Shown: one piece after another, positions 1-64,000 of the stretch | Layout of the letters: each line of letters starts with the position of its first letter | How positions within the stretch are numbered: position 1 is the first letter of the stretch | Source: Burkholderia multivorans ATCC BAA-247 | GTDB lineage: Bacteria > Pseudomonadota > Gammaproteobacteria > Burkholderiales > Burkholderiaceae | Length of the DNA stretch: 64,000 nucleotides | Assembly (NCBI RefSeq): GCF_000959525.1 | Contig: NZ_CP009831.1 | Coordinates: 930,001 to 994,000, forward strand | Reading direction: 5' to 3' | The notes under the pieces: model-generated | The model's input: only the letters and a program-made list of their open reading frames with translations | Databases searched by the model: none | What the model was told of the DNA's origin: nothing | Translations under genes and position numbers: made by a program

Positions 1-1
1 C

Positions 2-664
2 CGCAAGGCGATCGCGTCCTCCGGTTCGATTGCACCGAGCGTTACGCCGCTCGCGCGTATCCCGGCGAACGGTGCCGAGATGAACCAGGCGTTCGCCAAG
101 CAGGTGCTCGATCGCGGCGTGTACGGTGTGATCTGGCCGCACGTCTCGACCGTCGAACAGGCCTACAACGCGGTCGCGTCGTGCCGCTACGCGCGACCGA
201 AGAATGCCTCGCTGTACGAGCCGAAAGGCGTGCGCGGCGACGGCCCGGCGAATGCATCGCGCTACTGGGGCCTGACGATAGCCGAGTACTACAAAAAGGC
301 CGACGTATGGCCGCTTGCACCGGAAGGAGAAATTCTCGTGGGCCTGATGTGCGAGAGCACCGAGGCAATCGAGAACCTCGACGACATCCTGACGAACGTA
401 CCGGGGATCGGCTTCATCATGATCGGCGAGGGCGATCTGAGTCAGGAGCTCGGCTGTCCGCGCGACTACGACAACCCGATCGTGGTCGATGCGATGCGCC
501 GAATTGTCGATACGTGCAAGCGTCATGACGTCGTAGTCGCGCATCCGCACGTTTCGGCAAAGAACCACAAGCGCGTGCTCGAGGAGGGATACGGCCTGCT
601 GCTGTCCGCGCCGATGCGCAGCTACGGCGTGGTCGGGATGGCGCGTGAGGCGGCGGGCTACTAA
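2..664 (+). CDS. HpcH/HpaI-family aldolase/citrate lyase (5' truncated by window)
   Basis: The reading frame is open to the first base, so the N-terminus lies outside the window; 220 residues are visible. The visible protein has the class II pyruvate-aldolase pattern: a TPLARIP strand, a GVIWPHV strand, an MCESTEAIENLDDIL segment carrying the metal-binding Glu, and IGEGDLSQELG with the metal-binding Asp. Family members cleave or form C-C bonds using pyruvate or oxaloacetate as the nucleophile. The stop codon is immediately followed by the ATG of the ThDP enzyme, so the two are almost certainly co-transcribed and translationally coupled. The substrate cannot be read from sequence. The GEGD in place of the common GPND is a small departure that may reflect a distinct aldehyde partner. 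Confidence 0.85.
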   Translation, partial: RKAIASSGSIAPSVTPLARIPANGAEMNQAFAKQVLDRGVYGVIWPHVSTVEQAYNAVASCRYARPKNASLYEPKGVRGDGPANASRYWGLTIAEYYKKADVWPLAPEGEILVGLMCESTEAIENLDDILTNVPGIGFIMIGEGDLSQELGCPRDYDNPIVVDAMRRIVDTCKRHDVVVAHPHVSAKNHKRVLEEGYGLLLSAPMRSYGVVGMAREAAGY

Positions 665-2209
665 ATGAACGGCGCGCAAAGTCTCGTCGCGACGTTGGTG
701 GATCAAGGCGTCGATATCTGCTTCGCAAACCCGGGCACGTCGGAGATGCATTTTCTGGCGGCGCTCGAGAACCCGAAAATGCGCAGCGTGCTGTGCCTGT
801 TCGAAGGTGTCGCGACCGGCGCGGCCGACGGCTGGTACCGGATGAAGGATACGCCCGCGTCGACGCTGCTGCATCTGGGGCCCGGCCTCGCGAACGGCCT
901 CGCGAACATCCACAATGCGAAGCGGGCATCGTCGGGGATGGTCAACATCATCGGCGAGCATTCGACTTCGCACCTCAAATACAATCCGCCGCTCACCTCG
1001 GATATCGAAGGACTGGCGCGGCCGCTCAGCCACTGGATACGCCGCGCCGATTCGGCGGACACGATCGCGTGGGATACGGCGACCGCCGTTGCGAAGGCTT
1101 CGGAGCATCCCGGCAAGATCGCGACGTTGATCCTGCCAGGCGATACGTCGTGGCATCAGGCAACTGCCGCGCTTACGCCGCCGCGCACGGTGGCGGCGCG
1201 CAAGGCGCCGAATCCGGCCCGTATCGAGCACGTCGCGAAGGTGCTGCGCTCGGGCGAGCCGACGTTGATCATTCTCGGCAATCGCGCGACGCGCGGTGCG
1301 GCGCTCGAACGTGCCGGCAAGGTCGCAGCGGCAACCGGTGCGCGGCTCGGCTCGCAGTTCTTCACCGCGCGCATCGAGCGCGGGGCGGGGCGCGTGCCGA
1401 TCGAGCGAATCCCGTATGCGGTGCCGCTCGCACAGGCGTTCCTGAAGGATTTCAGGCACATCGTCACGGTCGAGACCCAGGAGCCGGTCGCGTTCTTCGC
1501 ATACCCGGACAAACCGAGCTTGTTGAAGGCCGAAGGCACGCTCGTGCACACGCTGGTGGAAGCCGACGAAGACAGCGCACTTGCATTCGAGATGCTGCTG
1601 GATGCGCTGAATGCGAGAAGCGTCCGGCCGGTGCTGCAGGCGCGCGTGCAAACACCGGTGCCCGAAGGCGCATTGACGCCGCTGAGCATTGCACACGCGC
1701 TCTCGGCAGCACTGCCGGAAAACGCGATCGTCGTCGACGAATCGCTGACCACCGGCCGCGAGACGATGGGCCACACGATGGGCGCGGCGCCGCACGACCT
1801 GATCAACAACATGGGCGGCTCGATCGGCTACGCGACGCCGGTGGCCACCGGCGCAGCGCTGGCCTGTCCGGAGCGGCGCGTGATATGCATGGTCGGCGAC
1901 GGCAGCGCAATGTACACGATCCAGTCGCTGTGGACGCAGGCGCGCGAGAACCTGAACGTCACGACGATCATTTTCGCGAACAACAGCTACGCGATCCTGA
2001 AGGCCGAGTACGCGAACATGGGCGCAGGAACGCCGGGCGAGCGCGCGCTCTCGATGATCGACATCGACCGTCCGCGCATCGACTGGCTCGCGATGGCGAA
2101 AAGCATGGGCGTGCCCGGCGTCGGCGTGGACACGGCGCAGGCCTTCTATCAGGCGCTCGTCGATGCGACGCGCGAGCCTGGACCACGCCTGATCGAGGTT
2201 CGGTTATAG
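665..2209 (+). CDS. Thiamine-diphosphate-dependent enzyme (acetolactate synthase / benzoylformate decarboxylase-like)
   Basis: A 514-residue ThDP enzyme. The N-terminal PYR domain has FANPGTSEM and the cofactor-activating Glu47 in LFEGVATGAADG. The C-terminal PP domain has the ThDP/Mg motif GDGSAMY (GDG at 411-413) ending in a FANN about 27 residues later. Length and organisation fit the acetolactate synthase large-subunit/benzoylformate decarboxylase branch. No small regulatory subunit is nearby, so biosynthetic acetolactate synthase is unlikely and a catabolic 2-oxoacid decarboxylase or carboligase is more probable. It starts on the base after the aldolase stop codon, and a decarboxylase-like gene follows after a 44-bp gap. 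The exact 2-oxoacid is not identifiable. Confidence 0.85.
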   Translation: MNGAQSLVATLVDQGVDICFANPGTSEMHFLAALENPKMRSVLCLFEGVATGAADGWYRMKDTPASTLLHLGPGLANGLANIHNAKRASSGMVNIIGEHSTSHLKYNPPLTSDIEGLARPLSHWIRRADSADTIAWDTATAVAKASEHPGKIATLILPGDTSWHQATAALTPPRTVAARKAPNPARIEHVAKVLRSGEPTLIILGNRATRGAALERAGKVAAATGARLGSQFFTARIERGAGRVPIERIPYAVPLAQAFLKDFRHIVTVETQEPVAFFAYPDKPSLLKAEGTLVHTLVEADEDSALAFEMLLDALNARSVRPVLQARVQTPVPEGALTPLSIAHALSAALPENAIVVDESLTTGRETMGHTMGAAPHDLINNMGGSIGYATPVATGAALACPERRVICMVGDGSAMYTIQSLWTQARENLNVTTIIFANNSYAILKAEYANMGAGTPGERALSMIDIDRPRIDWLAMAKSMGVPGVGVDTAQAFYQALVDATREPGPRLIEVRL

Positions 2210-2253
2210 CCGACGATAAAAGGATGAAGACCACCGAGTATGGAGAGAGAGCA

Positions 2254-3147
2254 ATGACCACGACACTGACCGGGGTGCCGACCTTGCGCACCAATCTGTC
2301 CGAATATGCGGTCACAAAAGCGATGCGCGACGGTCGCGTGAAGTCCGACCTCGTGACGCTCGACTTCTGCGGACCGACGCCCGCGCACAACGGCTTCAAG
2401 GCGATGGTGCGCGAGAGCGCATTCGACGCGGGCGAGCTCGCGATCGTCACGTTCCTGCAGGCGAAGGCGTACGGCAAGCCGTACGTGCTGCTGCCGACGC
2501 CGATCTCGGGTCGTTTCCAGCATCACTGCGCGGGCTACAACATCGACTTCGGCCATCTCGACCCGAAGGACATCGAGGGCAAGAAGGTGGGCGTGCGCAC
2601 GTACACGCAGACCACCGCGCTGTGGATCCGCGGCATCCTGCGCCACGAGTACGGCGTGGATCTGGACAAGGTCACATGGATGACGCTGAACGACGGGCAT
2701 CTGGCCGAGTACAACGATCCGCCGAACTGTCAGCGGCTGCCGAAGGGCTCGTCGATTCCCGAGATGATGCTTCGCGGCGAACTGGCTGCTGCGCTGCTCG
2801 GCGAGGATATGCCGAAGGACGAGCGCGTGCGCACGTTGGTGCCGGATGCGCAGCGGGCCGCGAAGGACTGGTTCGCGCGCGAACAGGTGGTGCCGATCAA
2901 TCACATGTTCGTGGTACACGAGCGTGTATCGAAGGAGCGACCCGACATCGTGCGCGAGATCTATCGGATGATCGTGGAAAGCCGCTCGCTGGCCGAAGGC
3001 GTGCCGGCGGTGTTCCCGCCGATCGGGCTGGAAGCGAACCGTAAAGGCATCGAACTCGCGATCGAGTGGGCGCTCGACCAGAAGATTCTGCCGCGGCGCC
3101 TGTCGGTGGACGAGTTGTTCGATGACGTGACCGCGAATCTCGGGTAA
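2254..3147 (+). CDS. 4,5-dihydroxyphthalate decarboxylase-like protein (periplasmic-binding-protein fold)
   Basis: 297 residues. The open frame extends far upstream into the previous gene, but the ATG at 2254 follows a GGAGAGAGA ribosome-binding site and marks where family-like sequence begins. The segment EGKKVGVRTYTQTTALWIRG, the LRHEYGVDLDKVTW block and the late PINHMFVV strand are typical of Pht5-like 4,5-dihydroxyphthalate decarboxylases, which share the NMT1/SsuA type II periplasmic-binding fold. There is no signal peptide, so it should be cytoplasmic and enzymatic, not a transport component. It is somewhat shorter than I recall for characterised Pht5. With the aldolase and ThDP enzyme upstream and an MFS importer downstream it probably acts on a carboxylated ring or ring-derived acid; the real substrate is unknown. 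Confidence 0.75.
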   Translation: MTTTLTGVPTLRTNLSEYAVTKAMRDGRVKSDLVTLDFCGPTPAHNGFKAMVRESAFDAGELAIVTFLQAKAYGKPYVLLPTPISGRFQHHCAGYNIDFGHLDPKDIEGKKVGVRTYTQTTALWIRGILRHEYGVDLDKVTWMTLNDGHLAEYNDPPNCQRLPKGSSIPEMMLRGELAAALLGEDMPKDERVRTLVPDAQRAAKDWFAREQVVPINHMFVVHERVSKERPDIVREIYRMIVESRSLAEGVPAVFPPIGLEANRKGIELAIEWALDQKILPRRLSVDELFDDVTANLG

Positions 3148-3195
3148 TGGCAGGCAGCGTAGCGCGATAGAACACCAAAAACCGGAGACCGACCC

Positions 3196-4515
3196 GTGCA
3201 GATCATGGGAAAGGAAGCAGTGCGGCCTGAGCGCCGGTGGACCGTTCTGCTGCTGCTCGCGCTGGGGCTGATGATTTCGTTCGTCGACCGCACGAGCATG
3301 TCGGCGGCGCTCGCGGATCATCGGTTCGTCGCGCACTTCGCGCTGACGAACGTCGAGCGCGGCTGGCTCGGTTCCGCCATGTTCTGGTCGTACGGCCTAC
3401 TGCAGATGCCGATGGGCTGGCTCGTCGACCGCTACGGCGTGAAATGGCCTTACTCCGTGTGCTTCTTGCTGTGGTGTCTTGCGGCCGCGGCCACTGGCCT
3501 CGTCACCACGCTATCCGCATTGATCCTCGTGCGTCTCGTGATCGGCGCAGCGGAAGCCGTGGTCGTGCCCGCCACCTATCGGTATCTGGCGGACCATTTC
3601 GACGAGACCCGCAAGGGCACGGCGCTCGGCATCTATTCGATCGGCGGCAAGATGGGACCGGCGCTCGGCGCGCCGCTCGCCGCGTGGCTGATTGCGGCCA
3701 GTTCCTGGAATGCGATGTTCGTGATCACGGGGCTCGCGGGACTGGTATGGCTGCTGCCGTGGCAGATGCTGCTGCCCAACGACTTCCCGTCGCGAGCAGA
3801 ACTGGCGGCGGCAAAGCGTCGGGCGGCATCGGTGCCACTCGGCAACCTGCTGGCGAGCCCGGTGGTCTGGGGCGGCCTCATCACCAATTTCTGCTACAGC
3901 TATTTCGCGTTCTACTGCATGACCTGGATGCCGGCGTATCTCGTCGAACAACGGGGACTTTCGCTGCGGCAGTCGGGGCTCTATACGTTTTTCAGCTTTG
4001 CCGGCATTGCGCTGGTGGCTGCGTTGGCGGGATGGGCCGCGGATCGGCTGATCGCGCGCGGCCATGACGCGGTACTGGTCCGCAAGTCGTTCATCGTCGC
4101 CGGGTTCGTCGGCGGTACGACCGTGCTTTTCGGCGCATATGCGCCGTCGCTGCAGTCGGCGCTGTTCTGGAACGTCACTTCACTTTCGCTGGTGGGGCTC
4201 GTCACCGCAAACAATCTTGCGCTGGTCAAGCTCACGTTGATTCCCAAGCCGGCGGTGGGCCTGAACACGGGTCTGCAGCAAGTGGCGACCAGCCTCGCGG
4301 GCGGGGTGTCGGCGAGCCTGTCGGGCTGGCTCTTGCATGTAGGCCACAGTTACACGTTGCCGATGGCGGCGATTTTCGGGTTCCTGTTGCTCGGCGCGAC
4401 GAGCACGGTGGTGCTGCTGCGGCGCAAGTGGGCGCCGAAGATCAAGGAAAGCGGATGTGAGGAGCCGCAGGACGGGCGGGGCGCACAGGCTTATGCGAAC
4501 AAAAGCGTCCGCTAG
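3196..4515 (+). CDS. MFS transporter, anion:cation symporter type
   Basis: A 439-residue major facilitator with about 12 hydrophobic segments. The loop 2-3 signature WLVDRYGVKWPY and the first-helix FVDRTSMSAAL are typical of the ACS family, which imports organic acids with protons. The start is GTG at 3196, seven bases after GGAGA; an in-frame ATG lies nine bases later. It follows the decarboxylase-like gene by 48 bp on the same strand, so it probably imports the substrate of the upstream enzymes. The C-terminal tail is polar and overlaps the next gene. Substrate not determinable. Confidence 0.85.
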   Translation: MQIMGKEAVRPERRWTVLLLLALGLMISFVDRTSMSAALADHRFVAHFALTNVERGWLGSAMFWSYGLLQMPMGWLVDRYGVKWPYSVCFLLWCLAAAATGLVTTLSALILVRLVIGAAEAVVVPATYRYLADHFDETRKGTALGIYSIGGKMGPALGAPLAAWLIAASSWNAMFVITGLAGLVWLLPWQMLLPNDFPSRAELAAAKRRAASVPLGNLLASPVVWGGLITNFCYSYFAFYCMTWMPAYLVEQRGLSLRQSGLYTFFSFAGIALVAALAGWAADRLIARGHDAVLVRKSFIVAGFVGGTTVLFGAYAPSLQSALFWNVTSLSLVGLVTANNLALVKLTLIPKPAVGLNTGLQQVATSLAGGVSASLSGWLLHVGHSYTLPMAAIFGFLLLGATSTVVLLRRKWAPKIKESGCEEPQDGRGAQAYANKSVR

Positions 4516-5713
4516 TCGTCTGCTGGCCCAGTTCCTCGCTGCGCGAGCGGGCGCCATCAGCGCGCAGCAGATGCTGATGCTTGCCGTCAGCTGGCACATG
4601 TATGAGCTGACGCTGAGTGCGTGGTATCTCGGGCTGGTGGGCCTGTTTCAGTTTGTTCCGGGCCTAGGCACCACGTTCCTCGCCGGCCACTGTGCGGACC
4701 GCCTGCACCGCGGGCGGATCGTGGCTGCGTGTCTCGTCGGGCAGGCCGTGGTTGCCGCCGTGCTCGCCGCGGCGACGACGACACAGGTCGTTACACGCGA
4801 TCTGCTGCTGGCACTGTCTCTCTTACTGGGCGCGATCCGGCCATTCCAGATGGCGGGGCAGCAGGCGCTGCTGCCGATGCTCGTCCCGCAGAACCTGCTC
4901 GCGCGCGCGATGGCGCTGAGCACGGTGGTCCAGCAGGTGTGCGTGATCGTGGGTCCTGCGCTTGGCGGCCTGCTGTTCGCGACCGGCATCAACGCGCTTT
5001 ATCTGACTTGTGCGACGCTTTTTTGCACGAGCGCGGTGATGTATGCCTTGATCCGCTACGAATACGTCGCGCCGCCGCGCGAACCGGTAACGACCGACTC
5101 GGTGCTTGCGGGCTTGCGCTTCGTATGGAGCCATCCGTTGTTGCTGGGCGGCATCTCGCTCGATCTGTTCGCCGTGCTGTTTGGTGGCGCCACCGCATTG
5201 CTGCCGGTGTATGCGAAGGAACTTCTGCACGTGGGGCCGCAAGGCCTCGGCTTGTTGCGCTCGGCGCCCGCCGTGGGCGCGCTCGCTGTCGGCCTCGTGC
5301 TGTCACGCCGGGCGATCGGCAATGGGGTCGGCAAGAAGCTGCTGGTTGCGGTCGCGACGTATGGCGTCTGCATTGCCGCCTTCGGGTTGTCGCGCTCGTT
5401 TTTGCTGTCGCTTGCGCTGCTCGCGGTCTCGGGCGCGGCCGACACGGTCAGCGTCGTCGTCCGGCAAACGCTGATTCAGCTCGAAACGCCGGACCGCATG
5501 CGCGGACGCGTCGCTGCGGTGAACACGCTCTTCGTTGGCGCGAGCAATCAACTGGGAGAATTCGAATCGGGCTTGAGTGCGACCGCGTTGGGTCCGGTCG
5601 CCTCTGTCGTCGCCGGCGGATGTGCGACGGTTCTTGTGAGCATCGCGTGGAGCCGGTTTTTCCGGCCGCTCGCCGAACGCGACACATTGCACGGAGGGAG
5701 CGGCACGACTTAA
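4493..5713 (+). CDS. MFS transporter (MFS_3 / EntS-like)
   Basis: About 406 residues with roughly 12 membrane spans. The motif WYLGLVGLFQFVPGLG in the first pair of helices, AGHCADRLHRGRIV in loop 2-3 and RMRGRVAAVN near the fourth quarter match the MFS_3 family that includes the enterobactin exporter EntS. It overlaps the 3' end of the preceding symporter by 23 bp if the ATG at 4493 is used; a GTG at 4457 would give a larger overlap. It is the last gene of the plus-strand run. It may export a pathway by-product, or may only be a positional neighbour. Confidence 0.8.
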   Translation: MRTKASASRLLAQFLAARAGAISAQQMLMLAVSWHMYELTLSAWYLGLVGLFQFVPGLGTTFLAGHCADRLHRGRIVAACLVGQAVVAAVLAAATTTQVVTRDLLLALSLLLGAIRPFQMAGQQALLPMLVPQNLLARAMALSTVVQQVCVIVGPALGGLLFATGINALYLTCATLFCTSAVMYALIRYEYVAPPREPVTTDSVLAGLRFVWSHPLLLGGISLDLFAVLFGGATALLPVYAKELLHVGPQGLGLLRSAPAVGALAVGLVLSRRAIGNGVGKKLLVAVATYGVCIAAFGLSRSFLLSLALLAVSGAADTVSVVVRQTLIQLETPDRMRGRVAAVNTLFVGASNQLGEFESGLSATALGPVASVVAGGCATVLVSIAWSRFFRPLAERDTLHGGSGTT

Positions 5714-5753
5714 CCGAACGCTCAACCCATCGGCAGACGAAGTCAATGGACTA

Positions 5754-5763
5754 GGTAATTACC
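5754..5763. promoter_or_regulatory. Perfect 10-bp palindrome upstream of the DUF4148 gene
   Basis: GGTAATTACC lies about 70 bp before the DUF4148 start in a locally AT-rich stretch that also holds TTAAGG and TAATAC. It could be an operator for a dimeric regulator; no regulator gene is adjacent, so this is a weak inference. Confidence 0.3.
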
Positions 5764-5832
5764 CTTAAGGTCTAATACTAACCATGTTGCTGCGGTCGTG
5801 CGCGGCTGACGTTTCGTTAGAAGGGTAGGACC

Positions 5833-6102
5833 ATGAACTCGTTGATCAAAGCTGCTGTCATTGCCATCGCCGTCTTCGTACCGGCCATCGGCTTCGCACA
5901 ATCCACGGCTGCGCTCACACGCGCCCAGGTTCGCGCGGAGCTCGCCGAACTGGAAAGCGTCGGCTATAACCCGCTCGCCGATTGCCCGGCAGGGGAATGC
6001 CGTGAAAGCCTTCAGCAGGCAGAAGCGAGGCTCGAGGAGCAACGCAAGGTCGCGACGGCGTATGGCCCGGATCCGAAGGGTACGGCGCAGTCGGGAAAAT
6101 GA
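5833..6102 (+). CDS. DUF4148 family small exported protein
   Basis: 89 residues. The first 22 form a signal peptide (positive MNSLIK, hydrophobic core, cleavage near GFAQS). The mature part has the DUF4148 pattern: LTRAQVRAELAELESVGYNP, then a short Cys-containing turn (ADCPAGEC) and an amphipathic helix ending in an RKVATAYGP segment. These small periplasmic proteins are abundant in Burkholderia and have no established function. AGGGTAGG lies nine bases before the ATG. The two cysteines could form a disulfide in the periplasm. The gene stands alone with its own upstream region. Confidence 0.85.
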   Translation: MNSLIKAAVIAIAVFVPAIGFAQSTAALTRAQVRAELAELESVGYNPLADCPAGECRESLQQAEARLEEQRKVATAYGPDPKGTAQSGK

Positions 6103-6171
6103 CGGTGCGGGCGATCGACGGCTTCCAGCCGACAGGACGGCGAGCGACGTCCACGTTCTTCCCCGCCATCG

Positions 6172-7269
6172 TCAACCCACCTCCGCCAACACGGCCTCCG
6201 CCGCGCGCCGCCCATTCTCCCAATGCTCCGCAATCGCGGCCTTGCCGAACTGGCCGTCCTTGAAGTGCGTCTCGCATTGCGTCCTGCGGTAGTCGACCGG
6301 CACGATCCGAAGCGCGTGACGCGGCAGCCGCGATGCGGCGTGCGCCAGCCGAGGATCGTCGGCGATCGCGCGTGCATCGATGCGCTCCAGCGCATGGGCG
6401 AGCGTCGCCTGCAGTTCCGAAACATCGCGCCATCCCTGCTCGAACAGCGCCGCCCGGCTCGCCTGCAGGATGTTTTTCTGCCGGATCTCGACATCCGTCA
6501 TGTTGTCCGGAACGGCGCCTTCGCCGCTCCAGAGATCCGCGCGCAGCACGACCGTCGGTCTGTCCGCGGGCGCCGTTTCGACGATGCGCTTCAGCGGCAG
6601 GCCCGCGGACAGCGAACCGTCCCAGTACCATTCGTCGTCGATCTTCACGGGCGCAAACCACGGCGGCAGCGCGCTCGATGCAGCGATGCGCGTCACGTCC
6701 AGACGCGTGTCCCGATTGTCGAAAAAATGCGCGTCGCCGCTCGCGACGTGCGTAGCCACCACGCTCACGCGCGTACTGCTTGCATTGAGACGATCGAAAT
6801 CGCACAGTGCCGCGAGCGTGCGCAACAGCGGCTGCATGTCGAACACGCTCGCGTTGGCCGGGTTGCCGTTGCCGCGCAGCACGGGCACCACGAGCCGGCG
6901 GCTGAAAAAGCCCGGCAGCCCGGCCATCATCGCGTAGCCTTGCTCCGCTTCCGCGAGCGCGCGCCGCATCGTCGCATCGTCGATGAACGGCAGCAGCCAG
7001 CCGACCGATACCGCATGCGACAAGCCGTCGGGGACCGAGATCGCATCCCAGAACGCGCGCAGCCGCTCGATCCTGCAGGCAGGCTCGTTGCCAAAGAACA
7101 GCGCCGCGTTGATCGCGCCGATCGATGCGCCGCAGCACGCATCGATGTGCACGCCGGCGGTATCGAGCGCCTCGAGCACGCCCGCCTGAAACGCGCCGAT
7201 CGCGCCGCCGCCTTGCAGGGCGAGCGCGACATGTGGCCTATGATCTTCAGTGCTGGCTGATGTCTGCAT
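6172..7269 (-). CDS. Patatin-like phospholipase
   Basis: 365 residues from the ATG at 7269, which follows AAGGAA by six bases; an in-frame ATG further upstream lacks a site. The catalytic features of patatins are all present: oxyanion loop GGGAIG (20-25), nucleophile elbow GASIG with Ser49, and a DG(S) motif with Asp217 completing the Ser-Asp dyad. It lacks a signal peptide and membrane spans, so it should be a cytoplasmic or peripheral acyl hydrolase acting on membrane lipids. It lies downstream of the helicase gene on the same strand with a 110-bp gap, and the two are probably unrelated in function. Confidence 0.9.
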   Translation of the reverse strand: MQTSASTEDHRPHVALALQGGGAIGAFQAGVLEALDTAGVHIDACCGASIGAINAALFFGNEPACRIERLRAFWDAISVPDGLSHAVSVGWLLPFIDDATMRRALAEAEQGYAMMAGLPGFFSRRLVVPVLRGNGNPANASVFDMQPLLRTLAALCDFDRLNASSTRVSVVATHVASGDAHFFDNRDTRLDVTRIAASSALPPWFAPVKIDDEWYWDGSLSAGLPLKRIVETAPADRPTVVLRADLWSGEGAVPDNMTDVEIRQKNILQASRAALFEQGWRDVSELQATLAHALERIDARAIADDPRLAHAASRLPRHALRIVPVDYRRTQCETHFKDGQFGKAAIAEHWENGRRAAEAVLAEVG

Positions 7270-7379
7270 GGGGGTTCCTTTGACCATCGTTTTGCAAGCG
7301 CGGTGCGAACAACGAAGACGACGCGACCGCGCCGTTCGCCCGCATGCGAGCCGCAAGCGCCGTGCCGCCGGCCGGCGCG

Positions 7380-9209
7380 CTATGTGTCCTCACGTGCCGA
7401 TGTGCTTCCCACGTTGCGATTGCGCGGCTCGGCATCGAGCACATGTCGCACGCGACCCGCAACGAACGTGCGCACGTTGCCATCGGGAAACAGGATCGCG
7501 ACCTGCTCGTCGGTCGCCATGACGACCTCGCCGACACCGAATCGCGCGACGCGCGCTTTCTCTCCACGGGACCATCCGCGCGTCTGCTCGGCCACGCGCT
7601 CGGCACGGCGGCGCGCGATCGCGGCCGGCGAATGCACTTCGGGTAGCGGCTCGACATGCGGCGGATGCAGGCAGTTGTCGCAAGTGCCGCAGCGTTCGAT
7701 CTTCGTGTCTTCCTCGTAGTACTCGAGCATCAGTCGCCAGCGGCAGCGTCCGCTTTGCGCGTAATCGATCATCTGCTGCAATGCCTTGCGATCGCGTTCG
7801 CGCATCTGCTGGAATTGCTCTGCGGCCGCCGGAATCGCGTCGCGCAGTTGCGTCGGCGCCGCGCCCTTGCGCAACCGGTAGCGATGCTGGCGGTCGCGCT
7901 GAACGATGCGCGCGTCGATCAGCATCGCGAGCGCGACGTCGAGCTTGCCGGACGGAACGTCCGTCAGCTTTTCCGCGAGCGCTTTTCCCGACAGCGGCGT
8001 GCGTGCCGGTCCAGCCGAGGGCGACGCGGCTTCCTGCTGCGCGTCGCCGGTCGCTGCCGCGATCGCATCGAACACCTGCAATACCAGTGCGGCATCGGGA
8101 TACTTCCCGGCGAGGAAGAACTGCTGGATGCGGCGATCGTTGAGGTCGAACAGCAGCACGCAGTCGGCGGCTTCGCCGTCGCGCCCGGCGCGCCCGGTTT
8201 CCTGGTAATACGCGTCCAGATTGCCGGGGATCTGGTAGTGGATGACGAAGCGGACGTCCGGCTTGTCGATGCCCATGCCGAAGGCGTTCGTCGCGACGAT
8301 CAGGCGCGCGTCGCCGTTCATGAAGCGGTCTTGCTCGTCACGGCGTTGCCTGGCCGGCATCCGCCCGTGGTAGCGCGCGACGCTTTCGCCGCTCGCCGCC
8401 AGCCACGCCCATACGCGTTGCACGTCGCGCACGGTCGCGACATAGACGATGCCCGCGCCCTGCAGTTCGCCGATCAGATCGAGCAGGCGCTGCTGCTTGA
8501 GTTCGAGCGCGCGCGCGGCTTCGCGGCGTCCGTGCCCGCCGCCGGTGTGTACGACGCGGTAGTGCAGGTTAGGCCGGTACGTCCCGGTACGCACGATCGT
8601 GGGGTCGCGCAGCCGCAGTGCGTGCACGATGTCGTCGACGACCTCGGGCGTCGCGGTGGCCGTCAGCGCCAGGACGGGCGGGCCGCCGATCGTGTCGACG
8701 GCATGCGCGATGTCGAGAAAGGCCGGCCGGAAATCATGGCCCCACTTCGACACGCAGTGCGCTTCGTCGACGACGACGAGTTCGACCGGCACGCGCGTGC
8801 CGCCCGCGAGCACGTCGACGAACGCGGGCTGCGCGAGTCGTTCCGGCGTCACGAAGACGATTCGCGTGCGGCCGTCGCGCAACGCCTGCAACGCCGATTG
8901 TTCGTCCTTGCGCTTGAGGGTGCTGTTCAGCAGCAAGCAGTCGATGCCGAGCGCATGCAGCTTGTCGGCCTGATCCTTCATCAGCGAGATCAGCGGCGAA
9001 ACGACGAGCGTCACGCCGTTCAGATGCAGGGCCGGCAACTGATAGCAGAGCGACTTGCCGGCGCCGGAAGGCATCGTGGCCAGCGTATCGCGCCGTGCAA
9101 GCACGCTGCGGATGATGGCCTCCTGTCCGCCGCGCAGGCGGCCAATCCCGAATCGCTCGCGCATCGTCCTGCGCAGGTCGCGCAGCCGTGTATCCAGCGT
9201 CATCTGCAT
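7380..9209 (-). CDS. recQ: RecQ-family ATP-dependent DNA helicase (no HRDC domain)
   Basis: 609 residues. N-terminal RecA-like lobes carry Walker A MPSGAGKS (about 46-53), DEAH box (148-151), the TATAT motif and the QETGRAGRDG motif VI, the standard RecQ set. After these come the RecQ zinc-binding block (C-RWRLMLEYYEE then CGTCDNC) and a divergent C-terminal tail instead of a clear HRDC domain. The start may be ATG 9209 or the second ATG at 9203, the latter being better spaced from GGGG. It unwinds DNA 3' to 5' in recombination and repair. The open frame continues upstream to 10499 only because of high GC. A second, standard RecQ with HRDC may exist elsewhere in the genome; this one resembles the shorter RecQ-like group. 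Confidence 0.85.
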   Translation of the reverse strand: MQMTLDTRLRDLRRTMRERFGIGRLRGGQEAIIRSVLARRDTLATMPSGAGKSLCYQLPALHLNGVTLVVSPLISLMKDQADKLHALGIDCLLLNSTLKRKDEQSALQALRDGRTRIVFVTPERLAQPAFVDVLAGGTRVPVELVVVDEAHCVSKWGHDFRPAFLDIAHAVDTIGGPPVLALTATATPEVVDDIVHALRLRDPTIVRTGTYRPNLHYRVVHTGGGHGRREAARALELKQQRLLDLIGELQGAGIVYVATVRDVQRVWAWLAASGESVARYHGRMPARQRRDEQDRFMNGDARLIVATNAFGMGIDKPDVRFVIHYQIPGNLDAYYQETGRAGRDGEAADCVLLFDLNDRRIQQFFLAGKYPDAALVLQVFDAIAAATGDAQQEAASPSAGPARTPLSGKALAEKLTDVPSGKLDVALAMLIDARIVQRDRQHRYRLRKGAAPTQLRDAIPAAAEQFQQMRERDRKALQQMIDYAQSGRCRWRLMLEYYEEDTKIERCGTCDNCLHPPHVEPLPEVHSPAAIARRRAERVAEQTRGWSRGEKARVARFGVGEVVMATDEQVAILFPDGNVRTFVAGRVRHVLDAEPRNRNVGSTSAREDT

Positions 9210-9452
9210 CCCCGTCCGTGAAGGCGGGAAGGCTGTCGCAAGGCGCGTGCCGCACGCAGGAGCGCGCGCCACCACGCCGGCTATGCAGCGGTCGCGCTGG
9301 CGCAATTTTTGCGGCGGCGCGATTGCGGGACAGCGCGAATTGTCTGTTTGCGGCGGTTTGCGTACGCTTGCGCGGCAACCCTTGCCGCGGGCAGCGAACG
9401 CGGAACGAAGCGCGCAGAGCGCCCGCGCACCGTCGCTTAACCGGAGACGCGT

Positions 9453-10355
9453 ATGTCGATACTCGTAGGGACGGCTTCCTGGGCCGACAAGACGCTGATC
9501 GAATGCGGCGCTTTTTACCCGCCCGGCTTCAAGAGCGCGGAGGCGCGGCTGCGGTATTACGCGAGCGTGTTTCCGGTGGTCGAGGTGGATTCGTCGTACT
9601 ACGCGATGCCGAGCGCGACGAACAGTGCGCTCTGGGTCGAGCGGACGCCGCCGGGCTTCGTGTTCGACATGAAGGCGTTCCGGCTCTTCACCGGCCATCA
9701 GACGGAGCCGAGATTCTTTCCGAAGGATCTGCAGGCCGAGCTGCCGAGCACCGGCAAAAAGAACCTCTACTACAAGGACGTGCCGGCGCCGATCGTCGAG
9801 GAATTGTGGTCGCGCTTCTTCGAGGCGCTGCGGCCGTTGCACGACGCAGGCAAGCTCGGCGCCGTGCTGTTTCAGTTTCCGCACTGGGTGACCGCGGCGC
9901 CGAAGTCGCGCGCGCACGTCGAGCACTGCGCCGAGCGCATGCATCCGCTGCTCACCGCATTCGAATTCCGGCACGAGAGCTGGTTCGACGAGAAGCATCG
10001 CGAGTCGACGCTGGCGATGGAGCGCGCGCACGGGATCGTGCACGTGATCGTCGATGCGCCGGAAGGCGTGACGAAGCGCGTGCACTCGGTGTGGGAGGCG
10101 ACGTCGAGCGAGCTCGCGATCGTGCGGCTGCATGGCCGCAACGCGGCGACCTGGAACGGCTCGGCGACGGTGGCCGAGCGGTTCAACTACGAGTACAGCG
10201 ACGACGAACTGCGAGATCTGGCGGGGCCGATCACGGCAATTGCCGGGCGCGCTGCGCAGACGCACGTGTTGTTCAATAACTGCTACCGCGATGTCGCGCA
10301 GCGCAATGCGCGGACGATGATGCGGATGGTCGATGCGGCGGGCGCCCGGCCGTGA
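9453..10355 (+). CDS. DUF72 (YecE-like) protein
   Basis: 300 residues with the DUF72 TIM-barrel-like signatures: GTASWADKTL at the start, the FPVVEVDSSYYAMPS strand, the TPPGFVFDMKAFRLFTGH segment, LFQFPHW, and FEFRHESWFD followed by VRLHGRN. Function of the family is unknown. GGAG lies eight bases before the ATG. It is divergent from the helicase gene, sharing a 243-bp intergenic region. Nothing in context indicates a partner. Confidence 0.88.
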   Translation: MSILVGTASWADKTLIECGAFYPPGFKSAEARLRYYASVFPVVEVDSSYYAMPSATNSALWVERTPPGFVFDMKAFRLFTGHQTEPRFFPKDLQAELPSTGKKNLYYKDVPAPIVEELWSRFFEALRPLHDAGKLGAVLFQFPHWVTAAPKSRAHVEHCAERMHPLLTAFEFRHESWFDEKHRESTLAMERAHGIVHVIVDAPEGVTKRVHSVWEATSSELAIVRLHGRNAATWNGSATVAERFNYEYSDDELRDLAGPITAIAGRAAQTHVLFNNCYRDVAQRNARTMMRMVDAAGARP

Positions 10356-10563
10356 TTGGGGAAAGGCTTGGGCCGGCAGGCGACGCGCGCGATGCCGGAT
10401 GCCCGGTCCCGTTCGTACTTCCCGGCATTCCGCTATCTTTGCAACGATCCCATGTGCTATATGAACGCGGACGTCGCACGGCCGCCGCCCGGATTTCATC
10501 CGGTCAAAACGAATCGTTCAGCGCTCACCGAACCGGCCGCTGACGCCAAAGCGGGGTAAAGCA

Positions 10564-11553
10564 ATGAGTAATCTCGATCTGAACTTGCTTCGTGTATTCG
10601 ATGCGATCCTGCGCGAGCGCAACGTGCTGCGCGCCAGCGAGGCGATCCATCTGAGTCCGTCGGCCGTCAGCCACGCGCTGTCACGGCTTCGTGCATTTCT
10701 CAACGACGACCTGTTCGTGCGGACGGCCACCGGCATGGAGCCGACGGCGCGCGCGCTCGAGATGGCGCCGCTCGTGCGCGATGCGCTCGTGATCGTCGAG
10801 CGTGCCATCGGGCCGAAGCAGTTCGATCCCGGCAGCACGCAGCGGCAATTCTGCATCGCGGCGACCGACTACATGACCGCGGTGCTGCTGCCACCGTTCT
10901 TTCGTGCGCTGGCGACCGACGCGCCGCACGCGAACGTCACGGTGCTGCCCGCGAGCCGGATCGACCTGACCACGCAGATCGACGTCGGCCGGGTCGAGAT
11001 CGCGCTCGGATCGTTTTCCAACGTGCCGCCGCGTATTCAGCAACGCGTGCTGCTGGAAGAGCGCGACATGATGGTGATCGCCGCCGATCACCCGCTCGCC
11101 GAACGGGAAATCGGGCTGAGGGACTTCGCTGCTCTGCCGCTGATGGTGGTGTCGACCGGCGGTTCCGACGACGGCTTTCTGTCCGAACGGGGGCTGACGC
11201 GCCGGACCGAGATGTTCGACCGCGCTGCGCTGGTCGCCGCGTTCGAATCGATCGGCAAATGGCCGGCGTTCAGGATCGTGCAGCCTCACTTCCTCGCGAT
11301 CCCGAGCCTGCTCGCCGGCACGCAGACGGCGGCGATCGTGCCGGCATCGCTTGCGCGGTTCTTCGCGCTGTCGGGCCTCGTGCACGCGGCGGAGCTGCCG
11401 TGGGAGCCGACCACGCGTGCGCTGCAGATGATCTGGCACGAGCGGCACGCCGACGATCAGGGCCACGCGTGGCTGCGAGACAGGCTTGCGGACGCGGCGC
11501 ACGACGTAGCGGCCGCGAACGCCGCATGGGACGGCCGGCAACCGACACGGTGA
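10564..11553 (+). CDS. LysR-family regulator, probable PnbR-like activator of the nitroreductase gene
   Basis: 329 residues. The N-terminal winged helix-turn-helix is clear (NLLRVFDAILRERNVLRASEAIHLSPSAVSHALSRLR, residues about 5-41), followed by a LysR co-inducer domain. The body resembles the NodD/PnbR-like group. The nitroreductase gene follows on the same strand after 97 bp. This gap contains a LysR-type inverted repeat, and the characterised 4-nitrobenzoate clusters also pair a LysR gene with pnbA and pnbB, so a role as nitroaromatic-responsive regulator is likely. A possible ribosome site is GGGGTAAAGC. Confidence 0.85.
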   Translation: MSNLDLNLLRVFDAILRERNVLRASEAIHLSPSAVSHALSRLRAFLNDDLFVRTATGMEPTARALEMAPLVRDALVIVERAIGPKQFDPGSTQRQFCIAATDYMTAVLLPPFFRALATDAPHANVTVLPASRIDLTTQIDVGRVEIALGSFSNVPPRIQQRVLLEERDMMVIAADHPLAEREIGLRDFAALPLMVVSTGGSDDGFLSERGLTRRTEMFDRAALVAAFESIGKWPAFRIVQPHFLAIPSLLAGTQTAAIVPASLARFFALSGLVHAAELPWEPTTRALQMIWHERHADDQGHAWLRDRLADAAHDVAAANAAWDGRQPTR

Positions 11554-11564
11554 GCTGCATGCGA

Positions 11565-11590
11565 TGCATTTCGCTGTTAAGAAAAATGCA
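11565..11590. promoter_or_regulatory. LysR-type inverted repeat upstream of the nitroreductase gene
   Basis: TGCATTT at 11565-11571 and AAATGCA at 11584-11590 form a perfect 7-bp inverted repeat separated by 12 bases. It sits 60-86 bp before the nitroreductase ATG and just after the LysR gene, the usual place and geometry for a LysR recognition site. Confidence 0.55.
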
Positions 11591-11650
11591 CTTCTTCGAC
11601 GTGGATCGCTCATGTAGCCTGCGACAACGCATTCAACGAAGGGCGACTCC

Positions 11651-12358
11651 ATGTTCACCGACGATATTGAAACCGCACACGAACTGACCGAACTCGAACG
11701 GATCATGATGAGCCGGTTTGCGAACCGGTTCTATCTGAATCGCGAAGTCGATCCGGCCGTCGTGAAGGGCATTCTCAACGCCGCGCGCTACGCGGCGACC
11801 GGCGCGAACGTGCAGCCGTGGCGCGTTCACGTCGCCGCCGGACCCGCGAAGGAGCGGCTGGTCGATGCGCTCGGTACCGCGCACGCGACTTCGCCGGACG
11901 ATCACGCGTCCGAGTATCGTTACCTGCCGGAGCCGCTGCCCGAACCGTTTGCATCGCGTCGACGCGAGTTCGGCGCCGTGTTCTTCGGTTCGCTCGGCAT
12001 CGGCCCGCAGGACACCGCCGCGCGCGCGGCGAATACGGCGCGCAACTGCCGGTTCTTCGACGCGCCCGTCGCACTGATCTTCACGATCGATCGTCGTCTC
12101 GAGAAAGGAAGCTGGCTGGACCTGGGGATGTTCATCCAGAACGTGATGCTCGCGGCCAAGGCGCGCGGGCTGGACACGTGTACGCAGGAATTCCTGGCGC
12201 GCTATCACGCGGTGATTCGCGAGCAGCTGACGCTCGCGCCCGAGGAGCTGGTGGTGTGCACGATGGCAATGGGCTATGGCGATCCGGAGTGGGCGAAGAA
12301 GCGTCCGCAGATGCCGAAGCTGCCCGTTGAAGCGTTCGCATCGTTTCACGGGTTCTGA
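11651..12358 (+). CDS. pnbA: Nitroreductase-family protein, probable 4-nitrobenzoate reductase (PnbA-like)
   Basis: 235 residues of the FMN-dependent nitroreductase fold: SRFANRFYLNREVDPAVVKGIL near the N-terminus with the flavin-binding Arg, AARYAATGANVQPWRV (the N-Q-P-W flavin and substrate segment), then the dimerising helix WLDLGMFIQNVMLAAKARGLDTC. Length is close to known 4-nitrobenzoate reductases, which reduce 4-nitrobenzoate to 4-hydroxylaminobenzoate with NADPH. Support for this substrate is contextual: a LysR gene upstream and a DUF4863 hydroxylaminobenzoate lyase gene downstream. GAAGGGCGACTCC supplies the ribosome site. A terminator hairpin follows. It could equally reduce another nitroaromatic acid or a quinone. 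Confidence 0.75.
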   Translation: MFTDDIETAHELTELERIMMSRFANRFYLNREVDPAVVKGILNAARYAATGANVQPWRVHVAAGPAKERLVDALGTAHATSPDDHASEYRYLPEPLPEPFASRRREFGAVFFGSLGIGPQDTAARAANTARNCRFFDAPVALIFTIDRRLEKGSWLDLGMFIQNVMLAAKARGLDTCTQEFLARYHAVIREQLTLAPEELVVCTMAMGYGDPEWAKKRPQMPKLPVEAFASFHGF

Positions 12359-12394
12359 AGCGGCCCGGCCATCGACGGGTTGAAGACCCCACGC

Positions 12395-12432
12395 GCCCGA
12401 ACATGGTCGTTCGCGACCCTGTTCGGGCTTTT
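12395..12432 (+). terminator. Rho-independent terminator after the nitroreductase gene
   Basis: GCCCGAACA (12395-12403) pairs with TGTTCGGGC (12420-12428), giving a 9-bp stem with a 16-base loop, followed by TTTT. It lies 37 bp beyond the stop codon. Confidence 0.75.
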
Positions 12433-12557
12433 CGATTGGATCCGATGACGGACAATGCGCGGGCCGACGAGCGTGCGAGTGCGCGATCGTCGGCGCACAT
12501 CGGCCGACTTCGGTCGATCGATGCGAGCGTCACGCGACGCCTGCATCGATCGACGAT

Positions 12558-13109
12558 TCAGTGCGCGGGCGGCTTGACGTCGTACGCGATTCGTCCGGCG
12601 GGCAAGAAGAACAGCGCGATCACCGCACCGCCTTTGGCCTCCGGAAAGTGATGGCTGCCGGGCGCGGGGGCGGTCCAGCCGCCGTAACACCATCCATTCG
12701 GGCCCGCGAGCGCCGCGCCGTCGTCGAGCGGCACGACGAGATTGAACTCGCCATACGGATGCGCGTGATAATCGCCGCGAAATGCGTGCTCCGGGTTGCG
12801 TTGCGTATTGCCGGTACTGTCCATCAGCACGGCCGTGATGCTGAAATAGAACGTTTCGGCGACGGGCGGCATGAGTCGCGCGCGGCGATACTTCGGGCCG
12901 GCGATTTCGACGTCGGCTGCCCAGCCTTGTTCGACGCCGAGCGTAATCAGGCGCGCAAGATCCTTGTACAACGCGCTTTCGACGCCGTACCTGGCGTTGA
13001 GCCATTGCTCCGCCTCGGTGCCCGCGGTCATGTCTTTGACTTCTTCGAGAAACGGCAGGCAACGCGCGATCAGCTGATCTCGCGGGTGTGCAGTGGATGC
13101 TTCGGACAT
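12558..13109 (-). CDS. pnbB: 4-hydroxylaminobenzoate lyase family protein (DUF4863)
   Basis: 183 residues. The N-terminal half is helical (PRDQLIARCLPFLEEVKDMT) and the C-terminal half a small cupin-like barrel with the FYFSITAVLMDSTGNTQRNPEHAFRGDYHAHPYGEFN strand pair and a WTAPAPGSHHFPEAKGG motif rich in His. This arrangement is characteristic of DUF4863, the PnbB family that converts 4-hydroxylaminobenzoate to protocatechuate and ammonia. AGGAGA lies six bases before ATG 13109. It is tail-to-tail with the nitroreductase, so the two steps of 4-nitrobenzoate conversion face each other. The protocatechuate ring-cleavage genes are not in this window. Confidence 0.8.
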   Translation of the reverse strand: MSEASTAHPRDQLIARCLPFLEEVKDMTAGTEAEQWLNARYGVESALYKDLARLITLGVEQGWAADVEIAGPKYRRARLMPPVAETFYFSITAVLMDSTGNTQRNPEHAFRGDYHAHPYGEFNLVVPLDDGAALAGPNGWCYGGWTAPAPGSHHFPEAKGGAVIALFFLPAGRIAYDVKPPAH

Positions 13110-13347
13110 TCGCTTTCTCCTTGGTTCGATCGCCGTGCACGTCGCCGCTGCTCATGCGCGCGTCGGGCGTGCTTCAGCGATCCGAAGATGCCATGTCGAA
13201 GCCGGTTGATGAAGCGAAAGTCTTGCAGAAGCGTCGTGCATGCCGTGCATTGCCCGCAGCGGCTGCATGCAGGAAGTGGTGCGCATCGCGCGCGAGGATC
13301 GCGAGGTCGATCCTCGCCGCGCGATGCCGACCCGCGGTGCCCGCGCG

Positions 13348-13803
13348 TCACTGCTCCAGCACGGCCTGCGGCGTGTTGCGGAAGCTGATCGCCATCCGGT
13401 TGTACGTGTTCATCAGGCTCGCTGCGATCGTGAGATCGACGAGCTCGCGCTCGCTGAATACCGCACGTGCCGCTTCGAATGCGTCGTCCGGTACGCCGGT
13501 CGTCGCGACCAGCGTGACGGACTCCGCCCACGCGAGTGCCGCACGCTCACGCTCGTCGAACAGATTGCCGGCCTCTCGCCACGCCTGCACGAGCGCGAGC
13601 TTTTCGATCTTCACGCCCTTCTTCAGCAGGTCGCGCGTATGCATGTCGAGGCAGTACGCGCAGTTGTTGATCTGCGACACGCGCAGATAGACGAGATCGA
13701 CGAGCACTGGCGACAGCCCGCTCTGCATCACATAACCGTAGACGCCGCCGAGCGCTTTCACTCCCGCGGGCGCAATCTGGTTGTAATCGAGACGCTTGCT
13801 CAT
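13348..13803 (-). CDS. Carboxymuconolactone decarboxylase / AhpD-like protein
   Basis: 151 residues. The redox motif C48-A-Y-C51 with His55 (NNCAYCLDMH) is that of AhpD-type alkylhydroperoxidases; true carboxymuconolactone decarboxylases lack the CxxC pair, so peroxidase or disulfide chemistry is favoured. AGGAG precedes the ATG by seven bases. The cupin gene ends 25 bp upstream on the same strand, suggesting a two-gene operon. Such pairs commonly sit beside MocR or LysR regulators in Burkholderia. The physiological substrate is unknown. Confidence 0.87.
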   Translation of the reverse strand: MSKRLDYNQIAPAGVKALGGVYGYVMQSGLSPVLVDLVYLRVSQINNCAYCLDMHTRDLLKKGVKIEKLALVQAWREAGNLFDERERAALAWAESVTLVATTGVPDDAFEAARAVFSERELVDLTIAASLMNTYNRMAISFRNTPQAVLEQ

Positions 13804-13828
13804 GAGGTAACTCCTGAAAGAAGGGGAT

Positions 13829-14254
13829 TTACTTGACCGGGGTGGTCAGGACCGTGTCGTCGCTGTCGGCGACGAATACCGCGAGCAACCGGGCCGGCCG
13901 CGATGTGCTCGCATTGCGGCTGACGCGATGCACCGCGCCCGGTGCTTCGAAGAAGCTTTCGCCGGTGTGATAGACGCGCGTCGGGCCGTCGTCGACCTGC
14001 GATTCGATGTCGCCGGACAACACGTACGCATAGATGAAAGCGGAGCCCGCATGCCGGTGCGCCGGCGATGCTGCGCCCGGCGCGTAGTCCACGACGACGG
14101 CCGTCAAGGTCTTGCCGGGAAGGTTGGGAATCGCGTGCCGGAAGTTCGGCGTGACGGTTTCACCGGTGCCGTGCGCCGCGGCAGGCACCGCGATGCCGAA
14201 CGCGATGCCTGCGCATGCGGCAGTTGCAATCGACTGAATGTTCCGAATGTTCAT
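13829..14254 (-). CDS. Exported cupin-domain protein
   Basis: 141 residues from ATG 14254. Residues 1-28 form a signal peptide with cleavage near VPAAAHG, so the protein is periplasmic. The cupin core has AGAASPAHRHAGSAFIYAYVLSGDIE with His66 and His68 as metal ligands, a GESFFEAPGAVHRVSRN second motif and a VADSDD tail. It is the first gene of a likely pair with the AhpD-like gene. Secreted single-domain cupins of this type are of unknown function, possibly quercetinase- or pirin-like. The longer open frame up to 14422 is not coding: it lacks a ribosome site and would bury the signal peptide. Confidence 0.82.
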   Translation of the reverse strand: MNIRNIQSIATAACAGIAFGIAVPAAAHGTGETVTPNFRHAIPNLPGKTLTAVVVDYAPGAASPAHRHAGSAFIYAYVLSGDIESQVDDGPTRVYHTGESFFEAPGAVHRVSRNASTSRPARLLAVFVADSDDTVLTTPVK

Positions 14255-14372
14255 GGTTGTCTGGCTCGTTGAGGTTCCCCATTGTCGTGTGCGAAAGGAA
14301 CACGAAAAAGCACCAGGAATGAACATTTTCTTTGTACCAAGCGGCCGTCGGAGTGCAGTCGTGGCCGGTGCG

Positions 14373-15785
14373 TCAGCGATGCTCGCGAACCAGCGCGAGC
14401 AGGCGGCGACAATCGTCGGCAAGCGTGCTGTGGTTCAGGTTCGTCACGCCGAGCAGCAGGCCCTGCTGGCGCGCAGCGCCCATGTACCACGGCGACAGCG
14501 GGACCGGGGACAGCCCGCATGCGCGGGCACGCATCGCGATATCGACGTCCGACACGTCGGCCGGCAGCGCCGTCACCACGGCCATGCCGGCCGTCGCCTG
14601 AACCGCGATCGCAGTCGAACGCTGCTCGTTCAGACAGCGTAGCAGCGCCTCGCGATGCGCTGCGTACAGCCGCTTCATTCGGCGCAAATGCCGAAGATAG
14701 TGTCCGTCCTGGATGAACTCCGTCACTGCGTGCTGCGCGCATGCGGCCGGCGCGGGTGCGAGGCACGCTGCAACGTCGCCGAAGCGCCGCGCGATGTCCG
14801 GCGGCACGACGAGAAAACCGAGACGCAGCGCGGGGCTCAGCGTCTTGCTGAAGCTGCCGATATGCAGCACGCGCCCGTCCTGATCGAGCGACGCAAGCGC
14901 GGGCGCCGCACGCCCGGTCAACTGAAGCTCGCTCAGATAGTCGTCTTCGACGATCCACGCGTCGTTTTGTCGTGCCCATGCAAGCAGCGCAATCCGCCGC
15001 GCCAGCGACATCGTCACGCCGAGCGGGGCCTGCTGGCCGGGCGTGACGACGGCCAGCGCCGCGTCGTTCGTATCCCGGATGCCGGCGTCTACATCGAGTC
15101 CGTCCGCGTCCACCGGCACCGCGGCGACCGTCATGCCGGCCAGACCGAGCGCCGTCCGCGTGAGCGGAAAGCCGGGGTCTTCGATCCACGCGTGTCGGCC
15201 TTCCACTCCGAGCCCGCGGATCGCGAGGCCCAGCGCGCCCGAGAACCCCGCCGTGATGAATACCTGCGACGGACTGCAGCGAAGACCGCGCGCGACGGCG
15301 AGATAGGCGGCGATTTCCCTGCGCAGGTCCGGATCGCCGCGCGGGTCGGGGTAGCCGACCGGCGCCGCCGATGCGCGCCGCGCCGCGCGCGCCTGCACGC
15401 GCGACCAAAGCTTGAACGGAAACGCCGCCTGCGACGGCACGCCCATCTGAAACGGCAGCGGTGCGTTGCCGAATCCGGCGAACAGGTCGGGAAGGGGCGG
15501 CGCCTCCGGCGACCAGCCGGCCGCGACCGGCACCGCGGGACGCTCGGCGACGCGCGTGCCCGCGGCGCCGAGCCCGATCGCGAACTGCTCGTCGATCAGG
15601 CGCTCGTAAGCGGCGCGGACGGTGCCGCGCGACACGCCGAGCTGCGCGGCCAGATCGGACCACGATGGCAGCCGTGCGCCCGAAGCGAGCTTGCCGGACT
15701 CGATCGCATCGCGGATCGAGCCGTAGATCTGGGCGGACAGCGACGTGCGTCCGGAGCGGTCGAGGCCAATGGAGAGCGTCGTCAT
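14373..15785 (-). CDS. MocR/PdxR-family GntR-aminotransferase regulator
   Basis: 470 residues. The first 75 are a GntR winged helix (SAQIYGSIRDAIESGKLASGARLPSW then LGVSRGTVRAAYERL). The remainder is a fold-type I aminotransferase domain with the PGFPLTRTAL segment, the VEDDYLSEL Asp pocket and the PLP-Lys motif HIGSFSKTLSPALR. MocR proteins sense PLP or an amino-acid adduct and usually control a neighbour. Candidates are the cupin/AhpD pair 118 bp downstream or the divergent HD hydrolase. Start could be ATG 15785 or 15800; neither has a strong ribosome site. Confidence 0.87.
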   Translation of the reverse strand: MTTLSIGLDRSGRTSLSAQIYGSIRDAIESGKLASGARLPSWSDLAAQLGVSRGTVRAAYERLIDEQFAIGLGAAGTRVAERPAVPVAAGWSPEAPPLPDLFAGFGNAPLPFQMGVPSQAAFPFKLWSRVQARAARRASAAPVGYPDPRGDPDLRREIAAYLAVARGLRCSPSQVFITAGFSGALGLAIRGLGVEGRHAWIEDPGFPLTRTALGLAGMTVAAVPVDADGLDVDAGIRDTNDAALAVVTPGQQAPLGVTMSLARRIALLAWARQNDAWIVEDDYLSELQLTGRAAPALASLDQDGRVLHIGSFSKTLSPALRLGFLVVPPDIARRFGDVAACLAPAPAACAQHAVTEFIQDGHYLRHLRRMKRLYAAHREALLRCLNEQRSTAIAVQATAGMAVVTALPADVSDVDIAMRARACGLSPVPLSPWYMGAARQQGLLLGVTNLNHSTLADDCRRLLALVREHR

Positions 15786-15971
15786 GGGTCGATGGTGCAT
15801 TTCGATTTTTCGATCTTGGGACTGTTTGCTGTCCGGACGGAAGCGTACTTTGTCGTATCGACGCGGCCAATCGGCCGCAGCCCGAATCCGGCGACCGCCT
15901 TCGGCCGTCGGCTTCGGCGGCCTGCTCGAGCGGGCCGCATCCAATCGAGCGAACAGACGAAGGAAGATACC

Positions 15972-16625
15972 GTGCAGACGAATGGATCGATCGACGCCGT
16001 GATCCCCGACAGCCAGCTGGCGCGCGAGGTCACGCAACTCATCCGCGACACCGAGGGCGAATTGCTGTTCAACCACTCGGCGCGCGTATACCTGTGGGGC
16101 GCACTGCTCGGACAACGCCGGAACATCGTGTTCGATCCCGAACTGCTCTATGTTGCGTCAATGTTCCACGACATCGGGCTGACGTCCGCCTATCGCGACA
16201 GCCGGCTTCGCTTCGAAGTGGACGGCGCCAATGCGGCGCGCGATTTCCTTCGGAGCCATCGCATCTCGGACGCGGACATCGAGAAGGTGTGGACCGCTGT
16301 TGCGCTGCACACGACGCCGGGCATTCCGGAGCACATGCACGGCGAAATTGCGCTCGTGCAGGCCGGCGCGGGTATGGACGTGGCCGGACGCGGCTTCGAG
16401 CAGTTCACCGACGAGCAGCGCGCGGCGGTGGTCGCCGCGTATCCGCGCGAAGCCGATTTTGCGAACAAGATGATCGACGCGTTCTACGACGGGATGAAGC
16501 ACCGTCCGGAAACGACGTTCGGCACCTTCAACGACGACTTTCTTGCACACAAGGATCCTCGGTTCGTCAGGGTGAATATGTGCAGCGTCATGCTGAATTC
16601 GCGCTGGGTGTGCGATTGCCACTGA
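15972..16625 (+). CDS. HD-domain hydrolase (cyanamide hydratase-like)
   Basis: 217 residues starting at GTG 15972, preceded by AAGGAAG. The HD metal site is visible: His35 in NHSARVYLWG, then His66-Asp67 in SMFHDIG, and a later histidine in ALHTTPGIPEHMHGE. The closest architecture known to me is the cyanamide hydratase/Ddi2-like group of HD proteins, which hydrate nitriles or hydrolyse small compounds. It is divergent from the MocR gene and convergent with the following LysR gene. Function by family only; the substrate is unknown. Confidence 0.8.
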   Translation: MQTNGSIDAVIPDSQLAREVTQLIRDTEGELLFNHSARVYLWGALLGQRRNIVFDPELLYVASMFHDIGLTSAYRDSRLRFEVDGANAARDFLRSHRISDADIEKVWTAVALHTTPGIPEHMHGEIALVQAGAGMDVAGRGFEQFTDEQRAAVVAAYPREADFANKMIDAFYDGMKHRPETTFGTFNDDFLAHKDPRFVRVNMCSVMLNSRWVCDCH

Positions 16626-16767
16626 CTGCGCAGGCTCTTGCATCGGGGCCTTCCGGGGCGGTCCGCGCGGCGACGCGGCGCCAGGCCCGGCTGCCGTTGG
16701 CAAATGATGAGCGGGGCAGCTTTCGACGTCCGCCGATCGGGGCATTGCGGCGCGCCGATGCGCCGCG

Positions 16768-17706
16768 TCAATCCTCCGCGGCCTCGCACGGCACGCCGCA
16801 ACCCGACACCCGCGCATGCGCGTCCGCAAATTCCCCGCGCACCCAGCTTTTCAATATCCCGGTCGCGTGTCGGCTCGCGGACCGCGGGCTGTAGACGAGG
16901 TCGTACTGAAAACTCTCCAGCGCGAGATCGAACGGCTGTACGAGCGTACCGTTGGCGAGTTCGTCGGCCACGAGCGTCAGGCTGATCAGGCCGACACCCT
17001 GTCCGGCGAGCGTCGCCTGCATCGCATGAATCTCGTCGTTGAACCGCAGCCCCGCGTTCGGATCGATGGCCGACATCCTCGCCGCGTCGAGCCAGTGCGC
17101 CCACGTGATCGCGCGCGGATCGTCGCGAACGGGCGCGCCCCAGTCGAAGTGAATCAACGTCGCGCGCTGCAAGTCCTGCGCGGTCGCGATCGCCAGATGC
17201 GGGCGGCACACCGGCGCGAAATGATCCTTGAACAGCAGCTCCGACACGAGCCCCGCATAGTAGCCGGGACCGTACCGGATCGACGCGTCGGCGGACCGGT
17301 CGAGATCGACGATCGCGTTGGTCGCATCGAGCCGCAGCGTCCAGTCCGGATACGCGGCGCGGAAACCGCCCGCGCGCGCGGCGAGACATTTGGCCGTGAA
17401 CGCGACGGTCGAGGTCAGTGTCGCCACCTTGCCGCCGTCGAGGTTTCGCGTCGTTTCGATTGCGCGCTCGAAGCTGTCGAGCCCGTCGCGCAGCGCCGGA
17501 AACAGCGCGGTGCCGCCTTCGGTCAATCGCACGCTGCGCGTGCGGCGCTCGAACAGCTTCACGCCGAGCCAGTCCTCGAGCTGGCGGATCTGGTGGCTGA
17601 TCGCGGTCGGCGTGACGTTGAGCTCCTCGGCCGCGGCCTTGAAGCCGCCGCGCCGCGCCGCGGCTTCGAACGCGCGCAGCGCGCTCAGGGGAGGGAGTTT
17701 GCGCAT
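16768..17706 (-). CDS. LysR-family regulator, GcvA-like
   Basis: 312 residues. MRKLPPLSALRAFEAAARRGGFKAAAEELNVTPTAISHQIRQLE is the typical N-terminus of the GcvA/AmpR-like subgroup, and the co-inducer domain contains the characteristic RYGPGYYAGLVSELLF segment. It is divergent from ridA with a 103-bp shared region containing a candidate site, so it likely controls ridA and perhaps itself. It ends in a Cys- and Glu-rich tail. Effector unknown. Confidence 0.88.
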   Translation of the reverse strand: MRKLPPLSALRAFEAAARRGGFKAAAEELNVTPTAISHQIRQLEDWLGVKLFERRTRSVRLTEGGTALFPALRDGLDSFERAIETTRNLDGGKVATLTSTVAFTAKCLAARAGGFRAAYPDWTLRLDATNAIVDLDRSADASIRYGPGYYAGLVSELLFKDHFAPVCRPHLAIATAQDLQRATLIHFDWGAPVRDDPRAITWAHWLDAARMSAIDPNAGLRFNDEIHAMQATLAGQGVGLISLTLVADELANGTLVQPFDLALESFQYDLVYSPRSASRHATGILKSWVRGEFADAHARVSGCGVPCEAAED

Positions 17707-17718
17707 GGATTAGAACGG

Positions 17719-17735
17719 CTCATCTGTCGGGTGAG
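17719..17735. promoter_or_regulatory. Candidate LysR site between the GcvA-like and ridA genes
   Basis: CTCA and TGAG arms separated by nine bases lie in the divergent region, 13 bp upstream of the LysR start codon. The arms are short, so this is only a candidate. Confidence 0.3.
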
Positions 17736-17809
17736 AATTGACCATTTGTTGTGCGCGGGCGCTCGACCGATACTGCCGTCCCCACGATGAACCGAATCGG
17801 GAGATCCGC

Positions 17810-18214
17810 ATGAAAATCGAGCAAGTCCACACGAATCCGGACCCTTATGCGCCGTTCCTATTATCACAGGCAATCCGTGTCGGCGACTTCGTATTCGTTT
17901 CCGGCCAGCCGGCGATCGGCGAGGATGGCGAGATCGACGGGCCGGGCGACTTCGACCGTCAGGCCGAGCGCGCGTTCGGCAATCTCGCACGCGTGCTGCA
18001 GGCGGCCGGCTCCGGCATGGATCGCGTCGTGAAGACGACCGTATTCCTGTCGTCGATGTCGTATCTCGACAAGATGGTCGATGTTCGGCGGAAATGGTTT
18101 ACCGCGCCGTATCCGGCGGAGAGCCTCGTCGAGGTGTCCGCGCTGTTTTCGCCGGATGCGCTGATCGAAGTCGAAGCGATTGCGGTCGTCTCGGATTCGA
18201 GGTCGGCCGGGTGA
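17810..18214 (+). CDS. RidA-family (YjgF/YER057c/UK114) deaminase
   Basis: 134 residues from ATG 17810, six bases after GGGAGA. The RidA signatures are present: LLSQAIRVGDFVFVSGQPAIGEDGEI, the RQAERAFGNLARVLQAAGSGMDRVVKTTVFL helix-strand and a C-terminal PDALIEVEAIAVV. The Arg that binds the carboxylate of enamine or imine intermediates is replaced or shifted relative to the RidA archetype, so a Rid1-7 subclass enzyme is more likely than canonical RidA. It would hydrolyse reactive imines formed by amino-acid or amine catabolism. Paired divergently with a LysR regulator. Confidence 0.85.
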   Translation: MKIEQVHTNPDPYAPFLLSQAIRVGDFVFVSGQPAIGEDGEIDGPGDFDRQAERAFGNLARVLQAAGSGMDRVVKTTVFLSSMSYLDKMVDVRRKWFTAPYPAESLVEVSALFSPDALIEVEAIAVVSDSRSAG

Positions 18215-18507
18215 GCGAGCCGCCGTATTAGCGAGCGGCGGCAGTTGAAGCAGACGATTCGCGAACGCGACAACCGGCATCGAAGCCGATCGATGACGCA
18301 TCGGCCGCGCGGTGCGCCGCGTCGATGACGACGCACAGGCGATCGAAGAAGAAGGGAGCGTGCAGCTTTCGGCGTTGCGTTAGCCGATCGGACGCAAACG
18401 CGAATGCGCGCCGCGTTCCGGCAAGCGCGCATATTTCCCCGGCAGGTGCGCGTCCGCGAACCGTTCGACACGCGTTCGCCGCACCGCCGAATGCCGACCC
18501 GCCGACG

Positions 18508-19860
18508 TCACTCCCGCTCGTCGACGCGGTTGTCGAGCAGCCGTTTCGGAATCGCGAGAATCAGCACGCAGCTGACGAGCAGGCACGCGCCGAGCGCATA
18601 CGTGCCGTTGTTGATGTTGCCGGTCAGGTTTTTCGCGACGCTCGTAATCATCGAGCCGGTGAAACCGGACAGGTTGCCGATCGAGTTGATCAGCGCGATG
18701 CCGGCCGCGGCGGCCGTGCCGGCGAGAATCTGGCCGGGGAACGTCCAGTAGATCGGCATCAGGCCGAGGATCGCGCAGGTCGAGATCGTCAGGAACAGGA
18801 TCGACAGCGGCACGTTGCTCGCGAAGAACGCGCTGAGCATCAGTCCGACGCCGCCGATGCCGGCCGGAATCGCCGCATGCAGCCGCCGCTCGCCGGTACG
18901 GCGCGAATGCGCGGCATTCCACAGCATCGCGACGACGGCGCTCAGATACGGAATCGCGGTCAGCAGCCCGATGCTCAGCGGGCTTTGCACGCCCGACGCG
19001 CGAATGATCGACGGCAACCAGAATGCGAGCCCGTAAAAGCCCGTGTTGAACGTGAGCAGAATGAACGTGAGCAGCCAGACGTGCGGATTGCGAAACGCCG
19101 CGCCGATGCTGTGCGTCTTGCGCGTGCTTTCCTGTTCGAGATTGCGCTGCAGCAGCGCCTTTTCGCTCGCGGACAGCCACTTGGCGGACGCGATGCCGTC
19201 GCCCATGAACGCGAGCACGACGAACGCGACGAGAATCGACGGAATGCCCTCGAGCAGCAGCATCCACTGCCAGCCGCCGAGGCCGAGCAGCCCGTGCGTG
19301 TTTTCCATCAGCCAGCCGGAGACGATGCCGCCGAGCGTGAGGCTCACCGGAATCGCGATCAGGAAGCCGGACATCGCGGTGCTCTGGCGGCGCGCAGGGA
19401 ACCAATAGTTCATGTACAGGATCACGCCCGGAAAGAAACCGGCCTCGCATGCACCGAGCAGGAACCGCAGGATGTAGAACATCGTCGACGCTTCGACGTG
19501 AAAGAACCGCGCGAGCGGCGCGATGAACGCAAGCGACGACGAGACGATGCCCCACGTGATCATGATCCGCGCGATCCAGAACCGCGCGCCGTAGCGATGC
19601 AGCAACAGATTGCTCGGGATTTCGAACAGAAAGTATCCCCAGAAGAAGATGCTGGCGCCGACGGCGTAGATGGTATCGCTGAGGCCGAGCGAATCGAGCA
19701 TCTGCAGCTTCGCGAAACCGACGTTGACGCGGTCGAGGTACGCGACCACGTAGCAGAGCAGCAAGAGCGGCAGCACGCGGCGCAGCACCTTGCGATAGAC
19801 GCGCTCTTCGGTTTCGTCGACAGGCGCGGCCGATGCCGCGGTCTCGGTGAGTATGGGCAT
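18508..19860 (-). CDS. MFS transporter, ACS family, for the sugar-acid module
   Basis: 450 residues with about 12 spans. The first-helix motif LCYVVAYLDRVNVGFAKLQM, the GYFLFEIPSNLLLHRYGARFW loop and GGWQWMLLLEGIPSIL in the middle are hallmarks of the ACS subgroup that imports hexuronates, aldonates and aromatic acids. It begins about 65 bp downstream (minus strand) of one of two identical LacI-type operators; the other copy precedes the dehydratase gene, so importer and enzymes appear to be co-regulated. The imported acid is probably a pentonate or related aldonate. A close relative sits at 46354-47661 in the nic cluster. Confidence 0.88.
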   Translation of the reverse strand: MPILTETAASAAPVDETEERVYRKVLRRVLPLLLLCYVVAYLDRVNVGFAKLQMLDSLGLSDTIYAVGASIFFWGYFLFEIPSNLLLHRYGARFWIARIMITWGIVSSSLAFIAPLARFFHVEASTMFYILRFLLGACEAGFFPGVILYMNYWFPARRQSTAMSGFLIAIPVSLTLGGIVSGWLMENTHGLLGLGGWQWMLLLEGIPSILVAFVVLAFMGDGIASAKWLSASEKALLQRNLEQESTRKTHSIGAAFRNPHVWLLTFILLTFNTGFYGLAFWLPSIIRASGVQSPLSIGLLTAIPYLSAVVAMLWNAAHSRRTGERRLHAAIPAGIGGVGLMLSAFFASNVPLSILFLTISTCAILGLMPIYWTFPGQILAGTAAAAGIALINSIGNLSGFTGSMITSVAKNLTGNINNGTYALGACLLVSCVLILAIPKRLLDNRVDERE

Positions 19861-19924
19861 GACGTGTCTCCGGATTTGTACTTGTGTGCCGGAGCGTTGC
19901 GCACGTTGGCTGCCCGGCTGAAAT

Positions 19925-19936
19925 GTTACCGGTAAC
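19925..19936. promoter_or_regulatory. LacI-family operator upstream of the sugar-acid MFS gene
   Basis: GTTACCGGTAAC is a perfect 12-bp palindrome with a central CpG, the classic LacI/GalR operator shape, and closely resembles GntR-type gluconate operators. An identical copy, with the same flanks (A-T before, T-A after), lies at 21320-21331. The remaining 19861-20182 stretch between the divergent MFS and regulator genes shows nothing else I can name. Confidence 0.8.
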
Positions 19937-20182
19937 TAAAGTAGCACGCGCGGTCGGCCGCGGCAAGCCGGATCGGTGCGGTTTGCGTGGCGATCGGGAT
20001 TCGGGATTACCCGCGCATGCCGTGGATACGCGACATGAATATCGATGTGCGAAGCGGCCGCCAAGGCTGCGCAGCGCGAGGGTGAGAGGAGGGGGCGACG
20101 CTGCGGCGACACTCGCCCGCGATGCCGGCGGGCCGCCGCTTGCGGCTATCATACGGTCGTTTCAACCCCGCTCCGATCGTCG

Positions 20183-21226
20183 ATGGCCAAATCCGCCGCC
20201 GCTACCAAGACCACACCGCCCCGCATGTCCGACGTCGCGCGCCTGGCCGGCGTGTCGAAGATGACCGTCTCGCGCGTGCTTGCCGATCGCAGCGTGTCGG
20301 CGGCAACGCGCGAGCGCGTGCAGCGCGCGATCGAGCAGCTCGGCTACGTGGCCGATGCGGCGGCCGGCGCGCTGTCGTCCGGGCGTTCGGAGTTCGTCGC
20401 GGTGCTGGTGCCGTCGCTGTCGAGTTCGAACTTCTCGGATACGGTGCAGGGCCTGACCGAGGCGCTCGAACCGCACGGCCTGCAGCTGCTCATCGGCGAC
20501 ACCGATTATTCGCTCGAGCGCGAGGAACGTCTGGTGCGCCAGCTGCTGCGCTATCAGCCGCGTGCGATCGCGCTGACGGGCGCGCAGCATACCGACACGA
20601 CGCGGCAACTGCTCGAGCGCACGGACGTGCCGATCGTCGAGATGTGGGACTGGCCGGCCGATCCGGTCGATCGCGTCGTCGGCTTCTCGAACGCGAAGGC
20701 CGCGCGCGAAATGGTGCGCTACCTCGCGGGCAAAGGACATCGGCGTATCGGCTTTCTCGCGGGCGCCGGCGATCTCGACCGGCGCGGCCTCGAGCGGCTG
20801 CGCGGCTATCAGCAGGAGATGAAGGCGCTCGGCCTCGCTCCGCGCGTCGTGCGGCTCGGCGATGCGCCCGTGACGATGAGTCACGGCGGCCCCGCGATGG
20901 CCGCGCTGCTCGCGCAATGGCCGGACACGCAGGCGGTGATGTGCGTCAGCGACATGTCGGCATTCGGCGCGATCATGGAGTGTCATCGGCGCGGGCTCGC
21001 GGTGCCGGACGACATCGCGATCGCCGGCTTCGGCAATTTCGAGGTCGCGTCGTGCTGCCATCCGACGATCACGACGATGTCCGTCGACGCACTCGGCATC
21101 GGGCGCCGTACCGGCGAGATGCTGCTCGCGGCGCTCGACGCGGGCGACGCCGACGCCGCGGAATCGGCGCGCGTCGCGAAGAAGGTGCGGATCGAGTACG
21201 GCATCGTCGAGCGCGACAGCGCGTAG
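20183..21226 (+). CDS. LacI-family transcriptional regulator (GntR-like subgroup)
   Basis: 347 residues from ATG 20183. The N-terminal HTH (MSDVARLAGVSKMTVSRVLADRSVSAATRERV, residues 15-46) and hinge helix with the AAGALSSGRS segment are typical. The periplasmic-binding-like effector domain follows. The subgroup resembles E. coli GntR/IdnR, consistent with the operator GTTACCGGTAAC found on both sides of this gene. It most likely represses the importer (19860 start) and the dehydratase operon (21408 start) until the sugar acid or a keto-deoxy intermediate binds. Longer in-frame starts at 20045 have no ribosome site. Confidence 0.9.
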   Translation: MAKSAAATKTTPPRMSDVARLAGVSKMTVSRVLADRSVSAATRERVQRAIEQLGYVADAAAGALSSGRSEFVAVLVPSLSSSNFSDTVQGLTEALEPHGLQLLIGDTDYSLEREERLVRQLLRYQPRAIALTGAQHTDTTRQLLERTDVPIVEMWDWPADPVDRVVGFSNAKAAREMVRYLAGKGHRRIGFLAGAGDLDRRGLERLRGYQQEMKALGLAPRVVRLGDAPVTMSHGGPAMAALLAQWPDTQAVMCVSDMSAFGAIMECHRRGLAVPDDIAIAGFGNFEVASCCHPTITTMSVDALGIGRRTGEMLLAALDAGDADAAESARVAKKVRIEYGIVERDSA

Positions 21227-21230
21227 CGCG

Positions 21231-21250
21231 GCGCGACGATCGCGTCGCGC
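21231..21250 (+). terminator. Terminator-like hairpin after the LacI gene
   Basis: GCGCGACG and CGTCGCGC form an 8-bp stem with an ATCG loop four bases past the stop codon. No T tract follows, so intrinsic termination would be weak. Confidence 0.35.
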
Positions 21251-21319
21251 GGCGGCGCCTGCTTTCCTATCGTCGATGCTTGGTGCGACGCGCCGACGCG
21301 TGCTAGTATCGGCGCTGAT

Positions 21320-21331
21320 GTTACCGGTAAC
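21320..21331. promoter_or_regulatory. LacI-family operator upstream of the IlvD/Edd dehydratase gene
   Basis: Second copy of GTTACCGGTAAC, 77 bp before the dehydratase ATG. The flanking bases match those of the copy at 19925-19936. Confidence 0.8.
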
Positions 21332-21407
21332 TATTCGGCGCGTGCGGCGACGAAGCGGCCGGTACGGAGTCCGGCGCGTCCGGAGCAGAAAAGCAGGAGA
21401 AGGAGAC

Positions 21408-23189
21408 ATGACGCAATCCCCGCGCAGGCTGCGCAGCCAGGAGTGGTTCGACGATCCGTCGCATGCCGACATGACGGCGCTCTATGTCGAGCGATTCATG
21501 AACTACGGTCTCACGCGCGAAGAGCTGCAATCGGGCCGGCCGATCATCGGCATCGCGCAGACGGGCAGCGACCTCGCGCCGTGCAACCGTCACCACATCG
21601 CGCTCGCCGAGCGCGTGAAGGCCGGCATTCGCGACGCCGGCGGCATTCCGATGGAATTCCCGGTGCATCCGCTCGCCGAGCAAAGCCGGCGTCCGACCGC
21701 CGCGCTCGACCGCAATCTCGCCTATCTCGGCCTCGTCGAAATCCTGCACGGCTTTCCGCTCGACGGCGTCGTGCTGACCACCGGTTGCGACAAGACGACG
21801 CCCGCCTGCCTGATGGCGGCCGCGACAGTCGATCTGCCGGCGATCGTGCTGTCCGGCGGCCCGATGCTCGACGGCTGGCACGAAGGCAAGCGCGTCGGCT
21901 CGGGCACCGTGATCTGGCATGCACGCAATCTGCTCGCGGCCGGCGAAATCGACTACGAAGGGTTCATGCGCCTGACGACCGCATCGTCGCCATCGATCGG
22001 ACACTGCAACACGATGGGCACCGCGCTCTCGATGAACTGTCTGGCCGAGGCGCTCGGCATGTCGCTGCCCGGCTGCGCGAGCATACCGGCCGCGTATCGC
22101 GAGCGCGGGCAGATGGCGTATGCGACCGGCAAGCGCATCGTCGATCTGGTTCGCGACGACGTGCGCCCGTCGCAGATCATGACGCGCGACGCGTTCGAGA
22201 ATGCGATCGTCGTCGCGTCGGCGCTCGGTGCGTCGACGAACTGTCCGCCGCACCTGATTGCGATTGCGCGGCACATGGGCGTCGAGCTGAGCCTCGCCGA
22301 CTGGCAGCGCGTCGGCGAACAGGTGCCGCTGCTCGCCAACTGCATGCCGGCCGGCGAATATCTGGGCGAGAGCTTCCATCGCGCGGGCGGCGTGCCCGCG
22401 ATCCTGCGGCAGCTCGACGCCGCCGGACTGATTCATCGCGGCTGCATGACCGTGTCGGGCCGCACGATCGCCGACATCGTGGCGGCGGCACCGGCCGCGG
22501 ACGGCGACGTGATCCGGCCGCACGATGCGCCGCTGAAGCACGGCGCGGGCTTCATCGTGCTGTCGGGCAACTTCTTCGACAGCGCGATCATGAAGATGTC
22601 CGTCGTCGGCGACGCGTTCCGCCGCACGTATCTGAGCGAACCGGGCGCGGAAAACGTCTTCGAGGCGCGTGCGATCGTGTTCGACGGCCCCGAGGACTAT
22701 CGTGCGCGGATCAACGATCCGGCGCTCGCGATCGACGAGCGATGCATCCTCGTGATCCGCGGCTGCGGGACGGTCGGCTATCCGGGCAGTGCGGAGGTCG
22801 TCAACATGGCGCCGCCGGCGGAGCTCGTCAAGCGCGGTGTCGAATCGCTGCCCTGCATGGGCGACGGCCGCCAGAGCGGCACGTCGGCGAGCCCGTCGAT
22901 CCTCAACATGTCGCCGGAAGCGGCGGCGGGCGGCGGCCTCGCGCTGCTGCGCACGAACGACCGGATTCGCGTCGATCTGAACGCGCGGCGCGTCGACGTG
23001 CTGGTGCCGGACGACGAGCTGGCGCACCGCCGCGAATCCGCCGAATTCCAGGTGCCGCCGTCGCAAACGCCTTGGCAGGAACTGTATCGACAGTTCGTCG
23101 GGCAACTGTCGACCGGCGGCTGCCTCGAGCCCGCGACCTTGTATCTGAAGGTGATAGCCGAGCGCGGCGAGCCGCGTCATTCCCATTGA
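21408..23189 (+). CDS. IlvD/Edd-family sugar-acid dehydratase (xylonate/arabonate type)
   Basis: 593 residues from ATG 21408, directly after GGAGAAGGAGAC. Family signatures: TTGCDKTTPACLMAAATVD and GHCNTMGTALSMN with Fe-S cysteines, GCASIPAAYRERGQ, and the late GDGRQSGTSASPSILNMSPEAAAGGGLALL motif. Length and the adjacent XylX-like gene fit pentonate dehydratases such as XylD, rather than dihydroxyacid dehydratase of branched-chain synthesis. It would convert an aldonate to a 2-keto-3-deoxy acid. It forms an operon with the following gene (24-bp gap). Xylonate, arabonate or fuconate cannot be told apart from sequence alone. Confidence 0.87.
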   Translation: MTQSPRRLRSQEWFDDPSHADMTALYVERFMNYGLTREELQSGRPIIGIAQTGSDLAPCNRHHIALAERVKAGIRDAGGIPMEFPVHPLAEQSRRPTAALDRNLAYLGLVEILHGFPLDGVVLTTGCDKTTPACLMAAATVDLPAIVLSGGPMLDGWHEGKRVGSGTVIWHARNLLAAGEIDYEGFMRLTTASSPSIGHCNTMGTALSMNCLAEALGMSLPGCASIPAAYRERGQMAYATGKRIVDLVRDDVRPSQIMTRDAFENAIVVASALGASTNCPPHLIAIARHMGVELSLADWQRVGEQVPLLANCMPAGEYLGESFHRAGGVPAILRQLDAAGLIHRGCMTVSGRTIADIVAAAPAADGDVIRPHDAPLKHGAGFIVLSGNFFDSAIMKMSVVGDAFRRTYLSEPGAENVFEARAIVFDGPEDYRARINDPALAIDERCILVIRGCGTVGYPGSAEVVNMAPPAELVKRGVESLPCMGDGRQSGTSASPSILNMSPEAAAGGGLALLRTNDRIRVDLNARRVDVLVPDDELAHRRESAEFQVPPSQTPWQELYRQFVGQLSTGGCLEPATLYLKVIAERGEPRHSH

Positions 23190-23213
23190 TCCGCTAACCG
23201 ACGGAATACCGCC

Positions 23214-24398
23214 ATGAATACGCTTCCTGTTTCCGCTTGTCTGCCGACCGATCTCGACGACGCGCTGCTCGTCGGACGCGTGTGGCGCCGCGATGGCGCG
23301 CACGCGGGGCCGAGCGTCGTCGTCGTGAGGCGCGGCGAGGTGTTCGACATCACGCGCACGGTGCCGACGACGGCCGATCTGTTCGACCGCGCGGATCTGC
23401 TCGACGTCGTGCGCCATGCGGCCGGCGAATCGCTCGGTCGCGCCGACGCGCTGCTCGCCGCGACGCGCGACGGCAGCGGCGCGGGCCCGACGCTGCTCGC
23501 GCCGTGCGACGTGCAGGCGATCAAGGCATGCGGCGTGACGTTCGCGGTGAGCCTCGTCGAGCGCGTGATCGAGGAGCAGGCGGGCGGCGATCCGGCGAAG
23601 GCGCGCGCGGTACGCGACACGATCAGCAGCGTGATCGGCGCGGATCTGTCGAAGATCCGGCCGGGCTCCGATGCCGCGATGCGGCTGAAGGACGAACTGC
23701 AGCGGCGCGGCGCGTGGTCCCAGTATCTGGAAGTCGGCATCGGCCCCGACGCCGAGGTGTTCTCGAAATCGCAGCCGATGTCGGCGGTCGGTTTCGGCGC
23801 GGACGTCGGATTGCTGCCGGCATCGGTCTGGAACAACCCGGAGCCCGAGATCGTGCTCGCGGTCAACGCGCGCGGCGAGATCGTCGGCGCGACGCTCGGC
23901 AACGACGTGAATCTGCGCGACATCGAGGGGCGCTCGGCGCTGCTGCTCGGCAAGTGCAAGGACAACAACGCGTCGTGCGCGATCGGCCCGTTCGTGCGCG
24001 TGTTCGATGCGCGCTTTACGCTCGATTCGGTGCGCAGCGCGAGCGTGTCGCTGCGCGTCGAAGGCGCGGACGACGGCTTCGTGCTCGACGGCATCAGCCA
24101 CATGCGCGAGATCAGCCGCGATCCGACCGATCTCGTCGCGCAAACGTATGGCGCGCATCATCAGTATCCGGACGGCTTCATGCTGTTTCTCGGCACGATG
24201 TTCTCGCCGATCGCGGATCGCGACACGCCGGGCGGCGGCTTCACGCACCACGTCGGCGACGTGGTAACGATCTCGGCGCCGCAGCTCGGTGCGCTCGTCA
24301 ATACGGTCAAGCGATGCACGGAGGTCGCGCCGTGGACGTTCGGCGTGCGCGCGCTCTATCGCAACCTCGCGCAGCGCGGGCTGCTGGGTGCGCAGTAA
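23214..24398 (+). CDS. Fumarylacetoacetate-hydrolase-fold dehydratase, XylX-like (2-keto-3-deoxy-pentonate dehydratase)
   Basis: 394 residues. The protein follows the Caulobacter XylX pattern closely: APCDVQAIKACGVTFAVS-ERVIEE, WSQYLEVGIGPDAEVF, WNNPEPEIVL (metal Glu), GNDVNLRDIEGRSALLL, KDNNASCAIGPF and the GAHHQYPDGFMLFLGTMF block. XylX removes water from 2-keto-3-deoxy-xylonate or -arabonate to give 2-oxoglutarate semialdehyde in the Weimberg pathway. The gene is translationally close to the dehydratase. The last enzyme, a 2-oxoglutarate-semialdehyde dehydrogenase, is not adjacent. The stop codon lies inside a 16-bp palindrome. Confidence 0.87.
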   Translation: MNTLPVSACLPTDLDDALLVGRVWRRDGAHAGPSVVVVRRGEVFDITRTVPTTADLFDRADLLDVVRHAAGESLGRADALLAATRDGSGAGPTLLAPCDVQAIKACGVTFAVSLVERVIEEQAGGDPAKARAVRDTISSVIGADLSKIRPGSDAAMRLKDELQRRGAWSQYLEVGIGPDAEVFSKSQPMSAVGFGADVGLLPASVWNNPEPEIVLAVNARGEIVGATLGNDVNLRDIEGRSALLLGKCKDNNASCAIGPFVRVFDARFTLDSVRSASVSLRVEGADDGFVLDGISHMREISRDPTDLVAQTYGAHHQYPDGFMLFLGTMFSPIADRDTPGGGFTHHVGDVVTISAPQLGALVNTVKRCTEVAPWTFGVRALYRNLAQRGLLGAQ

Positions 24399-24412
24399 CC
24401 GGCCGGCCGGTT
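24397..24412. repeat. 16-bp perfect palindrome overlapping the XylX-like stop codon
   Basis: AACCGGCCGGCCGGTT spans the last two bases of the stop codon and the next 14 bases. In RNA it would form a GC-rich hairpin at the stop codon. Possible weak terminator or mRNA 3'-end stabiliser. Confidence 0.4.
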
Positions 24413-24639
24413 CGCCGTGGCGACGGACCACGACGCGTGCGGCAGCCGAGCGGCGCATTCGCGAAAGGAAAGTCTTGGTTCGGAGGAACGGCGCGATGCA
24501 AAACCGCGCCGATTATCGGCTGCCGATACGGCGCGGCGAAACGCTGCGCCATTTGAATCGTTTGCGGATACCGGGAATAAGCAAAATCGAATAACCGGAT
24601 ATTCTCGTCATCACCGGTTCATATAATCGTTCATCAATG

Positions 24640-24682
24640 AAAAACACCCCAATCATCATATTAAAACCGAGCGATTGGGGTG
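24640..24682 (-). terminator. Rho-independent terminator for the small orphan gene
   Basis: Read on the minus strand, GATTGGGGTG type arms (24673-24682 with 24645-24654) form a 10-bp stem with an 18-base loop, followed by TTTTT (24644-24640). It lies 86 bp past the stop of the gene at 24769-25038. The rest of the gap 24399-24768 is unusually AT-rich for this genome and shows no convincing gene. Confidence 0.7.
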
Positions 24683-24768
24683 TCGTTTCACCGTACGGAT
24701 TGCGCAATTTCCATTCCCGTCCCCCGAGTCGGCGATTGCGCATCCGCCGTGCGAAAACCGGCTTTTCT

Positions 24769-25038
24769 TTATCGCGCTTTCAGCATCTCGTCTGCCAGCC
24801 GGTACGCACAAACCGCCCGTTTCGATTCGTAGTCGGCGATCGTCGACACGTTGCGGCCGGCGTCGCGCGACAGCAGGCCCTGCAGGGCCGCGGCGGCGAA
24901 GAAGTCACGCAGATCCGGCGTCGGCGGTTTCGGCTCTTCCGGTTCGGCGACGAGCGGCGCCGACTTCCAGAAGACGGGCGTCGCGTTGGATACGTTTGTT
25001 GACTGCTTGGTACGCAGACTCTGTGACAAAGGCGTCAT
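24769..25038 (-). CDS. Small hypothetical protein in an AT-rich patch
   Basis: 89 residues; I do not recognise the family. The start at 25038 follows AAGGGGAAGAC, a strong ribosome site. The N-terminal third is Ser/Thr/Asn-rich, a PEEPKPPTPDL proline-rich linker follows, then DFFAAAALQGLLSRDAGRN and an amphipathic helix ending ESKRAVCAYRLADEMLKAR. No signal peptide or membrane span. It has its own sigma-70-like promoter (25157-25185) and a proper terminator (24640-24682), so it is a genuine single-gene unit. The surrounding DNA is noticeably AT-richer than its neighbours, which may indicate recent transfer or a strongly regulated promoter. Confidence 0.65.
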   Translation of the reverse strand: MTPLSQSLRTKQSTNVSNATPVFWKSAPLVAEPEEPKPPTPDLRDFFAAAALQGLLSRDAGRNVSTIADYESKRAVCAYRLADEMLKAR

Positions 25039-25156
25039 GTCTTCCCCTTGAATCGTTAAAAACAGTGGTGAAGCAGCGTGAGGCGCCCGGCCTATAAGAC
25101 GTTTTTTGTTTCCACTAGCGATGTTTTCGGGAACTGCTAACTGGCGGGTGACGCGA

Positions 25157-25185
25157 ATATTCGCCGGGATTGCTTAATCCGTCAA
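25157..25185 (-). promoter_or_regulatory. Sigma-70-like promoter for the small orphan gene
   Basis: On the minus strand TTGACG (25185-25180), a 17-base spacer and GAATAT (25162-25157) make a near-consensus promoter about 120 bp upstream of ATG 25038. It implies a leader of roughly 110 bases. Confidence 0.5.
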
Positions 25186-25294
25186 AACAATTAAATAGTG
25201 CCACGGTCGTTTTCAGGTAACAAATTTTGTTCCCGGAATTAAGGGACGAGACGCGCGGCCGCATGCGGCGGGCATGGCGATGGGGAAAGTGGGG

Positions 25295-25321
25295 AAATAA
25301 GCGGCCCGCGCTGCGGGCCGC
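25295..25321 (-). terminator. Rho-independent terminator after the purine permease
   Basis: GCGGCCCGC and GCGGGCCGC (25301-25309, 25313-25321) form a 9-bp stem with a 3-base loop; on the minus strand it is followed by TTATTT. It lies 14 bp past the permease stop. Confidence 0.65.
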
Positions 25322-25334
25322 CGTGTTGTTTTGA

Positions 25335-26723
25335 TTACTTCTTCTCAGGCAAGAACCAGTTCATGACGAGCGCGCAGATGCCGCCCGTCGCGACGCCCGA
25401 TTCGAGCACGTTCTTCAGCGCGTGCGGCAGGCTGTTCAGGATGTCGGGCACCTGCGATACGCCGAGACCGAGCGCGAGCGACACCGCGATGATCAGCAGC
25501 GCGCGCCGATCGAGCTGGATGCCCGCGAGGATGTTGATGCCGGAGGCCGCGACCGCGCCGAACATCACCATCGCCGCGCCGCCCAGGACCGGTTCCGGAA
25601 CCGCCTGCAGCGCGCCGGCGACGACGGGGAAGAGGCCGAGCACGACGAGCATCGCGGCAATCCAGATGCCGACGTAGCGGCTCGCGACGCCCGTGATCTG
25701 GATCACGCCGTTGTTCTGCGCGAACACCGAGCTCGGGAACGTGTTGAACACGCCGGCGAGCAGCGAGTTCGCGCCGTTCACGAGCACGCCGCCCTTGATC
25801 CGCTGCATCCACACCGGGCCTTCGACGGGCTCCTTCGAGATCTTGCTGGTGGCCGTGACGTCGCCGATCGCTTCGAGCGAGGTGACGAGGTAGATGATCA
25901 GCATCGGCACGAACAGCGACCACGAGAAGCCGATCCCGAAATGCAGCGGCGTCGGCACCTGGAACACGGCGGCCTGATGCATGCCGGTGAAATCGAGGCG
26001 GCCGAGGAACGCGGCGGCGGCGTAGCCGATCGCGAGCGCGATGACGAGCGCGGTGCTGCGCACCCAGACGACGGGCACGCGGTTCAGCAGGATGATCGTG
26101 CCGAGCACGAGGCACGACAGCGTCAGGTTTTGCGCGCTCGCGAACGTGCCTTTCGCCATCGCGCCGTAGCCGCCGCCCATGCTGACGAGCCCGACCTTGA
26201 TCAGCGTGAGGCCGATCAGCAGCACGACGATGCCCGTGACGAGCGGCGTGATCAGCCGCTTCACGAACGGCAGGATGCGCGACACGCCCATTTCGACGAA
26301 CGATCCGGCGATCACGACGCCGAAGATCGCGGCCATCACGGTCTCGACCGGCGTGCCTTGCTTGACCATCAGGCTGCCGCCCGCGATCAGCGGGCCGACG
26401 AAGTTGAAGCTCGTGCCCTGGACGATCAGCAGCCCGGCGCCGAGCGGGCCGAAACGTTTGCACTGGACGAAGGTCGCGATCCCGGAGATGACGAGCGACA
26501 TCGAGACGATCAGCGTCGTGTCGTGGCTCGACACGCCGAGCGCCTGGCAGATCAGCAGGCCGGGCGTGACGATCGGCACGATGATCGCGAGCAGATGCTG
26601 GAGCGCGGCGACGAACGCGACCATCGGCGCAGGGCGATCGTTCGGGCCGTAGACGAGGTCGCGGGCCGATTCTGCGTCGTCGGCGCCGTGGGAGGCGGAT
26701 TGGGCGTGGGAGGCGGGTTGCAT
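25335..26723 (-). CDS. NCS2-family purine/xanthine permease
   Basis: 462 residues with about 14 hydrophobic segments. The NAT/NCS2 signature is present as QNNGVIQITGV, and the FGPLGAGLLIVQGTSFNFVGPL and SLEAIGDVTATSKIS blocks match bacterial xanthine/uric acid permeases of the XanQ/UacT group. It imports a purine with protons. The N-terminal 30 residues are hydrophilic and cytoplasmic. A CTAAAAT -10-like hexamer lies about 40 bp before the ATG on the minus strand. No purine-catabolic gene is adjacent. Confidence 0.88.
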   Translation of the reverse strand: MQPASHAQSASHGADDAESARDLVYGPNDRPAPMVAFVAALQHLLAIIVPIVTPGLLICQALGVSSHDTTLIVSMSLVISGIATFVQCKRFGPLGAGLLIVQGTSFNFVGPLIAGGSLMVKQGTPVETVMAAIFGVVIAGSFVEMGVSRILPFVKRLITPLVTGIVVLLIGLTLIKVGLVSMGGGYGAMAKGTFASAQNLTLSCLVLGTIILLNRVPVVWVRSTALVIALAIGYAAAAFLGRLDFTGMHQAAVFQVPTPLHFGIGFSWSLFVPMLIIYLVTSLEAIGDVTATSKISKEPVEGPVWMQRIKGGVLVNGANSLLAGVFNTFPSSVFAQNNGVIQITGVASRYVGIWIAAMLVVLGLFPVVAGALQAVPEPVLGGAAMVMFGAVAASGINILAGIQLDRRALLIIAVSLALGLGVSQVPDILNSLPHALKNVLESGVATGGICALVMNWFLPEKK

Positions 26724-27053
26724 GGCGAGCGGGCCGGACAGGATGGAAAGTGCGGCATTTTAGCCGAAGGGCCCGACGGCGCCGGCGCGGATCGCCGGTA
26801 TTCGGGCCGCGCGGCGGCGGGCGGGCCGTTGGCGCGCGCGGCCGTCGGGTGGACCGGTGGTCGCAGGCAGTCGTACCGCGTCGCGTTCGTGGCCCGCGCA
26901 GCATGCGCGGCCACGCCGCACCGCTGCCGTCGCCCATCGGGAAACGCCGCATTTGCAGCGGCGCGGCGTCGGCGCGATCATTCGATGGCTCGCCAGCCGC
27001 GCCCGCCGCATCGTGCAGCCGGACCCCGGCGCGGCGACGCCACCGGAGGCCCG
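26724..27053. other. 330-bp divergent intergenic region
   Basis: Lies between the divergently transcribed permease and alcohol dehydrogenase genes. Apart from the CTAAAAT hexamer near the permease I see no gene, repeat or clear operator in it; it is GC-rich throughout. Confidence 0.5.
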
Positions 27054-28211
27054 ATGAACCCGTTTCAATTCCGCACCGTCCCGACGCTGATCGTCGAATA
27101 CGGCGCCGCGCGCCGGCTCGGCGCGCTGCTGCGCGAGCGCTTTCCGGCGCTGGCGCGGCTGTGCGTGGTGACCGACGCGTTCCTGCACCGCAGCGGCGTG
27201 CTCGCGCCCGCGCTCGACAGTCTCGCCGCGCACGGCTGGCAGGTGACCGTGATCGACGACGTGATCGCCGATCCGCCCGAGCGCGTGGTGCTCGACGCGA
27301 CGGCGCGCGCGGTCGCGGCCGATGCGCAAATCGTGCTGGGTCTCGGCGGCGGTTCGTCGATGGACGTCGCGAAGCTGATCGCCGTGCTCGCGCCGGGGCG
27401 GCAGGCGCTCGCCGACATGTACGGCGTCGACAAGGTCGACACCGAGCGGCTGCCGCTGGTGCAGATGCCGACGACGGCCGGCACCGGCTCGGAGGTGACG
27501 GCCGTGTCGATCGTCACGGTGGGCGAGGCGCGCAAGATGGGCGTCGTGTCGCCGCATCTGTTCGCCGACGTAGCGATCCTCGACGCCGAGCTGACGCTCG
27601 GGCTGCCGCGCGCGGCGACCGCCGCGACCGGCATCGACGCGATGGTGCATGCAATCGAGGCCTACACGTCCGCGCGGCTAAAGAATCCGGTGTCCGACAT
27701 GCTGGCCGTGCAGGCGCTGACGCTGCTGTCGCGCAATCTGCTCGCCGCATGCGACGACGGCCAGGACCGGCACGCGCGCGAAGCGATGCTGGTCGGCGCG
27801 ATGTTCGCGGGGCAGGCGTTCGCGAACGCGCCGGTCGCGGCCGTGCATGCGCTCGCGTATCCGGTCGGCGGCATTTTCCACGTGCCGCACGGGCTGTCGA
27901 ACGCGCTCGTGCTGCCGCATGTGCTGCGCTTCAACGCGGAAGCGGCCGCGCCGCACTATGCGGAACTCGCGGCGATCGTCGCGCCGTCGGCGACGGGCAG
28001 CGACGAGGCGAAGACGCATGCGCTGATCGACGAGATCGACCGGCTGATCGTCGCGACCGGCATTCCGCGGACGCTGCGCGAGGTCGGCATCGGCGAAGGC
28101 GATCTGCCGCGGATGGCCGCGGACGCGATGCTGCAGACGCGCCTGCTCGTCAACAATCCGCGCGAAGTGACGGAGGCCGACGCGCTCGAGATCTATCGGC
28201 GCGCGTGGTGA
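27054..28211 (+). CDS. Iron-containing alcohol dehydrogenase
   Basis: 385 residues from ATG 27054, after GGAGG with seven-base spacing. The group III dehydrogenase features are present: GLGGGSSMDVAKLIAVL nucleotide-binding loop, PTTAGTGSEVT, and metal ligands in GIDAMVHAIEAYTS and the AVHALAYPVGGIFHVPHGLSNA histidine block. It should reduce or oxidise a small alcohol/aldehyde with NAD(P). Maleylacetate reductases share this fold and cannot be excluded. It overlaps the convergent MFS gene by 19 bp at the 3' ends. The open frame continues far upstream in GC-rich noncoding DNA. Confidence 0.88.
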   Translation: MNPFQFRTVPTLIVEYGAARRLGALLRERFPALARLCVVTDAFLHRSGVLAPALDSLAAHGWQVTVIDDVIADPPERVVLDATARAVAADAQIVLGLGGGSSMDVAKLIAVLAPGRQALADMYGVDKVDTERLPLVQMPTTAGTGSEVTAVSIVTVGEARKMGVVSPHLFADVAILDAELTLGLPRAATAATGIDAMVHAIEAYTSARLKNPVSDMLAVQALTLLSRNLLAACDDGQDRHAREAMLVGAMFAGQAFANAPVAAVHALAYPVGGIFHVPHGLSNALVLPHVLRFNAEAAAPHYAELAAIVAPSATGSDEAKTHALIDEIDRLIVATGIPRTLREVGIGEGDLPRMAADAMLQTRLLVNNPREVTEADALEIYRRAW

Positions 28212-29362
28212 GCGGATCGCGCGGCGACGCACGCGCAGCCCAGCGCGAGCGCGACCAGCGCGCAGCCGGCCCACGGTGCGAGCAGCAGCGCGCCGCGCTC
28301 GACGAGTACGCCGCCGAATGCGGAGCCGAGCGCGACGCCCGCATGCATCGCGGACACGTTGATGCCGACGCTCGCATCGGCGAGCGCGGGCGCCGCGTGG
28401 ATCAGATGGCTCTGTGCGATCGGCGAGATCGCCCAGCTGACCGCAGCCCATAGCATCATCGCGGGTACGAATGCGAGCGGCGTCGCGGCGGCGGCCGGCA
28501 GCACGGCCATCGCGACGACGAACAGCGCCGGGCAGGCGACGAGCGCGCGTCGCGCGCCGAGCCGGTCGGACAGTGCGCCGCCGGCCCACGCGCCGATCAC
28601 GCCCGCGATGCCGAACGCGACGTACAACGCTTCGAGCGCGGCGGCGCCGGGCGATAGCACCGCCTGCAGATACGGCGTCAGATAGGCGAACAGCGTGAAA
28701 TGCCCACCGATCATCGCGACCGACACGAGCTGCGCGGCGACCAGCGTCGGGCGGCCGAGCACGGCGCGATACGGCGGCGCGTGCGCGCGCGGCGCGGTGG
28801 CGCCGGCATCGACGGCCGCGATGCGCGGCAGCCGGCGGCCGAGCCAGACCGCGAGCGGCAGCGCGGGCACCGCGAGCGACGCGAACACGGCGCGCCAGCC
28901 GGCCCAGTCGGCGATCCGCATCCCGATCGGCACGCCGAGCACGAGCGACGCGCTGATTCCCATGAACACGATGCCGATCGCGCGGCCGCGCTGCGCCGGC
29001 GTCGCGAGCTCGGCCGCCAGGCGCGTCGCGACGAGGATCAGCATCGCGCAGCTCGCGGCCATCAGCATGCGCGCGGCGAATAGGCTCGCATACCCGGCGC
29101 TCGCGGCGGCGAGCAGGTTTGCGGCTGCAAATGTGGCGAGCGACGCGAGCAGGGCCGTGCGCCGTTCGATGCGCGCGACGGCGGCGGCCGCGACGAGCGC
29201 GGCGAGTGCGAATACGGCGGAGAAGATCGTCGTGAGCTGGCCGGCGGCCGCGACCGATACGTCAAGACCGGCGGAGATCGCCGGCAGGATGCCGACGCAG
29301 ATGTTTTCGGCGACGCCGGCGAGAAACACGGCGGCGGCGAGCAGGTAAACGCGAACGTCCAA
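28193..29362 (-). CDS. MFS transporter, AraJ/drug:H+ antiporter-1 type
   Basis: 389 residues starting at TTG 29362, chosen because GGAGGGG lies seven bases upstream and the first helix (VYLLAAAVFLAGVAENICVGIL) starts at once. It has about 12 spans with the DHA1-type loop 2-3 (ARIERRTALL, degenerate motif A) and PAQRGRAIGIVFMGISASLVLGVPIG, the sugar/arabinose-efflux AraJ pattern. The longer frame to 29503 includes an Arg-rich stretch that would not suit a membrane protein N-terminus. Exporter of unknown substrate. Its 3' end overlaps the dehydrogenase gene. Confidence 0.8.
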   Translation of the reverse strand: MDVRVYLLAAAVFLAGVAENICVGILPAISAGLDVSVAAAGQLTTIFSAVFALAALVAAAAVARIERRTALLASLATFAAANLLAAASAGYASLFAARMLMAASCAMLILVATRLAAELATPAQRGRAIGIVFMGISASLVLGVPIGMRIADWAGWRAVFASLAVPALPLAVWLGRRLPRIAAVDAGATAPRAHAPPYRAVLGRPTLVAAQLVSVAMIGGHFTLFAYLTPYLQAVLSPGAAALEALYVAFGIAGVIGAWAGGALSDRLGARRALVACPALFVVAMAVLPAAAATPLAFVPAMMLWAAVSWAISPIAQSHLIHAAPALADASVGINVSAMHAGVALGSAFGGVLVERGALLLAPWAGCALVALALGCACVAARSAHHARR

Positions 29363-29606
29363 CGCAGACCCCTCCAGTACGCGCGACGCGGCGGGGCCCG
29401 GCAACGGACGGCCGCGTCGGATCGAATCGACGGATGGGTTTCGACGCGAGGCTTCGGTTATCCCGGAAACGCGCACGTTAGCGCACCGCCGGCGCGCATG
29501 CAAGATCGGACCGTCCTACCCGTACGCAGACGCCGCGCGATGCGCGAGAATCGCCTCCATGGCGTCTGCACTGCGGCGTACGACGGCAATCGAACGGAGG
29601 CAACGA

Positions 29607-30188
29607 ATGACGCAACGGCACGAACCGACCCATACGCACTGCGTCGCATGGCAGATCGCGCAGACCTGGCACGCGGCCGAATGGTGCCGGCTCGTCGATG
29701 GGCGCGACGGTATCGAGTTGTCGGGGAGCGTCGCCGGTGCGATCGACGGCACGCCGTTTCGCGTCGACTACGCGATCGCATGCGATGCCGACTGGCTCAC
29801 GCGATCGGCGCGCGTGACGCGCTGGATCGGTGCGGCCGCGCGGCAGATCGAGCTGCGCTGCGACGGCGGCCGATGGACGATCGACGGCGTCGACGCGCCC
29901 GCGCTCGACGGCGCGACCGACGTCGATCTCGGCTTCAGTCCGTCGACGAACACGCTGCCGATCCGTCGCCTTGCACTGAAAGTCGGCGATGCCGCCGCGA
30001 TCCGGACCGCATGGCTGCGCTTTCCCGCGTTCGACATCGTGTGCGGCGAGCAGCGCTACACGCGGATCGCACCGAACGCGTACCGCTACGAGAGCGGCAC
30101 GTATGCGGCCGACCTCACGGTCGACGCAGCGGGCCTCGTGATCGACTACGACGAGTGGCGACGCATCGGCGCGACACGCGCGCCGTAA
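29607..30188 (+). CDS. Putative glycolipid-binding domain protein (DUF1089)
   Basis: 193 residues from ATG 29607, seven bases after GGAGG. The protein is mostly beta strand with the family pattern HAAEWCRLVDGRDGIELSGSV near the start, then DADWLTRSARV, a central DLGFSPSTNTLPIRRLAL and the C-terminal YRYESGTYAADLTVDAAGLVIDYDEWRRI. This matches the 'putative glycolipid-binding' family known from structure but not function. No signal peptide is seen, so it is cytoplasmic by prediction. It is divergent from the MFS gene and has no evident partner. Confidence 0.8.
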   Translation: MTQRHEPTHTHCVAWQIAQTWHAAEWCRLVDGRDGIELSGSVAGAIDGTPFRVDYAIACDADWLTRSARVTRWIGAAARQIELRCDGGRWTIDGVDAPALDGATDVDLGFSPSTNTLPIRRLALKVGDAAAIRTAWLRFPAFDIVCGEQRYTRIAPNAYRYESGTYAADLTVDAAGLVIDYDEWRRIGATRAP

Positions 30189-30209
30189 TGCAACGCATGC
30201 AGCGGCCGC

Positions 30210-31199
30210 TCAGCGCGCGGACGCGACGCTGATCTTGCCCGGAATCAGCTTCAGCGTGCTGAACGTGTCGGCGATGTTCTGCTGATATGCGAGCGTCGCG
30301 TCCGCGATCGGCTGCACGCCGTAGCCGGTGCGCTTGAGCGCGACTTCGAGCGTCGGCGCGTCGAGGCCGACGAGCGGCGACAGCAGCGTGGCGACGTCGG
30401 CCACATGGTCGCGTCCCCAGCGATCGACCGCGTCGATCTCGTCGAGCAGCGCGCGCAGCACCTGCGGCTGTGCGGCCGCGTACTTGCGTGCGGCAAGGTA
30501 GTACTGCGTATTGCGTACGAGCCCTTCGCCGTTCGCGATCACGCGCGCGCCGAGCTGCCGTTCGGCCGCGGCGAGATAGGGATCCCAGATCGCCCACGCG
30601 TCGACGTTGCGCTGCACGAACGCGGCGCGCGCATCGGCCGGCGTCAGATAGATCGGCTGGATGTCGGTGTAGGCGAGGCCTGCCTGCTGCAGCGCTTTCA
30701 CGAGCAGATAGTGAACGTTCGAGCCCTTGTTGAACGCGACCTTCTTGCCGCGCAGCTGCGCGACGCTGCGAATCGGCGAGTCGGGCAGCACGACGATCGC
30801 CTCGCCGTGCGGCGCAGGCGGCTCGTTGCCGATATAGACGAAATCGACGCCGGCCGCCTGCGCGAAGATCGGCGGCGTTTCGCCGACCGTGCCGACGTCG
30901 ATCGCGCCGGCGTTCAGTCCTTCGAGCAGTTGCGGGCCGGCCGGAAACTCGAGCCATTGCACGGCGACGCCCTGGCTCGCGAGCCGTTTTTCGAGCGTGC
31001 CGCGCGCCTTCAGCACGACGAAGTTGCCGTATTTCTGGAAGCCGATGCGCAACCGTGTGGTGTCCTGCGCATGCGCGGGCAGCCCCGCGAGCGGCCCGAG
31101 CGCGAGCCCGGCGACGCCGGCGGCCGCGCGTTGCAGCCAGCGGCGGCGCTGCGCGTTCGCTGCGCCTGTTTCGACGTATGCGTGCGATGTGTCGTTCAT
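30210..31199 (-). CDS. SsuA-like sulfonate ABC substrate-binding protein (solitary)
   Basis: 329 residues. A twin-arginine-like or long signal (RRRWLQRAAAGVAGLALGPLAGLPAHAQ) leads into a type II binding fold with LRIGFQKYGNFVVLKARGTLEKRL, the strand pattern of aliphatic sulfonate/taurine receptors, and VAQLRGKKVAFNKGSNVHYLLVKAL. No permease or ATPase gene is adjacent; the nearest importer lies 5 kb away at 36-39.8 kb on the same strand, so it may dock to that one. Start at 31199 is the first residue of recognisable signal sequence. Ligand not readable. Confidence 0.83.
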   Translation of the reverse strand: MNDTSHAYVETGAANAQRRRWLQRAAAGVAGLALGPLAGLPAHAQDTTRLRIGFQKYGNFVVLKARGTLEKRLASQGVAVQWLEFPAGPQLLEGLNAGAIDVGTVGETPPIFAQAAGVDFVYIGNEPPAPHGEAIVVLPDSPIRSVAQLRGKKVAFNKGSNVHYLLVKALQQAGLAYTDIQPIYLTPADARAAFVQRNVDAWAIWDPYLAAAERQLGARVIANGEGLVRNTQYYLAARKYAAAQPQVLRALLDEIDAVDRWGRDHVADVATLLSPLVGLDAPTLEVALKRTGYGVQPIADATLAYQQNIADTFSTLKLIPGKISVASAR

Positions 31200-31458
31200 G
31201 GAAGCGTCCTGCGTGCGGAAAGCGGGCCGCGCGCGAATGCGGCGCGGTCGGCGCACGGCGGGACCGGATGCGGCGATGCGCGCAACCGGCGGTCCGCGCC
31301 GGACTCAGCACGATACGTCGGCGCGCGCCGGCGGCCAACCAACGAATCCGCATATGCAAATCAGCCGCGGCGCAGTGCGAAAGCGGCTCGCGCGATGTGC
31401 GGCGGCGCAGCGCGCATCGCATCGCGGCGGCGGCATGCAGGCAGGGCGCCGTCGACGC

Positions 31459-31866
31459 TCAATCCGGGCCGGCCGCGTTGTCGACGATCGAATCGACGCG
31501 ATCGGGATAGAACGCGAGGTGCCCGCGAATCGCTTCGACGGCCGGATACGGATGTTCGTACGTCCAGACCGCATTGACCGCGCGCGCGCCGCCGGACGGG
31601 ATCGAGTAGTACGCGCAGTCGCCCTTGTACGGACAGTACGTCGCATGGTCGGTGCGTTGCAGCAGTGCCATGTCGACATCCTCGCGCGGAATGTAGAGCA
31701 CGGCCGGGTAGCTGGCCTCGCGCAGCGCCAGCGCACGCTGCGTATCGGCGACGGTGCGGCCGGCCACGGTAACGACTACGCGCGAGCGGTGCGGCGAGAC
31801 CGTGATCGGATGGTCGGGGCCCGGCGTCTTCACGGGGCGCGATTGCGGATCGGGGCTGTCAGGCAT
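31459..31866 (-). CDS. DUF427 domain protein
   Basis: 135 residues from ATG 31866, after AGGAGG. The domain is a single small beta fold with VVVTVAGRTVADTQRALALREASYPAVLYIPREDV, TYCPYKGDCAYYS and the C-terminal WTYEHPYPAVEAIRGHLAFYPDRVD, all diagnostic of DUF427. The CPYKGDCAYY pair of cysteines is conserved in the family. Function unknown; structures suggest a ligand-binding cavity. It stands alone on the minus strand. Confidence 0.88.
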   Translation of the reverse strand: MPDSPDPQSRPVKTPGPDHPITVSPHRSRVVVTVAGRTVADTQRALALREASYPAVLYIPREDVDMALLQRTDHATYCPYKGDCAYYSIPSGGARAVNAVWTYEHPYPAVEAIRGHLAFYPDRVDSIVDNAAGPD

Positions 31867-32145
31867 CGTGTGTCCTCCTGGTATGGGCGGGGCGAAGGCG
31901 GCGTATCCCGGCATGCGTGCGCCGGAGACCGGCCGGCCAACCGATACGATGCGCCGATTCCGCAGAACCTGCAGGGGCCGGATGACGCCAGGCTCGCCCC
32001 GGCGCTCGCGCGGACGTTTTCATGCAACGGCGCCGGGATGCAGCGATCGCGATAAGCAATAGCGAATCGATTGGTTCGCGATCGGCGGGACAGGCGCGAA
32101 GATCGTCCGTCTTCATTCGTATGAACGCCGTCCGTTTCGATCGCC

Positions 32146-33807
32146 ATGAATATCCGCTTGATCTCGCCCGCCGCGCGTCGCGCGCGCAACGTATCGCCGT
32201 TCGCGAGCGCGCTTCGCTGCGTCGCCGCGTCGCTGATGCTGGCCGGGGCCGCGTCGCCCGCGCTTGCCGCGCCGGCCGGCAACACGCTCGTGTTCTGCAG
32301 CGAAGGCAGCCCGGCCGGTTTCGATCCCGGCCAGCACACGACGAGCACCGATTTCGACGCGAGCACGCATACGATCTACAACGAACTCGTGCAGTTCCGG
32401 CGCGGCACGCTCGACCTCGAGCCGGGGCTGGCGACGAGCTGGGACGTGTCGGCCGACCAGCGCGTCTATACGTTCCACCTGCGGCGCGGCGTGAAATTCC
32501 AGACGACCGCATGGTTCAAGCCGACCCGCGCGTTCCAGGCCGACGACGTCGTCTTCACGTTCCGCCGGATGCTCGATCGCGACGATCCGTTCCGCAAGGC
32601 ATACCCGGTCAGCTTTCCGTACTTCAGCGACCTCGGCTTCGACCGCAATATCGAACGCATCGAAAAGGTCGACGACTACACGGTGCGCTTCGCGCTGAAA
32701 GAGCCCGACGTCGTGTTCGTGCGCAATCTCGCGATGGCCTTCGCGTCGATCCTGTCGGCCGAGTATGCGTCGCAGCTTGCCGCGCGCCATCGCGAGGCCG
32801 ACATCAACCAGTTTCCGGTCGGCACGGGCCCGTTCCTGTTGCGCGCGTATCAGAAGGACGCGGTGATCCGCTACGACGCGAATCCCGACTATTGGAAGCC
32901 CGACGACGTGAAGCTCGCGCATCTGGTGTTCTCGATCACGCCCGATCCGGCGACGCGCCTGCACAAGCTGACGAGCGGCGAGTGCCAGGTGTCGGTATTC
33001 CCGCGCCCGGCCGATCTCGACACGGTGCGGCGCAACCCGTCGCTCACGTTGTTCTCTGCAACGGGGTTCAACGTCGGCTTCGTCGCGTACAACACGCAAC
33101 ATCCGCCGCTCGATCGCGTCGACGTGCGGCGCGCGCTCGACATGGCGATCGACAAGGCTGCGATCCTGAGGACGGTCTTCAACGGCGACGCGGCGATCGC
33201 GACCAACCCGATGCCGCCGGCGCAATGGTCGTACAACCCGCGCCTGAAGGATGCGCCGCACGATCCGGCCGCCGCGAAGGCGCTGCTCGCGCGCGCGGGA
33301 TTCCCGAACGGCTTCGACCTGACGCTGTGGGCGATGCCCGTGCAGCGGCCGTACAACCCGAACGCGCAGCTGATGGCGCAACTGATCCAGCAGGACTGGG
33401 CGAAGATCGGCGTGCGCGCGAAGATCGTCAGCTACGAGTGGGGCGAATACAACCGGCGCGCGAAGCAGGACGGCCAGCACGACGCGATCCTGTACGGCTG
33501 GTCCGGCGACAACGGCGATCCCGACAACTGGCTCGGCGCGCTGCTCGGCTGCGACGCCGTGCACGGCAGCAATCTCGCGAAGTGGTGCAACGCGGATTTC
33601 GAGCGGCTCGTCGACGCGGCGCGCACGAATGCCGACGTCGCGAAGCGCACGGCGCTGTACGAGCAGGCGCAGGTCGTGTTCAAGGATCAGGTGCCGTTCA
33701 CGCCGATCGCGACGTCGATCGTGTCGCTGCCGGTGTCGAAGCGTGTGCACGGGCTCGTGTTTTCGCCGCTCGGCGGGCATCGGTTCGACGGCGTGTGGCT
33801 CGAATGA
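32146..33807 (+). CDS. Family 5 peptide-type ABC substrate-binding protein (solitary)
   Basis: 553 residues. A signal peptide ends near ALAAPAG. The mature protein starts [26 protein letters not shown] and contains the SBP_bac_5 signature [31 protein letters not shown], characteristic of DppA-like dipeptide/heme receptors. The mature FCSEGSP start with one Cys and the later CD-C pair near LLGCDAVHG resemble DppA, which has disulfides. No cognate permease or ATPase genes are nearby, so it would serve a dpp transporter encoded elsewhere. The gene has a 279-bp upstream region. It is convergent with the dioxygenase gene. Confidence 0.87.
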   Translation: [553 protein letters not shown]

Positions 33808-33843
33808 TGCGCAGTGGCGCGGTGAATCGCGGTGCTGGCGACG

Positions 33844-33865
33844 ACGGACCGGCGCGCCGGTCCGT
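33844..33865. terminator. 22-bp perfect palindrome between convergent genes
   Basis: ACGGACCGGCGCGCCGGTCC plus GT reads identically on both strands. It would fold as a 9-bp stem with a CGCG loop in either transcript, lying between the stop codons of the DppA-like and dioxygenase genes. No T tract, so a bidirectional but atypical terminator. Confidence 0.5.
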
Positions 33866-33879
33866 GCGCGCGTGACGCG

Positions 33880-34827
33880 TCAGTTGAGCGCGACCGCCGC
33901 CGCGGCCTCTACCGGCGAGCCTTCGAGTGCGACCGACGGCCGTCCGTCCGGGCCGACCGGCACGTCGCCGACGAGCGTGGTGCGGTAGAGCTGGCGATCG
34001 AAGTCGAGATCGAAGATGTCGACGGGCGCGAGATGCGCCGTTGCGCGGTTGTCCCAGAACGCGATGCTGCGCGGTTCCCACTTGAAGCGGATCGTGAATT
34101 CGGGCCGCGTCACGTGTTCCCACAGCAGTTCGAGCAGCGCGTGGCTTTCGCGCGGCGTCAGCCCGACGATCGATTTCAGGAAACTCGGGCTCACGTACAG
34201 CGCACGCTCGCCGGTTTCCGGATGGACGCGCACGAGCGGGTGCTCGGTCACGAGCGGGCGCCGCTCGACGGCTTCGTCGAAGGCGCCGGTCGCGCGCGCG
34301 CCGGCCGGCGGCGTGAAGCGGTGAATGCCGCGCAGCCCGTCGACGAAGCCGCGCAGCGGCGCGGACAGCGTCTCGTACGCGCGCACGAGATTGGTCCACT
34401 GCGTGTCGCCGCCGTACGGCGGAATCGTCACGCCGCGCAGGATCGACGCCCACGGCGGATTCACGGCCGCGGTGACGTCGGTATGCCAGCCGGTCCACGG
34501 CCGTCGCACCGGTTCGCCTTCGAAGCGCGTCGCCTTGCGGTGCTTCGCGATCGAGTAGACGGCGGGGTGTCCTTCGACATGTCCGAATACCGGATGGCCG
34601 ACCGTCGGTTCCCCGAACTGCGCGGAGAACGCGACGTGCTGCTCGTGCGTGAGGAATTGTTCGCGGAAGAAGATCACGCGCCATTTCAGCAGTGCGTCGC
34701 GGATCGCGGCGATCTGCCCGGAGGTCAGCGGCTGGGTCAGGTCGACGCCGCGAATCTCCGCGCCGATGTGGGCGGACAGCGGAATCACGTCGATCGGCTG
34801 GCCGGCGGGTTCGAGTAGGGCACTCAT
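33880..34827 (-). CDS. TauD/TfdA-family Fe(II)/2-oxoglutarate dioxygenase, first copy
   Basis: 315 residues from ATG 34827, eight bases after AGGAG. The non-haem iron facial triad is clear: His115-x-Asp117 in WTGWHTDVT and distal His265 in WDNRATAHLAP, with a downstream Arg for 2-oxoglutarate (RQLYRTTLVGD). The family oxidises taurine, other sulfonates or alkyl sulfates to release sulfite or sulfate. Its operon neighbours are a second dioxygenase and an SsuABC-like importer, so it likely frees sulfur from an imported organosulfur compound. It ends the operon, followed by the 22-bp palindrome. Confidence 0.87.
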   Translation of the reverse strand: MSALLEPAGQPIDVIPLSAHIGAEIRGVDLTQPLTSGQIAAIRDALLKWRVIFFREQFLTHEQHVAFSAQFGEPTVGHPVFGHVEGHPAVYSIAKHRKATRFEGEPVRRPWTGWHTDVTAAVNPPWASILRGVTIPPYGGDTQWTNLVRAYETLSAPLRGFVDGLRGIHRFTPPAGARATGAFDEAVERRPLVTEHPLVRVHPETGERALYVSPSFLKSIVGLTPRESHALLELLWEHVTRPEFTIRFKWEPRSIAFWDNRATAHLAPVDIFDLDFDRQLYRTTLVGDVPVGPDGRPSVALEGSPVEAAAAVALN

Positions 34828-35001
34828 GCGACGCTCCTGGCGGAAGTGAACGGAACGAACGGCCGACATCGCGACAGGCTGGCGAGCCGGTTTGGCGGAC
34901 GTGGATGCATGGTCGGGTTTCCGGTAACGCGGCACGGGCGGCCGCGCAGGCATGGACGGCGACGCATCGCCGTTCCGGCCTGCGCGACACGCATGACTGA
35001 A

Positions 35002-35946
35002 TTACTGCAGCGTGGTGCCCGGTCCTTTCAGCACGACGCTTTGCCGGCCATCGATGGCGACCGGCACGTCGCCGTGCACCGTCGCGCGACGCACGACGCG
35101 GCGCGCATCGCCGTAGTCGTTGATCGCGTAATGCTGCGTCGCGCGGTTGTCCCAGATCGCGACGTCGCCTTCCTGCCAGCTCCAGCGCACGGTGTTCTCG
35201 AGGCGCGTCACGTGTTCGTGGAAGACCTGCAGCAGATGCGCGGAATCCTGCGTCGACAGGCCCTTGATCCGCTGCACGAAGTGGCCGAGCACGAGCGTGC
35301 GCTCGCCCGTTTCGGGATGCACGCGCACGACCGGGTGCTCGGTCTCGTAGACGGTCGAGGTGAACACTTCGCGGTAGCGCTTCAGTTGCGTTTCGTCGGC
35401 GTGCACGTGCGTCGACGCGTAGTCGTACGCGTTCGTATGGATAGCCCACAGCGTATCGGCGAGCGTGCGCAGCGTGTCGGGCAGATGCGCATACGCGGCC
35501 GCCGTGTTGGCCCAGACCGTGTCGCCGCCGACGGGCGGGATCACGACGGCACGCAGGATCGAGATCTTCGGATACGCGTCGACGAAGGTCACGTCGGTGT
35601 GCCACGAGTTGGCGCGCGCGCCGTGCGCGGAGTCGAGTTCGAGCAGATGTGCGCTGCCGTCGACGGACGGCACGGTCGGATGCGCGACGGTGTCGCCGAA
35701 GCGGCGCGCGAACGCTTCCTGCGCGGCATCGTCGAGATGATGCTGGCCGCGGAAGAACAGCACCTTGTGGCGCAGCAGCGCGGCCTGGATCGCGTCGAAC
35801 GTCGCATCGTCGAGCGTGGCCGACAGCCGCACGCCGGAGATTTCGGCGCCGATCCTGCCGGCGACCTGACGAAGCTGGAGCGGGGCAGCGGCCGTGCGCG
35901 GCGCGGCGTGCGATGACGGGTGAGCGGCGTGCTGGACTTCGGACAT
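35002..35946 (-). CDS. TauD/TfdA-family Fe(II)/2-oxoglutarate dioxygenase, second copy
   Basis: 314 residues from ATG 35946, after AGGAGA. Facial triad: His116-x-Asp118 in NSWHTDVT, and His272 in WDNRATQHYAI, with the RRATVHGDVPV Arg. It is clearly a paralogue of the next gene (same WDNRAT and VHPETGER blocks) but differs in the mid-section around YDYASTHVHADE, which lines the substrate pocket in TauD/AtsK enzymes. Different substrates, for example a sulfonate versus an alkyl sulfate ester, are plausible. It resembles AtsK-type alkylsulfatases more than strict TauD. Same operon as the importer. Confidence 0.87.
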   Translation of the reverse strand: MSEVQHAAHPSSHAAPRTAAAPLQLRQVAGRIGAEISGVRLSATLDDATFDAIQAALLRHKVLFFRGQHHLDDAAQEAFARRFGDTVAHPTVPSVDGSAHLLELDSAHGARANSWHTDVTFVDAYPKISILRAVVIPPVGGDTVWANTAAAYAHLPDTLRTLADTLWAIHTNAYDYASTHVHADETQLKRYREVFTSTVYETEHPVVRVHPETGERTLVLGHFVQRIKGLSTQDSAHLLQVFHEHVTRLENTVRWSWQEGDVAIWDNRATQHYAINDYGDARRVVRRATVHGDVPVAIDGRQSVVLKGPGTTLQ

Positions 35947-36094
35947 CGGGAGTCTCCTGAGGTGAGGACGTTCGGGTTTCCATTCAAGCAGGGACCGCGC
36001 GGAACCGGAACCGATCAATCGTCACAACCTTAGCGTGCGGATGCGAACGATCGATATGCGCGGGCGTGCGATGCGACGACGCGTGCGCGGGTGC

Positions 36095-36940
36095 CTACCA
36101 GGCGAGCCGCCACGCGCCGATCCGCTGCGCGTGCGGCGTATCGGCCCGCGCAGGCGTGCCACCCGGGAGATCGCCGTCGCCGCCGTCGTCGAAGTCGGCG
36201 AGCACCGTGGCGCGCAGCCGCGCGAACTCCGGCGAATCGCGGCGGCGCGGGCGCGGCAGCGCGACGTCGACGATGCGCTCGATGCGGCCGGGGCGTGGCG
36301 CCATCGTGACGACGCGATCGCCGAGATAGACGGCTTCGTCGACGTCGTGCGTGACGAGGATCATCGTGATGCGCTCCTGTTCCCAGATGCGCAGCAGCTC
36401 GTTCTGCATGCGCGCGCGCGTCTGCGCGTCGAGCGCGCCGAACGGCTCGTCGAGCAGCAGCACGCGCGGACGATTCACGAGGCCGCGCGCGATCGCGACG
36501 CGCTGTGCCATCCCGCCCGACAACTGGTTCGGATACGCGTGCTCGAAGCCGTTCAGCCCAACGAGCGCGATGTGATCCACCACCGCACGGCGCTTCTGCT
36601 GCGCATCGAGTGGCGCGTTGCGCAGCGCGGCCTCGATGTTCTGCGCGACGGTCAGCCACGGGAACAGCCGGTGATCCTGGAACACGATGCCGCGCTGCAG
36701 CGACGTGTCGCGTACGACCTCGTCGCCCGCGCGGATCTCGCCGGCATAGTCGGTGTCGAGGCCCGCGATCAGCCGCAGCAGTGTCGACTTGCCGCAGCCG
36801 CTCGCCCCGACGATCGTGACGAACTCGCCGGCGCGCACGTGCAGCGACACGTCGTCGAGCACGGCGAGCGAGGCGCCGCGCTGCGCATAGCGTTTGCTCA
36901 CGTGAAGGATGTCGAGCGAATCGGAGGCGAGGGTCGTCAT
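36095..36940 (-). CDS. SsuB/TauB-like ABC transporter ATPase
   Basis: 281 residues. Walker A GASGCGKS (45-52), Q-loop in IVFQDHRLFPWL, signature LSGGMAQR (140-147), Walker B LLLDEPFGAL (161 on) and the switch His in ILVTHDVDEAV are all intact. The sequence around FQDHRLFPWLTV is typical of the nitrate/sulfonate/taurine group. The extended C-terminus contains an RRRDSPEFARLRATVL segment common in SsuB. It should power the two permeases encoded just upstream in the operon. Start is ATG 36940, 37 bp after the second permease. Confidence 0.9.
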   Translation of the reverse strand: MTTLASDSLDILHVSKRYAQRGASLAVLDDVSLHVRAGEFVTIVGASGCGKSTLLRLIAGLDTDYAGEIRAGDEVVRDTSLQRGIVFQDHRLFPWLTVAQNIEAALRNAPLDAQQKRRAVVDHIALVGLNGFEHAYPNQLSGGMAQRVAIARGLVNRPRVLLLDEPFGALDAQTRARMQNELLRIWEQERITMILVTHDVDEAVYLGDRVVTMAPRPGRIERIVDVALPRPRRRDSPEFARLRATVLADFDDGGDGDLPGGTPARADTPHAQRIGAWRLAW

Positions 36941-36977
36941 GGCGGAGAGGCGTAGGAAGTCACGGGGAAAGGGACGA

Positions 36978-37802
36978 TCAGGCGTTCAGGTCGCCGCGCC
37001 GCGCGAGCACCTTGCGCTCGAGCGCGCGGGCGAGCGCGTTCAGCGCCCATCCGGTCGCGCCGACGACGATGATGCCGAACAGCACGAGATCCATGCGGAA
37101 CTGCTCGCTGCCGTCGATCAGCGTGTTGCCGATGCCGCTGCCCGCGACGAGCAGGTATTCGGCGCCGAGCGTCGCGAGCCACGAATAAATGAGGCCGAGG
37201 TAGAGCCCGGTGAAGATCGACGGCAGCGCGGCCGGCAGGATCACGTGCCGCACGAGCTGACGCCGCGAATAGCGCAGCGCACGCGCGACGTCGACATAGG
37301 CACGCGGTACCGCGTGAATGCCGTCGCAGGTATGCGCGGCGACCGGCAGCAGCGCGGCGAGCGACAGGAACACGACCTTCGCGACGTCGCCGAGGCCGAA
37401 CCAGACGGAGATCAGCGGGATCCACGCGAACAGCGAGATCTGCTTGAAGGTGTCGAAACTCGGGCCGACGACGCGCGTCGCGACGCGTGACAAACCGAGC
37501 GCGGTGCCGAGCAGAAGCCCGCCCGTCGCGCCGATCGCGAAGCCGCATGCTTCGCGCGCAAGCGACGCCGACAGCGCGCGGAGCAGCGCGCCGCTCGCGA
37601 TCTGCGTCCATGCGGTGTGCAGCACGTCGGCGGGGCTGACGAGCAGCCCGCTGTTGACCAGATGTGCGGATGCGATCGCCCACCAGATCGCGACCGCGGC
37701 GAGCGGCAGCACGAGGCCGCGCCAGTCGCGCGCTTGGCGGCGTCGCGTCAAGACGGTAGCGCGCGGTGCGTCGTGCGATATCGGCGTAGCAGAATGCGGC
37801 AT
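36978..37802 (-). CDS. SsuC-like ABC transporter permease (second of two)
   Basis: 274 residues with about six spans. The EAA loop is present as YVDVARALRYSRRQLVRHVILPAALPSIFTGLYLGL, which docks onto the ATPase. N-terminal residues 1-35 are polar. Together with the different permease at 37836-38678 this provides two distinct membrane subunits in one operon with only one ATPase, whereas most SsuABC systems have a single permease forming a homodimer. A heterodimeric channel is one explanation. Spaced 33 bp from the preceding permease. Confidence 0.88.
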   Translation of the reverse strand: MPHSATPISHDAPRATVLTRRRQARDWRGLVLPLAAVAIWWAIASAHLVNSGLLVSPADVLHTAWTQIASGALLRALSASLAREACGFAIGATGGLLLGTALGLSRVATRVVGPSFDTFKQISLFAWIPLISVWFGLGDVAKVVFLSLAALLPVAAHTCDGIHAVPRAYVDVARALRYSRRQLVRHVILPAALPSIFTGLYLGLIYSWLATLGAEYLLVAGSGIGNTLIDGSEQFRMDLVLFGIIVVGATGWALNALARALERKVLARRGDLNA

Positions 37803-37835
37803 GACAGGATTCCTCGGGAAGCGCGGCGCGCGGCG

Positions 37836-38678
37836 TCAGCCGCGAAACGCGGACGGCACGCCGCGCCGCAGGCGCGCTTCGAGCGCGTCGAGCAGCCGGT
37901 TGATCAGCAGGCCGACCGCGCCGACCACGACGACGGCGGCCATCACGAGATCGAGCTGGAACAGTTGCCGGCCGTACACGATCAGGTAGCCCAGTCCTTC
38001 CGACGACGCGACGAGTTCGACGACGACGAGCGCGAGCCACGACTTCGTGAACGCGAGCCGCACGCCGGTCGCGAGTGTCGGCACGGCGGCCGGCAGCACG
38101 ACGTGAACGATGCGCTGGCGGCGCGTGTAGCCGAATCCGCGCGCGACCTCGTCGAGCGCGGCGGGCGTCTGACGAAAGCCTTGCAGCGTACTCAGCGTGA
38201 CCGGCACCAATGCCGCATGCGCGATCAGCAGGTACTTGAGCGGCTCCCCGACGCCGACGAGCAGCAGCAGGAATGGCAGCCAGCCGAGCACCGGAATCTG
38301 CACCAGCGCATTGAAGCTCGGCAGCACGTATGCTTCGAACGTCCGCGACAGGCCGAGCGCCGCGCCGATCGCGAAGCCGAGCAGCGTGCCGGCCGCGAAA
38401 CCGACCAGCACGCGCTGCAGGCTGATCAGCGTATGGCGCAGGAGATCGCCGCTCGCCGCGAGTTCGGCGAGCGCCTGATAGACCTGATCGGGCGGCGGCA
38501 GGATCTGCGGCGCGATCCAGCCGCGCGCGCTGCCGACGCTCCATAGCGCGAACAGCAGCGCGGGCAGTGCCCACGGCGCGAGCAGCCACGCCAGCCGCTT
38601 CACGGCCGCGCGACGGCGCGACGACGCGCCGAGCGCATGCAGGTCGGACGACGGGATCGGGATCGCGGTGTCGCTCAT
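37836..38678 (-). CDS. SsuC-like ABC transporter permease (first of two)
   Basis: 280 residues from ATG 38678, six bases after GGAG. About six spans; EAA loop LDEVARGFGYTRRQRIVHVVLPAAVPTLATGVRLAF. It has the extended N-terminal cytoplasmic segment (MSDTAIPIPSSDLHAL) and LLAPWALPALLFALWSV first span of the sulfonate/taurine permease group. It lies directly after the binding-protein gene (14-bp gap) and before the second permease. The open frame extends upstream into the binding-protein gene without meaning. Confidence 0.88.
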   Translation of the reverse strand: MSDTAIPIPSSDLHALGASSRRRAAVKRLAWLLAPWALPALLFALWSVGSARGWIAPQILPPPDQVYQALAELAASGDLLRHTLISLQRVLVGFAAGTLLGFAIGAALGLSRTFEAYVLPSFNALVQIPVLGWLPFLLLLVGVGEPLKYLLIAHAALVPVTLSTLQGFRQTPAALDEVARGFGYTRRQRIVHVVLPAAVPTLATGVRLAFTKSWLALVVVELVASSEGLGYLIVYGRQLFQLDLVMAAVVVVGAVGLLINRLLDALEARLRRGVPSAFRG

Positions 38679-38692
38679 CGGTGGACTCCGGT

Positions 38693-39760
38693 TCAGGACA
38701 GCGGCTTGCCTGACGCGTCGTAGCGCGGCCAGTACTGTTCGAGCTTCTGCGCGCGCAGCGCGTTGTCGAGATACTTCGGCTCGAACCAGCCGTCGACGTC
38801 GATCGGCTGGCGGATCAGCTTCAGCCGCAGCGCATCCTGCGCGACGGCCTTGTAGCGCGCGACGAGGAACGGGTCGATCAGCGGCGACAGGCGATCCTTC
38901 AGGCGCTGGTTCGCATAGTCGGCCTGCCAGGACGACACCGGCACGCCGCTCTTCGCCCACAACTTGAACAGCGCATCGCGGTTCGCTTCGTCGGACGACC
39001 AGCGCGCGCCTTTCACGACCGCGTCGACCACGCGCTGCACGATGTCCGGATGCGCGCGCTCGAAATCGTCCAGCACGAGCAGGTGCGTCTGACGCGTGAA
39101 CTGCGGGCCGTCGTTCTGCGATTCGTAGATGATTTTCGCGAGCCCCGCGTCGCGCAGCTTGTACAGCTGGTAGTCGTTCACCGACGCGTCGATGCCCTTC
39201 GACGCGAGCGCGGCCAGCGCGCTCGCGGTGTCGAGGTTGGTCACGCGCAGGTCGCGTTCGTCGAGCCCGTTCTTCGCGAGCGCGTTGTCGGCGACGAGCT
39301 GCAGGTTCGTGCCGCGGAAGATCGAGACGCGGCGGCCCTTCAGGTCCTTGATCGACTTGATGTCGGAATCGGGCGGCACCGCGATCTTGACGCCCGAGCG
39401 GACGCTGGTGGCAAGCAGCAGATGCGTCTTGAGCCCGTTGGCGCGCGCGAGCACGGCGGGCAGGTCGCCCTGGTACGCGAAGTCGAGCGCCTTGTTGGCG
39501 ATCGCTTCGTTGACGGCCGGCCCGGCGCCCTTGAAGAACAGCCACTGCACCTTGATGCCGTCGGCCGCGAATTCCTTCTCGACGAGCTGCTGCAATTGCA
39601 CGGTCGCGGCGGACGAGCCGCCGAAGGTCGGCGGATCGCCGGCACCTTGCTGCGCGACGCCGATGCGGATGACGGCGGGTTTGTCCGCGTGCGCGGCGGC
39701 GGCCGGCAGCGCGAAGATGGAGGCGATCAGCAGCGATCGCAGCAGACGCAGTGGAAGCAT
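38693..39760 (-). CDS. SsuA-like ABC substrate-binding protein of the organosulfur importer
   Basis: 355 residues. Signal peptide LLIASIFALPAAAAHADKP. The mature protein begins IRIGVAQQGAGDPPTFGGSSAATVQLQQLVEKEF, typical of the alkanesulfonate receptor group, then FKGAGPAVNEAIANKALDFAYQGDLPAVLARANGL. It is the first gene of a six-gene minus-strand run (binding protein, two permeases, ATPase, two dioxygenases) with short gaps. Expression is probably induced by sulfate limitation via a CysB-type regulator, but no operator was identified. Ligand unknown; taurine, alkanesulfonates or sulfate esters are candidates. Confidence 0.87.
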   Translation of the reverse strand: MLPLRLLRSLLIASIFALPAAAAHADKPAVIRIGVAQQGAGDPPTFGGSSAATVQLQQLVEKEFAADGIKVQWLFFKGAGPAVNEAIANKALDFAYQGDLPAVLARANGLKTHLLLATSVRSGVKIAVPPDSDIKSIKDLKGRRVSIFRGTNLQLVADNALAKNGLDERDLRVTNLDTASALAALASKGIDASVNDYQLYKLRDAGLAKIIYESQNDGPQFTRQTHLLVLDDFERAHPDIVQRVVDAVVKGARWSSDEANRDALFKLWAKSGVPVSSWQADYANQRLKDRLSPLIDPFLVARYKAVAQDALRLKLIRQPIDVDGWFEPKYLDNALRAQKLEQYWPRYDASGKPLS

Positions 39761-39956
39761 GGATCGATCGAAGTGGAAACGTCAGGGGAACGAAGCGGGC
39801 GCGAACCCGTCGAGTCATTCTCGATGACGCTCCCGGCACGGACAAACAACGATTTGAACTATGCTTATCGCGTTGATGCGGAGATCAAAGACGGTGGCGG
39901 GGAGGCGCGGTGCGTGCGGGCGCGATGCCGTCGTTGAACACGGAGCGGAGGCGGGC

Positions 39957-40331
39957 ATGCAAGTCGAGAATCTGACGGGCGCGGCGCTGGATTACTGGGT
40001 GGCGATGGCGATAGATCGCGCTGCGCCGCGCGTCGATGCGTCGGGCTGCACGGTGGCTGGCGAGTCGGGCGGCGCGCCCGTGCCGTTCGCGCCGTCGTCG
40101 TCGTGGGCCGACGGCGGCCCGATCGTCGAGCGGCTGCCGTTCGCCGCGTTCGAGCGCGAAGGCGGGCGCGGCCCGTGGCGCGCCGTGCTGCATCGCGCGG
40201 TGCCGGCCGCGGGCGAGCGCTGCACGTTCAACCAGTCGGGGCCGACGCTGTTGGTCGCCGCGATGCGCACGCTGGTCGCCTCGACGTTCGGCGACGACGT
40301 GCCGGATCTCGACATGTCGAAACCGCGCTGA
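39957..40331 (+). CDS. DUF2591 family protein
   Basis: 124 residues from ATG 39957, after GGAGG. The pattern [18 protein letters not shown] at the start, [15 protein letters not shown] in the middle and [21 protein letters not shown] at the end is that of DUF2591, a family also found as phage-encoded NinX-like proteins. No neighbouring phage gene is seen, so it is either a domesticated phage relic or a normal chromosomal family member. It is divergent from the importer operon and convergent with the next SsuA-like gene. Function unknown. Confidence 0.8.
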
Positions 40332-40348
40332 GGGCTGAGCGCTGTGCG

Positions 40349-41338
40349 CTACGTCGCGGAAACGTTCGGTATCGCGATCGACGCGACATCGACCCGTTTC
40401 GGCAGGATCGCATCGGCCGCCGCACGGTCCGCGACGCGTTGCAGCACGTCGATGTCGGCGCGCGACACGCTGCGCTGCGCGAGCGCCGCACGGCGCGCGA
40501 TATCGGCGGCTGCATCGGGCGGCAGGCGCGTGAGCGTTGCATAGACGTTCGCGTAGTCGGCCGGATGCGACAGCGCCCATTGACCGGCGCGCGTGAGCCG
40601 TGCGAGCACGTCGGTGAGCGCCGCGCGTTTCGCGCGGTCGTTCAGCGTGTCGACCGGCGACGTGAGAAACGCGAGTCCCGAATTGATGCCGCTGCCGTCG
40701 CGCACCACGCGCGCACCGCGTCGCACCACATGTCCGTAGTACGGATCGAAGGTCGCCCAGATCGCGATCTGCTTCGCCTCGAACGCGGCGAACGCGTCGA
40801 CGGGCAGCACGAACCGCACGTCGACGTCGGTCGGGGCGAGCCCGTGTTCGCGCAGCGCGCCGTACAGCTGATACTGCGAGATGCTGCCGCGCGCCGACGA
40901 TACGACGACGGTGCGTCCTTTCAGGTCCGCGACCGTGCGCACCGGCGAGTCGGGCTGCACGACGATGCCGAGCGAGGTCGGCGAGCCGACGCGCGTCGCG
41001 ACGATCCGCAGCGCCGGATCGCCGAGCGCGGCGGTCAGCACGGGCAGGTCGCCGGCCGGTGCGAGATCGATCGCGCCCGCGCGGTGCGCTTCGAACAGCG
41101 GCGCGGCGCCCTGAAAATTCGCCCAGCGGAACCGGTACGGCACGCCGTCGAGCACCCGCGCCGCTTCGGCGAGTGCACGCAGTCCGCCTGCCTGATCGCC
41201 GAGCACGAGCGTGACGCCCGACACGTCGGTGCCGGCCGCGCGCACGGATAGCGCAACGCCGCCGGTCAGCGGTGCGGCGGCGACGGCCGCGACGCGCAGC
41301 AGTGCGCGGCGTCGGCTGCGGGACGGAGACGAATGCAT
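40349..41338 (-). CDS. SsuA-like ABC substrate-binding protein (second, near the importer)
   Basis: 329 residues. A signal sequence with twin Arg (RSRRRALLRVAAVAAAPLTGGVALSVRA) precedes a binding fold with VTLVLGDQAGGLRALAEAARVLDGVPYRFRWANFQGAAPLFEAHRAGAIDLAPAGDLP. This is the sulfonate receptor pattern and is distinct from the gene at 38693. It ends 17 bp from the convergent DUF2591 gene and does not belong to the importer operon, yet could supply an alternative ligand receptor to it. An upstream 264-bp region is shared with the divergent AEC carrier. Confidence 0.83.
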   Translation of the reverse strand: MHSSPSRSRRRALLRVAAVAAAPLTGGVALSVRAAGTDVSGVTLVLGDQAGGLRALAEAARVLDGVPYRFRWANFQGAAPLFEAHRAGAIDLAPAGDLPVLTAALGDPALRIVATRVGSPTSLGIVVQPDSPVRTVADLKGRTVVVSSARGSISQYQLYGALREHGLAPTDVDVRFVLPVDAFAAFEAKQIAIWATFDPYYGHVVRRGARVVRDGSGINSGLAFLTSPVDTLNDRAKRAALTDVLARLTRAGQWALSHPADYANVYATLTRLPPDAAADIARRAALAQRSVSRADIDVLQRVADRAAADAILPKRVDVASIAIPNVSAT

Positions 41339-41602
41339 GGCGGTGGGTCCTCGGTCATCCGCGCGGGGTGCGCGGCTGACGGGCAGATTACGGATTCGGC
41401 CTCGCGCAGACAAACATCGAATCGCGAAATGCATATTCGTACGCCGTCGCCGCGGCGCTCGGCCGCCCGCACGCTGCATACAAGTTGCTTACACAACCGA
41501 CTGCGACAGGCGAGGCGAGCCGTGCTCACCGGCGTCCGCATTGGACGCAGCCGCGCGGAACCATTAAGCTGGCGCGTTCCGGTTTCACGCAGCGTGTCCA
41601 AG

Positions 41603-42547
41603 ATGTCATCGACGATCGAGATTCTGTTGCCCGTGTTCGGGCTGATCGCGGCAGGATTTCTGTGCCGCAAGCGTGGCGTGCTGGGTCCGGCGGCCGCGTC
41701 CGAACTGAACCGGTTCGTCGTCTGGCTCGCGCTGCCCGCGCTGCTGTTCCAGATCATGGCGCAGGCCTCGTGGCATCAGCTCTATCAGCCGGCCTTCGTC
41801 GCGACGTTCGCGCTGACCTGCGCGGCCGTGTTCGGCGGCGTGCTCATCTGGCGTGTGCTCGCCGGGCGGCCGCTCGCCGATGCCAGCATCGACGCGATCG
41901 CCGCGTCGTATCCGAACACCGGCTATCTCGGCTTTCCGCTGTGCCTGCTCGCCTTCGGCACCGACAGCCTGACGCCGACCACGATCGCGACGATTCTGGT
42001 CGCGTGCGTGCTGTTCGCCGGCGCGATCGTCGTCATCGAGATCGGGCTGCAGCGCGACCGTGCGCCGCTGAGACTCATGTGGAAGGTCGTCGGCGCGCTA
42101 CTGCGCAATCCGCTGATCGTCGCGCCGCTCGCAGGCGTGTGCGTCGCGGCCGCACACGTGACGCTCGCCGCGCCCGCGCAGACATTCCTGAAGCTGCTCG
42201 GCGCGGCGGCCAGCCCGTGCGCGCTCGTGAGCCTCGGGCTGTTTCTCGCGGAGAAGCGCGAGGCATCCGGCGACACGCCGCGCGGCAGCATCGCGCTGAC
42301 CGCGACGAAGCTCTTCGTCCAGCCCGCGCTCGCATGGTGGCTCGGCGTGCGCGTGTTCGCGCTGCCGCCGGTGCTCGCGCAGATCGCCGTCGTGCTCGCG
42401 GCGCTGCCGACCGGCACGGGGCCTTATATGCTCGCCGAATTCTATGGACGCGAAGCGCAGGTGACGTCGCGCACGATCCTGCTGTCGACGATCGGCTCGA
42501 TCGTGTCGTTGTCGGTGCTGCTTGCGCTCGCGCGGCACGCATCGTAG
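41603..42547 (+). CDS. AEC-family (auxin efflux carrier) transporter
   Basis: 314 residues with about 10 spans, the standard AEC length. Start ATG 41603; no strong ribosome site is visible. Recognisable blocks are LLPVFGLIAAGFLCRKRGVLG at the N-terminus, ASYPNTGYLGFPLCL with the helix-breaking Pro-Asn, and the C-terminal ALPTGTGPYMLAEFYG. In bacteria such carriers export malate-like or other anions. It is divergent from the SsuA-like gene and convergent with the LysR gene. Substrate unknown. Confidence 0.87.
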   Translation: MSSTIEILLPVFGLIAAGFLCRKRGVLGPAAASELNRFVVWLALPALLFQIMAQASWHQLYQPAFVATFALTCAAVFGGVLIWRVLAGRPLADASIDAIAASYPNTGYLGFPLCLLAFGTDSLTPTTIATILVACVLFAGAIVVIEIGLQRDRAPLRLMWKVVGALLRNPLIVAPLAGVCVAAAHVTLAAPAQTFLKLLGAAASPCALVSLGLFLAEKREASGDTPRGSIALTATKLFVQPALAWWLGVRVFALPPVLAQIAVVLAALPTGTGPYMLAEFYGREAQVTSRTILLSTIGSIVSLSVLLALARHAS

Positions 42548-42586
42548 CGGAGCGCAGCGGGGGCAACCGCACGCACGGCGCGACGG

Positions 42587-43735
42587 TCAGTGCGATTTCG
42601 ACGCGATGCGCGCGTGACGTGCGCAGCGCGCGGTCCGAATCGGGCGCGACGAGCAGCGTGACGGACGGCGACCCGGACGTGTGCGCGCAGGTTCGGACGT
42701 CGCGGCGGTCGGTGCAGCCGCCGCCGCCGCGGGCAGTGCCGTCACCGCCGGCTGCGCAGCCTCGGCATCGAGCCAACTGCGTGTCGCTTCGGCAATCAGC
42801 TCGCGTAGCCAGCGCACGCCATCGACGCACGAACCCGCTTCGTTCCATGTGATGCGATAGCCGACCTCGGGCGGAGCGGCCGGCAACGCGACGACGCGCA
42901 GCGGCAGCAGTTTCGCGTAATGGCACGCAAGCCGGTACGTCGTGGTCAGGACGAGATCCGAGCGCACGAGCGCATGCGCGGCGAGCTCGAAGTGCGGCAG
43001 CGTGACGACGATGCGCCGCCTCAGTCCGACGCGCTCGAGTTGCCGGTCGATCGCGCCGGACGCTTCGAGCCACGACGGCGACGGGCACAGCTGCGGCGCA
43101 TCGGCGAATTCGGCGGCCGTGATCGCGCCGCGCCGCGCGAGCGGGTGCGTCGCGCGCATCAGGCACACGATCCGGTCGTCGAACAGCCGTTCCTGCCGGA
43201 ATTGCGCGCCGCGCGCGGGACGATTGTCGATTACGACATCGAGTTCGCCGTCGGCGAGCGCGCGTTCGTCGTCGAAGCCGTCGCCGAGCGGATGAAACAC
43301 GAGCTGCGCCTGCGGCGCGCGTGTGCGGAACAGCGCGACGAGCTTCGGCACGAACAGCACGTTCAGATAGTCGGGGCAGCCGATCCGGTAGGTGCGTACC
43401 GACGTACGCGCGTCGAAGTGCGGCTGCTGGAGCCGGATCAAGTCGATCACGCGCAGCGCATTGCGCAGCGGCTCGATCAGCCGGCCGCCGAACTCGGTCG
43501 GCACCATCCCGTAGCGGCTGCGCACGAGCAGCGGATCGCCCAGCAGCGTACGCAGCCGTTTCAGTGCGGCGCTCGTCGCCGGCTGCGACATGTTGAGCCG
43601 CACAGCGGCGCGCGACACCGTGCGCTCGGTCAGCAGCACGAGCAGCATGCGCATGAGCCGCGCATCGAGCACGTCGAGCGCGTGTGCGGCGTCGGCGTCG
43701 CGCTCAGCGGCGCGCGGTGCTACGCGCTCACGCAT
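42587..43735 (-). CDS. LysR-family regulator with a low-complexity C-terminal tail
   Basis: 382 residues. The N-terminal HTH is in VLLTERTVSRAAVRLNMSQPATSAALKRLRTLLGDPLLVRS, and the effector domain starts TYRIGCPDYLNVLFVPKLVALFRTRAP, placing it near the NahR/NodD/LinR aromatic-compound group. After about residue 320 comes an Ala/Pro/Thr then Arg-rich tail of about 60 residues with no family counterpart. The tail may be a real extension or an artefact of a lost stop codon. No obvious target is adjacent; it is convergent with the AEC carrier and divergent from the small lipoprotein. Confidence 0.85.
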   Translation of the reverse strand: MRERVAPRAAERDADAAHALDVLDARLMRMLLVLLTERTVSRAAVRLNMSQPATSAALKRLRTLLGDPLLVRSRYGMVPTEFGGRLIEPLRNALRVIDLIRLQQPHFDARTSVRTYRIGCPDYLNVLFVPKLVALFRTRAPQAQLVFHPLGDGFDDERALADGELDVVIDNRPARGAQFRQERLFDDRIVCLMRATHPLARRGAITAAEFADAPQLCPSPSWLEASGAIDRQLERVGLRRRIVVTLPHFELAAHALVRSDLVLTTTYRLACHYAKLLPLRVVALPAAPPEVGYRITWNEAGSCVDGVRWLRELIAEATRSWLDAEAAQPAVTALPAAAAAAPTAATSEPARTRPGRRPSRCSSRPIRTARCARHARIASKSH

Positions 43736-44121
43736 GTCGAGGTCCGTCGCGGCGATGCGGCGCTGGCGCGACGAGCGCGAGCGCGCAGTCGCGGGCCCGG
43801 CTTAGGACCGCGCGCGCGGCCGTGCCGGTTCGATGCGACGCGTCGTCGGCGCCGCGCACGATGCCTGCGCGACAGGCAGTTTCCAGTAGCACGCCGGTGT
43901 CTCCTTCCGTATCGGCAATCCGGCCCCGCTCGCGGCTGCACGCAGCGTTGCGCACCGCATCGTGACCGTTATGGTCGGGATTCGCTCGCGAGTATGGTGG
44001 GCGCGTCCCGCCATGGGAAATTAAATATTCGGCTGGCCCTCATTTGAAAAACGAATGGTTACGCCGGTACGCGGATTGCTCGTGAACGGGTTCCCATCCA
44101 CCGACATCAGCGGGAGGTGTC
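43736..44121. other. 386-bp divergent intergenic region
   Basis: Separates the LysR gene from the small lipoprotein gene. An AAATTAAATATT stretch near 44020 is AT-rich and promoter-like. Several short frames overlap here but none has a ribosome site or family-like sequence. I see no repeat or RNA gene. Confidence 0.45.
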
Positions 44122-44379
44122 ATGCAGCGATATTCATTTCGTCACGTATGCCGAGCCGTTTTCGCCGGCGTCCTGATCGCCGGCATGGCGGCAGGCGCAG
44201 GCTGCCAGAAGAAATCGGACAGCACGAGTTCCGACCAGACGTCGTCGGGCAGCATGTCGAACGCGCCGGCGACCGCGCCGTCGGGCACGCCGAGCAGCGG
44301 TGCGGCCGGCACCGGGGCCGATACCGGCGCGAGCATGCCGGGTGCGGCGTCGACGCCGAGCGGCGCGAGCGGCGGCTGA
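44122..44379 (+). CDS. Small Ser/Gly/Ala-rich lipoprotein
   Basis: 85 residues. The start follows GGAGG. A short signal (AVFAGVLIAGMAAGAGC) ends in a lipobox-like AGAGC with the Cys about residue 28, implying lipid anchoring. The mature part begins QKKSDS and then is a low-complexity Ser/Thr/Gly/Ala/Pro run ending SGASGG, which is probably disordered and could act as an envelope tether. I do not recognise a family. A second small gene follows 172 bp later on the same strand. Confidence 0.65.
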   Translation: MQRYSFRHVCRAVFAGVLIAGMAAGAGCQKKSDSTSSDQTSSGSMSNAPATAPSGTPSSGAAGTGADTGASMPGAASTPSGASGG

Positions 44380-44551
44380 CGAACGCGTCGCGGCGCGCGG
44401 TTCGCGCGCCGCTGCGACGGCCGGCCGGGGCGCGTCGACGCGTCGGGCCGCGCCGTGCCCGTCGCATGAAAGATTTGCAAGGACCGTGTAGCGATTCCCG
44501 GAGCGGCGTGCCGGCTCGGCGCCGGTGCGCGCAGCCCGGACAGGAGATGCG

Positions 44552-45103
44552 ATGCAGAACGCCGAATCGAACCCTACCCCGAAACAGCAGCAGGAAACGA
44601 TCGCGCAAAGCCCCGCGAAAACGCCGGCGGCCGGCCACGAAATGCCGAGCGCCGCCACCCAGGCGAAGGAGTTCGCGCAGCGGCCGCTATCGCCGGAGGC
44701 CGTCGCGGGCAAGGCGCCGACCGGCTTGCCGCCGATCGATCGAGATGCGCACGCGGTCGACAGCGGCGATCCCGTGCGCCGCGCAGGCGGCCGCATCGTC
44801 ACGATCGACAACGCCAACATGGCGATGACGGACAACACGGTCGACGTCGACGGCAAGGGCCTCGAAGCCCGGACCGGCGCGTCGAAGTGGCACGACAACG
44901 TGATCTATTCGAACGCGTCGCTCGACGAAAGCGTCGACACGCCGGACGACGGGCTCGGCGGCATCGAGAGCCGCCCGGACGGCAACATGCCGCTGATCGC
45001 GACGCGCCCCGGCTGGCGCGTGCGTCACGTGGGCGATGTCGAAGTCCCGCACGGCGATTCGAGCCGCGCCGAGCACGTCATCTGTCTGGAACGGATCGAA
45101 TAA
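44552..45103 (+). CDS. DUF3005-like hypothetical protein
   Basis: 183 residues from ATG 44552, after AGGAG. The first 60 residues are Pro/Gln/Ala-rich and likely disordered. The C-terminal 110 residues form the conserved part: RIVTIDNANMAMTDNTVDVDGKGLEARTGASKWHDNVIYSNASLDESVDTPDDGLGG, then MPLIATRPGWRVRHVGDVEV. From memory this resembles the Burkholderia family DUF3005, of unknown function; I am not certain of the number. No signal peptide or membrane span. It and the lipoprotein could form a unit. Confidence 0.65.
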   Translation: MQNAESNPTPKQQQETIAQSPAKTPAAGHEMPSAATQAKEFAQRPLSPEAVAGKAPTGLPPIDRDAHAVDSGDPVRRAGGRIVTIDNANMAMTDNTVDVDGKGLEARTGASKWHDNVIYSNASLDESVDTPDDGLGGIESRPDGNMPLIATRPGWRVRHVGDVEVPHGDSSRAEHVICLERIE

Positions 45104-45145
45104 GGAAGGAAGCAAGCCGCCCGCGCACCCTGCGATGCGCGGGCC

Positions 45146-45164
45146 GCGCTGCCGGCGGCAGCGC
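45146..45164. terminator. Terminator-like hairpin between convergent genes
   Basis: GCGCTGCC and GGCAGCGC form an 8-bp stem with a GGC loop, lying in the 74-bp gap between the DUF3005-like and DUF4397 stop codons. An overlapping GCGATGC/GCATCGC pair could form an alternative hairpin. No T tract. Confidence 0.45.
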
Positions 45165-45177
45165 ATCGCGGGCCGTG

Positions 45178-45945
45178 TTACTGCGGCCCGAGTTCCTGTG
45201 CGGACGTGTCGGCGTCGTTGCCTTGCGCAACGAGCACGTGAATGTCGTTCGGCGTGACGTCGCCGATGCCGCCCGACGGAATCGTCACGATCAGCCAGTC
45301 CGCGTTGTTGTTCAGCGTGACCGGCGCGGTCTTCAGAATCGGCGATTTGCTGCCCGCCGTCGTCACGATGATCTGATAGGTGCCGCCGTTCAGATAGACG
45401 GAGTCCTGACCGGAAGGCGGCGACGCGTTCTGGTACGCGGCGCCCGTCAGCGTCGGGGTTTGCGTCGTGATGTCGGTGTTCGGCGGCACGACGTAGACGT
45501 CGACGTTCTGCGCGTTCGGCGATGCGTTGAAGCTGCGTACGCGCGCCTTGTCGGACAGCAGGCCCTTTCCGTACGGATCGTCGACGACAGAAATCGCGGA
45601 CGACGTGCTCGGCAGCGCGATCGTCGTGTAGTGGTGGCCGTTCGCCGCGTTGAACGACTGCGACGCGACCGTGGTGTTCGTTCCCGATACGTCGTAGCTC
45701 GCGGTCTGCCCGCCCGAATCGATGTCGTGATAACGCGTGACGCCCTTGTACGCGACGCCCGACGCGTCGACCTTCGCGTTCAGGTAGTAGTCGAGGTTCG
45801 GGCCGGCCGGCACCGCGTTGATGAAGCGCGCCTGCGGCTTCGAGATCCCCAGTTCGGTACCGAGGTCGTTGCCGTCGCCTCCCCCGCATGCGGCGAGTAC
45901 GGAGATCACCGAGCACAGCGCCACCAAAGTTCGAATGGATTTCAT
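45178..45945 (-). CDS. DUF4397-domain lipoprotein
   Basis: 255 residues. The start follows AGAGGACGAC. A type II signal ends in VLAAC with Cys20, so the protein is lipidated. The mature part has the DUF4397 repeat: ARFINAVPAGPNLDYYLNAKVDASGVAYKGVTRYHDIDSG, and a second related copy KARVRSFNASPNAQNVDVYVVPPNTDI. These Ig-like or beta-sandwich repeats are found in cell-surface proteins of many bacteria, function unknown. Spaced from the upstream MFS gene by 408 bp. Confidence 0.85.
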   Translation of the reverse strand: MKSIRTLVALCSVISVLAACGGGDGNDLGTELGISKPQARFINAVPAGPNLDYYLNAKVDASGVAYKGVTRYHDIDSGGQTASYDVSGTNTTVASQSFNAANGHHYTTIALPSTSSAISVVDDPYGKGLLSDKARVRSFNASPNAQNVDVYVVPPNTDITTQTPTLTGAAYQNASPPSGQDSVYLNGGTYQIIVTTAGSKSPILKTAPVTLNNNADWLIVTIPSGGIGDVTPNDIHVLVAQGNDADTSAQELGPQ

Positions 45946-46353
45946 GTCGTCCTCTCGTTCAGAAAACCTGCTTGCGATGCGCTCCTGCCGCGCGAACGGT
46001 TCGCGCGGGGCGCAACGCCGGGTTCAGGGAAGTAGTCGTCTGCCGGGTCGGCAGGCGCGACCAAGTCGCAAAGAGCGTGCCCGCTTGGCACGACGAACGA
46101 GTAAAACGGCGGCCGCACGACGATGCGGCGGCGCGATGGCGATCGTGCGATCGCGCGTGCGACCGGCGGCACGATGATGCGCGCGTGCGATCGTTCCGAC
46201 GATTGTAAAAAGGTGGCGATGCAAAGCGGCATGCAGCATCGCGTACGTGGTCATGACGCGCGAAACCGTTTTAAACGGTCGTCCTTTCGATGCTGACCAC
46301 GTCGGCGGTCGATGCGCACACAACGATACCGTGACGTTGCGCGCGCATGCGTT
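45946..46353. other. 408-bp intergenic region
   Basis: Lies between the nicotinate importer gene end and the DUF4397 gene start, both minus strand. It holds the nested inverted repeat at 46245-46302 and presumably the DUF4397 promoter. A 96-residue minus frame at 45942-46232 overlaps the DUF4397 start and shows no family signature, so I do not count it as a gene. Confidence 0.45.
46245..46302. repeat. Nested inverted repeat downstream of the nicotinate importer gene
   Basis: ACGTGGTCA (46245-46253) and TGACCACGT (46294-46302) are perfect 9-bp arms. Inside them lies ACCGTTTTAAACGGT (46265-46279), itself a near-perfect palindrome. On the minus strand the inner palindrome is followed by TT. It may act as the importer's terminator or as a protein site. 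Confidence 0.5.
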
Positions 46354-47661
46354 TTACCGGTTCACGAGCTTGGCCGGATACGCGAGCGCCAGCGCGCAGC
46401 CGATCAGCATGCAAGCGGCGAATGCGTAGAGGCCCGCGCTCTGCGAATGGAACGTGTCGCGCAGCCAGCCGATGAAGTAGGTGCTGCCGAACCCGCCGAG
46501 GTTCGCGATCGAGCAGGCGAACGCAATGCCGCCGGCGGCCGCCGATCCCTTGAGGAAGGTCGACGGCAGCGCCCATACGACCGGCATCGCGGCGGCCGCG
46601 CCCGCGTTGATCAGCGAGAACAGCACGACGGTGCCGACCGTGCCGTGCGACGACGTCGCCGCGATCGCCAGCGCGACCGCCGACACGACGAACGGCACGA
46701 CGATATGCCAGCGCCGTTCGCGTGCACGGTCGGAGCTCGCGCCGCAATAGAGCGTCGCGAGGACGGCCGCCGCGTTCGGAATCACCATCAGCCAGCCGAT
46801 GTGATAGGCGTCCTTCACGCCGGTGTCGCGCAGGATCGTCGGCAGCCAGAAGCTGACCGCGTACAGTCCGAGCAGCACGCACAGGTCGATCAGCCCGAGC
46901 GCCCATACCTTCGGATCGGAGAACGCACGCCCGAGCGCGTGGCTCTTGTTCCCCGACGGGTCGCGGTCGAGGTTCGCGCGCAGCACGCGCTTCTCGTCGT
47001 CGTTCAGCCATTGTGCGGACTCGATGCGGTTCGGCAGCCAGCGCAGCACCGCGAAGCCGAGCAGGACCGACGGCAGCGCTTCGAGCAGAAACAGCCACTG
47101 CCATCCGCCGAGCCCGTGCACGCCGTCGAACGCCCGCATGATCCAGCCGGAGATCGGGCTGCCGATCATGCTCGACAGCGGCAGGCCGACCATGAACAGC
47201 GCGACGATCCGCGCGCGGCGCGCGTCCGGATACCACTGCGTCAGATACAGCAGCACGCCCGGCAGAAATCCGGCTTCCGCGGCGCCGAGCAGGAAGCGCA
47301 CGACATAGAACTGCATCGGCGTCTGCACGAACATCGTCGCGCCCGACAGCAGCCCCCACGTGATCATGATTCGCGCGATCCACAGCTTCGCGCCGACACG
47401 TTGCAGGATCAGATTGCTCGGCACCTCGAACAGGATGTAGCCGCCGAAGAACAGGCCGGCGCCGAGCCCGTACACGGCATCGCTGAACTTCAGCGCGTCC
47501 AGCATCTGCAGCTTCGCGAGCCCGATGTTGATGCGATCGAGATACGCGGCGAAATAGCACAGACAGAACAGCGTGATCAGGCGCAGCGTGACCTTGCGGT
47601 AGAGCGCGCCGTGCTGCGCGTCGTCGGCACCGACGGCGGCACTCGGGTGGGCGGTAGACAT
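46354..47661 (-). CDS. MFS transporter, ACS family, probable nicotinate importer (NicT-like)
   Basis: 435 residues from ATG 47661, after AGGGG. About 12 spans with the ACS signatures LCYFAAYLDRINIGLAKLQM, GYILFEVPSNLILQRVGAKLW and LLEALPSVLLG. It is a paralogue of the MFS at 18508-19860. It is adjacent to nicR, and about 100 bp upstream of its start lies a copy of the motif found inside the nic promoters, so it probably imports nicotinate or hydroxynicotinate with a proton, as NicT does in Pseudomonas. The start at 47661 excludes a hydrophilic extension that has no ribosome site. Confidence 0.75.
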   Translation of the reverse strand: MSTAHPSAAVGADDAQHGALYRKVTLRLITLFCLCYFAAYLDRINIGLAKLQMLDALKFSDAVYGLGAGLFFGGYILFEVPSNLILQRVGAKLWIARIMITWGLLSGATMFVQTPMQFYVVRFLLGAAEAGFLPGVLLYLTQWYPDARRARIVALFMVGLPLSSMIGSPISGWIMRAFDGVHGLGGWQWLFLLEALPSVLLGFAVLRWLPNRIESAQWLNDDEKRVLRANLDRDPSGNKSHALGRAFSDPKVWALGLIDLCVLLGLYAVSFWLPTILRDTGVKDAYHIGWLMVIPNAAAVLATLYCGASSDRARERRWHIVVPFVVSAVALAIAATSSHGTVGTVVLFSLINAGAAAAMPVVWALPSTFLKGSAAAGGIAFACSIANLGGFGSTYFIGWLRDTFHSQSAGLYAFAACMLIGCALALAYPAKLVNR

Positions 47662-47760
47662 GGGATAACCCCTGTTCGTAAGTGACGGAGGAAATGGGTC
47701 GACGGTCGACGCGAGCGTGGTTCGGCGCGCGCTTGAGTCTGTATAGCACGCCAATTAATG

Positions 47761-47773
47761 AGCGTACACACTA
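47761..47773. promoter_or_regulatory. Candidate NicR operator upstream of the nicotinate importer
   Basis: On the minus strand this reads TAGTGTGTACGCT. Twelve bases (AGTGTGTACGCT) are identical to the site in the nicC promoter at 54755-54766. It lies 100 bp upstream of the importer start codon. Confidence 0.6.
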
Positions 47774-47944
47774 CAAAATAAGAAATCTCGGCGGGGGCTT
47801 GAAGCGCGGCTCTCGACAGGCGGAAAGGTATCGAAAACACTGGTCTAAACGTGATATTCGGCGGGATTTCGTTGCGAATCGACGGCACCGTTACGAGGCA
47901 CGAAGCTTCGAGGAAAATTGTATGACTACGCTCGAAAATGGCGC

Positions 47945-47952
47945 GTGTACAC
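47945..47952. promoter_or_regulatory. GTGTACAC palindrome, candidate NicR site 1
   Basis: Perfect 8-bp palindrome sharing the GTGTAC core of the nic promoter sites, 181 bp before the chosen nicR start. Confidence 0.4.
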
Positions 47953-48075
47953 CGGAGCGGGATGCGGCGAAGCGATGCATGCGATCCATGCACCGAACGC
48001 GGCGGACTCGCGCGGCGCCGTCCGTTGACGCACCGCCATGAGGCATCGCCATGCACCGCTTGTGCCGATTTGAGG

Positions 48076-48083
48076 GTGTACAC
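48076..48083. promoter_or_regulatory. GTGTACAC palindrome, candidate NicR autoregulation site
   Basis: Second perfect GTGTACAC, with GAGG before and TCC after, 43 bp before the chosen nicR start. It would fall inside the coding region if the upstream ATG at 48051 were used, which argues for a start at 48126. Confidence 0.45.
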
Positions 48084-48125
48084 TCCATGTCTTTCGGTTT
48101 TCATGCGGTGCGAGCCGCGACTTTC

Positions 48126-48572
48126 ATGGCGTCTTCCAGGGATTCCTACGACTTTCACGACCAGATCGGGCACTTGCTGCGCCGCGCGTATCAACGGCAC
48201 GTCGCGATCTTCCAGGAGGCAATTCCGGATTCGGATCTGACGGCCGCGCAGTTCGTCACGCTGTGCGCGGTGAAGGAGCGGCAGGCGAGTTCGCTGAACG
48301 ACATCGTGAAGGCGACCGCGATCGATCAGGCGACGATACGCGGCGTCGTCGAGCGGTTGAAGACGCGCGCGCTGATCGAGGTGTTGCCCGATCCGAACGA
48401 CGGCCGCAAGCTGCTCGTGCGAGCGACGGCCGCCGGCCTCGCGCTGATCGACCGCACGGTGCCGTTCGCGCGTCAGGTGACGGAACGCACGTATGGGACG
48501 CTGAATCCGGGCGAGCGCGTCGCGCTGCAGTTTCTGCTGCGCAAGATGATGGACGAAGAGGGCGCCGAGTGA
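48126..48572 (+). CDS. nicR: MarR-family repressor NicR of the nicotinate pathway
   Basis: 148 residues from ATG 48126. The MarR winged helix is clear: DSYDFHDQIGHLLRRAYQRHVAIFQEAI forms the dimer helix, then LNDIVKATAIDQATIRGVVERLKTRALIEVLPDPNDGRKLLV the recognition helix and wing. The HLLRRAYQRH motif and linkage to all nic genes identify it as NicR, which in Pseudomonas represses the nic operons until 6-hydroxynicotinate binds. Alternative starts are 48087 and 48051; only 48051 has a good ribosome site (GAGG), but it would place a candidate operator within the gene. It is convergent with nicB. Confidence 0.82.
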   Translation: MASSRDSYDFHDQIGHLLRRAYQRHVAIFQEAIPDSDLTAAQFVTLCAVKERQASSLNDIVKATAIDQATIRGVVERLKTRALIEVLPDPNDGRKLLVRATAAGLALIDRTVPFARQVTERTYGTLNPGERVALQFLLRKMMDEEGAE

Positions 48573-48579
48573 CGCGTGA

Positions 48580-48602
48580 TCGCCGCGTTCGGTTCGCGGC
48601 GA
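48580..48602. terminator. Terminator-like hairpin between nicR and nicB
   Basis: TCGCCGCG and CGCGGCGA form an 8-bp stem with a 7-base TTCGGTT loop between the two convergent stop codons. No T tract. Confidence 0.4.
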
Positions 48603-48624
48603 CCTCGATCGCGACGAACGGCGG

Positions 48625-50916
48625 CTAGGCGGTATCGGCCGCCGCGCGCGTGCCGGCCGCATCGCCCGCAAGCAAGCGGCCGGCGTCGCGCAGTCCGGCG
48701 CGAATCGTCTCCGGCGTAAAAGGCGGTGCGTAGAACCGCACGCCGGTCGCATCGAACAGCGCGTTCGCGACCGCGGCCGGCCCCGGCACCGACGCCGATT
48801 CGCCGGCACCGAGCGGCGGTTCGCCCTGTCGCGGCATCAGCACGACGTCGACGTCGGGCACCTCCGCGAACGTCAGGATCGGATAGCCCGCCCATTCGCG
48901 CGAGGCGACCTTGCCGTCCGCAAAGCGCACGCGCTCCTTCAGCGTGCGGCTCAGCACCTGGATCACGTTGCCGTGAATCTGATGGCGTACGCCGTCCGGA
49001 TTGATCATCGTGCCGGTGTCCTGTCCGACCGTCACGCGCTCCACGCGGATTTCGCCGGTCACGCGATCGACGCTCAGATCCACGATCCACGCGGACCACG
49101 CCGCGCCGAAACCGGGAAAGCGGCTGTGCACGTAGCGCGCGTACGCGATGCCGCGCCCGCGTACGACGCGCGCCGGATCGGGATCGCGGCGCACGCGCGG
49201 CGTCCAGCCTGCGCGTTCGGCCACGGCATGCAGCAGCTCGATCGCGCGCGCGTCCTGCAGATGACGGATGCGAAACGCCAGCGGATCGACGCCCGTCAGC
49301 GCCGCGCACTCGTCGACAAACGTATCGTGCGCGAACGAGTTCGGCAACGCCGAGACGCCGCGCAGCCACGACGCGCGCACGAGCGGCGCGAGATCCTCGC
49401 AGACGAAGCGCCGGTGCGCGCAGACATACGGCGACACGGCCGTGCGGTCGCCCATCTCGAACACGCGCGGCTCGGGCGCGATCGTGCCGGTCAGCAGTGC
49501 GGCAAGCAGCGGCGCGTCGTTCGACGGGTAGCGCGTCGCGAAGTCGTAGCCGACGAGGCGGCCGTCGCGCGACACGGTGCCCGTCACGCGCATCTGCTGG
49601 CCCGCGCCTTTCGGTTCCCACAGATGCTCGTCCGCACGCATCAGCTGTACGCGCACCGGGCGCCCGACCGCGCGCGACAGCAGCAGCGCATCGCCGCAGA
49701 CGTCGTCGGCGCCGTTGCGGCCGTAGCAGCCGGCGGCTTCCATCCGCACGATGTCGATGTCCGCTTCGTCGCGCGCGACGAGCGTCGCGAGGTCGTAGCG
49801 CAGCGACACCGGGTTCTGCGTGCCGGACCACACGGTGATGCGCCCGTCGCCGGGTGCGCGGTAGTCGGCGACCGCGCACGACGGTCCGATCGACGCATGC
49901 ATCTGGAACGGCCACGTATAGGTGCGCGTCAGCGTGAGCGTGTCGGGCAACGTGCGGGCGGCTTCGACGTCGCCTTCGTCGAGCAGCAGGCGCGGCTGCG
50001 CGGGCGCGGCGGCGATCGCCGCCGCCGGATCGTCGAGCGGCGGCAGCGGCGGATGCGGGCGCCACACGACGCGCAGTTGCCGCGCGGCGCGGATCGCGTG
50101 CTCCTCGCGCTCGGCGACGACGCCGACGAAATCGCCGATCGTCACGACCGCGACGAGCCCCGGCACGTCGGCCACCGACGTGCGATCGACGTCCAGCAGC
50201 GACGCGCCGACGAATGGGCCGCTGTCGTGGCCTGCATACGGTGGCCGCACGACACGGCCGTGCAGCATGCCGGGCACGCGTACGTCGTGCACGAACGTGA
50301 GTTCGCCGGTCGCCTTTGCCGGCAGGTCGACACGCGGCGACGCGCGGCCGACGATGCGGTACTGCGCCGGATCCTTCGTGCGCGTGTGCGGGTCGAGCGT
50401 CAGCGCGATGCGGCGCTGCGCGACGAGTTCGGCGTAGCTTGCCTGGCGCTGCGCGCCGCTGTGGTCGACGGCCGAGATCGTGCCGTCGTCGACGCGCAGT
50501 TGCCCGGCATCGACGCCGAACTGCTCGGCGGCCAGCGCAAGCAGCGCATGTCGCGCCTGTGCGGCCGCGCAGCGCAACGGTGCGGCCGAAATCTGGATCG
50601 TCGCGCTCGCGATGGTCGGGCCCTGGTTCGGTGTCGCGGCCGTATCGCCGAGCACCATCGTCACGCGCGCGGCCGGCACGTCGAGTTCCTCGGCGACGAT
50701 CTGCGCGAGCGAGGTGCGGATGCCGGTGCCGAGGTCGACGTGACCGTTGAAGGCGAGGATGCGGCCGTCGTCGACGATCGCGACGAATACTTCGGGCAGC
50801 GCCGGCACATACGACGACAGGCTGCCCGGCTGACCGGGCGCCGGCTTCACCGGCGGCGCGGGCGGCCGGATCACGGTCAGGCAGCCGGTGCGCGCGAGCA
50901 GTTCGGAGCGGTTCAC
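48625..50916 (-). CDS. nicB: Molybdopterin-binding large subunit of nicotinate hydroxylase (NicB molybdenum part)
   Basis: 763 residues, start GTG 50916. It belongs to the isoquinoline-1-oxidoreductase/NicB branch of xanthine-dehydrogenase-like enzymes: AFNGHVDLGTGIRTSLAQIVAEELDVPAARVTMVLGDT, MEAAGCYGRNGADDVCGDALLLSRAVGRPV, LRGVSALPNSFAHDTFVDE, and the catalytic GEPPLGAGES motif with Glu706. In Pseudomonas NicB the molybdenum domain is fused to a three-heme cytochrome c tail, whereas here the protein stops after the molybdenum part. The cytochrome is encoded at 56704-59202. It hydroxylates nicotinate at C6 using water, passing electrons to NicA and on to the cytochrome. It has its own promoter at 51042-51070. 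Confidence 0.87.
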   Translation of the reverse strand: MNRSELLARTGCLTVIRPPAPPVKPAPGQPGSLSSYVPALPEVFVAIVDDGRILAFNGHVDLGTGIRTSLAQIVAEELDVPAARVTMVLGDTAATPNQGPTIASATIQISAAPLRCAAAQARHALLALAAEQFGVDAGQLRVDDGTISAVDHSGAQRQASYAELVAQRRIALTLDPHTRTKDPAQYRIVGRASPRVDLPAKATGELTFVHDVRVPGMLHGRVVRPPYAGHDSGPFVGASLLDVDRTSVADVPGLVAVVTIGDFVGVVAEREEHAIRAARQLRVVWRPHPPLPPLDDPAAAIAAAPAQPRLLLDEGDVEAARTLPDTLTLTRTYTWPFQMHASIGPSCAVADYRAPGDGRITVWSGTQNPVSLRYDLATLVARDEADIDIVRMEAAGCYGRNGADDVCGDALLLSRAVGRPVRVQLMRADEHLWEPKGAGQQMRVTGTVSRDGRLVGYDFATRYPSNDAPLLAALLTGTIAPEPRVFEMGDRTAVSPYVCAHRRFVCEDLAPLVRASWLRGVSALPNSFAHDTFVDECAALTGVDPLAFRIRHLQDARAIELLHAVAERAGWTPRVRRDPDPARVVRGRGIAYARYVHSRFPGFGAAWSAWIVDLSVDRVTGEIRVERVTVGQDTGTMINPDGVRHQIHGNVIQVLSRTLKERVRFADGKVASREWAGYPILTFAEVPDVDVVLMPRQGEPPLGAGESASVPGPAAVANALFDATGVRFYAPPFTPETIRAGLRDAGRLLAGDAAGTRAAADTA

Positions 50917-51041
50917 GGAGCAGGTGTCCTGGGTGGCGGCGCGGCGGGTGCCGCGCGAAAAAGTCGTTCGGGACGGTTGGCGGCACGATCGCCGCGTCGT
51001 TTCCGGGCCGCTCCCGAATGATCCGCGCGACCGCCCGTTCG

Positions 51042-51070
51042 AATCTAGACGGCCAAAAACGCGGCGTCAA
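51042..51070 (-). promoter_or_regulatory. Sigma-70-like promoter for nicB
   Basis: On the minus strand TTGACG (51070-51065), a 17-base spacer and TAGATT (51047-51042) precede the nicB start by about 126 bp. No GTGTAC motif overlaps it, so nicB may also be expressed independently of NicR. Confidence 0.5.
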
Positions 51071-51139
51071 AGGCGGCGGTGGCCGGCGTCGAGCGCGTCG
51101 CGACCGGTGCGGCGCAGTTCGGCCGCGATGCGCATCGGC

Positions 51140-51838
51140 TCAGCGCGCGGGCGCGTGCGTCGCATGCGTCGCATGTGTCGCATGTGTCGCATGTGTCGCG
51201 TGCATCGCATCGATCGCCGCGATCGCATCGTCGAGCGGCATCACGGCCGCATATTTCTGCTGCATGTCGAACAGATTCGCTTCGTGCGGTGCGATCGCCC
51301 GATCGCCGACGCAATCGGCGAGCACGAGCGGACGGAATCCGTGCGACATCGCATCGACGACGCTCGCGCGCACGCAGCCGCTCGTCACCGCACCGGCGAC
51401 GAGCAGCGTCTGCACGGCGCGCTGCGCGAGCCAGGGCGCGAGCTGCGTGCCGAAGAACGCGGACGGCACGGTCTTGCGCACGACGAGCTCGCCGTGCGCG
51501 GGCGTCAGTTCCGGCACGATCGCGCTGTTCGGGTGGTGCTCGGTCAGCGTCGCCATGCCGGGCACCTTCAGCGAGAACACGTTGTCGTCGCTGCCGTCGT
51601 CCGCATAGACGATCCGGCTGTGCGCGACCGGCCAGCCGCGCTGCCGCGCGATCGCGAGCGCCTGCGTCGTGCGCGCGATCGCCGGCGCGATGTTGCCGCC
51701 GCCGAACGTCGCAGGATCGGCGAACCCGACGACGAAGTCGACGATCAGCAGCGCAAGCCTGCCGTGTGGCGGCAACGGCGTGCCGAAACCCTGTTCGCGA
51801 TACACGTGCGCTTCGGCGTGGTGGGAGAGGTCGTTCAT
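51140..51838 (-). CDS. nicF: Maleamate amidohydrolase NicF
   Basis: 232 residues of the isochorismatase-like hydrolase fold. The catalytic triad is Asp34 (LIVDFVVGF), Lys122 (VVRKTVPSAFFGT) and nucleophile Cys155 in VAGAVTSGCVRASV. It hydrolyses maleamate to maleate and ammonia. GVIDAM-type specificity residues match the NicF pattern, and the gene lies within the nic operon, 12 bp after nicX. The last 20 residues are a His-Ala-Thr repeat encoded by a 9-bp tandem repeat, absent from the core fold. No strong ribosome site is visible, so translation may be coupled to nicX. Confidence 0.87.
   Translation of the reverse strand: MNDLSHHAEAHVYREQGFGTPLPPHGRLALLIVDFVVGFADPATFGGGNIAPAIARTTQALAIARQRGWPVAHSRIVYADDGSDDNVFSLKVPGMATLTEHHPNSAIVPELTPAHGELVVRKTVPSAFFGTQLAPWLAQRAVQTLLVAGAVTSGCVRASVVDAMSHGFRPLVLADCVGDRAIAPHEANLFDMQQKYAAVMPLDDAIAAIDAMHATHATHATHATHATHAPAR
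51155..51199. repeat. 9-bp tandem repeat encoding the His-Ala-Thr tail of NicF
   Basis: Five near-identical copies of a 9-bp unit (GTGTCGCAT-like on the plus strand, Thr-His-Ala on the minus strand) in frame at the 3' end of nicF. The two units nearest the stop carry a C for T change. Copy number could vary by slippage without frameshift. Confidence 0.85.
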
Positions 51839-51849
51839 CGTGGGTCTCG

Positions 51850-52890
51850 TCAGGCGGGTTGGTCGGTCACGCGCCCGTCGCGCACGACGGCGTGGCCGTC
51901 GAGTTCGACCGTGCAGCGGCGCAGCGGGATGTCGATGTGGCACGTCGTGGTGCGGCTGCCGCCGCCTTCGTTGTTCGGGCCGAGCGAGAACAGGAAGTTG
52001 CCCTCGAAGGCGCGCGCGTCCATGCCGATCGTCGCTTCGCGGTCGTAGAGGCCGAGCGTCGACCAGCGCGCGCGCGGCTGCAGCCCCCAGCCGATATGCG
52101 AGATCGCATAGCCTTCGGGATCGGCGAACGTGTCCATGTAGTCGCGCAGCAGATCGGCGTCGACGCCGCCTTCGATGCGCGTCGCATAGCCGCCCTCGAC
52201 GGTCAGCACGATCGGCTCGCTCACGTAGTGCTTCTGCGGCAGCAGGATGTCGCCGCGATCGATGACGATCGTGCCGCGCGCCGTGCGATCGTTCGGGTAG
52301 GTGAGCGCGAAGCCGCTCGGCCAGTGATCCCAGCGGCCCGGCGCGTCGACGAAGCCGTACTCGGCCGTCGGCGCGAAATCGCCGAGCGGGCAGACGAACG
52401 CGGTGCCGGCCGCCGAGCTGACGCGCATCTCGCGCGCGGCGGCAATCTGCTTCGTCGCGGCGAGCACGCGCGTGCGATCGGCGAGCGTCGGCACCATCCG
52501 CACCAGCACTTCGGGCGGCTCGACGGCGAGCAGGATCTTCGTGCCGGACTTCAGGATGTCGTGCTGCTCCGGCGAGAACAGCAGCGTCATCAGATCGAGC
52601 ACGAGATCGCTCGCCTGCAGCGCCGCGATCGCGGCGCGGTTGCCGGTCAGCGGCGTCGTGCCGAGATAGGCGAGCGGATCGCGGCTGAATGCCTTGTCGC
52701 CGTTGACGGGCGGCAGGTCGAGCCGGTTCACGATCGCGCCCATCGACTGCGTCGCGATCAGCGCGCATGACAGCGTCTGAGGATGGGTGGCCGCGCTCGT
52801 CAGGATCGTGACGGTCTGGCCCGGTTCGAGGCGCGACAGCGTGAGCACCTGCTTCCACGCGTCGATCAGTTGGGTGTCGCTGACTGGCAT
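51850..52890 (-). CDS. nicX: 2,5-dihydroxypyridine 5,6-dioxygenase NicX
   Basis: 346 residues, start ATG 52890 after GGAG. The iron ligands known from Pseudomonas NicX fall at the same numbers here: His265 (AISHIGWGL), His318 and Asp320 (TTTCHIDIPL). Other matching blocks are MTLLFSPEQHDILKSGTKILLAVEPPEVLVRM and MRVSSAAGTAFVCPLGDFAPTAEYGFVD. It cleaves 2,5-dihydroxypyridine with O2 to N-formylmaleamate. It is the third gene of the minus-strand operon nicE-nicD-nicX-nicF, 36 bp from nicD. Confidence 0.93.
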   Translation of the reverse strand: MPVSDTQLIDAWKQVLTLSRLEPGQTVTILTSAATHPQTLSCALIATQSMGAIVNRLDLPPVNGDKAFSRDPLAYLGTTPLTGNRAAIAALQASDLVLDLMTLLFSPEQHDILKSGTKILLAVEPPEVLVRMVPTLADRTRVLAATKQIAAAREMRVSSAAGTAFVCPLGDFAPTAEYGFVDAPGRWDHWPSGFALTYPNDRTARGTIVIDRGDILLPQKHYVSEPIVLTVEGGYATRIEGGVDADLLRDYMDTFADPEGYAISHIGWGLQPRARWSTLGLYDREATIGMDARAFEGNFLFSLGPNNEGGGSRTTTCHIDIPLRRCTVELDGHAVVRDGRVTDQPA

Positions 52891-52926
52891 CGTCGGCTCC
52901 GGTAAAGGCGTGAGGAAAAGGCGGCG

Positions 52927-53757
52927 TCAGGCCGCGAGCGGCGCGCCGAGGAAGTCGCCGAAGGCCGCGTAGAAGCCGCGTGCGTTGTCCCACGGAATCA
53001 TGTGGCCGGCATCGGGCACGCGCACGTGCCGCATCGACGGCGTCGCGCGCTGCAGTTCGGCGACGTCGTCGTCGCGTACCACGTCGCCGCGCTCGGCCGT
53101 GATCAGCAGCGACGGCACCGCGAGCTGCGCGGCGTCCGCGTGGAAGTCGTCGGTGTGAAAGCCCTCGTACGAGGCGCGCACCGCGCGCTCGTCGCAGGTA
53201 TGCAGCCACTCGGCACGCAGCTGCCGCTCCGCGTCGGTCCAGGTCGGGCAGAACGCGCGCATCCCTTCGGCGTCGGTGCCCGCACGTGCGAGCGCGATCG
53301 AATCGATGTACCACGGCAGCTTGCCCGGATACTCGCGGCGGCCGGGGCCCGACACGGGCGGATCGACGAGCACGACCGATTCGAGCCCGCGGATGCCGCG
53401 CCGCGCGGCGCGTGCGGCGATGCGCGCGCCCATCGAATGACCGACGAGGCTCGTGCGCGACAGGCCGAGCGCGGCGACCAGCGCTACGACGTCGTCGGCC
53501 TGCGCATCGAGGCTGTAGTCGAGCGTGGGCGACGCGTCGGAGAGCCCGCGGCCGCGCACGTCGAGCACGTACGTATCGAATGCGGCGCCGAACGCTTCGC
53601 CGACGAACCCCCATGTGATCGCAGGGCTCGTGATGCCGGGAATCAGCACGATCGCCGCACGCGTCGCGCGCGCGCCGGTTGCGCCGCCGTAGCGCAGGTA
53701 GTGCTGGCGGATGCCGTTGGCGCGCACGTTCGCGCCGTACAGGAAAGTCGAGGACAT
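52927..53757 (-). CDS. nicD: N-formylmaleamate deformylase NicD
   Basis: 276 residues of the alpha/beta-hydrolase fold. The catalytic triad is Ser108 (GHSMG), Asp132 (VLVDPPV) and His252 (DAGHMIPWD). Each is exactly seven residues beyond the published Pseudomonas NicD triad Ser101-Asp125-His245, so the two proteins align without gaps over the core. It converts N-formylmaleamate to maleamate plus formate. The gene lies between nicE (27-bp gap) and nicX (36 bp). Confidence 0.92.
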   Translation of the reverse strand: MSSTFLYGANVRANGIRQHYLRYGGATGARATRAAIVLIPGITSPAITWGFVGEAFGAAFDTYVLDVRGRGLSDASPTLDYSLDAQADDVVALVAALGLSRTSLVGHSMGARIAARAARRGIRGLESVVLVDPPVSGPGRREYPGKLPWYIDSIALARAGTDAEGMRAFCPTWTDAERQLRAEWLHTCDERAVRASYEGFHTDDFHADAAQLAVPSLLITAERGDVVRDDDVAELQRATPSMRHVRVPDAGHMIPWDNARGFYAAFGDFLGAPLAA

Positions 53758-53784
53758 CGCGAAAGCTCCGTCGGAAACGCGCGT

Positions 53785-54537
53785 TCAGTACGCGCCGGAC
53801 AACAGCGCGCCCGCGCCGGGCACGATCGGCTCGAGATCGAGTTCGCGCAGCATCGCGTAGGTCGTCGCGATCGCGGCCGTGATCACCGGCTTGCCGGTCA
53901 TGGCCTCGACTTTCGCGACGGCCGGCAGCGACGGCATCTGCACGCAGGCCGACAGCACGATCGCGTCGGCGTCCTGATACGGGAGCGTCTTGACGATGTC
54001 GGGCAGCCGCGCCGGATCGTGGCGGCCGACCTCGAGGTTGTCGGGGATTTCGAGCGCGCGATAGGCAATCACGTCGTAGCCCTCGTTGCGGATGTAGTCG
54101 ACCACGAGCTCGGTCAGCGGCTTCATGTACGGCGCGACGACGACGATCCGCTTCGCGCCGATCACGCGCAGCGCGTCGACGAGCGCGCCCGCGCTCGTCA
54201 GCACCGGCGCGCGCGCGCCGTTGCCGGCCGTATGTTCGGTCAGGCGCGCCTGCGACACGCGGTGATAGCCGTGCCCCATCGCCATGATCGCGACGAGGCA
54301 GGCGTAGCCGAGCACGTCGACGCGCGCGTCGGACAGCTCGACCGCGCAGCGGTCGGATTCGGCGTCCATCGCCGCCAGCTCTTCCTTGACGACCTTCTTC
54401 ATCCGCATCCGGCTCGAGTGGTACGTGAAGCGCTCGGGCCGGATCGTTTCGCGCAGCCGCAGCATCGCGGGGATTTCCGTTTCCATCGTCGTGTTGGAAC
54501 TCGGCACGATCTGGCCGATGCGATAGGTCTTGCTCAT
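53785..54537 (-). CDS. nicE: Maleate isomerase NicE
   Basis: 250 residues from ATG 54537. The racemase-like fold has the two catalytic cysteines: Cys80 in LGYACLVAIMAMG and Cys198 in IVLSACVQMPSLPAV, 118 residues apart as in characterised maleate isomerases. The N-terminal YRIGQIVPSSNTTMETEIPAML is the standard start. It isomerises maleate to fumarate, feeding the citric acid cycle. It is the first gene of the minus-strand nic operon and its promoter holds a candidate NicR site. Confidence 0.92.
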   Translation of the reverse strand: MSKTYRIGQIVPSSNTTMETEIPAMLRLRETIRPERFTYHSSRMRMKKVVKEELAAMDAESDRCAVELSDARVDVLGYACLVAIMAMGHGYHRVSQARLTEHTAGNGARAPVLTSAGALVDALRVIGAKRIVVVAPYMKPLTELVVDYIRNEGYDVIAYRALEIPDNLEVGRHDPARLPDIVKTLPYQDADAIVLSACVQMPSLPAVAKVEAMTGKPVITAAIATTYAMLRELDLEPIVPGAGALLSGAY

Positions 54538-54605
54538 GACGGGAAGGCTCCGTGTCGGTGAGGGAGGGGCGCTGTGCTGGCGGGCGATCGCGCAGGTTCG
54601 AGCAA

Positions 54606-54634
54606 AGTCTAGTGTGTACATTTGAAAATGACAA
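54606..54634 (-). promoter_or_regulatory. nicE operon promoter with candidate NicR operator in its spacer
   Basis: On the minus strand TTGTCA (54634-54629), a 17-base spacer and TAGACT (54611-54606). The spacer contains the core of TAGTGTGTACA (plus strand 54610-54620), which matches the nicC promoter and importer-upstream motif copies. A repressor bound here would block RNA polymerase directly. Confidence 0.65.
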
Positions 54635-54737
54635 TGGGTCAAAATTCGCCGGTGAGCCTGAAGATCGACGGCATATAAAGAATTTTGGCAAAATATCGGG
54701 GTTTTCCCGAACCTGAAAATGCGCCTCGACAATCCGC

Positions 54738-55994
<1,257 letters not shown>

Positions 55995-56210
55995 CGCATC
56001 GCACGACGATGCGCGGCTTCGCCGCCGGCGCGCGCTGCGCCCGTCGTTCGTGCGACGCCGCGCGCGGTGCCGGTACGCGGCGATTTCGGCGTGTTATACG
56101 TCGATGTCGCGCGCGCCGGCGATCGGCGTCGCCGCGCGCCGGTCTGCGCCGGCCGCCGGCCATGCCTGCCGTCGGCTGACGTTCGCCCGCACCCGCTTCC
56201 GGATCTGCCC

Positions 56211-56714
56211 ATGTCCCATTCCGCTTCCGCGCCGCGGCCGCTCGCGTTTCGCGTCAACGGCGTGCCGCACCGCTTCGACGCCGCCGCCCCCGATACGCCG
56301 CTGCTGCTGGTCCTGCGCAACGATTGCGCGCTGAACGGCCCGAAATACGGCTGCGGACTCGGTCAGTGCGGCGCGTGCACGGTGCTGATCGACGGGCAGC
56401 CGGCGCGCGCCTGCGTGCTGCCGGCGGCGGCCGCATCGGGGCGCGACGTGACGACGCTCGAAGGGCTCGGCTCGCGCGATGCGCCGCATCCGGTCCAGCG
56501 CGCATTCATCGACGAGCAGGCCGCGCAATGCGGCTATTGCCTGAACGGGATGATCATGAGCACGAAGGCGTTGCTCGACCGCAACCCCACGCCGGATGAC
56601 GCGGCGATCCGCGAGGCGCTGCGCTTCAATCTGTGCCGCTGCGGCACGCATCTGGAGATCGTTCGCGCGGTGCATCGCGCGGCACGCTATGTGCGGGGCG
56701 ACGATGCAGCGTGA
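56211..56714 (+). CDS. nicA: [2Fe-2S] small subunit of nicotinate hydroxylase, NicA
   Basis: 167 residues from ATG 56211. The N-terminal plant-ferredoxin cluster has Cys48, Cys53, Cys56 and Cys68 (YGCGLGQCGACTVLIDG); the C-terminal helical cluster has Cys107, Cys110, Cys142 and Cys144 (QCGYC ... LCRCGTH). It relays electrons from the molybdenum site of NicB to the cytochrome. Its stop codon overlaps the start region of the cytochrome gene by 11 bp, so the two are translated together. The frame continues upstream without meaning. Confidence 0.92.
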   Translation: MSHSASAPRPLAFRVNGVPHRFDAAAPDTPLLLVLRNDCALNGPKYGCGLGQCGACTVLIDGQPARACVLPAAAASGRDVTTLEGLGSRDAPHPVQRAFIDEQAAQCGYCLNGMIMSTKALLDRNPTPDDAAIREALRFNLCRCGTHLEIVRAVHRAARYVRGDDAA

Positions 56715-59202
56715 TCCGAACCTGCCGGCACATGCGCGCGCCGCGCACGACGCGCTCGAATCGCGCGATGCGTCGGGCGCCGACGACACGGGCCTGCGCG
56801 CGCATCGTGCGCGCTATGGCTGGCCCGCCGGCGACGCGCGCGATGCCGCGTCGCTCGACATCGAAACGCACACCGCACCCGATGGACGGATGACCGCCTG
56901 GCGTTACCGCGCCCGGCTCGCCGCGACGGCGGGCGATGGCGACGACGCCGGACGCGTCGCGTCGTCCGGCGCATCGTCGCGCGCCGCGCCGCCGGCGGTG
57001 CCGTTCGTGTACCGGCACGCACACACGGCGATCGACATGACGGACGCCGACGCGATCCCGCGTCATGCGCACGTATTCGCGCGCGAGTCGTTCGTCGACG
57101 AACTCGCGGGCACGTTGCGCCGCGATCCGGTCGCGCTGCGCTTGCAGCATCTCGATGCGTCGGCGGATGCGGGCCCGCGCGAGGTCATCCGGATGGTCAG
57201 CGAACGTGCGGCCTGGGGTGCGCAGACCGTGCACGATCGCGGCATGCCGACGCGGCTGACCGGGCGCGGTTTCGCGTTCGACGGCGCGACGGCGAACGCG
57301 CCGACTGCTGCGCTCGCGCCCGCCGACGAGCCGGCGGCTCGGGCCAAAGCGCACGACGCCGCGCACACCGACGAAGCGAGCTGGTCCGCATGGGTCGTGG
57401 ATCTCGACGTCGACCGCGCGACCGGCGATGTCGCCGTGCGCCGCGTCGTGGCCGGGCAGGGCAGCGGCGAGCCGGGCCGGGCGGCGCTCTCCGGCTTGCC
57501 CGCGTGGCAGATCGAGGCGGCGATCTCGCGCGTGATGGGCGCGCCGCTGATCGCGCGCGCGGCGCACGACGAAGCCGAGGCCGGCGCACGCGACTCGGCA
57601 CTCGCGCACGAACTGATCGCGGCCGATGCGAAGCAAGCCCGCGCGCGCCGCGCAGCGTCGCCCGACGATGCACGCCGGATCGAGCATGCGGTCGCACCGG
57701 CAGCGGCAGCGATCGCGAATGCGCTGTACGACGCGACGGGTATGCGGTTTCGCGCGCCGCCGTTCGATCCGATGCGGATACGCGCGGCACTCGCGCGGCC
57801 GTCGCAGGCAGACGTCGCGGACGCGACCGGCGAAGCCAGCCGGCCCGAACGCGACGCCGCGGCGGGCCGCGCGCCGCGTGCCTCCTCGCGCTGGCACCGA
57901 TGGCTCGCGGGCGGCGGCATCGGCGGCGTGGTCGGCGGGCTGGTCGGGCTCGCCTGCGCGATCTTGCCGGGGCCGGCACCGATCGCGCCGATCGCACCGG
58001 GCGGCGCGGACGGCGCGATGTGGAGCGACGCGACGCTCGAACGCGGGCGCCAGATCGCGATCGCCGGCGATTGCGCGGTATGCCACACGGCGCCGGGCGG
58101 CGCGACGAATGCGGGCGGCCTTGCGCTCGACACGCCGTTCGGCACGATCTATACGACGAACATCACGCCGGACCGCGACACGGGCATCGGCGCGTGGTCG
58201 TATCCGGCCTTCGCGCGCGCGATGCGCGACGGCATCTCGCGCGACGGCACGCACCTGTATCCCGCGTTCCCGTACACCGCCTTCGCCAAGCTGAGCGAGC
58301 CCGACATGCTTGCACTCTATGCGTATCTGATGTCGCAGCCGCCGGTGCAGCACGTGCCGCCGAAGACGAAGCTGCGGTTTCCACTCGACCGGCGCCGGCT
58401 CGTCGCGGGCTGGAACTGGCTGTTCCACGACGCGCGTCCGTTCGCGCCGGACCCCGCGCGCTCGGCGCTGTGGAATCGCGGCCGCTATCTCGTCGACGGC
58501 GCCGGGCATTGCGGCGCGTGCCACACGCCGCGCAACGCGCTCGGCGCGGAAAAGGGCGGGTTCGCCTATCTGTCCGGCGGCGAAGCGGAAGGCTGGATCG
58601 CGCCGCCGCTCGTCGCATCGCGCGCCGCGCCGGTGCCGTGGACCGAGGCCGCGCTGTTCGACTATCTGCGCACTGGGTTTTCCGCGCAGCACGGCGTCGC
58701 GGCCGGGCCGATGGCGCCCGTCGTCGCGGGGCTCGCCGCGCTGCCCGAAGCCGACGTGCGCGCGATCGCGCATTACATCGCATCGCTGTCGCCGCCGGTC
58801 GATGCGGCGACGGCCGCCGACGCGGCGGCCCGTCACGCGCGCGGCGCGGAAGCAGTCGCGACGCTCGGCCTCGAAAACGGCCGCCGCGCGTTCGACGCCG
58901 CATGCGCGGTGTGCCATGCCGAATCGGGCGGCGTCGGCCATTTCGGCGTGCGTCCGCTGATGGGGCTGAACACGAGCGTGAGCCAGGCGACGCCCGACAA
59001 CCTGCTGCGCGTGCTCCATCACGGGATCGACCGGCCGGCGACCGACGCGCTCGGCTACATGCCGGGCTTTCGCGATGCGTTCGACGATCGGCAGATGGCC
59101 GAACTCGCCGCGTTCATCCGCGCGCGCTATGCGCCGGGACAACCGGCATGGCGCGATCTCGAGCAGGCGTCTGCGCGGATCCGACGCGAAGCCGTGCACT
59201 GA
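56704..59202 (+). CDS. Triheme cytochrome c subunit of nicotinate hydroxylase with a vestigial molybdopterin domain
   Basis: 832 residues, ATG 56704 inside the end of nicA. Residues 1 to about 385 are a shortened relic of the NicB molybdenum domain: VFARESFVDELAGTLRRDPVALRLQHL, WSAWVVDLDVDRATGDVAVRRVVAGQ and AAIANALYDATGMRFRAPPFDPMRIRAAL each align with blocks of the active subunit at 48625, but the molybdopterin loops and catalytic GExxxGE motif are missing. A membrane span follows (about 400-420), then three heme c sites: CAVCH (457-461), CGACH (603-607) and CAVCH (734-738). This is the layout of the tail of Pseudomonas NicB. The hemes must be exported, so the relic stays cytoplasmic, where it may dock NicA or the molybdenum subunit. 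Confidence 0.85.
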   Translation: MQRDPNLPAHARAAHDALESRDASGADDTGLRAHRARYGWPAGDARDAASLDIETHTAPDGRMTAWRYRARLAATAGDGDDAGRVASSGASSRAAPPAVPFVYRHAHTAIDMTDADAIPRHAHVFARESFVDELAGTLRRDPVALRLQHLDASADAGPREVIRMVSERAAWGAQTVHDRGMPTRLTGRGFAFDGATANAPTAALAPADEPAARAKAHDAAHTDEASWSAWVVDLDVDRATGDVAVRRVVAGQGSGEPGRAALSGLPAWQIEAAISRVMGAPLIARAAHDEAEAGARDSALAHELIAADAKQARARRAASPDDARRIEHAVAPAAAAIANALYDATGMRFRAPPFDPMRIRAALARPSQADVADATGEASRPERDAAAGRAPRASSRWHRWLAGGGIGGVVGGLVGLACAILPGPAPIAPIAPGGADGAMWSDATLERGRQIAIAGDCAVCHTAPGGATNAGGLALDTPFGTIYTTNITPDRDTGIGAWSYPAFARAMRDGISRDGTHLYPAFPYTAFAKLSEPDMLALYAYLMSQPPVQHVPPKTKLRFPLDRRRLVAGWNWLFHDARPFAPDPARSALWNRGRYLVDGAGHCGACHTPRNALGAEKGGFAYLSGGEAEGWIAPPLVASRAAPVPWTEAALFDYLRTGFSAQHGVAAGPMAPVVAGLAALPEADVRAIAHYIASLSPPVDAATAADAAARHARGAEAVATLGLENGRRAFDAACAVCHAESGGVGHFGVRPLMGLNTSVSQATPDNLLRVLHHGIDRPATDALGYMPGFRDAFDDRQMAELAAFIRARYAPGQPAWRDLEQASARIRREAVH

Positions 59203-59424
59203 CGGCGCGATGGCTCGCAGGCCGGCGCTGCGCACGTGCGGTCGGTCGGGCAAAATGACGGGCAATGCGCGACGAAGCGTAAATATTGCGGCGTGAAGCG
59301 CGATCGTTTAACCATTCGAAACAATGTGTTCACGGAAAAGGGCATGATCTCGGGCGATCGAGCAGGCATACTGTCGCCCATGTTGCCGAATGCCGTCGAA
59401 GCGACGCGCGCTTGCCCTTTCCCC

Positions 59425-59757
59425 ATGTCCAGTCCTGCCTCTTTTCGAATCCTGCGCGGGTTGACCGTCGCGGCCGCCGCCAGTGTGCTCGCCGCGTGTT
59501 CGACCGCCTCCGACGTTGCCGCCACGTCGAACCCGAATGTCTTCACCGTGACGACGCGCACGCTCGGCGTGTCGACGTCGTGGGCCGACGCGCATGCGAA
59601 GGCCGTCAGCGAAGCGACGAACTACTGCGAGCAGCGCGGCATGCGCGCGAGCATGAAACAGGAGTCGCTGACCGGCGGCCGCCGCGTCGATGCGCGCTCC
59701 GAGCTGTCGTTCGAGTGCCACCCGACCTTCGAAACGGCGTTGAACCCGCGCGGCTGA
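59425..59757 (+). CDS. Small lipoprotein
   Basis: 110 residues from ATG 59425. The signal (ILRGLTVAAAASVLAAC) ends in a good lipobox with Cys25. The mature domain, FTVTTRTLGVSTSWADAHAKAVSEATNYCEQRGMRASMKQESLTGG, has an alpha-beta pattern seen in small Burkholderia envelope lipoproteins of unknown function, with two further cysteines that may pair. An upstream ATG at 59380 would add a charged stretch before the signal and is less likely. It is unrelated to the nic genes and has its own promoter region. Confidence 0.75.
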   Translation: MSSPASFRILRGLTVAAAASVLAACSTASDVAATSNPNVFTVTTRTLGVSTSWADAHAKAVSEATNYCEQRGMRASMKQESLTGGRRVDARSELSFECHPTFETALNPRG

Positions 59758-59828
59758 GCGGCCGCGCGCCGGCCGCCCGCGGCTAATGCGGCGCGCCGCA
59801 CACGAAGGGCTTTTCCCCGATTCCGACC

Positions 59829-59861
59829 GACCCGCGATGCCGCGAATGCGCATCGCGGGTC
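59829..59861. terminator. Bidirectional terminator-like hairpin
   Basis: GACCCGCGATG and CATCGCGGGTC form an 11-bp stem with an 11-base loop between the convergent lipoprotein and mmsB genes. No T tract, so the efficiency is uncertain. Confidence 0.5.
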
Positions 59862-59880
59862 GACGCACGTCGATCGTCGG

Positions 59881-60771
59881 TCACGTGCCCGGCGGCCCGT
59901 ACAGCTTCACGCACGCCGAGAAGTCGAGCGCCCCGAGCCCTTGCTGGCTCATCGACTGATAGAGCTGTTGCGCGAGCGCGCCCATCCATACCGGCTGCCG
60001 TGCGTGCCGCGCGGCGTCGATCGCGAGTCCGAGATCCTTCAGCATCAGGTTCGTCGCGAAACCGCCTGTGTAGCCGCGCGACGACGGCGCGGCATCGCTG
60101 ACGCCCGGATACGGGTTATACGTGTCCGAGCTCCAGCAGCGTCCGGTCGACGTGTTGATGATGCCCGCGAGCACGGACGGATCGATGCCGAGCGCGACGC
60201 CGAGCGCCATCGCCTCCGACACGCCCATCATCGAAATCCCGAGCAGCAGGTTGTTGCAGAGCTTCGCGATCTGGCCGGTGCCGGTGCCGCCGCAATGGAC
60301 CACATGCTTGCCCATTACGAGCAGCACCGGACGGATCTGCTCGAACAGCGCCGGCTCCGCGCCGACCATGAACGTCAGCGTGCCGGCCTGCGCGCCGCCG
60401 GTGCCGCCCGACACCGGCGCGTCGGCGAGCCGGCAGTCGCGCTGCGCGGCCGCGTCGGCGAGCGTGCGCACGGTGTCGGGGTCGATCGTGCTGCAGTCGA
60501 TCAGCCACGCGCCGCCGCGCGCACCGGCCAGCACGCCGTTCTCGCCCTCGTAGACGCCGCGTACGTGCGCGGCGGCCGGCAGCATCGTGATCACGACCGT
60601 CGCGCGCGCGGCGGCCTCGCGCGGCGAGCGTGCCGCCGTCGCGCCCGCGCGCACCGCGGCGTCGACCGCGTGCGCGTCGAGGTCGAATACCGTCAGCGCG
60701 TGCCCGGCGCGCAGCAGATTGGCGGCCATGGGGCCGCCCATGTTGCCGAGCCCGATGAATGCGATGTCCAT
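59881..60771 (-). CDS. mmsB: 3-hydroxyisobutyrate dehydrogenase MmsB
   Basis: 296 residues from ATG 60771, seven bases after GGAGG. The Rossmann motif GLGNMGGPMAANLL, the substrate loop DAPVSGGTGGAQAGTLTFMVG and the catalytic Lys in GQIAKLCNNLLLGISMMG are those of beta-hydroxyacid dehydrogenases, and the linkage to mmsA identifies it as MmsB. It oxidises 3-hydroxyisobutyrate to methylmalonate semialdehyde with NAD. It is the last gene of a minus-strand run and lies 11 bp after mmsA. Confidence 0.9.
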   Translation of the reverse strand: MDIAFIGLGNMGGPMAANLLRAGHALTVFDLDAHAVDAAVRAGATAARSPREAAARATVVITMLPAAAHVRGVYEGENGVLAGARGGAWLIDCSTIDPDTVRTLADAAAQRDCRLADAPVSGGTGGAQAGTLTFMVGAEPALFEQIRPVLLVMGKHVVHCGGTGTGQIAKLCNNLLLGISMMGVSEAMALGVALGIDPSVLAGIINTSTGRCWSSDTYNPYPGVSDAAPSSRGYTGGFATNLMLKDLGLAIDAARHARQPVWMGALAQQLYQSMSQQGLGALDFSACVKLYGPPGT

Positions 60772-60782
60772 GCGGCCTCCGG

Positions 60783-62309
60783 TCAGCGCAGCGCGATCGT
60801 CGTATTGACGCCGCCGGCCGTCGCCTCGTCGTCGAACCAGCGCGCGGTGACGGTCTTCGTCTGCGTGTAGAACTGCACGACCTGCTTGCCGTACGGGCCG
60901 AGATCGCCGAGCTTCGAGCCGCGCGAACCGGTGAAGCTGAAGTAGGGCACCGGCACCGGAATCGGAATGTTGATGCCGACCTGCCCGATGTCGATCTCGC
61001 TCTGGAACTTGCGTGCGGCCGCGCCGCTCTGCGTGAACAGCCCGACGCCGTTGCCCATCGGATTGCGGTTCACGAGCGCGATCGCATCGTCCAGCGTGTC
61101 GGCTTCGAGCACGACGACGACCGGCCCGAAGATCTCTTCCGTATAGATCGACATGTCGGTCGTCACGCCCGAGAAGATCGTCGGGCCGATGAAGTTGCCG
61201 TGCTCGTAGCCGGGCACCTTCACGCCGCGCCCGTCGAGTTCGAGTGTCGCGCCGGCCTTCACGCCTTCGTCGATCAGCGCCGCGATGCGCGCATGGGCGG
61301 CCTTCGATACGACCGGCCCGACGTCGGTGCCGGGCTCGTGTCCCGCGTTGACCTTCAGCGCCTTCGCCTTCTCGACGAGCTCGGGCAGCCAGTCGCGTGC
61401 CGCGCCGACCAGCACGACGACCGACGTCGCCATGCAGCGCTGGCCGGCCGCGCCGAAGCCGGCGCCGACGAGCGCGTTGATCGTCTGCTCCCGATGCGCA
61501 TCGGGCAGCACGACGGCGTGGTTCTTCGCGCCCATCATCGACTGCACGCGCTTGCCGTGCTGACTGCCGAGGTGGTAGACGTGCGTGCCGACGCGCGTCG
61601 AGCCGACGAACGAAATCGCCTTCACGTCCGGATGCGTGCAGAGACGATCGACCGCGGTCTTGCCGCCATGCACGACGTTCAGCACGCCCGGCGGCACGCC
61701 GGCCTCGAGCGCGAGCTCGACGAGCTGCATCGTCGACAGCGGATCCTGCTCGGACGGCTTCAGCACGAACGTGTTGCCGCAGACGATCGCCATCGGAAAC
61801 ATCCAGAGCGGAATCATCGCGGGGAAGTTGAACGGCGTGATGCCCGCGCAGACGCCGATCGGCTGGCGCAGCGTGTACGTATCGACGCCGCCCGCGACGT
61901 TCTCCGCGAATTCGCCGAGCTGCAGCGTGCCGATCGAACACGCATGCTCGATCACTTCGAGGCCACGGAAAATGTCGCCCTGCGCGTCGGGCAGCGTCTT
62001 GCCCTGTTCGGCGGTCAGCGTCTGCGCGATGGGTTCGAGATGGCGGCGCACGAGATCCTGAAACTTCAGCATGATCCGCACGCGCGTGCCGATCGGCGTC
62101 GTCTTCCAGGTGTGGAACGCGCGCTGCGCGGCGGCGATGGCCGCATCGATCTCGTCGAGCGTCGCGTACGGCACGCGGCCGATCGCCTGCTGCGTGGCGG
62201 GGTTCACGATGTCGCCCCATTCGGTGCTGCGCGAATCGACGAACGAGCCGTCGATCAGCAGCTTGGCGGTGGGCAACGCGAGGGCGGTCTGGGGAACTGC
62301 GGCGTTCAT
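60783..62309 (-). CDS. mmsA: CoA-acylating methylmalonate-semialdehyde dehydrogenase MmsA
   Basis: 508 residues, the usual MmsA length; ATG 62309 after GGAG. The nucleophile Cys is in GAGFGAAGQRCMATSVVVLVG, and the substrate/NAD segments PIGVCAGITPFNFPAMIPLWMFPMAI and KAISFVGSTRVGTHVY are diagnostic of this CoA-dependent aldehyde dehydrogenase. It converts methylmalonate or malonate semialdehyde and CoA to propionyl- or acetyl-CoA plus CO2. It acts right after MmsB in valine catabolism and also in beta-alanine or inositol breakdown. Confidence 0.93.
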   Translation of the reverse strand: MNAAVPQTALALPTAKLLIDGSFVDSRSTEWGDIVNPATQQAIGRVPYATLDEIDAAIAAAQRAFHTWKTTPIGTRVRIMLKFQDLVRRHLEPIAQTLTAEQGKTLPDAQGDIFRGLEVIEHACSIGTLQLGEFAENVAGGVDTYTLRQPIGVCAGITPFNFPAMIPLWMFPMAIVCGNTFVLKPSEQDPLSTMQLVELALEAGVPPGVLNVVHGGKTAVDRLCTHPDVKAISFVGSTRVGTHVYHLGSQHGKRVQSMMGAKNHAVVLPDAHREQTINALVGAGFGAAGQRCMATSVVVLVGAARDWLPELVEKAKALKVNAGHEPGTDVGPVVSKAAHARIAALIDEGVKAGATLELDGRGVKVPGYEHGNFIGPTIFSGVTTDMSIYTEEIFGPVVVVLEADTLDDAIALVNRNPMGNGVGLFTQSGAAARKFQSEIDIGQVGINIPIPVPVPYFSFTGSRGSKLGDLGPYGKQVVQFYTQTKTVTARWFDDEATAGGVNTTIALR

Positions 62310-62418
62310 GGAAGTCTCCGGAAGAACGGGGTGATGAAGAAACAGGGCGGCCGCGTCCGCCGCGCGCAGCGTGGCGCGCGGACGCGGAACGTGGAGGGAA
62401 GCCGGCGCGGCCGGCGTG

Positions 62419-63738
62419 TCAGTGGCGTGCGGGACGCATCAGCGCCGTGCACACGAGCGCGAACACGCCGAAGCCGACGAGATACGCGATGACGTAGTGC
62501 GGCTGACCGCCGCCGGCCTTGAGCAGCGAGGTCGCGATCATCGGCGCGAAGCCGCCGCCGATCACGCCCGCGAGCTGGACCGACAGCGAGATGCCGCTGT
62601 AGCGGATTTCGGCGGGGAACTGCTGCGCGAACAGCAGCGATTCGGGTGCGTACAGAATCGGAAACACGACGCCGAGGCCCAGCACGATCGCCCACCACGC
62701 GAGCGCGGTCTGCTGCGTGCCGAGCATCATGAAGAACGGTGCGGCGAACACGCACATCAGCACGAGCCCGATCGCGAACATCCGGCGCTGGCCGATCAGG
62801 TCGCTCAGATGGCCGCACAGCGGCATCGTGACGAGCGACAGCAGCGCGCCGGCCGTGATCGCGTGCAGCATCTCGGCCTTCGGTAGATGGAGCTGCTGCG
62901 TCGCATACGACAGCGCGAACGTGACGACCATGTAGAACCACGTGTTCTCGGCCGCACGCGCGCCGACGATCGTCAGCACTTCACGCGGATGGCGGCGCAG
63001 CGCGGCCGTCACCGGCGACTTCTCGGCCTTGCCCTGGCGCTGCATCTTCTCGAAGTCCGGCGATTCCGGCACCTTCGCGCGGATGAACCAGCCGAGGCCG
63101 ACCAGCGCGATGCTCGCAAGGAACGGCACGCGCCAGCCCCACGACAGCATGTCGGCTTCCGGCAGCGCGGCGACCGCGGCCATCGCGAGCGACGAGAGGA
63201 TCAGGCCGAGCCCGACGCCCGTCTGCGGCAGGCTGCCGAACAGCCCCTTGCGGCCCTTCGGCGCATGCTCGACGGCCATCAGCACCGCGCCGCCCCATTC
63301 GCCGCCGACCGCCATCCCCTGCAGGAAGCGCATCGCGATCAGCAGCGCGGCGGCCCAGTAGCCGATGCGGTCGTACGACGGGATCAGCCCGATGATCATG
63401 CTCGGCACGCCCATCAGCAGCAGCGTGATCATCAGCATCGACTTGCGGCCGATGCGGTCGCCGAAGTGGCCGAACACGATGCCGCCCATCGGCCGCCCGA
63501 TGAAGCCGACCGCGAACGTGCCGAACGCGGCGAGCGTACCGACGACCGGGTCGAGCGACGGAAAGAAGATGCGGTTGAATACGAGCGCGGCGGCGGTGCC
63601 GTACAGGAAGAAGTCGTACCACTCGATCGTCGTGCCGGCCATGCTGGCCCAGCCGGCCAGCAGATGATGCCGCGCGGTGCGCGCGGGGGCCGGCAGCGCG
63701 GCGGTTGCATGCTCGTCGAGCGTGGATCGCGTCTGCAT
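62419..63738 (-). CDS. MHS-family MFS transporter linked to mmsAB
   Basis: 439 residues, about 12 spans, ATG 63738 after GGAG. The metabolite:H+ symporter signatures are WASMAGTTIEWYDFFLYGTAAALVFNRIFFP, GHFGDRIGRKSMLMITLLLMG (motif A) and ALPEADMLSWGWRVPFLASIALV. It probably imports the carboxylate feeding the mms pathway, for example a branched or hydroxy acid. It precedes mmsA by 109 bp on the same strand, and a LysR gene is divergent. A TATACT -10-like hexamer lies near 63793-63798. Confidence 0.87.
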   Translation of the reverse strand: MQTRSTLDEHATAALPAPARTARHHLLAGWASMAGTTIEWYDFFLYGTAAALVFNRIFFPSLDPVVGTLAAFGTFAVGFIGRPMGGIVFGHFGDRIGRKSMLMITLLLMGVPSMIIGLIPSYDRIGYWAAALLIAMRFLQGMAVGGEWGGAVLMAVEHAPKGRKGLFGSLPQTGVGLGLILSSLAMAAVAALPEADMLSWGWRVPFLASIALVGLGWFIRAKVPESPDFEKMQRQGKAEKSPVTAALRRHPREVLTIVGARAAENTWFYMVVTFALSYATQQLHLPKAEMLHAITAGALLSLVTMPLCGHLSDLIGQRRMFAIGLVLMCVFAAPFFMMLGTQQTALAWWAIVLGLGVVFPILYAPESLLFAQQFPAEIRYSGISLSVQLAGVIGGGFAPMIATSLLKAGGGQPHYVIAYLVGFGVFALVCTALMRPARH

Positions 63739-63840
63739 GGTGTCTCCATATTTGGTGTGTGCCGGCGGCTCATGGTCCGCCGGTCACGGTCGAGTATAGT
63801 TATGCGCAGATTCGCGATGTACCGACAAAGAAACCGGTTG

Positions 63841-63860
63841 GATGTGCATGAATGCATATC
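63841..63860. promoter_or_regulatory. Candidate LysR site between the MHS carrier and lysR genes
   Basis: GATGTGCAT and ATGCATATC are 9-bp inverted arms with one mismatch, separated by GA. The site lies just before the chosen LysR start and about 105 bp from the carrier start, so it may serve both genes. Confidence 0.4.
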
Positions 63861-63898
63861 GCGGCCGGCCCGGAGACACTTCTCATTCGATCCCGCCG

Positions 63899-64000
63899 AT
63901 GCGACATCCGACCGAGCCGGTTGCCGGCAAGCTGAACTGGGACGACCTGCGCTTCTTTCTCGAAGTGGCGCGCACGCAGCGGGCGAGCGGTGCCGCGAAG
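63899..64000 (+). CDS. LysR-family regulator (3' truncated by window)
   Basis: Only the first 34 residues are visible. LNWDDLRFFLEVARTQRASGAAK is the typical start of the LysR helix-turn-helix domain. Starts at 63842, 63848 and 63899 are in frame; 63899 keeps the inverted repeat at 63841-63860 outside the gene. It is divergent from the MHS carrier and so probably regulates the carrier-mmsA-mmsB group. Confidence 0.7.
   Translation, partial: MRHPTEPVAGKLNWDDLRFFLEVARTQRASGAAK

What the first reader, a model, noticed from the sequence alone, without database searches (positions are those of the whole stretch)
56704..59202. Cytochrome subunit of nicotinate hydroxylase carries a fossil molybdopterin domain
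The first ~385 residues align in three separate blocks with the active molybdenum subunit encoded at 48625-50916 (FVDE..., WSAWxVDLxVDRxTG..., ANALxDATGxRFxAPPF), but the cofactor loops and catalytic GEPPLGAGES are gone. The rest is a membrane span and three CxxCH hemes. This suggests that a NicB-like fusion lost its catalytic half after a separate copy took over, leaving a scaffold that may now dock the active subunits. The active subunit is in another transcription unit and has no cytochrome.
Basis: partly seen in the sequence, partly recalled or inferred. Interest (0 to 1): 0.8.

Follow-up and report, generated by a model that had tools for sequence, protein, structure and literature searches.

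The report
Dead molybdenum-enzyme domain kept on cytochrome
In the bacterial enzyme thought to start the breakdown of vitamin B3, the membrane cytochrome still carries about half of an old molybdenum-enzyme domain that has lost its catalytic parts, yet pieces of it are conserved about as strictly as the working enzyme, perhaps because it holds the working parts at the membrane.

Summary
Residues ~125-376 of the 832-aa protein at 56704-59202 (NicB2) are homologous to the C-terminal half of the separate molybdenum subunit NicB1 at 48625-50916 (BLASTP E=1e-25; hhalign 99.9%, E=1e-33). Five cofactor/active-site motifs are absent from 70 of 70 relics examined. The rest is one predicted membrane span and three CxxCH hemes. 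'Fossil' is only half right. Relics form one clade within the NicB1 + fused-NicB group, and relic length falls stepwise from a gammaproteobacterium to Burkholderia, so a fused NicB probably was duplicated and the copies lost complementary halves. The relic is not simply decaying: its three blocks have dN/dS ~0.10 (active subunit 0.10, cytochrome 0.08), while most of the rest is relaxed (~0.4). New correlation: of 29 naked-cytochrome loci with a detectable Mo gene, 27 have a Tat signal on that Mo subunit and the other two carry the relic in another frame; none of 57 NicB1/fused proteins has a credible Tat signal. Best explanation: a conserved pseudo-Mo domain, the cytosolic handle that docks NicA-NicB1 onto the membrane cytochrome. 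The tripartite NicA/NicB1/NicB2 arrangement is in print; I found no description of the relic in the papers I could search.

The parts
56704..59202 (+). nicB2: pseudo-Mo domain + predicted membrane span + tri-heme cytochrome c, 832 aa
56704..57870 (+). relic (residues 1-389); homology to the NicB1 C-terminal half firm for 125-376
57007..57219 (+). conserved relic block 1 (VYRH...ERAAWG, residues 102-172), omega 0.12
57379..57462 (+). conserved relic block 2 (SWSAWVVD...VVAGQG, residues 226-253), omega 0.10
57688..57795 (+). conserved relic block 3 (AVAPAAAAIANALYDATG...RIRAALA, residues 329-364), omega 0.05
57910..57966 (+). predicted membrane span (residues 403-421, hydropathy only), N-terminal side inside by charge
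58072..58086 (+). heme motif 1 CxxCH
58510..58524 (+). heme motif 2 CxxCH
58903..58917 (+). heme motif 3 CxxCH
56211..56714 (+). nicA, 2Fe-2S subunit; stop overlaps the nicB2 start; own start inferred
48625..50916 (-). nicB1, intact molybdenum subunit, no Tat signal, no cytochrome
54837..55994 (+). nicC-like FAD monooxygenase upstream of nicA, same strand; NCBIfam matches below cut-off, name recalled; start inferred
53785..54537 (-). nicE-like gene; not scanned against families, name recalled from cluster order; start inferred
52927..53757 (-). nicD-like alpha/beta hydrolase; NCBIfam matches below cut-off, name recalled
51850..52890 (-). nicX-like gene; no NCBIfam hit, named by place in the cluster
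51140..51838 (-). nicF-like amidohydrolase; NCBIfam matches below cut-off, name recalled; start inferred
48051..48572 (+). nicR-like MarR regulator; NCBIfam matches below cut-off, name recalled

Best explanation
NicB2 is the electron-transfer subunit of a tripartite nicotinate hydroxylase (NicA 2Fe-2S, NicB1 Mo, NicB2 cytochrome). Its N-terminal ~390 residues are a conserved pseudo-Mo domain: the C-terminal half of an ancestral NicB Mo domain, stripped of cofactor binding. Shown: homology; absence of five Mo-site motifs; one relic clade within the NicB1/fused-NicB lineage; a graded series of lengths; strong purifying selection on three blocks; an N-inside charge pattern at the predicted span; no credible Tat signal on NicB1-type partners. 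Inferred: the relic lies in the cytosol, on the same side as NicA-NicB1, and serves as the handle that docks them at the membrane next to the cytochrome, most simply by keeping the Mo-domain contact surface of an old NicB homodimer, so that NicB1 pairs with the relic as it once paired with another NicB.
For: Colinear homology. dN/dS: blocks 0.10, most of the rest 0.41, whole 0.29, cytochrome 0.08, NicB1 0.10 in 20 Burkholderia; blocks 0.083, rest 0.37, whole 0.26, cytochrome 0.089, NicB1 0.104 in 13 Paraburkholderia/Trinickia. Of 65 Burkholderia genomes 27 have a NicB1 at 77% identity or more, and the relic was found in each of these 27: 23 intact fusions, 3 that run into contig ends, 1 with a frame change. 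Relics one clade 100/100 (17 of 48 sampled). N-inside charge pattern in 48 of 48 NicB2. Tat pattern: of 31 naked-cytochrome loci, Mo was found in 29, with a Tat signal in 27; the 2 others have the relic upstream in another frame and no Tat pattern; 0 of 57 NicB1/fused have a credible Tat signal. XO-family enzymes analysed by crystallography were dimers, with PaoABC presented as the first not to dimerise via its Moco domain (PMC3958847, abstract and passages).
Against: No structure, interaction or mutant data. The Tat/relic association is confined to one clade, so it may be one event, and 12 of the 27 Tat loci are close orthologues within Burkholderia. Linkers are long and fast-evolving. Cytosolic Fe-S and periplasmic c hemes leave the electron route across the membrane unexplained. 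The span is called by hydropathy alone; 2 of 48 NicB2 (one of them the gammaproteobacterial one) fall under my threshold there. Blocks were chosen after seeing the alignment, so block omegas lean low.
Confidence: 0.55

Rival explanations
1. Decaying passenger: the relic is a leftover kept only because cytochrome translation depends on the same ORF and start; it has no role.
For: Most of the relic outside the blocks evolves fast (omega ~0.4; 25% mean identity in the last linker); relic length falls from ~570 to ~350-430 aa along the series.
Against: Whole-relic omega 0.29, omega=1 worse by ~352 lnL units; blocks about as constrained as NicB1; among the loci examined no non-Tat system lacked the relic or a fusion altogether.
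Confidence: 0.15
2. The relic is needed for biogenesis: it shapes insertion of the cytochrome or helps cofactor loading of NicB1, and does not form part of the mature complex.
For: Conserved blocks without catalytic motifs; cytosolic placement inferred.
Against: No specific evidence; related naked cytochromes do without it.
Confidence: 0.15
3. Shared active site: relic and NicB1 each supply part of one Mo site, as the L and M subunits do in Eubacterium barkeri nicotinate dehydrogenase (recalled).
For: Best PDB sequence match of the relic is 3hrd_B, the medium Mo subunit (E=0.0096); E or D in the catalytic-Glu register in 40 of 70 relics.
Against: NicB1 has the motifs itself, and relics lack all five in 70 of 70.
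Confidence: 0.05

Closest known systems
NicB of Pseudomonas putida KT2440 (fused Mo + cytochrome; recalled, not fetched) and ten fused relatives found here (L161-L166, L251-L253, L256)
   Same: Mo domain and tri-heme cytochrome in one chain, no Tat signal (the ten)
   Different: Mo half intact with a Glu in the catalytic register (10 of 10); no separate NicB1 needed (inferred)
Tripartite NicA/NicB1/NicB2 of Burkholderia gladioli and Bordetella (PMC10269826, passages) and nicB1/nicB2 of Delftia (PMC4572682, passages)
   Same: Same three-gene organisation
   Different: The passages seen do not mention a relic Mo domain on NicB2
Comamonas testosteroni JA1 nicotinate dehydrogenase (21, 82, 46 kDa; PMC10331938, passages) and the Tat-type loci here
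   Same: Separate Mo and Fe-S subunits of related size
   Different: A 46-kDa third subunit leaves no room for a relic; the review calls it a flavoprotein, that it is the cytochrome is my recollection. In the Tat-type loci the Mo subunit carries an export signal
AldFGH-type membrane aldehyde dehydrogenase (PDB 8gy3)
   Same: Best PDB match of both the Mo subunit and the cytochrome
   Different: Cytochrome chain of 444 aa, too short for a Mo-like extension
Eubacterium barkeri nicotinate dehydrogenase NdhM (3hrd_B)
   Same: C-terminal half of a Mo domain as a separate polypeptide
   Different: NdhM belongs to a split, active Mo site (recalled); the relic accompanies a complete NicB1
NuoG of respiratory complex I (recalled)
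   Same: Inactive Mo-enzyme-derived subunit kept as a structural part
   Different: Belongs to the DMSO-reductase superfamily, not the xanthine-oxidase family

Membership tests
Nicotinate hydroxylase NicAB system | 2Fe-2S subunit + xanthine-oxidase-family Mo subunit + three CxxCH cytochrome in a nic cluster | tested here: met
   the other nic genes are named by recall and order
Nicotinate hydroxylase NicAB system | Converts nicotinate to 6-hydroxynicotinate | not testable with these tools
   inferred from the neighbouring nic-like genes
NicB2 (tripartite type) | Cytochrome-bearing protein accompanied by a separate NicB1 | tested here: met
Active Mo domain (MoCoBD_1/MoCoBD_2) | Pfam match and cofactor/active-site motifs | tested here: not met
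   no hit at E<=1; 0 of 70 relics with any of five motifs
Pseudogene / decaying domain | omega near 1 over the whole region | tested here: not met
   whole relic 0.29 and 0.26; outside the blocks 0.41 and 0.37
Pseudoenzyme docking subunit | Physical contact with NicB1 or NicA | not testable with these tools
Split Mo site of the NdhL/NdhM kind | Mo site made of two chains, neither complete | tested here: not met
   NicB1 carries the motifs itself:

The most novel reading that the evidence does not exclude
NicB1 and the NicB2 relic form an obligate enzyme-pseudoenzyme heterodimer descended from a NicB homodimer: a xanthine-oxidase-family counterpart of complex I's NuoG. It would be fixed because loss of the Tat signal left the Mo subunit in the cytosol, so that a cytosolic handle on the cytochrome, by fusion or by relic, became indispensable.
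Probability: 0.35. Interest if true: 0.75.

Novelty: new variant of a known kind. Interest (0 to 1): 0.55.

Why it matters
It gives a series (fused enzyme, long relic, short relic) of how a duplicated fusion enzyme may split its jobs between two copies while the losing half turns into a conserved structural part. It also ties three architectures of one enzyme (naked, fused, relic-bearing cytochrome) to where the Mo subunit sits relative to the membrane, which can be tested directly, and it exposes an open question: how electrons get from a cytosolic Fe-S subunit to periplasmic c hemes.

Tried and rejected
Rejected: chance or Ala-rich composition. Rejected: real gene splits in G004 and G051; both pieces run into contig ends. 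Rejected: relic-free exceptions L245/L246; the relic lies upstream in another frame, and L246 also has broken nicC and Mo frames; the Mo N-terminus of L246, read in its own frame, has no Tat pattern. Weighed and not adopted: an internal start giving a relic-free cytochrome; 42 of 48 have some ATG/GTG/TTG within 30 codons before the span, the window has none there, so it is not excluded elsewhere. Structure prediction yielded nothing. The codon runs printed no omega and were redone; the 32-codon membrane span gave no usable omega. In the omega=1 comparison kappa was fixed at 3.2, near its fitted value of 3.13. The script labelled 7 of 10 fused proteins 'RELIC' because its motif pattern was too strict; I relabelled them by their same-ORF Mo hits of 719-813 bits and.

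Rows dropped or sampled: G025 (L082; NicB1 in two frames) - its NicB1 from the alignment and both its genes from the Burkholderia codon sets, though its NicB1 stayed among the 87; G011 NicB2 (L097, frame change) and the contig-end relics L092, L095, L101 from the NicB2 sets; L090/L091 from the Burkholderia omegas as too diverged; L137/L138 as remnants. Trees used samples: 21 NicB1 and 6 fused, 21 of 48 NicB2, 17 of 48 relics. The 13-genome omega set is not fully independent: three of its members had been in view when the blocks were chosen. In the Burkholderia sets 'rest' leaves out the N-terminal stretch around YGWP (omega 0.27).
Full report
WHAT IS THERE. The window carries a nicotinate-degradation cluster: nicR, nicB1 (Mo), nicF, nicX, nicD, nicE (48.0-54.5 kb) and nicC-nicA-nicB2 on the plus strand (54.8-59.2 kb). 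The nic names of the smaller genes are recalled from the P. putida pathway and the gene order; NCBIfam matched them only below its cut-offs or not at all, and nicE was not scanned. The flagged ORF is 56704-59202, 832 aa; its ATG overlaps the nicA stop by 11 bases. Pfam finds cytochrome c domains in it, and nothing in residues 1-389 at E<=1.

IS THE SIMILARITY REAL. Yes. Residues 125-376 match NicB1 528-755 at 34% identity, E=1e-25. The local score of 292 compares with a shuffle mean of 52 and a maximum of 88 in 500 shuffles. Profile against profile gives 99.9% and E=9.6e-34, colinear. Residues 1-124 alone are not significant; the link there rests on the profile and on longer relics elsewhere.

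HOW WIDE. Of 65 Burkholderia genomes, 27 have a NicB1 at 77% identity or more, and in each of these 27 the relic was found: 23 as an intact fusion, 3 running into contig ends (G004, G051, G050), 1 (G011) with a frame change inside the relic. The match list was cut, so absence from the other 38 is not claimed. The named collection gave 34 loci, among them Paraburkholderia, Caballeronia, Trinickia, Pandoraea and Lampropedia; two are contig-end pieces (L131, L132) and two remnants (L137, L138). Lampropedia, genomes of two further families and a gammaproteobacterium (G823) have a longer relic that still shows the hammerhead region and much of the first Mo domain. Relic length from start to span: 543-570 aa in these six, 546 and 473 in two intermediate genomes, 352-431 in 40 Burkholderia and close kin; 751-820 for the Mo part of six fused NicB. 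Further searches matched 13 of 293 genomes in the order of G823 and 88 of 250 in the family of G388; not all of these matches are relic-bearing.

WHERE IT CAME FROM. Mo-subunit tree (36 rows): NicB1 and fused NicB group together (99/98) apart from the Tat-type subunits. With the shared C-terminal columns of 17 relics added (43 rows), relics are one clade (100/100) within the NicB1 + fused group (100/100), on long branches. Against a simple history: NicB1 is not recovered as one clade in either tree (the gammaproteobacterial NicB1 stands apart; one clade in 20% and 2% of bootstrap trees), where the relic clade attaches among NicB1 and fused is unresolved, and the cytochrome tree is poorly resolved and does not separate NicB2 from fused NicB. 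Reading, partly inferred: since the relic is a Mo C-terminus joined to a cytochrome, its ancestor was a fused NicB; a duplicate kept the Mo domain without cytochrome (NicB1) and this copy lost the front of the Mo domain (NicB2).

IS IT DECAYING. Codon models (MGK+F3X4, 20 Burkholderia): whole relic 0.29 (lnL -10813.7 against -11165.5 with omega fixed at 1), three blocks 0.10, N-terminal stretch 0.27, remaining columns 0.41, NicB1 0.10, cytochrome 0.08. Thirteen Paraburkholderia/Trinickia sequences: blocks 0.083, rest 0.37, whole 0.26, cytochrome 0.089, NicB1 0.104. The blocks were chosen after viewing an alignment that held three of the thirteen, so block values lean low; the whole-relic values do not depend on that choice. 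Mean identity to the window over 21 Burkholderia: blocks 80-91%, cytochrome 89%, NicB1 87%, last linker 25%.

IS IT DEAD AS AN ENZYME. Five motifs of the Mo site (P[ND]QGP, C[YFA]GRN, RGV[SG]ALP, NPxGxxHQ, G[AVS]GE[SA]; chosen by me from the NicB1 alignment) occur in 0 of 70 relics, against 73-86 of 87 separate Mo subunits (some cut by locus ends) and 5-10 of 10 fused proteins. In the register of the catalytic Glu the relics have E 28, D 12, other residues 29, no motif 1. I treat the E/D as not meaningful without the loops, but report it. That this Glu is the catalytic one is recalled family knowledge.

TOPOLOGY AND A NEW CORRELATION. All 48 NicB2 proteins have more positive charge on the N-terminal side of the best hydrophobic stretch before heme 1; that stretch passes my hydropathy threshold in 46 of 48. 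So the relic should be cytosolic and the hemes periplasmic. In 31 loci with a naked cytochrome (no Mo-like extension in its ORF), a Mo gene was found in 29, and 27 of these carry a twin-arginine motif with a hydrophobic stretch (in one, L250, the Mo is a distant 27% match, and 12 of the 27 are close orthologues in Burkholderia). The two exceptions (L245, L246) have the relic upstream in another frame. Of 57 NicB1 and fused proteins none has a credible Tat signal; 8 have an RR pattern without a hydrophobic stretch. The 29 relic loci with a detectable Mo gene and the 10 fused loci, which overlap that set, show none either. So in this sample fusion or relic goes with a Mo subunit that seems to stay in the cytosol. 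These belong to one clade and may be one event; the pattern is suggestive, not a statistical proof.

HOW IT LIKELY WORKS. If the Mo and Fe-S subunits are cytosolic and the cytochrome sits on the other side of the membrane, something cytosolic on the cytochrome chain could hold them. A fused NicB would do so by its own Mo domain; NicB2 by what is left of it. XO-family enzymes analysed by crystallography were dimers, PaoABC being presented as the first that does not dimerise via its Moco domain (PMC3958847, abstract and passages), so the simplest guess is that the relic keeps that surface and pairs with NicB1. This step is inference. How electrons cross the membrane is unexplained.

WHAT IS KNOWN. 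Tripartite NicA/NicB1/NicB2 is named in B. gladioli and Bordetella (PMC10269826, passages) and nicB1/nicB2 in Delftia, where nicB1 is annotated as an aldehyde dehydrogenase (PMC4572682, passages). A review (PMC10331938, passages) lists an enzyme with 21-, 82- and 46-kDa subunits and calls the last a flavoprotein; that it is the JA1 enzyme with a cytochrome is my recollection. I found no description of a relic Mo domain on NicB2 in eight searches (mostly listings seen), which cover only open-licence PMC papers; a P. putida and a Bordetella paper that I looked up are not held, so absence from print is not established.

VERDICT. Observation confirmed; interpretation partly supported: not a mere fossil but a conserved, apparently catalytically dead domain of probable structural role. 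New variant of a known kind.

Noticed in passing
window 51152-51210: 9-bp tandem repeat (6.6 copies) at the 3' end of the nicF-like gene, coding a run of Ala-Thr-His units.
   Followed up: partly
L097 (G011) 9487-9511: Reading frame of nicB2 changes inside the relic, between residues matching ~290 and ~299; natural break or assembly error not decided.
   Followed up: no
L245 6615-9543: Relic (573 aa) and cytochrome (471 aa) lie in two overlapping frames while nicA and the Mo gene look intact; possibly a real gene fission with the relic kept, possibly an assembly error.
   Followed up: partly
L137 10001-10550; L138 10001-10132: Remnants of nicB2 (end of relic plus cytochrome ends; last 45 aa only) in two Burkholderia genomes, with no other nic-gene hit above 45 bits in the fetched flanks.
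   Followed up: no
G1294:C1:3059472 and 3104722: Two nicB2 matches of equal score about 45 kb apart in one genome.
   Followed up: no
window 57910-57966: The predicted NicB2 membrane span is glycine-rich with GxxxG-like spacing in the window and its Burkholderia kin, suggesting span-span packing.
   Followed up: no
window 48625-59202: Topology puzzle: NicB1 lacks an export signal (NicA shows none by eye) while c hemes must be attached in the periplasm; the electron route is unclear.
   Followed up: partly
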